Positions 1-37,924 of a stretch of 37,924 bases of DNA are shown here, piece by piece. The notes beneath the pieces were generated by a model, which ran no database searches, was not told the origin of the DNA, and saw only the letters and a program-made list of their open reading frames with translations. The stretch's first letter is position 1; each line of letters starts with the position of its first letter. The stretch is from Candidatus Buchananbacteria bacterium RIFCSPHIGHO2_02_FULL_39_17 (GTDB lineage: Bacteria > Patescibacteriota > Patescibacteriia > Buchananbacterales > UBA6539): contig MHII01000003.1 of NCBI GenBank assembly GCA_001817425.1, positions 1 to 37,924 on the forward strand, given 5' to 3'. The position numbers were made by a program, and so were the translations under genes.

Positions 1-121
1 TGGCGTCTCCCGATGTTCGCCAAAGGCGAAATCGGGATCCCAACTTTTCCGACGCTAGGTCGGAATTCCGATTTAACATCGGCACCTTATCAATTAGTAT
101 AGGTGTGCGTCGGGACTAACC
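1..121. repeat. Copy A of ~120-bp structured direct repeat (core 8..115, ends TCCCGA/TCGGGA), truncated by window edge
   Basis: Same sequence as 457..577 at an offset of 456 with about 2 mismatches; internal hairpins CCCGAT-TTCGCC-TTT-GGCGAA-C-ATCGGG and CCGAC-ctagc-GTCGG. Confidence 0.85.
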
Positions 122-132
122 ACTAACCGAAA

Positions 133-207
133 TAGCCCCAAGCGGATTTGAACCGCTGTTACCAGGATGAGAACCTGGCGTCCTAAACCGGGCTAGACGA
201 TGGGGCC
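133..207 (-). tRNA. tRNA-Glu (anticodon CTC)
   Basis: Minus strand GGCCCCATCGTCTAGCCCGGTTTAGGACGCCAGGTTCTCATCCTGGTAACAGCGGTTCAAATCCGCTTGGGGCTA: 7-bp acceptor, CCAGG/CCTGG anticodon stem with loop TTCTCAT, GCGG-TTCAAAT-CCGC T-arm. Confidence 0.93.
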
Positions 208-443
208 TCGTTTAATTACTTGCTCAATCATTTTTTTACTTTTCCAACTTTTAAATTTATATTCCTTTTTCTGAGCTTCTGCTTTAGTTTTATGAAACTC
301 TCTAAAAACCAGAGTAACAGGTAATTTTCCTTTAGTGCTTTTACCTTTCCCGCCTAATGATACTTGACTCTCATTTCTATATTTTCAGTGCTACCAATAT
401 AATAATCTCCTTTATTAGTTTTTAAAATATATAAATAAGGCAT
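193..443 (-). pseudogene. GIY-YIG (UPF0213/YhbQ-like) endonuclease ORF with one -1 frameshift
   Basis: Translated by eye: MPYLYILKTNKGDYYIGSTENIEMRVKYH then a 1-nt loss, then GGKGKSTKGKLPVTLVFREFHKTKAEAQKKEYKFKSWKSKKMIEQVIKRGPIV*; YxYILK...DYYIGST is the GIY-YIG signature; TAG stop lies inside tRNA-Glu. Confidence 0.82.
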
Positions 444-456
444 AAGGATGAGAACC

Positions 457-577
457 TGGCGTCTCCCGATGTTCGCCAAAGGCGAAATCGGGATCCCGAC
501 TTTTCCGACGCTAGGTCGGAATTCCGATTTAACATCGGCGCCTTATCAATTAGTATAGGTGTGCGTCGGGACTAACC
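457..577. repeat. Copy B of ~120-bp structured direct repeat (core 464..571)
   Basis: Near-identical to 1..121. Confidence 0.88.
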
Positions 578-581
578 GCTA

Positions 582-624
582 CCTACCTCGCCTCGGCTAA
601 AGCCTACGGCGAGTCGAGGCGGGG
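582..624. repeat. GC-rich palindromic (REP-like) repeat
   Basis: CCTACCTCGCCTCGGCTAAAGCCTACGGCGAGTCGAGGCGGGG, self-complementary. Confidence 0.7.
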
Positions 625-721
625 ACGATAGGGCCACGATAAAAAGTCAAATCTCAAATCTCAAAATTAATGAGATCCTTCCCTTCGATGCCACTCAGGG
701 TAAACTAAGCTCAGAATGACA

Positions 722-1822
722 TTAATCTTCAAGTTCTCGCAATAACTCTCTCTGTTTTTTTGACAAACGAGTCGGGGTTTTAACAATTATTTCTATAAAT
801 TGATCTCCCCGACCCCGGCCGCCTAAATGAGGCACGCCTTTGCCGGATAATTTAAAAATCTTGCCGCTTTGGGTGCCTTCGGGAATTTTTAAATTAACTT
901 TACCCTCAACCGTGTCAATCTCAATTTTACCCCCCAGCGCCGCTTGAGTAAAAGAAATTTCCGCTTTGGTGATAATATTAAAACTATCACGCTTAAATCT
1001 CGCATCCGGCCGGACTCTAATCTTTAAATATAAATCGCCAGCCGCACTCCCCTTGCCCGCCTCATGTCCCTTGCCTTCCAGCCTGATGGCTTGACCATGA
1101 TCAATCCCGGCTGGAATTTTTACGGTTAAATTTTCGGTTTGGTTAATTACGCCCTTGCCCCGGCAATGGTGGCAAAATTTTTCCGGCTTTTTGCCCTCAC
1201 CTTGGCAATCCGGACAAACTGAAGGAAAACCAAGACCAAAGCCAATATTTTTTAAAACTTGTCCCGTGCCGCCGCAGGTTTGGCAGGTTTTCACCTTTGA
1301 ACCGGGCTCGGCGCCCTTGCCACCGCAGATTTGGCAAAGCTGATGGCGTTCAAAATTAATAGTTTTTTGATTGCCAAAAATTGCTTCATTAAAATCAATG
1401 GTAATTTCCGCTTGAATATCAGCGCCTTGGCGCTGCCGAGTCTTTGTCCGCGTCCGACCCCCGCCACTAAATAAATCACCAAAAATATCGCCTAAATCGC
1501 CAAATTCAAAACTAAAACTGCTATTATTATTGCCACCGCTCCGAAAAGCTTGGGCAAAATCGGAAAAATCACGAAAGCCTTCAAAGCCCCCAAAGCCGCC
1601 TTGAGTCCTAGCCTGCTCAAAAGTCGCGCCATATTGGTCATATTGCTGGCGCTTTTCCGGGTTGCCCAAAACGCTATAAGCTTCGTTGATTTCTTTCATT
1701 TTCGCTTCATCGCCGCCCTTGTGCGGATGATGTTGATGCGCGAGTTTGTAATAGATTTTTCTGATTTCTTCAGCGGAAGCGTTTTTAGCCACGCCTAATA
1801 TGTTGTAGTAATCTTTGGTCAT
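722..1822 (-). CDS. dnaJ: Chaperone protein DnaJ
   Basis: J-domain MTKDYYNILGV...HPHKGG; four CxxCxGxG zinc repeats; start probably the internal Met at 1822. Confidence 0.97.
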   Translation of the reverse strand: MTKDYYNILGVAKNASAEEIRKIYYKLAHQHHPHKGGDEAKMKEINEAYSVLGNPEKRQQYDQYGATFEQARTQGGFGGFEGFRDFSDFAQAFRSGGNNNSSFSFEFGDLGDIFGDLFSGGGRTRTKTRQRQGADIQAEITIDFNEAIFGNQKTINFERHQLCQICGGKGAEPGSKVKTCQTCGGTGQVLKNIGFGLGFPSVCPDCQGEGKKPEKFCHHCRGKGVINQTENLTVKIPAGIDHGQAIRLEGKGHEAGKGSAAGDLYLKIRVRPDARFKRDSFNIITKAEISFTQAALGGKIEIDTVEGKVNLKIPEGTQSGKIFKLSGKGVPHLGGRGRGDQFIEIIVKTPTRLSKKQRELLRELED

Positions 1823-1878
1823 AAAAAAATCAAAAATCAAAAATCAAAATTTTGGAGGTTGCCTTTGGCAACTTTATT

Positions 1879-2433
1879 TTAATTAATATTTTTGGCGATT
1901 AGACCAATAATTAATATTCCCAAAAAATTCAAAGTAAATGATAAAATAATAAAATTTCTATTTTTCATTTTGTTTAAACCCATTAGAACTAAACCTAATT
2001 CATCAGGCAAGGGTGAAGCAATAATTAAGGCGCCAATTAACGGCACGAGCCAATGAAAAATTTTTAATTTAAAAATTTCTTTCAGCCGTTTAGCTGGATG
2101 ATGCTTAACTAAAGAAAGTATATCTGCGCCCAGTCGATTTTTGACAAAACGAAAAAGTAAATAATCACCAACTAAACCACCTAATCCGCCTAAAAGCGCT
2201 GTTAGCAAAACCGAATTATTTTTAGCTATCCCCGCTAAAGCCACGGCCGCCGGCGCCACGGTAAAAATCGACACAAAAAATATTCCGGCCAAAAAACTGC
2301 CTAAGTATTGCCAACGCTCAAAATCATTAATTAAATTGCTAAGGCTTCCGGTTTTAACTAAAATAAGGGCAATCAAGAAACTTAAAATAATAATCCCCAA
2401 ATCACGAAATAAATTATTCTTTTCTCTCGTCAT
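1879..2433 (-). CDS. Integral membrane protein of unknown function between dnaK and dnaJ
   Basis: 184-aa ORF with several hydrophobic segments. Confidence 0.7.
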   Translation of the reverse strand: MTREKNNLFRDLGIIILSFLIALILVKTGSLSNLINDFERWQYLGSFLAGIFFVSIFTVAPAAVALAGIAKNNSVLLTALLGGLGGLVGDYLLFRFVKNRLGADILSLVKHHPAKRLKEIFKLKIFHWLVPLIGALIIASPLPDELGLVLMGLNKMKNRNFIILSFTLNFLGILIIGLIAKNIN

Positions 2434-2509
2434 TTATTTATTATATCAGAGAGACGAGGCTTTCGCACCTCGCCTCTATTTTATTTCTTGATTACTGATC
2501 ACTGATCTC

Positions 2510-4423
2510 TTATTTCTTCTTTAGGTTATCCTCTACTTCCCCTTCCACCACATCACCAGCTTCTGGTTTTTTCTTTTCCTCAGTTTGTGAGTTTGCTGGC
2601 TGGTCAGCTTGCCCGCCTGCCGGCTGTTGTCCATACAGCGCAGAGCCGATTTTTTGAATCGCCGCGCTTAATTCCTGCGTTTTTTGCCGGATGGCCGAGA
2701 TATCTTCACCGTCTTTAATCTTTTTTAATTCCTCAATTTTTCCTTCAATTTCTTTTTTGTCCGCCGCCGGGACTTTATCGCCCGCATCGCGCAGAGCTTT
2801 TTCACTCGTGTAAACCAAGGTATCAGCCATATTTTTAGCTTCAGTTAGTTCCTTTTTCTTTTGGTCTTCGCCGGCGTGCATCTCGGCTTCTTTTTTCATT
2901 TTTTCAATTTCATCTTTGCTTAAACCGGATGAGGCGGTAATCGTAATTTTTTGAATTTTGCCGCTGGCTTTATCTTTAGCACTGACATTTAAAATGCCAT
3001 TTGCGTCAATATCAAAAGTCACTTCAATTTGAGGCAGACCGCGCGGCGAAGGCGGAATGCCATCTAGGATAAATCGGCCTAAAGTTTTATTGTCATGCGC
3101 CATTGGCCGCTCGCCTTGTAAAACATGAATTTCAACTGAAGTTTGGTTGTCCGCGGCGGTGGAAAAAACCTGCGACTTTGCCGTGGGCACAGTCGTATTT
3201 CGTTCAATTAACGGCGTCATCACACTGCCTAAAGTTTCAATGCCTAAAGTCAAAGGCGTCACGTCTAAAAGCAAAATGTCTTTGACGTCACCCTGCAAAA
3301 TTCCGGCCTGAACCGCGGCGCCGACCGCCACCACCTCATCAGGATTAACGGAAATATTTGGCTTTTTGCCAAAAAATTTTTCAACCGTCTGCAAAACTAA
3401 AGGCATCCGCGTCATTCCCCCAACCATAATGACTTCATCAATATCCTTAGTTTCTAAATTGGCGTCTTTTAACGCTTGGCGACAAGGGGCCAAAGTTTTT
3501 TCCACTAATTCACCGGTTAGTTCTTCTAGTTTAGCGCGAGTTAATTTCATGACTAAATGCTTAGGTCCGGAGGCATCAGTGGTGATAAACGGCTGATTAA
3601 TTTCGGTTTCCTGCGCTGTTGAAAGCTCAATTTTTGCCTTTTCTGCGGCTTCCTTAATCCGCTGCAACGCCAAAGGGTCTTTACTTAAATCAAGTCCGCT
3701 TTCTTTTTTGAATTCTTTGATAATCCATTCAATCAATATTTGGTCAAAGTCATCACCGCCTAAATGAGTGTCGCCGTTAGTTGATTTAACTTCAATTGTG
3801 TCCGGTGAAATATTTAAAATGGAGATGTCAAATGTGCCGCCGCCCAAATCATAAACCGCGATTTGCTGACCTTTTTTCTTTTCAAAACCATAAGCCAAAG
3901 CCGCGGCCGTCGGTTCATTTAGGATTAAACGGACGTTTAACCCACTAATCTCACCCGCGTCTTTGGTTGCGCGACGCTGGGCATCGTTAAAATAAGCCGG
4001 CACGGTAATCACCGCTTCGGTAATTTTTTCACCCAGCCGGCTTTCCGCGTCCGCTTTTAATTTTTGTAAAATCATGGCGGAAATTTCCTGCGGCGTATAT
4101 TGTTTATCACCCATCACGATTTTAACGGCATCACCGGCCTTAACCATTTTAAAAGGCATAAGTTTTAAGTCGCGCTGGATTTCTGAATCTTCCCAACGCC
4201 GGCCGATTAAGCGCTTAACGGAAAATAAAGTATTTTGCGGATTAGTGACCGCTTGACGCTTGGCTAAAAGACCAGCCAAACGTTCGCCGGATTTATTAAT
4301 CGCCACCATTGACGGCGTAGTACGCGCGCCTTCGCTATTTTCCAAAACTTTAGGCTCACCGCCTTGGATAATCGCTATGGCGGAATTAGTGGTCCCTAAA
4401 TCAATGCCTAGAATTTTTGACAT
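2510..4423 (-). CDS. dnaK: Chaperone protein DnaK (Hsp70)
   Basis: [46 protein letters not shown]. Confidence 0.99.
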
Positions 4424-4499
4424 AATTTTTTATTCTAATTAATTTTAATTTTATTAATAATATTTTAAGACCTAGTTTTTTGTTAAATATTAATTTTTG

Positions 4500-4985
4500 T
4501 TATTTTGCCACTTTCACCTTAGCCGGCTTTAAGACTTTGCCGTGCAAAGTGTAGCCGCGAGTTGCTTCTTCAAAAATGACATCCGGAGCAAAATCTGGTT
4601 TTTCTTCATGACTAACGGCTTCGTGAAATTCCGGGTTAAATTTCTCGCCAATGGTTTTAATCTCTTCAATGCCTAAATTCTTGAAAAAATCAACAAATTG
4701 TTTTTGAATATGAAAAAACCCTTTCACCCATTCTGCCCCTTTTTCTTCCTCGGGAATATGGCTTAAAGCCAATTTGAAATGGTCAAAAATCGGCAAAAAC
4801 TGAATAATTAAAGCGACGTTGGCAAAGTGGAGCAATTCTAAATGCTGTTTTTCCGTGTCTTTTTTAAAATTAAGATAATCAGCCTTTGCCCGTTTCCAAC
4901 CAGATAAATAATCTTCCGTTTTCTTTTTTAATTCCTCTAACTCAGTTTTTAAATTTTCCATTTCATTTTTAACTTCTGCCATCAT
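4500..4985 (-). CDS. grpE: Nucleotide exchange factor GrpE
   Basis: N-terminal coiled coil, ...GIEEIKTIGEKFNPEFHEAVSHEE...GYTLHGKVLKPAKVKV. Confidence 0.96.
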   Translation of the reverse strand: MMAEVKNEMENLKTELEELKKKTEDYLSGWKRAKADYLNFKKDTEKQHLELLHFANVALIIQFLPIFDHFKLALSHIPEEEKGAEWVKGFFHIQKQFVDFFKNLGIEEIKTIGEKFNPEFHEAVSHEEKPDFAPDVIFEEATRGYTLHGKVLKPAKVKVAK

Positions 4986-5686
4986 TAATTTAACTTATTA
5001 ATCAAATCCTGTCCGTACTTAACCAAATTAAAATTAGTTTGATAATCCATCCGAATCGGGCCCAAAACGCCAAAAATCCCGTTATTATCTCCGGCTTGAT
5101 ATTTAGCTAAAATTGAGCCGCAGTCATGGCCAAACGGATTTTGCCGGCCGAGAGTAATTTCAATTTCATTCTCTAAATCGTGAAAAAATTTATTAACCAC
5201 TAAATCCAAATGATCAATCACCTGACTTAAGTGGTAAATCACTTTTGGCTCGACAAATTCCGGTTGAGAAAATAAATTAGCCAGTCCGGTATAATAAAAA
5301 TCATTATCGGAAAAAGCGACAAAAACCGCGTTCTCGCAAAGTTCGGCTAAAGCCTTGGCTAATTCCTTAACGATTGGCGGCTCAAAACTTTTTTGTGATT
5401 TAATTGACCGATTCAGGGTTTCCTGTTGTTTTTTGGGCAAATCTTTTTTTATTAAAAAATTTTCAATAAAAAATAAATAGCCTTTTTCAGTTGGCACCCG
5501 GCCAGCGGAAGTATGGGGATGAAAAATATAACCCAAATCTTCCAAGTCCGCCATCTCGTTTCTGATTGTCGCTGAGCTCAAATCAAAATCACCGGCTTCG
5601 GAGATTAATTTTGAGCTGACCGGCTCGGCGGTTTCAATATATTGGCTGACAATAATTTTTAACAAATTTTGCTTTCTTTTGTCCAT
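4985..5686 (-). CDS. hrcA: Heat-inducible transcription repressor HrcA
   Basis: MDKRKQNLLKIIVSQYIETAEPVSSKLI...SSATIRNEMADLEDLGYIFHPHTSAGRVPTEKGY; start at 5686 rather than 5791. Confidence 0.96.
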   Translation of the reverse strand: MDKRKQNLLKIIVSQYIETAEPVSSKLISEAGDFDLSSATIRNEMADLEDLGYIFHPHTSAGRVPTEKGYLFFIENFLIKKDLPKKQQETLNRSIKSQKSFEPPIVKELAKALAELCENAVFVAFSDNDFYYTGLANLFSQPEFVEPKVIYHLSQVIDHLDLVVNKFFHDLENEIEITLGRQNPFGHDCGSILAKYQAGDNNGIFGVLGPIRMDYQTNFNLVKYGQDLINKLN

Positions 5687-5706
5687 TTTTTTAAAAATTC
5701 GGTTAA

Positions 5707-5733
5707 TTAGCACTCTTATCTTTAGAGTGCTAA
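5707..5733. promoter_or_regulatory. CIRCE operator (HrcA binding site)
   Basis: Perfect TTAGCACTC-N9-GAGTGCTAA immediately upstream of hrcA. Confidence 0.97.
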
Positions 5734-5790
5734 TTTTATTATATAGAGAAAAAAAATTGCTGTCAATAGAGCCGCACAATAAATTAAGCA

Positions 5791-5824
5791 TAAAAAAAAC
5801 CCCAGTAAATCCTTTTTACTGGGG
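5791..5824 (-). terminator. Intrinsic terminator
   Basis: Minus strand CCCCAGTAAAAAGGATTTACTGGGGTTTTTTTT downstream of ORF 5845..6270. Confidence 0.85.
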
Positions 5825-5844
5825 ACTGATGATCGTAAAAAACA

Positions 5845-6270
5845 TTACCAAACCAACGCGAAGATTTTAGGTTTATTAGGATCAAAAGCAATCCCGCCAT
5901 CGTGCCTAAATGGTAAAAACCAATAAGGCGTTCCGGCCGAATCCTTCTCAAAAACGGCTTCGCCAGCTTGGATTACAATATCAATTGACCCCAAAAAGGA
6001 AAATTTAACTTCTGTGACAAGTTTAGCTGGCAAACTTCCAACTTGAATATTTGAGGCATTCTCAATTTTTTCCGGCGTCAAGATGCCTTCGGCGAAAAGA
6101 GCTGCCGAAAAAGGCGATTTAACGGCAAATCTCATCTGAGCAACTGAACACCTCACATCTTGATCCAATTTATATAAAATATCCAGAAAGAGAGGTAAAA
6201 TATCTCTCTCCTTTGCTGGCCAAGATGAATACGCTCGGGCCTTCACTGTCGCCGGAAAAGACCAAATCAC
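5845..6270 (-). CDS. Hypothetical protein (141 aa)
   Basis: ORF with GTG start preceded by AGGAGGC; followed by terminator. Confidence 0.65.
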   Translation of the reverse strand: MIWSFPATVKARAYSSWPAKERDILPLFLDILYKLDQDVRCSVAQMRFAVKSPFSAALFAEGILTPEKIENASNIQVGSLPAKLVTEVKFSFLGSIDIVIQAGEAVFEKDSAGTPYWFLPFRHDGGIAFDPNKPKIFALVW

Positions 6271-6364
6271 CGCCTCCTAAAGATGAAAAATCTTCTCCCT
6301 AAAAAATTGACTTCAGCGCAATTGCCATGAGTTATCATCTTTTTTTATTCCTCCTTTTCTTCTT

Positions 6365-7207
6365 TCATTTCAATCCCAGAACATCCTCCATCATGTACCA
6401 ACCGGGTTTTTCTTGTCTTGCTAGCCATTTCACGGCGGTTAACGCCCCTTGAGCGAAAAATTCAGGACCCTGAGCTTCATGACGCAACCGTAGCACTTCA
6501 GCCGGCCCGGCGAAAACCACTTCATGATTGCCAGTGATATTTCCGGCGCGAATTGAATGAACACCAATTTGACCATTGGGGCGTGGCGCATCACTCCGAC
6601 CCTGACGACCACAACAAACCGCAAATTCCGGCGAGGAAAAACGGGCATCGCAAATAGCCTGAATCAGGGTTTGCGCCGTACCGCTTGGCGCATCAAGTTT
6701 TCGGGAATGGTGCTCTTCAATAATTTCCGTTTGATAATTTAGCGGCAAAAATTTCGCCGCTAAATTAACCAAGTGATTTAAAACCGTTACCCCTAAACTG
6801 AAATTGGTTGCTTGTAAAATTGGGATGCCGTCACTTAATTTTCTTAGCTCATTCAATTGGGTCTGACTTAGACCGGTGGTGGCAATAATAGTGGCGACTT
6901 TACATTGGGCGGCAATTGCTGTTTGCGGCACTACCGCTTCCGGATCATTATGAAAAATCAGGAAAACATCGGCTGATTTTAATAAATCGCTGATGTTTTC
7001 TAAGTGGTCTTTTGGCGGAAATATAATCAAAACTTCGTTTCTGATCCGACCATATTGATCAGCTTTAGTCGGATTTTCAATCCCGGTAGCAACTGAAATT
7101 TCTGGATCAGTTTTAGTTAACTCTGCTACCATCATTCCCATCCGACCATAAATACCAGCCAGACAAAGCTTAATTATGGGCTTACCCTCCTTAAATTGTA
7201 TTTTCAA
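6365..7207 (-). CDS. dapB: 4-hydroxy-tetrahydrodipicolinate reductase
   Basis: CLAGIYGRMGMMVAE; IIATTGLS; ATNFSLGVTVL; EIIEEHHSRKLDAPSGTA. Confidence 0.93.
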   Translation of the reverse strand: MKIQFKEGKPIIKLCLAGIYGRMGMMVAELTKTDPEISVATGIENPTKADQYGRIRNEVLIIFPPKDHLENISDLLKSADVFLIFHNDPEAVVPQTAIAAQCKVATIIATTGLSQTQLNELRKLSDGIPILQATNFSLGVTVLNHLVNLAAKFLPLNYQTEIIEEHHSRKLDAPSGTAQTLIQAICDARFSSPEFAVCCGRQGRSDAPRPNGQIGVHSIRAGNITGNHEVVFAGPAEVLRLRHEAQGPEFFAQGALTAVKWLARQEKPGWYMMEDVLGLK

Positions 7208-7276
7208 AAAACTAACCTTATTTTAAGTAACCAGACAAAGAATGTCAATCTTAAAAATATGCTATAATAATATTAT

Positions 7277-7699
7277 ATGACACCAACCGCCAACAGTAAA
7301 AACCCATTTGTCCATCGCCTAATTTTAAAAATCATTTTAAATCTCTGGACAATTCTAACTATTGCCATTTTTGCCGCTGACTTTTTTTCCGGCAACAAAT
7401 TTGACAGTTCGGCTTCAGCGATTGGCATTATTTATTTGGCCATTTTAAGCATTTACGCATCGGAAAAAGAATACACTCGTTGGAAAAATCATTTTATCTC
7501 AAAATACTTAGGCGAAAGTTTTGTCATTGTTTGGACAATAGTCATGGCAATTTTTGCCGTTATCGCTCCCCTGTCAGCCGGTCAATTTAAAATTCCGGCG
7601 GAATTTGCCATAATTTACACAAGCGTAATTGGCGTTTACGCTATTACCCAACACTCAAAAGTTTTACATGACAAACGTCGTCCCCTTGCCAAAAAATAA
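7277..7699 (+). CDS. Hypothetical membrane protein (140 aa)
   Basis: ORF with hydrophobic segments; TGCTATAAT extended -10 just upstream. Confidence 0.65.
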   Translation: MTPTANSKNPFVHRLILKIILNLWTILTIAIFAADFFSGNKFDSSASAIGIIYLAILSIYASEKEYTRWKNHFISKYLGESFVIVWTIVMAIFAVIAPLSAGQFKIPAEFAIIYTSVIGVYAITQHSKVLHDKRRPLAKK

Positions 7700-7722
7700 A
7701 AGTTATGTTAGAATAGCTGAGT

Positions 7723-8016
7723 ATGAAAAAGAATATCCACCCCGAATATTACCAAGATGCCAAAGTGACCTGCGCTTGCGGTAACATTTTTGTTGTTGGC
7801 TCAACTCTGCCGGAAATTCGGGTGGAAATTTGTTCTCATTGCCATCCGTTTTATACCGGCAAGCAAAAATTACTTGATACGGCAAGACGGGTAGAAAAAT
7901 TCCAGGAGCGCTTGGCGAAAAAAACTCAAGTTGCCGCAATCCGCAAAGGCAAGCAGGTTAAAAAAATTAAAGCTCAAATCAGAAAGACAAAAATCAAAAA
8001 AATTTCCGAGGAATAA
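7723..8016 (+). CDS. rpmE: 50S ribosomal protein L31 with lysine-rich C-terminal extension
   Basis: [28 protein letters not shown]...[14 protein letters not shown]. Confidence 0.93.
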
Positions 8017-8066
8017 CCTTAAATAAACAATGGCTCTCTTTAAAGGGAGTTTTTTGTTAAAAAACT

Positions 8067-9119
8067 ATGTCCAAAAAAATAAACGAGGTAAAAAATCAGT
8101 TTGAAAAATTAAAAAACGATTTAGCCAATCCGGCGATTACGACCAATCCAAAAAATTTAAAAAAAATTTCCCAAGAATACAGCCGACTTGAGCCAATTAT
8201 CAAAAAAATTCAGGAACTAGAAAAAGTGGAGAATCAACTTTCATCAGCCCAAAACAGCTTAAGTGAAGAAACTGACTCGGAATTAATTGCCATTGTCCAG
8301 GAAGAAGTTAATAGTTTAACTGAACTTAAAAAAAATTTAGAAAAAGATATTATTGAAGGCTTAACTCCTCAAGACTCGCTTAATCAAAAAAATATTATTA
8401 TTGAGATTCGGGCCGGCACCGGTGGCGACGAATCAGCCTTATTTGCCGCTGAATTATTCCGGATGTATTCGCGTTATGCGGAAAGTCAGGGTTGGCAAGC
8501 AAAAATTTTAAGCTCAAATCAAATCGGCTTAGGCGGCTTTAAAGAAATTATCTTTGAAATTTCCGGAAAAAACGTCTATAAAAACCTTAAATATGAAAGT
8601 GGCGTTCACCGGGTCCAGCGCGTACCGGAAACCGAAAAAAGCGGCCGGGTTCACACTTCCACGGCTACTGTCGCTGTCTTGCCGGAAGCCGAAGAAACTG
8701 ATTTTGTTATTAAACCGGAAGAATTAAAAATTGATGTCTACCGCTCTGGCGGTAAAGGCGGCCAAAGTGTTAATACCACGGATTCGGCCGTCAGAATTAC
8801 TCATCTGCCCACCGGACTTGTCGTCGCCTGCCAAGACGAAAGATCGCAAGTTCAAAATAAAATTAAAGCCCTCCAAATTATCCGTTCTCGACTTTTAGCC
8901 ACGAGGCAGGAAAAAAAAGAAAAAGAATTAAGAGAAACCCGTAAATTACAGATCGGCACGGGCGAGCGCGCCGAAAAAATTCGGACTTATAATTTCCCTC
9001 AAGATCGGATCACCGATCACCGACTCAATGAAAATTTTCATAATATTATTTCAATTATGGACGGAAAAATTGATCCGATTATTGAAAAATTAAAAACCGC
9101 TTTCAATCAAATTAATTAA
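8067..9119 (+). CDS. prfA: Peptide chain release factor 1
   Basis: IEIRAGTGGDESALFAAELFRMY; GGKGGQSVNTTDSAVRITHLPTG. Confidence 0.97.
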   Translation: MSKKINEVKNQFEKLKNDLANPAITTNPKNLKKISQEYSRLEPIIKKIQELEKVENQLSSAQNSLSEETDSELIAIVQEEVNSLTELKKNLEKDIIEGLTPQDSLNQKNIIIEIRAGTGGDESALFAAELFRMYSRYAESQGWQAKILSSNQIGLGGFKEIIFEISGKNVYKNLKYESGVHRVQRVPETEKSGRVHTSTATVAVLPEAEETDFVIKPEELKIDVYRSGGKGGQSVNTTDSAVRITHLPTGLVVACQDERSQVQNKIKALQIIRSRLLATRQEKKEKELRETRKLQIGTGERAEKIRTYNFPQDRITDHRLNENFHNIISIMDGKIDPIIEKLKTAFNQIN

Positions 9120-9143
9120 AAAGGGGCAAGAAGCCCCTCTTTA
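9119..9143 (+). terminator. Intrinsic terminator downstream of prfA
   Basis: AGGGGC-aagaa-GCCCCTCTTT. Confidence 0.75.
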
Positions 9144-9162
9144 GATGGTGATACTGATTTCA

Positions 9163-9396
9163 TCAATTGTTCGACAAAAATTCATTTTCCTTTTGGTGAA
9201 AAAACCTTCTGTGTCGTCTGGCGTGTTCCTGAAAACAGGGACTACGATGAACTAACATGGCTTCACCTTGGGGATTGGCTCCGCAAACTAAATGAACAGT
9301 TACCATCGGTTTGCGCCAAAGAAATCCGCTGCCTTTGTCACAAATCCAGCATCTTCGTTTTTTCTTATTAAAGATCAAACTTAAGAAAGCATACAT
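9163..9396 (-). CDS. Hypothetical small Cys-containing protein (77 aa)
   Basis: ORF with upstream GAGGGGAG and a TTGACT-N17-TAATAT promoter; contains CWIC. Confidence 0.55.
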   Translation of the reverse strand: MYAFLSLIFNKKKRRCWICDKGSGFLWRKPMVTVHLVCGANPQGEAMLVHRSPCFQEHARRHRRFFHQKENEFLSNN

Positions 9397-9428
9397 TTTT
9401 CATCTCCCCTCTCTTAATAATGCCCATC

Positions 9429-9474
9429 ATCAACGTGTTGATAAAATATTATCATTTTTTATCTTTTTAGTCAA
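9429..9474 (-). promoter_or_regulatory. Candidate sigma70-type promoter with overlapping operator-like dyad
   Basis: Minus strand TTGACT (9474..9469), 17-nt spacer, TAATAT (9451..9446), then ATCAAC-gt-GTTGAT dyad (9429..9442) near the expected +1. Confidence 0.55.
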
Positions 9475-9480
9475 CCGGTT

Positions 9481-10371
9481 ATGACAATAAATCAAGCATT
9501 AGTTGCCGCCACTAAAAAAATAAAAAATAAAAAAATAAAAACGGCCTCCTTGGATGCGGAGGTTTTGCTGGCTTTTATTTTAAAAAAATTAAAAGAATAT
9601 CTTTATACTTGTCCCCAAAAAGAATTAAGCAAAAAACAAATCGCCAGTTTTAAAAATTTAATCTCTCGTCGGATTAAAAATGAACCCATCGCCTATCTGA
9701 CGAAAAATAAAGAATTTTTTGGTTTAAATTTTTATGTTGACCGCCGCGCCTTAATCCCCCGACCGGAAACAGAGTTATTGGTCGAGGAAGTAATTAATAG
9801 AATCAAGAATCAAGAATTAAGAATTAAGAATCAGTCACTAACGATTGCTGATATTGGGGCTGGTTGTGGCTGTATTGCCATTACACTCGCAAAAATTTTA
9901 CCGACGATTTGCAATAAGCGATTTGCGATTAGTTACTACGCCACTGATATTTCTAAATCCGCCTTACTTATTGCCAAAAAAAATGCCAAAAAGCATCAAA
10001 CTAAAGTCAAATTTTTTCAAGGCGATTTGCTTACACCTTTAAAAAACAAATCAATTGATGTTGTCGTGGCTAATTTGCCCTACGGCTGGCAACAATGGAA
10101 AAATAACACTTTAGCTGAAAATCGCGGTCTAAAATTTGAACCACCCAAAGCCATTTTTACTAAAGAAAAAGGACTTTATCTTTACCGCCGACTTTTTCAG
10201 CAAATTACTAAAAGAAAACAAAAACCAAGATTTATCTTGGGTGAATTTGATCCGCGTCAAAAAAAATATTTACAAAAAATCACAAAGGAGCAATTCCCGC
10301 AATACCAGCTAAAAATAAAAAAAGATTTAGCCAGTCTAAATCGGATTTTTGTCTTAGCCGTCAAGGGTTAA
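9481..10371 (+). CDS. prmC: Peptide chain release factor N5-glutamine methyltransferase
   Basis: RIKNEPIAYLTKNKEFFGLNFYVDRRALIPRPETELLVEEV; IADIGAGCGCIAITLAK; VVANLPYGW in the NPPY position. Confidence 0.92.
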   Translation: MTINQALVAATKKIKNKKIKTASLDAEVLLAFILKKLKEYLYTCPQKELSKKQIASFKNLISRRIKNEPIAYLTKNKEFFGLNFYVDRRALIPRPETELLVEEVINRIKNQELRIKNQSLTIADIGAGCGCIAITLAKILPTICNKRFAISYYATDISKSALLIAKKNAKKHQTKVKFFQGDLLTPLKNKSIDVVVANLPYGWQQWKNNTLAENRGLKFEPPKAIFTKEKGLYLYRRLFQQITKRKQKPRFILGEFDPRQKKYLQKITKEQFPQYQLKIKKDLASLNRIFVLAVKG

Positions 10372-10374
10372 AAG

Positions 10375-10980
10375 TTATTGATGATTTTTAATCACATTTT
10401 CTACCGCTGCCCATTTGCTTTTTCCTTCTTTAGGGACAATAATCACCACTTCATCGCCGGGCAAACCATGAAAATAAGTGACTGAAGCCGTTAGCAGCTT
10501 CCAGCGCTGGCCTTCGGCCACCGCATACCAGTCATTATTGTTTTCGCTTTTAGCCAACATCGCGACTAATTGTTGTCGTTCCACTGGCCCAATTTGTTTG
10601 TAAACAAAAGAACCATCTTTCGCGATGGTTAATTTTAAAATATCACCCTCAACTAATTTTGATTTAGATGCGTAATTGGCCGGCACATTGAATTCCGCCC
10701 CGTCGCCGGCAATCATTTTTTCACCATTGAATACGCCCTCAACGATTCTTGCCTGACTCTCGGCTGGCTCAATAAAACCTAAACTGGCATTATTAACTTC
10801 TTTTAAACTAGTTAAAAGGGCGCCGGTGTCAACATTTTTTTCCGCCAAAAGATTCAAAGCCTTTTTGATATTGACTTGAGTGTTTTCCAAAACTTCCTTA
10901 ATTAAATCAAGGTGGCGGGAAAAATCAGGTGTCTCGTCTATCAAATCTTTCTTTTTATTTTTTTTGATTTTACCTAACAT
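10375..10980 (-). CDS. Hypothetical protein (201 aa)
   Basis: Long ORF, no family recognised. Confidence 0.7.
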   Translation of the reverse strand: MLGKIKKNKKKDLIDETPDFSRHLDLIKEVLENTQVNIKKALNLLAEKNVDTGALLTSLKEVNNASLGFIEPAESQARIVEGVFNGEKMIAGDGAEFNVPANYASKSKLVEGDILKLTIAKDGSFVYKQIGPVERQQLVAMLAKSENNNDWYAVAEGQRWKLLTASVTYFHGLPGDEVVIIVPKEGKSKWAAVENVIKNHQ

Positions 10981-11015
10981 TATTTTATTTTTTTATTTTT
11001 GCTCCACCTGATATT

Positions 11016-11567
11016 TTAAACCGATTTTCGGTAGAGATAAATGGTAGTTGATTTTTGACTTGGTTTATCAATTTTTTCGGCGGGCCAATCCAATAAACTG
11101 AAAGCATAAGAAACAATTCGGCCGCCGGGTTTGATTTCTTTTTTTAATTTTGATTTTAATTTTATCATGGCCTGGGGCGTCAAAAAAGTACAAATCACAT
11201 CGGCCTGACTTAAATCATTTCGGTAAAAATCAGCATATTTCAAAATGGCTTTACCCCCTAACCCCTGTAATCTTATTTTAAACAAACCCAAGAGATATGG
11301 CAAGACCGCAATCTCAAAACCAACCGCCGTAGCGCCGAATTCTTTCGCCGCCATTATAATAATCCGGCCATCGCCAGCGCCCAAATCATAAAGGATTTCT
11401 CCAGGCTTAATTTGGGCTAAGGTCAACATCCGCCTAACATCTTTTTGCCAAAGCGGCACCCAAGGCGCGGCAATTAAACCCGCGTAAGCGAAAGTACCCA
11501 GAATAAGTAAAAATAAAATCAGGAAAATTAACCAGAAAATAAAAACTAACATAATGATAAATATCAA
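11016..11567 (-). CDS. Membrane-anchored class I SAM-dependent methyltransferase
   Basis: N-terminal TM segment; motif I LYDLGAGDGRIIIMAAKEFGATAVGFEI. Confidence 0.8.
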   Translation of the reverse strand: MIFIIMLVFIFWLIFLILFLLILGTFAYAGLIAAPWVPLWQKDVRRMLTLAQIKPGEILYDLGAGDGRIIIMAAKEFGATAVGFEIAVLPYLLGLFKIRLQGLGGKAILKYADFYRNDLSQADVICTFLTPQAMIKLKSKLKKEIKPGGRIVSYAFSLLDWPAEKIDKPSQKSTTIYLYRKSV

Positions 11568-11578
11568 AATCCAAATTT

Positions 11579-11635
11579 CAAATCAAGGTCAAATGACAAA
11601 ATTTAAAATTTTTGACATTTGGATCTTGATTTTGA
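11579..11635. repeat. Intergenic AT-rich inverted repeat
   Basis: AAATCAAGGTCAAATG...CATTTGGATCTTGATTT; adjacent TCAAAATCCAAATTTCAAAT recurs near 20513. Confidence 0.6.
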
Positions 11636-11665
11636 TTTGTCATTTGAACTTTAGATTTTGAAATT

Positions 11666-14245
11666 CTATGGAGTTTTTTCTACAGACGGAATAATATTAT
11701 CAGCTTTCATAATTCCTAATCGACTGCGCTCTAAAATCTCTGTTTCCACCTTCCGCCGATCTGCGCCGTATTTCCAGCGGGAAAACTCTTTGATCTCATC
11801 AATGATTGCCGAATCACCAACCGGTAAAGGAAAAGTATGAATATTAAAAGCCTTTAAGGGCTGGCTGTCAACCAATAATCGAATATAAGCATTAAAGCGC
11901 TCAATATTGATTAAATCATATTCATTAACCACCGGCGCCATTTGCTTGGCAACTAATTCTGCATCCTCCACGCCGATTCTAAAGGCAGTAATTGTGCCCA
12001 CATTGCCAAAAATTGCATCTTTAATTTTGCTGCCGTAATTTTTGCCTTCCACGCTTGCCGCCTCACTTAACTGGCCCAAATACTGATGGGCTAAAATCAA
12101 ATTTAATTTATATTTTCTGGCTTCAGCTAGAATAATGGCAATGCTATCAGTGACAAAATTCTGAAATTCATCAATGTAAAGATAAAAATCATGCCTTTTT
12201 GCTTCCGGCAAATCCGCCCGGGCAAAAGCCGCCATTTGGAGTTTAGCCACGGTGATTAAACCCAAAAGGTTGCTGTTAATCTCGCCAATCTTACCTTTAG
12301 CTAAATTGACTAACAAAATCTTTTGTTCATCCATGACCTGCCGAAAATTAAACCCCGAGCGGGTCTGACCAATGATATTTCTCATCATTGCGTTTTCCAC
12401 AAACCGACCAACCTTGGAAATCAAATAGCCCAGCATTTCTGATTTATGAAAGTCAGAAGTTTTTGCCATTTCTTGTTCCCAAAACGAACGCACCATTGGA
12501 TCCGTAACTTTACTGATTTTATAGCGTTGAAAGTCTTTATCCGTGAAAATCCTTGGAATTTCAGCAATCGTTCCACCTGACTCTTTATCCGCCATTAAAG
12601 TCAGCATCGCGTTTCTCATGTTATGTTCAAACATTGGGCCAATCATCGCCGGATCAGTGACTAATTTATAAAAAATAGAAATCATTTCCTGAATGACAAA
12701 ATCCTGCCCTTCAATGGTTTCTGCTTCCAACATATTTAAACCAATGGGCCGCTCGGTATCCATGGGATTAAAATAAATGACTTCATCAATTCTTTCTTGA
12801 GGAATATTGGGCAAAATACTTTCCACTAAACTGCCGTGCGGGTCAATAACGCAAACCCCTTTGCCGTTTCTGATGTCCTGAAGCGCTAAATTCGCCAATA
12901 AAACTGATTTGCCGGTTCCGGTCATACCGATGATGTAAGTATGCCGCCGCCGATCATCAGTTTTCAAATAAACATTAGTCTTTACTCCCCGATAAATATT
13001 TTCGCCCAAAAGCAAGCCCTCTTGGGGCAAATTCGGCGGCGGGGCCAACTTTTTGGCCAAGAGCCAGCGGATATTTGGCGTTTCCAAAAATGGCGTGGGA
13101 AAGTGATAAAGACTGGCTAATTCTTCAATATTTAAAATGACTTTTTGCTTTTCTTTAAAGTTCCGATAAATAAAATCGTGGATTAAGCCGGTTTGACCGC
13201 TAACAAATAATTTAAAAGAGTTGCCATATTGATAAAAATTAAACTGGCTAAAAGAATCAACCACTGACTGGAGATAGCTTTTGGCCATTTCTTTATTGGC
13301 GCTGCTGGCAATAATTCGGATATTGCAATCAAGCCCGGCTTTGGCGGTTTTTTCTTCTAAACCCTTAACTGTTTCCTGCTCCATGGGCGAGAGCTGTCGA
13401 ACAGGTTTTGTTTTTTCTAATTTAATTTGCTCAACGGATTTGGTGGAAAATAAATTAAAAAATTTGAGCAATGTTGAAGTGGAAACATTCATGGCTTCAG
13501 CCACGGTCCTGCCTTTTTGAATCTCTAAAGCCACTTTTGAGCCTTTGGCGTGCCAACGCTTTTTAGCTGACCGAGCGATAATCTGAATCGCCACACCGTC
13601 AATTTTATTAATTTTACTCAAAGAATTGGTCAAGGCATTAAGCGGATCAGAATTTAAACTTCGATAAGTCTTAATCGGAAAAATATAACTTCGGGTAAAA
13701 CGGATAAAACCAGAAACAATCTCGCCTTGCGGTGAAAAAATATTATAGTCTTCCATCTCCTTAAGGTTCGCTTCAGGATACTGGGCTAAAATTTGCTCTT
13801 CCAGGTAATTGCGCAAATATTTTGGCATGGCAACGTAAAAAGAAATTAAACCCTGCTGGCAAACTATTTCTAAAGAAAAATGATCAGTCCGACCAAAAAA
13901 CCAAGCGCTAATCCCCCGCTGGGCGCGGCGGCCGCCTAAAGTCGCAAAAAAACTTTCCGCTAAAGAAATTTGGTTTCTGACTTCTTCAATCGTTGCCTCC
14001 CTCTCCGCCACTTCAGACGACTCTTTGGGAACAGTCACTAGTAAAATCACTTTTTGAAAAGCCGCCGGCACAAAATTACCAACCCGAAAAAGCGCCCGAA
14101 CCAAAAAAAGCAAAAAGACAAATAAAATGACAATCGCGGCGAAATCAATAAAAATAAAAAAATAAGATTGGCTAAATAATCCCTGATAATTAGCCATGGC
14201 ATAGTCAGGCTGGGGAACGCTAAATTGGGCCATTAAAAAATTCAT
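11666..14245 (-). CDS. Type IV secretion VirB4/TraG(VirD4)-like ATPase
   Basis: N-terminal TM; Walker A YIIGMTGTGKSVLLANLA; Walker B-like GVCVIDPHG and FYLYIDEFQNF; LILAHQYLGQL. Confidence 0.85.
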   Translation of the reverse strand: MNFLMAQFSVPQPDYAMANYQGLFSQSYFFIFIDFAAIVILFVFLLFLVRALFRVGNFVPAAFQKVILLVTVPKESSEVAEREATIEEVRNQISLAESFFATLGGRRAQRGISAWFFGRTDHFSLEIVCQQGLISFYVAMPKYLRNYLEEQILAQYPEANLKEMEDYNIFSPQGEIVSGFIRFTRSYIFPIKTYRSLNSDPLNALTNSLSKINKIDGVAIQIIARSAKKRWHAKGSKVALEIQKGRTVAEAMNVSTSTLLKFFNLFSTKSVEQIKLEKTKPVRQLSPMEQETVKGLEEKTAKAGLDCNIRIIASSANKEMAKSYLQSVVDSFSQFNFYQYGNSFKLFVSGQTGLIHDFIYRNFKEKQKVILNIEELASLYHFPTPFLETPNIRWLLAKKLAPPPNLPQEGLLLGENIYRGVKTNVYLKTDDRRRHTYIIGMTGTGKSVLLANLALQDIRNGKGVCVIDPHGSLVESILPNIPQERIDEVIYFNPMDTERPIGLNMLEAETIEGQDFVIQEMISIFYKLVTDPAMIGPMFEHNMRNAMLTLMADKESGGTIAEIPRIFTDKDFQRYKISKVTDPMVRSFWEQEMAKTSDFHKSEMLGYLISKVGRFVENAMMRNIIGQTRSGFNFRQVMDEQKILLVNLAKGKIGEINSNLLGLITVAKLQMAAFARADLPEAKRHDFYLYIDEFQNFVTDSIAIILAEARKYKLNLILAHQYLGQLSEAASVEGKNYGSKIKDAIFGNVGTITAFRIGVEDAELVAKQMAPVVNEYDLINIERFNAYIRLLVDSQPLKAFNIHTFPLPVGDSAIIDEIKEFSRWKYGADRRKVETEILERSRLGIMKADNIIPSVEKTP

Positions 14246-14751
14246 TTTCTTAATTTCATTATTCTGTCCGTCTTAATTTTTGCTTCCTGAATTAGAAAAA
14301 ATTTATTCACCCCGGGGATTAACTTCAGCCAGTCCAAAATCAGGCGAAATATATTTTTTACCCTCACCTTCGCTTGTCCTAAAAGTTCACTAATTTTTAA
14401 TGCTGTTTTTTCGCCCTTCGTCTTAAACTTTTGCCGCAACTCCGGCTCCAGCCGAAAATAAGTTTCCGCCAAATCTTCCTCTAAAATTTTTTCAATTTGA
14501 ATTAAAGATTGACTTTTACCAGATGCTTCTACCCCGGGTTTTGCTTGATCAGTTGGCCAGGCCGGCTTTTTTAAAGGCTCTTGGTCAATTTTTTCAATTT
14601 CCGTTAGGACTTCTGGCCTAATTTTTTCCACTGGCGGCTCAAAGACGGCTTCTTTTTCTTCGGTCCCAAATTTAGGCTTAGGCTCGGTTTCATGAGTAGG
14701 AAAAATTTCCTTGTTCTGATCTTTATTTTTGATAAAATCATTAATTGCCAT
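14242..14751 (-). CDS. Hypothetical protein (169 aa), translationally coupled to the ATPase
   Basis: 4-nt overlap with downstream ORF. Confidence 0.65.
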   Translation of the reverse strand: MAINDFIKNKDQNKEIFPTHETEPKPKFGTEEKEAVFEPPVEKIRPEVLTEIEKIDQEPLKKPAWPTDQAKPGVEASGKSQSLIQIEKILEEDLAETYFRLEPELRQKFKTKGEKTALKISELLGQAKVRVKNIFRLILDWLKLIPGVNKFFLIQEAKIKTDRIMKLRK

Positions 14752-14850
14752 ATGCTTTAATTATACAATAAAAAGTCATTTTACCAAAATAACTTTTGAG
14801 GATCGGTTAAATATGCTATAATTAAGGCAGTTAAAACTAATTAATTAATA

Positions 14851-15783
14851 ATGAGTAGCCAAAGAAAAATTGAATTTGAAAATTTTAACTGGCTTGACTT
14901 AACTAATCCAAGCGATAACGAAGTTCAAGACCTTGGCCTGAAATATAAATTTCATCCTTTAGATATTACGGATTGCTTAAAGCCAAACCACCGGAGTAAA
15001 ATCGATGTTTACCCAAAATACGTTTTTGCCGTTTTTTTATTTCCAGTTTTCAACCGCCAAACGCGTGAAATTCTTCCGGCCGAAATAAATATTTTTATTA
15101 GTAGAAATTATCTAATCACCATTAATCGAGACGACCTACCGGTCTTTTCTGATTTTTTCAATCTTTTTACTTTCAGTTCTGATTTACGAAACAATTATAG
15201 CGACAAATCACCGGAAAAACTTTTATATGAATTATTAAACAAAATATTTTTATACTGTTTTCCGATGATTGACCACTTAAGTGCTGATTGCGACCGGATT
15301 GAAAAAGCGATTTTTTCCGGCCACGAAAAGCATATGGTTTCTGAAATTTTAATTATTCGCAGAAATATTACCGACTTTCGAAAAATCACGCAAGTGCATA
15401 AAAATGTTTTAAAAAAAGCAATCTCAACTTTTAAAAAAAGCCCGTACTTTGTCATGAAAAAAACTGATATCTATTTTGAAAGTTTAGTTGATTACACCAA
15501 GGAGATCTGGGATAATTTGGAAAATTTAAAAGAGCGGATTGAGGCCTTGCAGCAAAGCAATGAATCGCAGATTTCGTATAAACTTTCAGAGATTATGAAA
15601 ATTCTGACTATTATCTCGGTTATTACTTTTCCGGTTACTTTAATTGCCACAATTTTTGGGATGAATACGGTTGAAGCCATGCCGTTTATTAGCCAGCACA
15701 ACGGTTTCTGGTATGTCATTAGCTTAATGACAAGTATTGCCGTAATTATGCTTGCCATCTTTAAAAAGAAAGGCTGGCTGTAA
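14851..15783 (+). CDS. corA: CorA-family Mg2+/Co2+ transporter
   Basis: C-terminal FPVTLIATIFGMNTVEAMPF (GMN motif) and two TM helices. Confidence 0.95.
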   Translation: MSSQRKIEFENFNWLDLTNPSDNEVQDLGLKYKFHPLDITDCLKPNHRSKIDVYPKYVFAVFLFPVFNRQTREILPAEINIFISRNYLITINRDDLPVFSDFFNLFTFSSDLRNNYSDKSPEKLLYELLNKIFLYCFPMIDHLSADCDRIEKAIFSGHEKHMVSEILIIRRNITDFRKITQVHKNVLKKAISTFKKSPYFVMKKTDIYFESLVDYTKEIWDNLENLKERIEALQQSNESQISYKLSEIMKILTIISVITFPVTLIATIFGMNTVEAMPFISQHNGFWYVISLMTSIAVIMLAIFKKKGWL

Positions 15784-15904
15784 AATTAAATCAAAAGTCA
15801 AAAATCTGCGCCCGAGGCACATCCATCTTTGGCGGAAAAAATCAAAATTTTGGAATTCGCTGTTAGGCGAATTTTGTTTAATCGTTGAACTTACTCTGTT
15901 TAAT

Positions 15905-15933
15905 TTGACAAAAATTTAATTATATAATATAGT
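15905..15933 (+). promoter_or_regulatory. Sigma70-type promoter for the small-ORF cluster
   Basis: TTGACA-N17-TATAGT. Confidence 0.7.
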
Positions 15934-15970
15934 GTAAAATAATGTACATTATCAATCTAGGAGAACGAGA

Positions 15971-16303
15971 ATGGGTATGAAAGTAATTACAGACCCTTTT
16001 GATCAGGCGATCCTCAATTTCTTTAAGGAATTGATGAGAGCCAGTCTCATAGGCGGCAATTACTGCTTTGCGGCCGTGAATTTACACGGAATTATCCGCA
16101 GCGCCATGGTGCTGACACCGAAAAAGACCTTTCTTAAGGCATTAGAATTTTGGCCAGATAACCAGCCAATCTATATTTACTGGTTAGACTGGTCTGTTTG
16201 GGAAAATAAGACGGAACTGCCAACCGTCTTGAGAAGGGATATTGTCCTTGTCACGGATCAACTTTGTGAAGTTGACTCTGTGGCAATGATAGGATTAAAC
16301 TAA
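15971..16303 (+). CDS. Hypothetical protein (110 aa)
   Basis: AGGAGA ribosome-binding site, downstream of promoter. Confidence 0.65.
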   Translation: MGMKVITDPFDQAILNFFKELMRASLIGGNYCFAAVNLHGIIRSAMVLTPKKTFLKALEFWPDNQPIYIYWLDWSVWENKTELPTVLRRDIVLVTDQLCEVDSVAMIGLN

Positions 16304-16328
16304 GAATCAAAAAGGAGGAGGATAAGAA

Positions 16329-16508
16329 ATGAATCAACAGAGACAAAATCCGAACCTGGGACACAAGCAAAACCCAATACCTGATACGGTTATTATCACG
16401 AAACCGCGCCAGCCGGAAATGCCCTTACAACCACGTGGCGGCGACGATGATGATCGGCTTCCGCTTTCATCATCTGCCAGAGCTGCTATTGGCGAAACAA
16501 GGGAGTAA
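16329..16508 (+). CDS. Hypothetical protein (59 aa, disordered Gly/Asp/Pro-rich)
   Basis: Strong AAAGGAGGAGG upstream; MNQQRQNPNLGHKQNPIPDTVIITKPRQPEMPLQPRGGDDDDRLPLSSSARAAIGETRE; not in the supplied ORF track. Confidence 0.55.
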   Translation: MNQQRQNPNLGHKQNPIPDTVIITKPRQPEMPLQPRGGDDDDRLPLSSSARAAIGETRE

Positions 16509-16510
16509 CT

Positions 16511-16699
16511 ATGACCATGATCATCCAATGTTGTGTCTGCCAAAAAATTAAGGTGGGAGATCAATGGATCCTTGCCCAGCACACGGATAAGACCAGCCAC
16601 GGATATTGCCCGGAATGTGCGGCAAAGACATTGGCGAAAATCTACGAAACGGAAGTAGCCAGAAAAAAAGCAATAACAACGTCCACGACTACTCCTTAG
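16511..16699 (+). CDS. Small zinc-finger-like protein with SHGxCPEC motif
   Basis: CCVCQKIKVGDQW...TSHGYCPECAAK; GGGAG upstream. Confidence 0.65.
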   Translation: MTMIIQCCVCQKIKVGDQWILAQHTDKTSHGYCPECAAKTLAKIYETEVARKKAITTSTTTP

Positions 16700-16716
16700 A
16701 GCCCCCCCCATACACA

Positions 16717-16755
16717 GCCCTGCGAGCACCACCAGCTTGCAGGGCACTTTTTTTA
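16717..16755 (+). terminator. Intrinsic terminator
   Basis: GCCCTGC-gagcaccaccagctt-GCAGGGC-ACTTTTTTT. Confidence 0.9.
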
Positions 16756-16767
16756 TTTAAAATAAAT

Positions 16768-16823
16768 CCCCTCACCCCTACCCTCTCCCCCTTATTAAGG
16801 GGAGAGGGATAAAGGGAGAGGGG
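16768..16823. repeat. CCCCTCACCCC...GGGGAGAGGG palindromic repeat, copy 1
   Basis: CCCCTCACCCCTACCCTCTCCCCCTTATTAAGGGGAGAGGGATAAAGGGAGAGGGG; related copy at 36525. Confidence 0.85.
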
Positions 16824-16843
16824 TTCTTGATTAACTTGACTTG

Positions 16844-16957
16844 CCCCGCACCAAACTTAAATTAAAAATAAATTATTTAAAATTATCAACCGAAGGCGAT
16901 ATCCGCGCCAGATTTCACAACAATAGTTAAAAGTTAGTTCACGAGTTTGGTGCGGGG
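16844..16957. repeat. Element A: 114-bp TIR element
   Basis: Perfect 14-bp terminal inverted repeats CCCCGCACCAAACT...AGTTTGGTGCGGGG; internal CCGAAGGCGATATCCGCGCC. Confidence 0.8.
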
Positions 16958-18076
16958 TTTACTAATTCGTTTATAAACAAAATCGGCTAAGGCTTCAGCG
17001 GATTTTGGCCGGCCTAAACTTTTAGCCGCTTTTTTCATTTTCTGAATCTTTGTTGGGTTTATTATCAACTGATTAACGGATTTAACAATTTCCGAAAAAT
17101 TATTAACTTTAATTCCAGCGCCTTTTCTCACCAAGAAATTAACATTATCTTCCTCCTGCCCGGGGATTACTTTATTAATTATCATTGGCAGTCCCAAAGC
17201 TAAACATTCAGAAACCGTCAAACCGCCGGCTTTGGAAAAAATCAAATCAGAAACCGCCATTAATTCGTGCATGTTGTCAATAAAACCAAAAATTTTTACC
17301 TGATGATTTTTACTAAAATCTGAATTGTCTAATGACTCTTTTAAATCAACGTCACGACCGGCCACGACTAAAAATTGAATCTTGTCACCGTTTTTTTTCT
17401 TAACGCCGGAGATAATTGTTTTTAGGACGGAAAAATTAAATTGGCCGCCGACAATTAAGAGGGTAAACAAGTTTGGATTTAAACCGAACTTTTGCTGCAG
17501 GATTTTTTTATCAAAATTTTGGGCAAATTTTGGCTCAATCGGAATACCGGTCACCGCCATTTGACCTAGCTTAACGCCATAACCGCCCAAGCATCTGGCC
17601 ACATCTTGGGTAGCGCAGAAATAGTAGTTAACCTCGGGATCAACCCAAAAACTATGGCAGCCAAAATCCGTCACCACCATTGACGAAGTGATATCAATAA
17701 CATCTTTGGCTTTGGAATAAGAAACTAAAATCATGGGCAAGGGATGGGTGGCAATAATAAAATCCGGCTGAAATTTTCTGATGAAAGGAATAAACCGGCG
17801 CGAAATGGCCAAACGTGACAAATAGCTTGGCAACTTCTGATTTTCTTTATTATTAAACTGGCGATACAAAAACCCCCAGATTTCTGGTTTTTTCGACGAA
17901 ATATAATTATAGCCGTCAACAAATACTTTTTTATATAAAGGGTTAGCAAAATCAATAATATTGACGTTTTTAACTTCAACCGCTGGATATTTTTCCCGCC
18001 ATGCTTGCTCAACGGCTTGAGCGGCCTTGACATGGCCCATACCGCCAGTGGCGTAGACAATCAAAACTTTTTTCAT
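16934..18076 (-). CDS. MurG/MGDG-synthase-like glycosyltransferase (GT28 family)
   Basis: VLIVYATGGMGHVKAAQAVEQAW; VVTDFGCHSFWVDPEV; SKAGGLTVSECLALGLPMIINKVIPGQEEDNV. Confidence 0.88.
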   Translation of the reverse strand: MKKVLIVYATGGMGHVKAAQAVEQAWREKYPAVEVKNVNIIDFANPLYKKVFVDGYNYISSKKPEIWGFLYRQFNNKENQKLPSYLSRLAISRRFIPFIRKFQPDFIIATHPLPMILVSYSKAKDVIDITSSMVVTDFGCHSFWVDPEVNYYFCATQDVARCLGGYGVKLGQMAVTGIPIEPKFAQNFDKKILQQKFGLNPNLFTLLIVGGQFNFSVLKTIISGVKKKNGDKIQFLVVAGRDVDLKESLDNSDFSKNHQVKIFGFIDNMHELMAVSDLIFSKAGGLTVSECLALGLPMIINKVIPGQEEDNVNFLVRKGAGIKVNNFSEIVKSVNQLIINPTKIQKMKKAAKSLGRPKSAEALADFVYKRISKPRTKLVN

Positions 18077-18104
18077 ATTATTTTTTCCACGAATTTACAA
18101 ATCA

Positions 18105-18207
18105 ACCCGCCCAAATTTTCTAAAGACATAATATTAAGTGTTTAGTCCAAAACTAGATAAACTAATATTGATTAACAAATTTTCTAATTCAAAAAATTTA
18201 GGCGGGT
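18105..18207. repeat. Element C: 103-bp TIR element
   Basis: ACCCGCCCAAATTTT...AAAATTTAGGCGGGT, 14/15 inverted match. Confidence 0.65.
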
Positions 18208-18213
18208 CAGCCA

Positions 18214-18259
18214 CAAATCTACAAATATTTATAAATTTGTAAAAAATTTGTAGATTTTG
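18214..18259. repeat. AT-rich inverted repeat downstream of cysS
   Basis: CAAATCTACAAAT...AATTTGTAGATTTTG. Confidence 0.6.
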
Positions 18260-18272
18260 GGGATTATAAATC

Positions 18273-19652
18273 TTATTTCTTGACTTTAATAATAAATCCC
18301 TCTTTTGTATCATCAATAAAATAACCACTAGCTTCAATTTTTTTTCTAACTTCATCCGCTTTCCGCCACTCTCTTCGGTTTCTTAAATTTAATCTTTCTT
18401 GCGCCAATTTAATAATTTCCGAAGGAATCTTTGGTTTTTTTACTTTTACTAAATTCAAACCTAAAACTGAATCAAATTTCAAAAGCGTTTGTTTTCTAGC
18501 GGCTGACGGCATAGTGTCGTCTTTAATCAAATCCCAGACAACGGCTAAAGCCTTAGGCAGATTTAAATCATCATTAATGGCTTTCAAAAAATCCGCTTCA
18601 TATTGGGCACAGCCGATTTTCGGCTGATCATATTCCGCCATAACCTCATAAAGATTATTCAAAGCATTCTGGGCGGCCTGCAAAGCATCCCAAGAAAATA
18701 TTAACTTCTGCCGATAATGGGTTTGCAAACATAAATAACGATAAGCCAAAGGATTAAATCTTTTATCAATGGCCGTCTGCAGAGTAATAAAATTGCCTTC
18801 GGACTTTCCCATCCGGCCAGAATCAACTATTAAAAATTCGTCGTGAAGCCAAAACTTCACTGTTTCCTTGCCAGTCAGACCCCAATTCTGGGCCCGCTCA
18901 TTAGTGTGATGGATCGAAACATGGTCAATACCGCCACAATGAATATCAAATTCTTTGCCTAATTTGGCAATACTCATCGCTGAGCATTCAAGATGCCAGC
19001 CGGGAAAACCTTTGCCCCATGGGCTTGGCCACTCCATTTGGCGCTTTTTGTCTTGAGGCGAAAACTTCCATAAGGCAAAATCAAATGGATTTTTCTTTTC
19101 GGCGTTAACCTCAACTCGCGCGCCGGCTTTTTGACCGCTTAAATTCAGCCCGGCCAGCTGCGCATAGTCCGGAAATTTTTTGGCGTTGAAATAAACACCA
19201 TCGCTAGTTTGATAAGTCAAACCTTTTTTTTCTAAAACTTTAATAAAATCAATCTGCTCTTTGATATAATCAGTGGCTTTGCACCAGACTTTCGGCGCTA
19301 AAATATTTAAATCTTTTAAATTATTTTTAAATTCTTTGGTGTAAAATTCAGCAATTTCCCAAACTGATTTTTTTTCGCGTCTTGCGCCTTTTTCCATTTT
19401 ATCTTCGCCGCTATCGGCATCTGAAGTCAGATGGCCGACATCCGTGATATTCATTACGTGTTTGACTAAATAGCCATTATAAAGCAATGCTCGCTTTAAA
19501 ATATCTTCAAAAATATAAGTCCGCAGATTACCAAGGTGGGCGTAATTATAAACCGTTGGTCCGCAGGCATATAAACTAACGGTTTTGTCTTTTAAGGGCT
19601 TAAACTGTTCCTTTTTGCGTGTCAGGGTATTATATAAAAAAAGTTTTTCCAT
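18273..19652 (-). CDS. cysS: Cysteinyl-tRNA synthetase
   Basis: [68 protein letters not shown]. Confidence 0.97.
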
Positions 19653-19717
19653 AAATAAATTTTAACGGTTTTCTGAATTTTAAGCAAGAAAAAAAGCGAC
19701 CCTGTTTTGAGCCGCTA

Positions 19718-20413
19718 CTATTTCCCGGCCAAAAAATGGCGGTGGAAATTCTGCATTATACTTGCCATACCGACAAAAAACCCGCCCCAACCCAAATGAT
19801 CCGCCCAAATCTGCCAATCCGGCCAAATGGCAATAATAATCGCTAGGCTGTAACAAGCAGAACACAATTTTCCAGCGGTATTTTCCGGCACCACGGTTTT
19901 ACTGGAGCGAAAAAATTTGACAAAAGCCAGAAATAAAATTACAGACATGCCAAAAAGCGACAAACCAACCAGCCATGGATCGTAAGACCAAAATTCAATC
20001 ACGCCCAATGGCATGACTAATGTCTTATCCGCGATTTTGTCCAAAAGCGAACCAAGGGCTGAAGTCTGATTTAAAGTCCGAGCGATGACCCCATCAATTA
20101 AATCCGTCAGAATCATAACTATTAGGATTATCGCTAAAACTTCATTACCGCGGTAATCAACCAAAATTACCCAAGGGAAGATGGCTAAAGCCACGATTAA
20201 ACGGCTACCGGTCAGTTTATTAGCGGAAAGCCAAGCAGGCCAACGATTTTTGATTAAAGTGATTAAAATCTTTTCTTTTATTTCTAGAATTCGATCAATT
20301 AAATTCTCAAAAATTCCGGCTAATTTTTCTATCCAAACAATACTTCGAATCAGCGCTGTCATGTTCCCACCCTCCGGTTTTATGATTTCAATGTGCCAGA
20401 AAAATCTTAACAA
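19718..20413 (-). CDS. CDP-alcohol phosphatidyltransferase family protein
   Basis: DLIDGVIARTLNQTSALGSLLDKIADK (DxxDGxxAR...GxxxDxxxD). Confidence 0.9.
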   Translation of the reverse strand: MLRFFWHIEIIKPEGGNMTALIRSIVWIEKLAGIFENLIDRILEIKEKILITLIKNRWPAWLSANKLTGSRLIVALAIFPWVILVDYRGNEVLAIILIVMILTDLIDGVIARTLNQTSALGSLLDKIADKTLVMPLGVIEFWSYDPWLVGLSLFGMSVILFLAFVKFFRSSKTVVPENTAGKLCSACYSLAIIIAIWPDWQIWADHLGWGGFFVGMASIMQNFHRHFLAGK

Positions 20414-20601
20414 ATTTTATTTAAAAAGGCAAGAAAACAAAAAACAAAAATTATATTCTTGCTTTTGCTATTCTACCATTCGTACGAATAAAGGATATAT
20501 TTAAATAAAGTTTCAAAATCCAAATTTCAAATATCAAATAAATTTTAAAAGCTAAATATCAAAAATAATATATAAATTATTTCTTATTTTTTACCTTATT
20601 A

Positions 20602-21909
20602 TTAACGCTTCCAGGATTCGTCTTGGCGCACCAATAAATCAGCGGCAAGATCCGGTTCAGCCATAATTTCTTTAACCGCACGCTCCATCCGCATCCCTTG
20701 CGAACCTTTGATCAAAATCAAATCGCCCTCATTAATTCGGTCTTGTAAAAATTTGCCCGCCTCAACACTATTTTTAAAATGAAAACAATCCGCTTTAGCA
20801 AATCCCTTGGCCACCGCGCCCCGAGTAATATCACGCGACATCTCCCCAACCGTAATTAAAAAATTAACACCGTATTCAACTATTGCCTCGCCTATTTCCT
20901 GATGAGCCAGTTCAGTATAACTGCCTAGCTCCAGCATATCGCCTAAAACAGCATACTTTTTACCACTCTTTGGCAAATTAATTTGATTTAATTGATATAA
21001 GGCTTTTTTGACAGCCAAGGGCGACGAATTATAAGTGTCATCAATCAGCAAAGTATTTTTAATACCTTTGATTAAACGCATTCGCCCGGCCGGCGGTTGA
21101 AATTTTTTTAAATTCTTGGCGATTGTTTCTAAACTTAAGTTAAAAATCGCTCCCACAACAATAGCAACTAAAGCCGGATAAATCAAATGTTGACCTAAAA
21201 CTTTAGGCAAAAAAATATCTTGGGTTTTACCTTGATCATTAACCTTAAAACTAATGCCTTCAAGCCGAGTGATATCTTGAAAATTAAGATTATGGCTAAT
21301 ATTAATCTCGCTTGCCGCAAAATCCGCTTTATTTTGTAAACCAAAACTTAAAATCTTAGCCTTGGTTTTTTCTTTCATGGCCCAGACCAATTCATCATCG
21401 TAGTTTAAAACCGCCGTGCCTTGGACTGACAAAAATTTGATTAATTTACTTTTTTCTTCAGCGATATTCTCCGCCGTTTTAAAAAATTCTAAATGAACCG
21501 GGGCAATCGCCGTGACCACGCCAATATCAACCGGCACAAAATTAATCAGATACTGGATATCGCCCGGATGATCAGCCGCCATTTCCAAAATTAAAATTTT
21601 TGGATAATTCTTATCAAAATGAATTAATAAACTTAAGGCTCGGATAAAAACCGCTAACCAACGAATGATTGACTTGCCGCCTGACTCTAAACCAATGATG
21701 GTGAGCGGAATCCCAATCTCATTATTATAATTTTTAAAACTTTTTCTGGTATTAAAATTATAAGCCAACACCGAATAGATGGCTTCAACCGTTGAAGTCT
21801 TACCGACGCTACCGGTCACGGCAATGACTTTAGGCTGGTATTTAGCTAAAATGGCTTTAGTAAAAAACCGTAATTTTAACTCAAGAATTTTTTTAAATAA
21901 ATTTTTCAT
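20602..21909 (-). CDS. murF: UDP-N-acetylmuramoyl-tripeptide--D-alanyl-D-alanine ligase
   Basis: VIAVTGSVGKTSTVEAI; NNEIGIPLTI; LLIDDTYNSSPLAVKKAL; ILIKGSQGMRMERAV. Confidence 0.93.
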   Translation of the reverse strand: MKNLFKKILELKLRFFTKAILAKYQPKVIAVTGSVGKTSTVEAIYSVLAYNFNTRKSFKNYNNEIGIPLTIIGLESGGKSIIRWLAVFIRALSLLIHFDKNYPKILILEMAADHPGDIQYLINFVPVDIGVVTAIAPVHLEFFKTAENIAEEKSKLIKFLSVQGTAVLNYDDELVWAMKEKTKAKILSFGLQNKADFAASEINISHNLNFQDITRLEGISFKVNDQGKTQDIFLPKVLGQHLIYPALVAIVVGAIFNLSLETIAKNLKKFQPPAGRMRLIKGIKNTLLIDDTYNSSPLAVKKALYQLNQINLPKSGKKYAVLGDMLELGSYTELAHQEIGEAIVEYGVNFLITVGEMSRDITRGAVAKGFAKADCFHFKNSVEAGKFLQDRINEGDLILIKGSQGMRMERAVKEIMAEPDLAADLLVRQDESWKR

Positions 21910-21910
21910 T

Positions 21911-21985
21911 TTTTAGGTTCTAGGTTTTAGGTTCTAGGTTTTAGAAGGTCAAATAAATCTCTAAAACCTATACCTAACATCTAAA
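21911..21985. repeat. Short tandem/inverted repeat (TAGGTTCTAGGTTTTAGGTTCTAGGTTTTA)
   Basis: Direct repetition of TAGGTTCTAGGTTT, with AAAACCTATACCTAA nearby. Confidence 0.65.
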
Positions 21986-21994
21986 TTACTGCCT

Positions 21995-23743
21995 TTAGTA
22001 GTCCGGTTCTATCTGATAATAGTTTAGCAAAAATTTCGCAATTTCGCCAAAAAGTGGACCAATACTATCAGAGGCAAATCTGGGTCCGTTTTTTATTTTA
22101 TCCATCTTAATTAAAATGACAAAAGCGGGGTTGCGCACCGGGCCAAAACCAACAATGGTGTGAATCGTTTCATTGCCATAGCCGCCGCCCGGAGCCGGGA
22201 TTAAAGCTGTACCGGTCTTTGCCGCCAAATAATAATTTGGCACCTTCGCTTTCCGGTCATAACTACTTTCCACGACTTGAGTAAGCATGCCGGTAATAAT
22301 TGAAGCGGTTTTTTCACTAATCACCTGACTAATTGATTCTGGTTTGGTTATTAAATTTGTGCCGTCAACTAAAATTTTTTCTGCCACAACATACGGCTTC
22401 ATTAATAAACCATTATTCGCAATCGCCCCGTAGGCAGCGGCTAATTGCAACGGCGTCACGCTTATGCCATAGCCATAAGAAGCGGTTAAATAATAAACAT
22501 CAGCAATTTTTTCTAAATTTTTAATACTGCCGTCAACTTCGGTCTCAAGCTCAAGACCAGTAACCTGACCAAAGCCAAAACGCTTAACATAATCTTGAAA
22601 AACATTTCTGCCGATTTGCTCGGCCGCATAGGCCGCCCCTAAATTCAACGATTGGGCCAGAGCTTGAGTCATCGTCTGCTGACCATACGCCCGATTGTCA
22701 AAATTTCTAATCGTAAACGGTCCGATTTTTAATTCGCCCGTATCCTCATAAGTGGTTTCCGGCGTAATTTTACCAACATCTAGGGCAGCAGACATAGTCA
22801 TAGTTTTAAAAACTGAACCTGGCTCATATTCGTAAAATATCGCCGGATTATTAAAATAATTAATGTCTTTGGTTAGTTGGTATTCGGCCGGATCAAAATC
22901 AGGATAGCTGCACATCGCTAAAATTGCCCCAGTTTTTGGCGCCATAATAATGACGGTGCCGCCCTGGGCCTGATAGGAATCATAAAATCTCTTTAGTTTC
23001 TGACAAGCGGTATATTGGATTTGCCGATCAAGGCTTAAAACTAAATCAATCCCGTTTTCCGCTTTTTTAATTGATCGTGGGCCAATCGTGATTAAAGAAC
23101 CAATCGCGTCTTTGAAAGATTTGATTAACCCGGGACGACCGGAAAGCTCTTGATCAAAATATCCTTCTAACCCATATTGACCAATTTTTTTATCATCTTT
23201 AATACCAACAAAACCAAAAATATGGCTGCCTAAGCCTTTCTCCGGATAAAAACGATAAGTTTCCGGCAAAAAACCAATACCGGCCAAATTTAATTTTTCT
23301 AATTCTTCCACTTGCTTTTTTGTGACTTTATGTTTAACCGGTTCATAAGGATCATTTTTTTTAGAAATCCGGACTAAAAGTTCTTTCCATTCTTTTTCCT
23401 CCAAATTTAAAATTGGCGTTAGGCGATCAATAACTTTACCAACATCACTAATTTTTGCCGGCTCGGCATAGACCAAAAAATATTCACGATTAGTCACTAA
23501 AGAATATAATTCCCCGTTTTCCCGAACATAGATTGAGCCACGCTGAGGAATTAAACTTTTTAATACTTCTTGTCTTTCTTGAGCTAATGACAAATAAAAT
23601 GAATGTTGAATAACTTGTAAAAAAAATAAGCGGAAAATAATCGCCGCGCCAAAAATAATGATAAAAAAAAGCAGGATAGAAATTCTTTTATCAATTGGAG
23701 AAACTTTTCCTTCCATCGGTTTTAGCTGATTGCTAATCATCAT
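21995..23743 (-). CDS. ftsI: Peptidoglycan D,D-transpeptidase FtsI/PBP2
   Basis: EPGSVFKTMT (SxxK), SLNLGAAYAAEQIG (SxN), AAKTGTALIP (KTG). Confidence 0.94.
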   Translation of the reverse strand: MMISNQLKPMEGKVSPIDKRISILLFFIIIFGAAIIFRLFFLQVIQHSFYLSLAQERQEVLKSLIPQRGSIYVRENGELYSLVTNREYFLVYAEPAKISDVGKVIDRLTPILNLEEKEWKELLVRISKKNDPYEPVKHKVTKKQVEELEKLNLAGIGFLPETYRFYPEKGLGSHIFGFVGIKDDKKIGQYGLEGYFDQELSGRPGLIKSFKDAIGSLITIGPRSIKKAENGIDLVLSLDRQIQYTACQKLKRFYDSYQAQGGTVIIMAPKTGAILAMCSYPDFDPAEYQLTKDINYFNNPAIFYEYEPGSVFKTMTMSAALDVGKITPETTYEDTGELKIGPFTIRNFDNRAYGQQTMTQALAQSLNLGAAYAAEQIGRNVFQDYVKRFGFGQVTGLELETEVDGSIKNLEKIADVYYLTASYGYGISVTPLQLAAAYGAIANNGLLMKPYVVAEKILVDGTNLITKPESISQVISEKTASIITGMLTQVVESSYDRKAKVPNYYLAAKTGTALIPAPGGGYGNETIHTIVGFGPVRNPAFVILIKMDKIKNGPRFASDSIGPLFGEIAKFLLNYYQIEPDY

Positions 23744-23792
23744 AATTATTAATCAATTGTATGTTATGAATTATACCTGAAATCTGACTACT

Positions 23793-23821
23793 TAAAAACC
23801 CCGTTGCCTTTTCAACAGGGT
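23793..23821 (-). terminator. Intrinsic terminator/attenuator between ftsL-like gene and ftsI
   Basis: Minus strand CCCTGTTG-aaaagg-CAACGGGG-TTTTTA. Confidence 0.75.
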
Positions 23822-23846
23822 GATAAATACCAAGTCTTAAAAAAAT

Positions 23847-24221
23847 TTATCGGGCAATCGCGACCGGCGTCATGGACAGATAATCAGATTCTGAAACTGT
23901 AACCATACCCAAATGTTCAACTTTTTCCTTAACTTGAGTCATGGACTGCAAACTTAATGCTTCAAGTTCCAAATCAGCGCTGGCCTGATTTAATTCATTG
24001 AGTTTTTTTTCCAACTCCTTGATTTGATAACCTTTGGTTGCCAGAGCGTTAACTTGAATTAAATAACCTAAAAATAAAGAAATAATAAATACCCCAAGGA
24101 TAATTTTAAACGCGCCTTGATTAAAAATTGGCATAACCGTTCGTTTTTGGATTAACGAAAATCTCCTTGACCATCTTGGGCCTGATTTGTTTCTTTTTGC
24201 CATAAATAAATATTTAGACAT
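23847..24221 (-). CDS. FtsL/DivIC-like division protein
   Basis: Short protein with one TM and coiled coil, between rsmH and ftsI. Confidence 0.7.
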   Translation of the reverse strand: MSKYLFMAKRNKSGPRWSRRFSLIQKRTVMPIFNQGAFKIILGVFIISLFLGYLIQVNALATKGYQIKELEKKLNELNQASADLELEALSLQSMTQVKEKVEHLGMVTVSESDYLSMTPVAIAR

Positions 24222-24249
24222 ATTTTTTGTTTTGGTTTTTTTATTTATT

Positions 24250-25200
24250 TTAGATCTTTTCCATCACTCGCAACTTGGCACTTCTAGCTCTGGGGTTTTC
24301 AATAATTTCTTGAGGTTTTGGCAAAACCGGTTTTTTGGTAATAATTTTTAATTTTTTTAAATGGCCACACTGACAAATCGGTAATTCCGGCGGACAAATA
24401 CAGTCACGGCTCTCGCGCCGAAAAAAATCTTTAACTATTTTATCTTCCAAGGAGTGATAACTAATAACCGCCAATCGACCACCCCTGGCTAATAGTTTTA
24501 TGGTTTGCGGTAAAACATTTTCTAAATTTTCTAATTCCTGATTAACCGCGATTCTTAAAGCTTGAAAAATTTTAGTCGCTGGATTGATTTTTGATTTTGC
24601 TTTATAAAATTTACGGTAAATTGCTGAAACGATTTTGACTAATTGAACCGGCTCGGTAATGGGGCTAATTTTTCTTGAAGTAATAATTTTTCTGGCAATT
24701 GGAACAGCTAATTTTTCTTCACCGAAATTCTTAAAAATTTCAATTAACTTTTCGAGCGAGCGAGTATTTAAAATTTGGCTCGCCGTTAAATCAGTCTGCC
24801 GGCCAAAGCGCATATCTAACGGTCCCGACGCCAAAAAACTAAAACCTCGTGCCTGATCTTGAAGTTGACCACTGGATAAACCAAGGTCAAGTAAGATACC
24901 GTCAGCTTGATTAAATTTATGGTCATTGGCAATTTTTTCTAAATTTTTAAAATTATCATTAACTAAAGTCAAACAATTTTTATTTTTTTGATTTATTTTT
25001 GTTGTTGCCTCAAACGCTCTTAAGTCTAAGTCAATGCCCAAAATTTTTCCGCCCGGACAAATTCTTTTAATTAATGCCTCAGTATGACCGCCAGCGCCTA
25101 AAGTACAATCAATAATTTTGCTACCAACTTTTGGCCGCAAATAATGAATGACTTCCTCAACCATTACTGGTAAGTGCTGATAAATCATATTAATGTCCAA
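24250..25200 (-). CDS. rsmH: 16S rRNA (cytosine-1402-N4)-methyltransferase RsmH
   Basis: YQHLPVMVEEVIHYLRP; IIDCTLGAGGHTEALI; DGILLDLGLSSGQL; FLASGPLDMRF; SYHSLEDKIVKDFF. Confidence 0.97.
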   Translation of the reverse strand: MDINMIYQHLPVMVEEVIHYLRPKVGSKIIDCTLGAGGHTEALIKRICPGGKILGIDLDLRAFEATTKINQKNKNCLTLVNDNFKNLEKIANDHKFNQADGILLDLGLSSGQLQDQARGFSFLASGPLDMRFGRQTDLTASQILNTRSLEKLIEIFKNFGEEKLAVPIARKIITSRKISPITEPVQLVKIVSAIYRKFYKAKSKINPATKIFQALRIAVNQELENLENVLPQTIKLLARGGRLAVISYHSLEDKIVKDFFRRESRDCICPPELPICQCGHLKKLKIITKKPVLPKPQEIIENPRARSAKLRVMEKI

Positions 25201-25203
25201 AGA

Positions 25204-25635
25204 TTAAACGCCAAGCTCACCTAGGGCTTCAGCAATATCAGCGCTCTTGCTTTCCGTGCCTTTTTTATACTTATTCCATTTTATCTCATCCCAAATTTCA
25301 AAACGATTATATAAACCGGTAATCACTACTTTCTTTTTTAAATTAGAATATTGACGCAGGTATTCGGGTATAAGCATCCTGCCTTGGCCGTCAATTTCAA
25401 CGTCCATGGCGCCAGCTAACATTAAACGGGCAAAAGCCCTAGCATTGGCCTTAGCAATGGGCAGAGAAGCTAATTTTGGAGCTAATTTCCTCCATTCGTC
25501 TTTAGTGTATAAAGAAAGGCAGTCGTCTAGCCCTTTGGTGACCACCGCCCCCTTGCTTAAAAATTGGCGAAACTTAGCTGGTACTGCCAGCCTACCCTTT
25601 TGGTCAATGGTATGTTGATATTCGCCAATAAACAT
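25204..25635 (-). CDS. mraZ: Transcriptional regulator MraZ
   Basis: MFIGEYQHTIDQKGRLAVPAKFR...VEIDGQGRMLIPEYLRQY. Confidence 0.97.
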   Translation of the reverse strand: MFIGEYQHTIDQKGRLAVPAKFRQFLSKGAVVTKGLDDCLSLYTKDEWRKLAPKLASLPIAKANARAFARLMLAGAMDVEIDGQGRMLIPEYLRQYSNLKKKVVITGLYNRFEIWDEIKWNKYKKGTESKSADIAEALGELGV

Positions 25636-25690
25636 AATTTAACTAATAGCAAACCGCATATAATTTAGAAATCCACAATAAAATTGACTT

Positions 25691-25720
25691 ATCCCCACTT
25701 TCATCCACTTTTTACCACTA
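25691..25720 (-). promoter_or_regulatory. MraZ-box operator (three GTGG repeats, 10-bp period)
   Basis: Minus strand AGTGGTAAAA AGTGGATGAA AGTGGGGAT upstream of mraZ. Confidence 0.85.
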
Positions 25721-25776
25721 TAATTTCATTTTATACCACAAAAGATACCTTGTCAACCACTAGCCAAATAAATAAA

Positions 25777-25803
25777 AAAATGGCGAAAAGTGCCATTTTT
25801 TAA
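25777..25803. terminator. Bidirectional intrinsic terminator
   Basis: AAAAAATGGC-gaaaagt-GCCATTTTTT. Confidence 0.8.
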
Positions 25804-25902
25804 ATAAAATTTCTCCTTTTTGTCAAGATTTTCTTCTAATCTGTGGATAAATCAAATTCTAACTACTCTTTACCCTAATCCGCTAGGATTATATACTCTA
25901 AT

Positions 25903-26283
25903 TTAAATTTCAAGCTTAATTTTAATTTTCTTAATTACTTCGTTTAAATTAGTCTTAGTTTTAACTAAGTATTCATAATCGCCAATGGCAGCGGCTTGAT
26001 CAAACGAACCCTGATCAGCCAAATTACTCAAAATAATAACAGGCAAATTTTTTGTTTCTGGACTTTTCGCAATCTCATTTAAAATACTCAAACCATCAAT
26101 GTCTGGCAATAAAATATCAAGTAAAATAAAATCCGGCTTTTCTTTTGCCAAATAATCCAAGGCCTGCTGACCAGTTTCACAAATAATAACATTAAAGCCT
26201 TCATTGCCTAATTTTTTATTCAATAAAAAAAGAAGGTCTTTATCGTCTTCAATGATTAAAATCTTTTTAATTTGATTAGCCAT
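25903..26283 (-). CDS. Single-domain response regulator (CheY-like receiver)
   Basis: KILIIEDDKDLLFLLNKKLGNEGF; PDFILLDILLPDIDG; PVIILSN; YLVKTK. Confidence 0.95.
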   Translation of the reverse strand: MANQIKKILIIEDDKDLLFLLNKKLGNEGFNVIICETGQQALDYLAKEKPDFILLDILLPDIDGLSILNEIAKSPETKNLPVIILSNLADQGSFDQAAAIGDYEYLVKTKTNLNEVIKKIKIKLEI

Positions 26284-26319
26284 TGTAGTTAAAAATTACC
26301 TTGTCTACTTATTGTCTCG

Positions 26320-26434
26320 CCCCGCTCTAAGTTAATCATTAAAACTTAACTTTAGAATTAAGTGAGCCGAAGGCGTTTTCGCGCCTGAAAAACTTTAAAA
26401 ATTATCTTAAATCTTTTGCGAACTTAGGGCGGGG
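26320..26434. repeat. Element B: 115-bp TIR element
   Basis: CCCCGCTCTAAGTT...AACTTAGGGCGGGG (13/14); internal CCGAAGGCGTTTTCGCGCC as in element A. Confidence 0.8.
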
Positions 26435-26475
26435 TCGTCTTCAATGATCAAAATTTTTTTACTATTAGTGATCAT
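26435..26475 (-). pseudogene. N-terminal remnant of a second response regulator, cut off by element B
   Basis: Minus strand reads MITNSKKILIIEDD then enters the element. Confidence 0.65.
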
Positions 26476-26516
26476 TAATTTAATAGGATTAATTTACTAA
26501 GTTAGACTAGCGTAGA

Positions 26517-26957
26517 TTAATTTAAATCTTTGATTCTAATACTTGGTTCTTGACCGTAAAACGGCTCAACAACATCCCCTGTTTTCGCCTGCTTAATTTT
26601 TTTATTAATCACTTGGATTAAATTATCTTCATTTTTAAATTCAATTAAGGTAATACCGATAACTGGAATTTTTAATGCCCAGCCAAAAGTGTTAGCGGTA
26701 ATAATGCCAATCCGAATAGCAGTAAAAGGGCCGGGACCGGCAATAACAGCTATTGCGGTCAAGGTTTTCAGTTGATAGCTTTTAGCTTTTAGTAAATTAT
26801 TGATTTCGATCAATAATTTCTCGGCTTGCCGGTATTGAGCTAAAAAATCTTTCTTCACCATCAACTCACCTTTATTGATTAAACCAAGAAAAACTTTTTT
26901 CTCGTCAGCAGTATTAATAATAAGAATCATACTATAAATATTTTTTAAACCAATCAA
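26517..26957 (-). CDS. tsaB: tRNA threonylcarbamoyladenosine biosynthesis protein TsaB
   Basis: MILIINTADEKKVFLGL; AIAVIAGPGPFTAIRIGIITANTFGWALKIPVIGI. Confidence 0.87.
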   Translation of the reverse strand: MIGLKNIYSMILIINTADEKKVFLGLINKGELMVKKDFLAQYRQAEKLLIEINNLLKAKSYQLKTLTAIAVIAGPGPFTAIRIGIITANTFGWALKIPVIGITLIEFKNEDNLIQVINKKIKQAKTGDVVEPFYGQEPSIRIKDLN

Positions 26958-27714
26958 CCACGACCGGATTTACCCTTTTATAATCCTTAGGATTTCGCCA
27001 AGTGTGAGGCATATTTTTAAGTATAACTAACTTCTTAATCCCTTTTAACAAACGGTAAGCTACCCTTGAATGGCGGAGAGGTACGCTTTTATCATTACTG
27101 CCATGTATAATTAAAGTTGGAATTTTAATCTTTTTGATTCTAGCCGGAGTATTGTATTTTAATAGATCGTCGAGGTAGGATAATTTTATTTTGAATTTTT
27201 TTCGTTTACTTCCGCTATATACAAAAAAATATCCAGTTTCCTTTGCCAAAGGCATTTGCTCTCTAATTGTCTTTTCTGTATTAGTTGTGCCATCGCGAAA
27301 AGTTACACCGGCCAAATCAGCTAATGCCTTAACTCGTCCATCTGACGGCGCATAAGTTAAAATTATTTGTCCGCCTAAGCTATGCCCCGCTAAACCAATT
27401 CTTTTGTGATCAACAATTTTTTGGCGAGTTAAATAATCAATGACTGACTTTAAATCTTTCAATTCCTGAGAAAAACTAAGGTTTTCAATATTACCAGCGC
27501 TTTGTCCAACTTCGTTTGTAAAATCAAAGCGTAAGGCCAAAATTTTATTTTTCTCTAATTCACAAGCCAAAGTCTTTAAGTGCCTCTGTTCCTTATAACC
27601 CTTTAAGCCATGGCAAATAACAACCGCTGAAAATGGCGGTTTACCTTTGGGTACGTTTAATATCCCGACTATTCTTTTACCAAGATTATTTTTCAAACTT
27701 ACTCTTTTTTCCAT
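26932..27714 (-). CDS. Alpha/beta hydrolase (dienelactone-hydrolase-like)
   Basis: GLAGHSLGGQIILTYA nucleophile elbow; PTLIIHGSNDKSVPLRHS; PHTW. Confidence 0.88.
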   Translation of the reverse strand: MEKRVSLKNNLGKRIVGILNVPKGKPPFSAVVICHGLKGYKEQRHLKTLACELEKNKILALRFDFTNEVGQSAGNIENLSFSQELKDLKSVIDYLTRQKIVDHKRIGLAGHSLGGQIILTYAPSDGRVKALADLAGVTFRDGTTNTEKTIREQMPLAKETGYFFVYSGSKRKKFKIKLSYLDDLLKYNTPARIKKIKIPTLIIHGSNDKSVPLRHSRVAYRLLKGIKKLVILKNMPHTWRNPKDYKRVNPVVVDWFKKYL

Positions 27715-28328
27715 TAATCATCACTTATTTTGTCAATAATGATAATTTTTCGGCCTTCTAAAATATCATATAAAAATCTGTCAGTAATGTCCTGACGGTA
27801 TCGAAATTCGGAAACAGTCATGCTTGTATAATTAATTGAATGATTTAATTCCTTTTCAAAATCTTTGACAATGCCAGCTAACTTTTTGCGGTTGACCATA
27901 CCAACTACAAGCATATCCGTGGCAAAGCCTTCAATGCCGACAAAAGCCCCAGTTAAAATAAATAACTTGACGGCTGACATTTTCTCAATCTTGCTGACAA
28001 AGCTTCGCTCCAACAGAAGCTGGGCTTTTAACAATAGAGCTTTTAACTCAGGAAATAAAATGAAATCTGAATCAACTAAAAAATATTTTTTGCTGCTTTT
28101 TTTTATTTTTGGTTGATGTTTCACTTTAGCAGTTGGAGTCGACGCGGCCAGCTGGACTGATTTAACAATCCCAATTTTTTCCAAATTATCAATTTCCCGA
28201 CGAATTGAATTTAACTGAGTTTTTATCTTTCTGGCTAATTCACGCAAATAAAATGGCTGGCTTGGATTATTCAAAAAAAGCCTTAAAAGTTTAACTCTGG
28301 TGGTTGAACCAAAAAGTTGTTCAAGCAT
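27714..28328 (-). CDS. Winged-helix regulator with nucleotidyltransferase-like C-terminal domain
   Basis: LFGSTTRVKLLRLFLNNPSQPFYLRELARKIKTQLNSIRREIDNLEKIGIVKS. Confidence 0.72.
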   Translation of the reverse strand: MLEQLFGSTTRVKLLRLFLNNPSQPFYLRELARKIKTQLNSIRREIDNLEKIGIVKSVQLAASTPTAKVKHQPKIKKSSKKYFLVDSDFILFPELKALLLKAQLLLERSFVSKIEKMSAVKLFILTGAFVGIEGFATDMLVVGMVNRKKLAGIVKDFEKELNHSINYTSMTVSEFRYRQDITDRFLYDILEGRKIIIIDKISDD

Positions 28329-28427
28329 AAGTTATTAAATTATAATTTACATTTCGAATTTAAATTAATATCCACTGGTAAGGATAAGCTATCTATAGTA
28401 TAATATAACCATTCATTGTGAGCAAAT

Positions 28428-30773
28428 ATGGATTTTTTAGACGGAAAAATTAATCAACTAGTGGTTAGTCAGCATCCGAAATTAAAAAATACGGTTAGGA
28501 CTTTTGCCACTAAACCAAATCGCGCTTTAGCTAAAAGTTTAGGCAAAATTTTTGGCCTAATTGAGATTGAATCAGCTAGCCCGCAACTGCCGGCTTTTAT
28601 CGACTTGATTATTGAGGAAATTAAGAATAATTACTACCATCCCAAAGGTTTAAAGACTCTCACTTTTGAACAAGAAATTTTTGATCTTGGCCAAAAATTT
28701 GAAGCCGCCCTAAAAAAAACCAATCTGGCGATTGCCACTTTTATTGAGACCCAACAGATTAGTTTAAACTTAGAAAAAATAAATATTTTGATTGGCGTCA
28801 GTCACAACCTTAACCTCCATTTTACCGTCAGCGGCAACATCAACGCCTATCTTTTTTATAATTTAAGCCGAGATAATTATCGCATTATTAATGTTTTAGA
28901 GCCTAATCAACCTTTTTCTGCACCCATTGATCCGTTAAAATTTTTTTCCCAGGTAATTTCCGGCCGCCTAAGGCCTAAAGACTTTTTTTTCATCACCACG
29001 TCGAATCTTTTGGACTACTTTTCCTTAGAAAAATTAAAAAAAATACTAACTGAGCAAGAATCGACCGAAGGCATAGAAAATCTTAAACAACTTTTAGAAA
29101 AAATTGAAGTGAAAAAAAATTTTGGCTTATTAACTCTGGAGCTTGATAAAATATTAGTGCCCGCAAAAAAAACCTTTGAAAATAAAGATTTTGATTACCA
29201 AAAGGCCGCTTCCAAAGATTCCATGATTGCTTTAATTAAAACCGAGCAAGACACCCAAAAATTGCTTACTCCGTCAGTGATGCCGGAAATTAAAAAATAC
29301 GCTTCTTCGCTACAAACGGCTTTTAAAAATTATCTGAATATAGCTAAGACAACGACGGAAACATTCTATCGCCAAAAAAATATCGTACTTCGACCGCCGA
29401 TTAATTTGCCCAAAATTTCAAACCTTAAGCCAAAATTTAACTTTGGACCAAAAATAGATATTAATTCAAAATTTAAAAGGATCAATTCGCTTAGTGATAT
29501 TTCACGCCAAAAAATTTATGGCGTTTATGGTCAACTGATAAATTCTCCGAGAAAAATTTTATTTAAATTGAAAAATTTGCCCGCCGTTGAAAAAATATTT
29601 TTCGCTTTTCAAAAATATTTCAATCACCTACTTATAAAATTCAAAGCACTGCCAAAGTCAAGCCAAATTTTGTTAATTATCACTATTATTTTGGGAGTTT
29701 TATTTTTAAACAGCCTAATTTGGCTTGGTTTAAAAAATTCGGCCCAGAAACGATTTGAAACAAATAACCAGTTCATTTTAGACGCCGAGAACAAAAAAAA
29801 TGAGGCTTTAGCGACTCTGATCTATCGTGACGAAAATCAAGCTCGGCTACTTTTAATTCAAGCTAAAGAATTAATTACCAGTTTAAAAGGCACCACCAAG
29901 TCCCAGCAAAATCAAGTTGGCCAATTAATCAGCGAAATTAGTAATGAATTATCCAAACTTCAGCATCTGACTGAAATTGCCGAACCAATTCAAATTATCA
30001 ATTTTCAAAATCTTGACGCCGGAGCAAAAATCGCGCCGTTTGCTGTTTTAAATCAAAAAATTCTTTACACCCAAAACCAGAGAAACCAAGCTTTGTACCA
30101 GGCCAATCTTGACCGCCGAATCGTCACCGCCTTTCAGTCAGTGGAAATTAATCCGGGAATTTTAATTTTTGGGGTGCTCGCTGGAGAAAACGAAATGCTT
30201 TTTATCAGTGAAGAAAAAAAAGCTTTTAGTTTCAATCCGATAAATCAAATAATCAAACCACTAAAAATTTCAATTAGCCATGATGACAAAATTATCGACA
30301 GCGCTTTTTTTAACAATCGTTTATATTTATTGAATTCGGCGAAAAACCAAATTGATCGGTATCCAAAAGCTGCTGACGGTTTTGACAGCGGCGCTAATTG
30401 GTTAAGCGAGCCGACTGATTTAAGTAAAGGCGTTGCCTTGACGGTTGATGGTGCAGTTTATATCCTGAAAAATAATGGCGAGATTGCTAAATTTCAAAAC
30501 GGCAAAAGCGTTGAATTTAATCTTGATTTGATTGATCCTAAACTTAGTGGACCGACAAAAATAAAAACTACCGAAAATTCTAAATATCTCTATTTGCTTG
30601 ATCCGCCGACTAAACGACTGGTCGTGATTGACAAGGAAGGTAATTTGATTAAACAGTATACTTCAGCGGTATTTGATAATTTAAAAGACTTTATTTTTTC
30701 GGAAGCGGATAAAAAAATTTATCTCCTTTCCGCCAGCACCGTTTTTGGTATTCCGGCTAATCATCTAAAGTAA
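28428..30773 (+). CDS. Large membrane protein: N-terminal PP2C-like region, central TM, C-terminal beta-propeller-like region
   Basis: 781 aa; N-terminus with LLIGVSHNLNLHFTVSGNINAYLFYNL...; TM ILLIITIILGVLFLNSLIWLGL; repeated YLLD/LYLLNS blades. Confidence 0.6.
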   Translation: MDFLDGKINQLVVSQHPKLKNTVRTFATKPNRALAKSLGKIFGLIEIESASPQLPAFIDLIIEEIKNNYYHPKGLKTLTFEQEIFDLGQKFEAALKKTNLAIATFIETQQISLNLEKINILIGVSHNLNLHFTVSGNINAYLFYNLSRDNYRIINVLEPNQPFSAPIDPLKFFSQVISGRLRPKDFFFITTSNLLDYFSLEKLKKILTEQESTEGIENLKQLLEKIEVKKNFGLLTLELDKILVPAKKTFENKDFDYQKAASKDSMIALIKTEQDTQKLLTPSVMPEIKKYASSLQTAFKNYLNIAKTTTETFYRQKNIVLRPPINLPKISNLKPKFNFGPKIDINSKFKRINSLSDISRQKIYGVYGQLINSPRKILFKLKNLPAVEKIFFAFQKYFNHLLIKFKALPKSSQILLIITIILGVLFLNSLIWLGLKNSAQKRFETNNQFILDAENKKNEALATLIYRDENQARLLLIQAKELITSLKGTTKSQQNQVGQLISEISNELSKLQHLTEIAEPIQIINFQNLDAGAKIAPFAVLNQKILYTQNQRNQALYQANLDRRIVTAFQSVEINPGILIFGVLAGENEMLFISEEKKAFSFNPINQIIKPLKISISHDDKIIDSAFFNNRLYLLNSAKNQIDRYPKAADGFDSGANWLSEPTDLSKGVALTVDGAVYILKNNGEIAKFQNGKSVEFNLDLIDPKLSGPTKIKTTENSKYLYLLDPPTKRLVVIDKEGNLIKQYTSAVFDNLKDFIFSEADKKIYLLSASTVFGIPANHLK

Positions 30774-30780
30774 AGAGTAT

Positions 30781-30900
30781 TGACTCCAGAGCAAGCTCTG
30801 GACTCGGTCGCCTGCCTGCGCCGGCAGGCCTCTGGCGGCCGCCCCGCCGTCCTGCCAAGGCGGGACGGGGTATTCTTTGTTTACGGCGCTCCGCTCGGAA
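30781..30900. repeat. Cluster of GC-rich palindromes
   Basis: CCAGAGCAAGCTCTGG; GCCTGCctgcgCCGGCAGGC; CCCCGCCGTCCTGCCAAGGCGGGACGGGG. Confidence 0.75.
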
Positions 30901-30940
30901 ATGCCTGCCTCGGGCGGACATCTCGCTCGCTACGTTTGCA

Positions 30941-30980
30941 AATAAAAAATGGGGAAGAACGCGGGAGGCGAAACTTCCCC
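30941..30980 (-). terminator. Intrinsic terminator of the 23S-like RNA unit
   Basis: Minus strand GGGGAAG-tttcgcctcccgcgtt-CTTCCCC-ATTTTTT. Confidence 0.75.
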
Positions 30981-31270
30981 AGCTGGGAATCTGTCAGGCC
31001 GTTACCCAACAACATCGATTACTCAACGCCAGGTTTAACGGGGTCAACTGATTTAAGGGTGGTATTCCAAGATTAGTATCCAGACTAAATCTGGCCTAAC
31101 GGCAGCTATAGCCACCAGCGACTCAGCTCAAACCCTAAAGCTTCATAGTCTCCCACCTATCCTATGCAAAAAACAGTTCCTTCATCAGACCATACAAGAG
31201 GAATCGAACCCCTTCCTACCATGGCCAAATCTTTCCGACTCCCACGGCAGTCACCATTCTGTTTCCCAAC
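30941..31270 (-). ncRNA. Putative 23S rRNA domain V-derived RNA containing an L1-stalk (L1-binding) module
   Basis: Minus strand GCATAGGATAGGTGGGAGACTATGAAGC...CTTGGAATACCACCCTTAAAT closely matches the bacterial 23S L1 stalk; weaker 23S resemblance on both sides (GGAGTCGGAAAGA; GACAGATTCCCAGCTGGGG). Confidence 0.7.
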
Positions 31271-31276
31271 TTTTTA

Positions 31277-31305
31277 AGCTTAAACAATCCTTAAAAAGTT
31301 GTCAA
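31277..31305 (-). promoter_or_regulatory. Candidate promoter of the 23S-like RNA unit
   Basis: Minus strand TTGACA (31305..31300), 17-nt spacer, TAAGCT (31282..31277). Confidence 0.5.
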
Positions 31306-31309
31306 ATAC

Positions 31310-31342
31310 TAAAGCCGAGACATTTCTGCCTCGGCTTTTTAT
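31310..31342. terminator. Hairpin terminator downstream of rplL
   Basis: AAAGCCGAG-acatttctgc-CTCGGCTTT with flanking T/A tracts. Confidence 0.75.
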
Positions 31343-31362
31343 GAAATCTTTCGATAATAATT

Positions 31363-31767
31363 CTACTTCAAAGTCACTTTGGCACCGGCTTCTTCTAAAG
31401 TTTTCTTCATTTTTTCCGCCTCTTCCTTTTTCACGCCTTCTTTAACCACTTTGGGCGCACCATCAACTAAATCTTTAGCTTCTTTCAAGCCTAATTCCGT
31501 AACCGAACGGACCGCCTTAATCACACCAATCTTATTATCACCGGCCACGGTTAATTCAACGGTAAAAGAGGTCTTTTCTTCAGCGGCTTCAGCCGCGGGA
31601 GCAGCACCAGTGGCGGCGACGGCCACGGGCGCGGCCACCGAAACGCCGAATTTTTCTTCCAGAATTTTTACCAGTTCGGCTAAATCCATCACTGACATTT
31701 TCTCAATTGACTCAACCAAACTTTTAAATTTTTCTGGCACTTCGATTAACTTTTTTTCTTCGGACAT
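31363..31767 (-). CDS. rplL: 50S ribosomal protein L7/L12
   Basis: [60 protein letters not shown]. Confidence 0.98.
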
Positions 31768-31807
31768 ATTTTTAACAAAAATTAGATTAATTGTTAAATC
31801 TTAATTA

Positions 31808-32332
31808 TTAACTATTTTTTTGCTTCACTGCATTTAAAATATAAACTAAATTTCGTAAATTGCCGACGAAAACATTGACTAAGCCGGAAATAGGCGAACT
31901 GATACTACCCACGACTTTTGCCAAAAGCTCAAGCTTGGTTGGTAATTTAGATAGGGCCAAAATTTTTGTCCGATCAAAATATTGGCCTTCAACGATGCCG
32001 CCAACGGCCAACATGGCCTCGTGATCTTTGGCAAAATTCTGGACAGTTTTTGCCGGCGTCACTTCATCTTCATAACTAAAAATTGTGGCAATGCCTTTAT
32101 TTAAAGTTTTTGGATCAACCCCCGACACGCCAGCCTGTTTAAAGGCTAATTTCAGTAAAGTTTTTTTCGCCACCAGATAATCAAGATTTTCCACTCGGCA
32201 TTTCTTACGAAATTCTTCCACTTCTTTAACTCGTAATTTATCAAAATTAACAAAAACAATGGCTTTTGATTTTTGCAATTTAGCGATCAAGTCAGTAACG
32301 GTCTTTTCTTTTTGTTGTTTAGTCTTGGCCAT
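31808..32332 (-). CDS. rplJ: 50S ribosomal protein L10
   Basis: QQKEKTVTDLIAKLQKSKAIVFVNFDKLRVKEVEEFRKKCR. Confidence 0.97.
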   Translation of the reverse strand: MAKTKQQKEKTVTDLIAKLQKSKAIVFVNFDKLRVKEVEEFRKKCRVENLDYLVAKKTLLKLAFKQAGVSGVDPKTLNKGIATIFSYEDEVTPAKTVQNFAKDHEAMLAVGGIVEGQYFDRTKILALSKLPTKLELLAKVVGSISSPISGLVNVFVGNLRNLVYILNAVKQKNS

Positions 32333-32333
32333 A

Positions 32334-32456
32334 CCCGGTAGTAGAATTTTGATTTGATATTAAATTTAAACCAAAAATATTAATAAAACATTTATCTAAT
32401 TTTTTGTGCCCAGTATTTTACCGCCAAGAGCGGCTTATCAAAATTTCACTACCGGG
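32334..32456. repeat. Element D: 123-bp segment bounded by 20-bp inverted repeats, abutting the rplJ start codon
   Basis: CCCGGTAGTAGAATTTTGAT...ATCAAAATTTCACTACCGGG, 18/20 inverted match. Confidence 0.7.
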
Positions 32457-32457
32457 C

Positions 32458-32600
32458 ATAAAAAGACTGTGGCTTAAACCACAGACCTTTAAAAACTAAT
32501 AGCTCTCAGCTAAAAGCTGAATTGAACCTGTGCCGGGCTGACTTTTTGTCTAATTTAAGCGGCTTTTTTCTCGTCGCCCCTGACGGTCTGTGGCTTGATT
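32458..32600 (-). promoter_or_regulatory. Ribosomal protein L10 leader-like attenuator
   Basis: Minus strand AAGCCACAGACCGTCAGGGGCGACGAG...GCTTAAATTAGAC...GCCCGGCACAGG, then terminator CTGTGG-TTTAAG-CCACAG-TCTTTTT; the early AAGCCACAGACC can instead pair with GGTCTGTGGTTT. Confidence 0.68.
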
Positions 32601-32777
32601 ATTTAATTTTACCTTTTTAGTATAGCAAGGATAAATAAATTGTCAAGGAAAATTGGTATACCCTAATGCCACCGTTATAGTGGGGTTAATCTTTTTAACC
32701 AAAACAGAGCTTCATTCCGCTGGCTGGTATGCCACACAATGCCAAAAAACATTGGCGTCTTTAACAAAAATGAATTA

Positions 32778-32818
32778 AAAAAAAGACGGAAAGTATTAGT
32801 TCTTTTACTTTCCGCCCA
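32778..32818 (-). terminator. Intrinsic terminator of ORF 32870..33199
   Basis: Minus strand GGCGGAAAGTA-aaagaactaa-TACTTTCCGTC-TTTTTTTT. Confidence 0.85.
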
Positions 32819-32869
32819 AATATCTGGTTAGGCTGACACCGCAAGTGTTTTGTCTTTATCGGAAGACGA

Positions 32870-33199
32870 TTATTTGCCTGCTCCGATCACGACCAATACT
32901 GGCTGCACCCACTGTTCATCGGTGACTGCGACAACCTGGTCCGTGGTAAACGAAATGAATTCATCTGCATAACTAACGACCCGCGGGTTCTCTTCTGGCT
33001 TCAAAATGAAGCCGCGGCAATATAGATCGTCTCGTTGGCGGTCTAATTTAAACGGCCTAACGGCTTGGACGCGAACAATATCATCTTCGCGCCGAACTTC
33101 AACGACTCGGCCGATACTAATTAATAATAGCTTTTGCAACATAACACCTTGCTTTTGCAACATAATACCTTCCTCCTCTTTTTTTTGTTCTGGTCTCAT
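32870..33199 (-). CDS. Hypothetical protein; probable start MLQKQGV or the second MLQKL
   Basis: GAGGAGGAAGG upstream of an internal ATG; good terminator. Confidence 0.6.
   Translation of the reverse strand: MRPEQKKEEEGIMLQKQGVMLQKLLLISIGRVVEVRREDDIVRVQAVRPFKLDRQRDDLYCRGFILKPEENPRVVSYADEFISFTTDQVVAVTDEQWVQPVLVVIGAGK
33130..33171. repeat. 21-bp tandem duplication spanning RBS and start codon
   Basis: Minus strand AAGGTATTATGTTGCAAAAGC|AAGGTGTTATGTTGCAAAAGC. Confidence 0.85.
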
Positions 33200-33269
33200 T
33201 GCCTTATTTGTGACCAGAACACTGAACCATGGTAGCAGAATTTAAAAAATTGTCAATAGGCCTTGCAGC

Positions 33270-33953
33270 TCAACTAATGACCGTGCCACGAAACGTTTTA
33301 GTTGATAAAAATCTTTTTAAATTAACTAAATCACTACCTTTCATCACCACCAATTTCATCTGCCACTTTTTGGCTAAACGGCTGGCCACTGGGTCAAACG
33401 GCACATGAGCGCCAGGGATCCATTTTGTGCCAACAACTTTCAAAAATGCCGGCCAATTCATTTTCTCCTGTGGCTTGGCATCTTTAAACTTTTTCGGGTC
33501 TTTATCGTAAACATAAGTGATATTGGAAAGATTAATGACGGTTTTAGCACCAAAAGTTTTAGCGGCCAAAACCGCGTCTTTATCAGAAGAAGAGCCAGGC
33601 TTAAAACCAGCTCCCACAATAATCGGCCGGGTGGTTTTAACCGGCTTTGATGGATCGCCTAAAATACTTTCCATTGCTTTCTGACCAAAAATACCGCTGA
33701 CCAATTCGGCATTAATTTTTGTCGCCGCAATACCAATCCAGTCCAAATCAGTACTGGAAATTTTTGGATTAATTATTTTAGCCGTTTTCTGATAGTTCCT
33801 AGAAGTATTGCCGCCGCCACAAACTAAAATCACCCGATTGCCTTTTTTAACATAATCTAACATTAATCTTCTGAATTTTTTCAAAAAATTCAAATCTAAA
33901 TTGTCCGGCGCGATTAATGAGCCACCCAGAGACATCACTAAAATTTTTGCCAT
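33270..33953 (-). CDS. pyrH: Amino acid kinase family protein, probable UMP kinase
   Basis: KILVMSLGGSLIAPDNLD; VILVCGGGNTSRNYQ; SSDKDAVLAAKTFGAKTVINLSNITYVYDKDPKK. Confidence 0.85.
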   Translation of the reverse strand: MAKILVMSLGGSLIAPDNLDLNFLKKFRRLMLDYVKKGNRVILVCGGGNTSRNYQKTAKIINPKISSTDLDWIGIAATKINAELVSGIFGQKAMESILGDPSKPVKTTRPIIVGAGFKPGSSSDKDAVLAAKTFGAKTVINLSNITYVYDKDPKKFKDAKPQEKMNWPAFLKVVGTKWIPGAHVPFDPVASRLAKKWQMKLVVMKGSDLVNLKRFLSTKTFRGTVIS

Positions 33954-34016
33954 ATATCTTAAAATTAAGAATTAAGAATTATGAATCAAGAATAAGTTCT
34001 TCCTTAATTCTTAATT

Positions 34017-35045
34017 CTATTTATAATACTTAGCTTTAGCCTTCACGTGCTCTTCAAAAGTTTTGCTGTAAATTACGGTTCCGTCCAGAGTAGTCAAAAA
34101 ATACCAGTAAGGATTAGGGATGGGATAAATAGCTGCCATAATAGCTGACATTCCGGGATTACTGATTGGCCCGGGCGGCAAACCTCCATAACGGTAAGTA
34201 TTGTAAAGATTATCAATTTTAATATCCTCCGCCGACACTCGAGCCGCTGATTTGCCAGTAGCATAATTAACCGTTGAATCAGCTTGCAGGGCGATGCTTT
34301 GCTGTAAACGTTTATAGAAAATATCAGCGACTAATTTTCTATCTTTTTCGGTTGCAACTTCTTTTTCAATGATTGAGGCTAAAGTAATTACTTCGTGAAT
34401 AGTTTTTTTCTGTCTTGAAATTTCCGCTCTTAAATCTTGATTTAATTTATCAGAAAAATTATCAAGCATTTTTCTAATAATATCAGTCAATTCAGCATCA
34501 CGATAAATCCGATAAGTATCAGGAAATAAATAACCTTCTAAATCTAAATCTTTAGGTTTATTCTTTAAAAAATCATAATTGTTCCACCAGTCTTCTTTTT
34601 TTTGGACCACGGCAAAAAAATCAGCCGGTGGGCTAAAACCATTTTCCGCTAAATAATTAGCAATTTGTTGATTATTCCAACCCTCAATTATGGTTAAAGT
34701 TATCTCTTTACTGGCGCTGGCGCCGCGACTTAATAAATCAGCAATCTTAGATACGGACATATTTTCTGCCAAAAAATAATTGCCATCCTGCAATCGTAAA
34801 TTTATTCCCTTAAATAAAACGTATAGCTGAAAGATTAAACCATTTCTAATTAAGCCGGCTTTTCCTAGCTCTTGACTGATTTTAACGCTCCCCCACCCCG
34901 GCTCAATTTTAAATTCAATAATCCTTGAATTATTTTTATCAACCGGCAAAAAGTTATAAAAATAATAAAATACAGCAATCAAAACTAAAAGTAATAAAAT
35001 AAATATTATTTTTTTTGATCTTCTTTTTTTCCGCGGTAAAAACAT
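34017..35045 (-). CDS. mltG: Endolytic murein transglycosylase MltG (YceG-like)
   Basis: LEGYLFPDTYRIYRDA; TLASIIEKEVATEKDRKLVADIFYKRL; LQADSTVNYATG; YNTYRYGGLPPGPISNPGMSAIMAA. Confidence 0.95.
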   Translation of the reverse strand: MFLPRKKRRSKKIIFILLLLVLIAVFYYFYNFLPVDKNNSRIIEFKIEPGWGSVKISQELGKAGLIRNGLIFQLYVLFKGINLRLQDGNYFLAENMSVSKIADLLSRGASASKEITLTIIEGWNNQQIANYLAENGFSPPADFFAVVQKKEDWWNNYDFLKNKPKDLDLEGYLFPDTYRIYRDAELTDIIRKMLDNFSDKLNQDLRAEISRQKKTIHEVITLASIIEKEVATEKDRKLVADIFYKRLQQSIALQADSTVNYATGKSAARVSAEDIKIDNLYNTYRYGGLPPGPISNPGMSAIMAAIYPIPNPYWYFLTTLDGTVIYSKTFEEHVKAKAKYYK

Positions 35046-35106
35046 GAGGTTAATTCAAAAGTCAAAATTTAAAAGTTAATTGTTAATAGTTATTTATTAA
35101 TTTTTA

Positions 35107-35832
35107 TTAGACTCCGCGCCATTCTCTTTTTACCCGCTCGTAACTTTCTGGCGTTCCAGTATCAAACCACTGGGCGTCTGATTTAAAACCAAATAATTTA
35201 CCAGCTTTGGCTAAGGTCGGCCAAACATCTTTTTCTAACATAATAAAATCCTTAGCCGGTAGATAATTAAAAATTTTTGGCGATAAAATATAGAAACCGG
35301 AATTAATAAAATGAGAAGGGGTTTGGTCAAGTGTCGGTTTTTCCACAAATTCTAAGATCTGATGATTTTCCAGCCGCGCTACGCCATAACGCGTCGGATC
35401 CAAAACTTCGGTTAAAGCAATGGTGGCCAGTCCCCCGTTTTTTTTATGAAAATCTAGCATCGCCATTAAATCTAAAGCGAATAAATTATCGCCATTAGAC
35501 ATAAAAAAATCATGTTTAATTATCTCCCCTTTTTCTTTTAAGATCATCAATGGACCGGCGGTGCCACGCGGTTTTTCCTCTTTTAAATATTGAATCTTAA
35601 TGCCAAAATTAGCGCCATCGCCAAAATAATCAATCATTTGATTGGCTAAATAAGCAATAGATAAATAGATTTCTGCCACTCCAATTTTTTTGTAAATATC
35701 AAAAACGTGTTCAGTCAAAGTTCTGCCCTGAACCGGGATCATCGCTTTTGGCATTTGATAAGTTAATGGCCGAAGACGGGTCCCTTCGCCGCCAGCGAGA
35801 ATAATGGCAAGCATAAATAGTAAATTAAGCAA
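35107..35832 (-). CDS. NDP-sugar pyrophosphorylase / sugar-phosphate nucleotidyltransferase
   Basis: AIILAGGEGTRLRPLTYQMPKAMIPVQGRTLTEH; FMSNGDNLFALDL; YGVARLENHQILEFVEKP. Confidence 0.92.
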   Translation of the reverse strand: MLNLLFMLAIILAGGEGTRLRPLTYQMPKAMIPVQGRTLTEHVFDIYKKIGVAEIYLSIAYLANQMIDYFGDGANFGIKIQYLKEEKPRGTAGPLMILKEKGEIIKHDFFMSNGDNLFALDLMAMLDFHKKNGGLATIALTEVLDPTRYGVARLENHQILEFVEKPTLDQTPSHFINSGFYILSPKIFNYLPAKDFIMLEKDVWPTLAKAGKLFGFKSDAQWFDTGTPESYERVKREWRGV

Positions 35833-35896
35833 GATCAGTAAATTCAGTAAAGTCAGCTTAGCTTGCTTAATTTACTTAATTTACTGAATTTACTTT
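35819..35896. repeat. AGTAAATT direct/inverted repeat cluster
   Basis: AGTAAATTAAGCAAG...CTTGCTTAATTTACTTAATTTACTGAATTTACTT. Confidence 0.75.
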
Positions 35897-35900
35897 AATA

Positions 35901-36512
35901 TTAATCTTCTATTAATGGCACAAACACAAATCCATGATAAATTATTTCTTTAAATTTATTTTTACCTTCTCTGATAATTAATCTAATATCCTGCTGTTCA
36001 GTCGGAATCACAAGTCGGCCGCCGATTTTTAACTGATCTTTTAAGGTATTCGGGATTTCATTAGCCGCCGCGCCAACCAAAATCCGATCAAACGGCGCAG
36101 ATTCATCTAAACCTTTTGTCCCATCGCGACAGAAAAATTTAACATTGGAGAAATTATATTTAGCGGTATTCTGCTCGCCAAATTCTTTTAATTCGGCGAT
36201 GCGTTCAATACCAAAAATTTTTCCTTTTGGACCGACAATTTCGGCTAATATTGCCGTTGTCCAGCCTGAACCTGAACCAATATCCAAAATTTTTTGGCCG
36301 ACCTCTGGTTTTAATAATTCTAGCATAAAAGCGACAGTTAACGGCTGGGAAATGGTCTGACCATGGCCAATCGGTAAAGGCGCATTAATCGCCTCTTCGC
36401 TGGCTAAATCCGGCGGCAAAAAATCCCGCCTTTTAATTTTATAAAAAGCGTCAATAATCGCCGGGGTCTTTAAATAGCCATCGCTGATTAATTGCTGGAT
36501 TAACTCGTCCAT
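35901..36512 (-). CDS. pcm: Protein-L-isoaspartate O-methyltransferase family
   Basis: INAPLPIGHGQTISQPLTVAFMLELL; ILDIGSGSGWTTAILAEIVG; RILVGAAANEIPNTLKDQLKIGGRLVIP. Confidence 0.93.
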   Translation of the reverse strand: MDELIQQLISDGYLKTPAIIDAFYKIKRRDFLPPDLASEEAINAPLPIGHGQTISQPLTVAFMLELLKPEVGQKILDIGSGSGWTTAILAEIVGPKGKIFGIERIAELKEFGEQNTAKYNFSNVKFFCRDGTKGLDESAPFDRILVGAAANEIPNTLKDQLKIGGRLVIPTEQQDIRLIIREGKNKFKEIIYHGFVFVPLIED

Positions 36513-36524
36513 GGTGATAACTTA

Positions 36525-36583
36525 CCCCTCACCCCATCCCCTCTCCCCTTAATTAAGGGGAGAGGGGATAATTATAGAGAGAG
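36525..36583. repeat. CCCCTCACCCC...GGGGAGAGGGG palindromic repeat, copy 2
   Basis: CCCCTCACCCCATCCCCTCTCCCCTTAATTAAGGGGAGAGGGG; cf. 16768. Confidence 0.85.
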
Positions 36584-36585
36584 GT

Positions 36586-37398
36586 CTAAAAAAGTAAAAT
36601 TAAAAGAATAACCACTCCCAATATTATCCGATAATAAGCAAATATCCTTAATGAATAGTTCTGTAAAAAGCGCAAAAAATATTTAATGCAAAAATAACCG
36701 GTGATCGCGGAAGCCAAAAATCCTAAAAACAAAACTAAATAATTAAAATCACTTGATCGCTCGATCGCTCGATCAACTATTTTTTTCATCCCCGCGGCAA
36801 AAATAATGGGAATAGAAAGCAAAAAAGAAAATCGCGCCGCGGTTTCGCGATTTAATTTTTGGCTTAAACCTGCTATAATAGTAATGCCGGAACGCGAAAC
36901 TCCCGGGATTAAAGCAAGCGCTTGGGCTAAACCGATAATTAATGAATTCTTAAAATTAATTTGACTAAGTCGATTTTGGCCCACTAAATATCGGTCAGCC
37001 AGATACAAAATTAAGCCAACAACTATTAACATTGAGGCGACAATCCAAGTCTGGCGAAAAACAGTTCCAATCAAATCTTCCCAAAAAAATCCGACTATGG
37101 CCGCGGGAATATTAGCCAAAATTAGGTACCAAGCAAACCGCTGCTCAAAATTAGAATTTATTTCCCAACGGAAAAAACTCTGACAAAAAGCCAAAAAATA
37201 TTTTAAAATATCTTGCCAAAAAAATAAAATCAAGGCAACGAGCGTGCCTAAATGCAAAATCACGTCAAAAGCCAAATTATCAATAAAATCAAATTTCAAA
37301 AAATCGTGCAGGATAACCAAATGACCGGAGCTGGAAATCGGCAAAAATTCGGTTAACCCCTGGATAACCCCGGCAATAATTGAATAAAAAATTTCCAT
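36586..37398 (-). CDS. uppP: Undecaprenyl-diphosphatase (BacA family)
   Basis: IIAGVIQGLTEFLPISSSGHLVI; LIPGVSRSGITIIAGL. Confidence 0.97.
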   Translation of the reverse strand: MEIFYSIIAGVIQGLTEFLPISSSGHLVILHDFLKFDFIDNLAFDVILHLGTLVALILFFWQDILKYFLAFCQSFFRWEINSNFEQRFAWYLILANIPAAIVGFFWEDLIGTVFRQTWIVASMLIVVGLILYLADRYLVGQNRLSQINFKNSLIIGLAQALALIPGVSRSGITIIAGLSQKLNRETAARFSFLLSIPIIFAAGMKKIVDRAIERSSDFNYLVLFLGFLASAITGYFCIKYFLRFLQNYSLRIFAYYRIILGVVILLILLF

Positions 37399-37461
37399 GA
37401 AGCGAATTATGAGTTATGAATTATGAATTACGCCGTTTCCCTAATTCCTAATTCCTAAAAA

Positions 37462-37890
37462 ATGGATTACTCTTATATCATTATACCAATAATTACAGCA
37501 ATTACCAGCCAAGTGCTTAAACTTTTGACTGATGGTATTAAGGGCAATTTTGATTTTAAAAATCTATTTGAAACTTACGGCGGTTTTCCCTCGTCGCACA
37601 CGGCCTTTGCCGTTTCAATTGCGACTTTAATTGGTTTGCGGCAAAATATTGATTCGCCGATTTTTGCCATGGCCTTTGTCTTTACCACGCTAATTGTCCG
37701 CGATGCTTTGGGTTTTAGAAATTTTTTAGGCCGTCAAGCAAAAATCCTTAATTATCTCATTAATAAATTACCCAATGGGGAAAGAAAAAATCTGCCCCAT
37801 TTTCGCGAAAGAATGGGGCATAATTCAATTGAAGTCTTGGGTGGCGCGATCTTAGGCATTGGCTTGACTTATTTTCTAAATTTGCTATAA
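37462..37890 (+). CDS. Divergent PAP2 family protein (DUF212)
   Basis: MDYSYIIIPIITAITSQVLKLLTDGIKG...FETYGGFPSSHTAFAVSIATLIG; RERMGHNSIEVLGGAILGI. Confidence 0.93.
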   Translation: MDYSYIIIPIITAITSQVLKLLTDGIKGNFDFKNLFETYGGFPSSHTAFAVSIATLIGLRQNIDSPIFAMAFVFTTLIVRDALGFRNFLGRQAKILNYLINKLPNGERKNLPHFRERMGHNSIEVLGGAILGIGLTYFLNLL

Positions 37891-37924
37891 AATAGGAAAT
37901 ATTAATGATGAAAGGAGGGAACAT

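Follow-up and report, generated by a model that had tools for sequence, protein, structure and literature searches.

The window, a stretch of 37,924 nucleotides, starts where its Candidatus Buchananbacteria contig (C3) itself begins, so that window base 1 is the contig end, and the features described here lie close to that end on the minus strand. Reading from the stop codon of dnaJ, near position 722, one meets in turn a broken tRNA-Glu gene, a GIY-YIG gene, an intact tRNA-Glu(CTC) gene, and a second broken tRNA-Glu piece:

635-624, minus strand: bases 1-12 of the outer (broken) tRNA-Glu, GGCCCTATCGTC (direct reading; the same piece is present in orthologous loci L131 and L142)
623-582, minus strand: palindromic insert 1, 42 bp, in the D-loop of the outer tRNA (direct reading)
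581-572, minus strand: D-loop piece of the outer tRNA-Glu, TAGCGGTTAG (direct reading)
571-464, minus strand: palindromic insert 2, copy 1 of the R element, a 108-bp double hairpin, TCCCGACGC..GTCGGGATCCCGA..CATCGGGA
463-446, minus strand: D-stem to anticodon-arm piece of the outer tRNA-Glu, GACGCCAGGTTCTCATCC, 18 nt identical to the intact tRNA
354-443, minus strand: N-terminal part of the GIY-YIG gene, MPYLYILKTNKGDYYIGSTENIEMRVKYH followed by a stop (Pfam PF01541, 27.3 bits, above the 22.6 cut-off)
208-363, minus strand: C-terminal part of the GIY-YIG gene in another frame (Pfam PF01541, 22.4 bits, just under the 22.6 cut-off)
133-207, minus strand: intact inner tRNA-Glu(CTC) (ARAGORN and Rfam)
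126-116, minus strand: second D-loop piece of an outer tRNA-Glu, TTAGTGGTTAG (L142 has a matching 3′ outer piece)
115-8, minus strand: copy 2 of the R element, inside the second outer tRNA piece, with two differences from copy 1
7-1, minus strand: outer tRNA-Glu piece GACGCCA, at the contig start

The three upstream pieces (635-624, 581-572, and 463-446) join into the 5′ part of a tRNA-Glu, GGCCCTATCGTCTAGCGGTTAGGACGCCAGGTTCTCATCC. Chance similarity to a tRNA was rejected: the last piece plus one more base is a 19-nt exact match to the tRNA, and the longest match in 2000 shuffles of the region was 11. The first-pass annotation had placed a tRNA-Glu 5′ half ahead of the GIY-YIG frame and confined the feature to 133-463. 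The 18 bases at 463-446 are identical to the tRNA, but the half is not contiguous, two palindromic inserts having been overlooked, and because the 42-bp and 108-bp inserts divide the 5′ part of the tRNA, the broken gene reaches about 635. Nor does the window contain the clean cut at the anticodon arm that had been envisaged. Insert 1 has counterparts at about the same spot in G001 (L131) and in the tRNA-Glu(TTC) locus of the window's own genome (L009), and copy 1 of the R element has the ends and GGATCC centre of the GIY-carrying tRNA-Ala elements described below. Only TT lies between the 463-446 piece and the GIY-YIG gene (443-208), whose last codons, KRGPIV*, run into the tRNA-Glu(CTC) on direct reading just as first annotated; TTTCGG then separates that tRNA from the piece at 126-116. 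The complete tRNA-Glu(CTC) of the original claim is called at 133-207 by both programs and is the only complete Glu-CTC copy that a whole-genome tRNA search found. At the contig start, the interrupted tRNA-Glu likely continues on contig C28, one end of which opens with CTCATCCTGG / CTCATCCTGGTAAGCGGGG, a tRNA-Glu 3′ part, and from this we infer a C3-C28 join. Over positions 1-720, Rfam reports tRNA alone at the gathering threshold and no intron down to E = 5, and a group I or group II intron was rejected for want of intron structure at either setting; the interval holds the GIY gene and tRNA only, with no integrase gene, and so is not built like an integrase island.

The GIY-YIG gene of the window is broken in frame: ATG...YH* and GGKGKSTKGK...KRGPIV* are read in different frames, the change falling near 354-363. 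Its annotation as a nuclease-like open reading frame thus holds for the similarity to PF01541 and fails for the single open frame, and the nuclease is probably dead or mis-assembled. The nearest protein, encoded at L099 in another genus of the family (G006), is 72% identical over 76 columns. Members of this protein family, only ~80-100 aa in size, fall in PF01541 (E 3.5e-20 for L062 and 3.4e-13 for the GIY protein at tRNA-Gln in the window's own genome), and an alignment of 25 relatives has Y5, Y16, G18, and E62 invariant and R26 nearly so, which places them in the GIY-YIG superfamily. The best matches among solved sequences are the UPF0213-type solitary GIY-YIG proteins PDB 1zg2 (E 5.8e-17) and 1ywl (E 3.1e-14), which were solved as proteins of unknown role; we know of no link between UPF0213-type proteins and tRNA. 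The Pfam and PDB matches suffice to establish the fold.

The arrangement recurs within the same genome. GIY-YIG genes precede intact tRNA-Gln(CTG) (C28), tRNA-Ser(GCT) (C32), and tRNA-Glu(TTC) (C29). A fragment of the cognate tRNA lies upstream of the GIY-YIG gene in each case, and both halves of the outer tRNA-Gln are present at C28. Thr-TGT, Thr-CGT, Val-CAC, Leu-CAA, Ala-TGC, and other tRNAs also lie nested within a broken tRNA, but no GIY gene accompanies them, and inverted repeats bound the insert; at C38 (L036, minus strand), tRNA-Ala(TGC) is nested twice, with an intact copy in the T-loop of a second and the second in the anticodon of a third. At the threshold that we set, same-strand remnants lie within 500 bp of 13 of the 41 tRNAs of this genome, against 0 in a reverse-complement control. 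Upstream remnants come from 5′ halves in 12 cases and from 3′ halves in none, and downstream remnants from 3′ halves in seven cases and from a 5′ half in one. This polarity, with 5′ parts upstream and 3′ parts downstream, is predicted by nested insertion and is the signature of an insertion that brought an intact copy. Separately, ARAGORN calls no complete tRNA-Phe, Lys-TTT, Ile-GAT, Gly-TCC, Thr-GGT, or Pro-TGG in this genome (G000), which is said to be 96% complete; gaps in the assembly or interrupting inserts may account for the uncalled tRNAs.

Among related genomes, the GIY model matches in 50 of 55. We picked 70 GIY loci (69 in relatives) by E-value rank alone: a tRNA starts ≤75 bp downstream in 29 of them and lies within 200 bp upstream in 16 (some have both), no locus has an opposite-strand tRNA within 200 bp, and about 31 are free of tRNAs over that distance. 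In almost every one of the 29, the GIY gene is preceded by a broken 5′ portion of the cognate tRNA, usually holding a palindromic or double-hairpin insert, and the isotypes involved include Ala, Leu, Ser, Phe, Ile, Gly, Gln, Glu, Met, Arg, Tyr, Asn, and Lys. When tRNA-Glu genes were sampled irrespective of GIY, remnants accompanied 14 of 41, against one in the control, and the other 27 look plain. Targeting of tRNA genes is not universal, given the ~31 loci without a tRNA and the GIY genes that sit in inverted-repeat elements away from tRNAs. Three such genes, at L023 (C17:8216), L026 (C36:858), and L061 (G002:C3:2257), lie inside long inverted repeats of the form CCCGC...GCGGG, and repeats of this kind also flank several nested tRNAs without GIY.

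The dnaJ locus itself offers empty and occupied versions of the site. In G003, from a genus of the same family, dnaJ and another gene are followed by a plain, remnant-free, single tRNA-Glu(CTC), the kind of empty site that the first-pass annotation had proposed to seek in relatives; other genera are occupied. In G006, the same two genes, 57% and 53% identical to their G003 counterparts, precede a broken tRNA-Glu that contains an R-type insert; a GIY gene, an intact tRNA-Glu(CTC), and a broken 3′ part come next. This is locus L099, where the same GIY stands at tRNA-Glu(CTC) in another genus of the family with fragments on either side; a GIY-YIG frame next to tRNA-Glu with no tRNA fragment, which would have spoken against the original proposal, was thus looked for in the nearest homologue and not encountered there. 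After dnaJ, G001 has a broken tRNA-Glu containing two D-loop palindromes, then an intact tRNA-Glu and a 3′ remnant, and no GIY. A homing gene is expected at its own target site, with element-free alleles in existence, and this is what the empty site of G003, the occupied sites of G006 and the window, and the restoration of a tRNA by joined flanks provide. In its core, the proposal that an element had split a tRNA and brought a complete copy is supported, on a much wider base than the first-pass annotation had, by the 29 of 70 GIY loci, the polarised remnants, and the empty and occupied orthologous locus. Two features are not fully explained: tRNA pieces overlap on the two sides of the window element, L099, L073, and L109, which would not be expected of simple cut-and-insert, and nested tRNAs often lack GIY.

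The clearest anatomy is found at tRNA-Ala(TGC), where an element of 352-398 bp lies exactly between anticodon bases 35 and 36 (TTTG^CA) in seven cases: G007 (L062), G045 (L065), G028 (L098), Kerfeldbacteria (L181), Parcubacteria GWA2_48_9 (L182), Moranbacteria (L191), and, without GIY, C38 of the window's own genome. The order is TCCCGA..GIY..TCGAGGATCCTCGA..tRNA-Ala..TCGGGA, and the element consists of two adjacent hairpins, with GIY in the first loop (6/7) and an intact tRNA-Ala in the second. Once the flanks are joined, ARAGORN calls a tRNA-Ala(TGC) in four of the seven; with 40 nt of the element left in, it calls none. Joining loci of several isotypes likewise gave a called tRNA in 4 of 12 and none in the other eight. 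Cargo-less inserts in outer tRNA pieces, the R elements of the window included, have the same ends and GGATCC centre as the tRNA-Ala composite, and both kinds consist of two adjacent hairpins with a short spacer; the small inserts look like cargo-less relatives of the tRNA-Ala element. They sit in T-loops (GGTT^CAAATCC) and D-arms (GTAGTT^CAA, GGTTAG^GACG) and also between genes. Double-hairpin repeats of the form TCCCGA..GGATCC..TCGGGA, with ends that match the tRNA inserts, are dispersed between genes in the window's own genome (L008, L013, L018, and L051).

The nucleases follow the isotype of their tRNA. Mapped onto a tree of 93 tRNA-adjacent GIY proteins, the label for isotype changes 38 times, against a shuffled mean of 66 (0 of 200 shuffles as low), and with Patescibacteria only, 28 times against 39.4 (0 of 500 as low). 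The host-genome label, a rough one in which nine named records are lumped, changes 41 times against 43.8 among Patescibacteria, so that clustering by host is weak. Because the tree has 80 columns and many open forks, we restrict the claim to clustering: the GIY genes of one genome mostly have their kin at the corresponding tRNA in other families rather than within that genome, and the nuclease lineage follows the target site rather than the host, as in homing.

We consider it likely that the element in the window is a degenerate representative of a family of tiny selfish invaders of tRNA genes, each homing-type and specific to a tRNA isotype, disrupting its target and supplying the only working copy. 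Such an element would carry a GIY-YIG endonuclease gene and, adjoining it, an intact tRNA (or the missing part) of the isotype of its target. Insertion would divide the resident tRNA gene into 5′ and 3′ remnants, and the cargo tRNA would take over; the cell could thus survive and would then depend on the element. The carried tRNA also explains how a host outlives the loss of an apparently single-copy tRNA gene. We infer homing from the enzyme class, the presence of the element at its target, the existence of empty alleles, and the tracking of isotype. Most likely, the nuclease would cut a cognate tRNA gene that lacks the element, at a conserved loop sequence, and the break would be repaired with the element-bearing copy as template, which would install nuclease and tRNA together; each nuclease lineage, by staying with one isotype, could then spread across distant hosts.

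The main rival, which we regard as rather unlikely, is that the double-hairpin unit transposes as a DNA transposon, inserting before a CAA-like sequence common in tRNA loops, with GIY-YIG or another enzyme recognising the hairpin ends and the tRNA being cargo kept by selection. The TCCCGA/TCGGGA ends and GGATCC centre are indeed common to elements with GIY and tRNA, with tRNA only, and with nothing, cargo-less copies occur outside tRNA genes too, and the insertion in tRNA-Ala is exact and without duplication. However, the isotype of the cargo is that of the target and GIY lineages track isotype, for which free transposition would need strong selection, and many GIY-tRNA loci (e.g., L075, L082, and L106) have no double hairpin around GIY and tRNA. 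We tentatively entertain, at somewhat short of even chances, a broader reading in which these elements form a bacterial mobile-element class of two adjacent hairpins, the first loop holding the nuclease and the second a replacement tRNA. By nesting serially in older wrecks, with the newest intact tRNA innermost, such elements would capture essential tRNAs in succession, and their nuclease would mobilise the cargo-less repeats as well.

It is improbable that the inserts are instead removed from RNA, so that outer tRNAs interrupted at 35^36, the D-loop, or the T-loop undergo splicing and still work, with the inner tRNA and GIY as cargo of an intron. The inserts do sit in tRNA loops and several outer tRNAs rejoin soundly, but Rfam does not recognise the inserts as introns, truncation or mismatch affects many outer tRNAs (after joining, 8 of 12 were not called), and there is always an intact copy of that tRNA as well. 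Intervening sequences in CPR rRNA genes, including GIY-YIG ones that are neither group I nor group II introns, lend this idea a precedent; there, the GIY-YIG genes were judged sparse and outside homing, and tRNA is absent from the text (PMC11270868). Those insertions resemble the present elements in host group and in placing GIY-YIG in stable-RNA genes, but the genes are those for rRNA. We give slightly less weight still to ordinary tandem tRNA duplication followed by decay, with the palindromic repeats and the GIY-YIG gene arriving by chance. Tandem arrays commonly hold decayed copies, and upstream flank and tRNA are repeated at L075 and L106; yet remnant polarity (12:0 and 7:1), an intact copy lying within two halves, exact splits that rejoin to a tRNA, the position of 29 of 70 GIY loci immediately ahead of a tRNA with none on the opposite strand, and the recurrence of the layout in Patescibacteria and other phyla all go against it, and simple duplication was rejected on the polarity and rejoining tests. 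An assembly artefact or chimeric contig end, which the opening of the contig inside a repeat at window base 1 and the GIY frame break might suggest, is very improbable, since the same tRNA-Glu(CTC) layout exists in another genus (L099/L142) and dozens of independently assembled genomes show it at other tRNAs, among them the cultured isolates Pedobacter xixiisoli and Terrimonas ferruginea.

For homing at tRNA genes, the closest known relative appears to be SegB of T-even phages, a free-standing GIY-YIG homing endonuclease reported to cut within tRNA genes (PMC13096335, citing Brok-Volchanskaya 2008); SegB-type enzymes are widely tRNA-associated in phages, and relatives lack isotype preference (PMC13096335). 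Like the present genes, SegB has a GIY-YIG catalytic domain, has no intron, and is encoded beside tRNA genes, and it is also known to drive recombination there, so that it may serve as a precedent for the mechanism by analogy. The present genes, in contrast, are cellular, encode ~80-100 aa, keep to one tRNA isotype per lineage, and lie inside a broken host tRNA gene with a replacement tRNA, often in a double-hairpin frame. Tyrosine-integrase islands also interrupt a tRNA gene and make it whole again with a segment that they bring; the present elements differ in having no integrase, a total length of ~0.4 kb, and a segment that is often a whole tRNA. In layout, they can be likened to the double-hairpin elements (DHE) of fungal and other mitochondrial DNA, reportedly described by Paquin, Laforest and Lang in 2000, which are also short and dispersed, with two adjacent GC-rich hairpins, in RNA genes and intergenic DNA; the present elements are bacterial, and in some, one loop encodes a nuclease and the other a tRNA. 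The architecture is new, within homing-type endonuclease elements: we found no paper describing such GIY-YIG/tRNA elements in the open-access literature, and an earlier description elsewhere is possible.

If this interpretation is correct, solitary bacterial GIY-YIG genes, which are very common and mostly role-less in annotation, would largely be tRNA-gene homing elements, and the 0.4-kb unit would rank with the smallest known integrative elements. The broken copies that surround Patescibacteria tRNA genes would be accounted for, the movement of double-hairpin repeats would become open to a direct test, and selfish copies would be seen to replace essential host tRNAs in an addiction-like strategy. 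The annotation of tRNAs in such genomes is affected, because broken outer copies are easily missed or miscalled.

Recurrence of the layout at many bacterial tRNA genes suggests that such tiny selfish elements form a widespread family. Named genomes were scanned with the tRNA-Ala-type GIY alone, and the scan is therefore biased to that type; among 56 loci outside CPR, a tRNA lies no more than 200 bp upstream in 35, no more than 100 bp downstream in 15, and on the opposite strand in one. A mirror layout is found in Acidobacteria, where an intact tRNA-Ala(GGC) is followed by GIY and the 3′ part of a tRNA-Ala(GGC), and in Pedobacter, where an intact tRNA-Val is followed by GIY and a broken tRNA-Val; this order of tRNA, GIY, and 3′ fragment likewise leaves one complete tRNA. 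A viral origin was considered and set aside, as viral contigs scanned with the tRNA-Ala-type GIY yielded no relative. The GIY-tRNA layout at L192 (DYHP01000011.1), titled Candidatus Methylomirabilis, is as in G028:C28, from the class of the window, and the title may reflect mis-binning. At three Pedobacter loci (L211, L208, and L219), tRNA-Val genes form arrays in which the anticodon arm of the extra copies is replaced or altered by a short ATCCCGAT..ATCGGGA hairpin, with a GIY-YIG gene adjoining.
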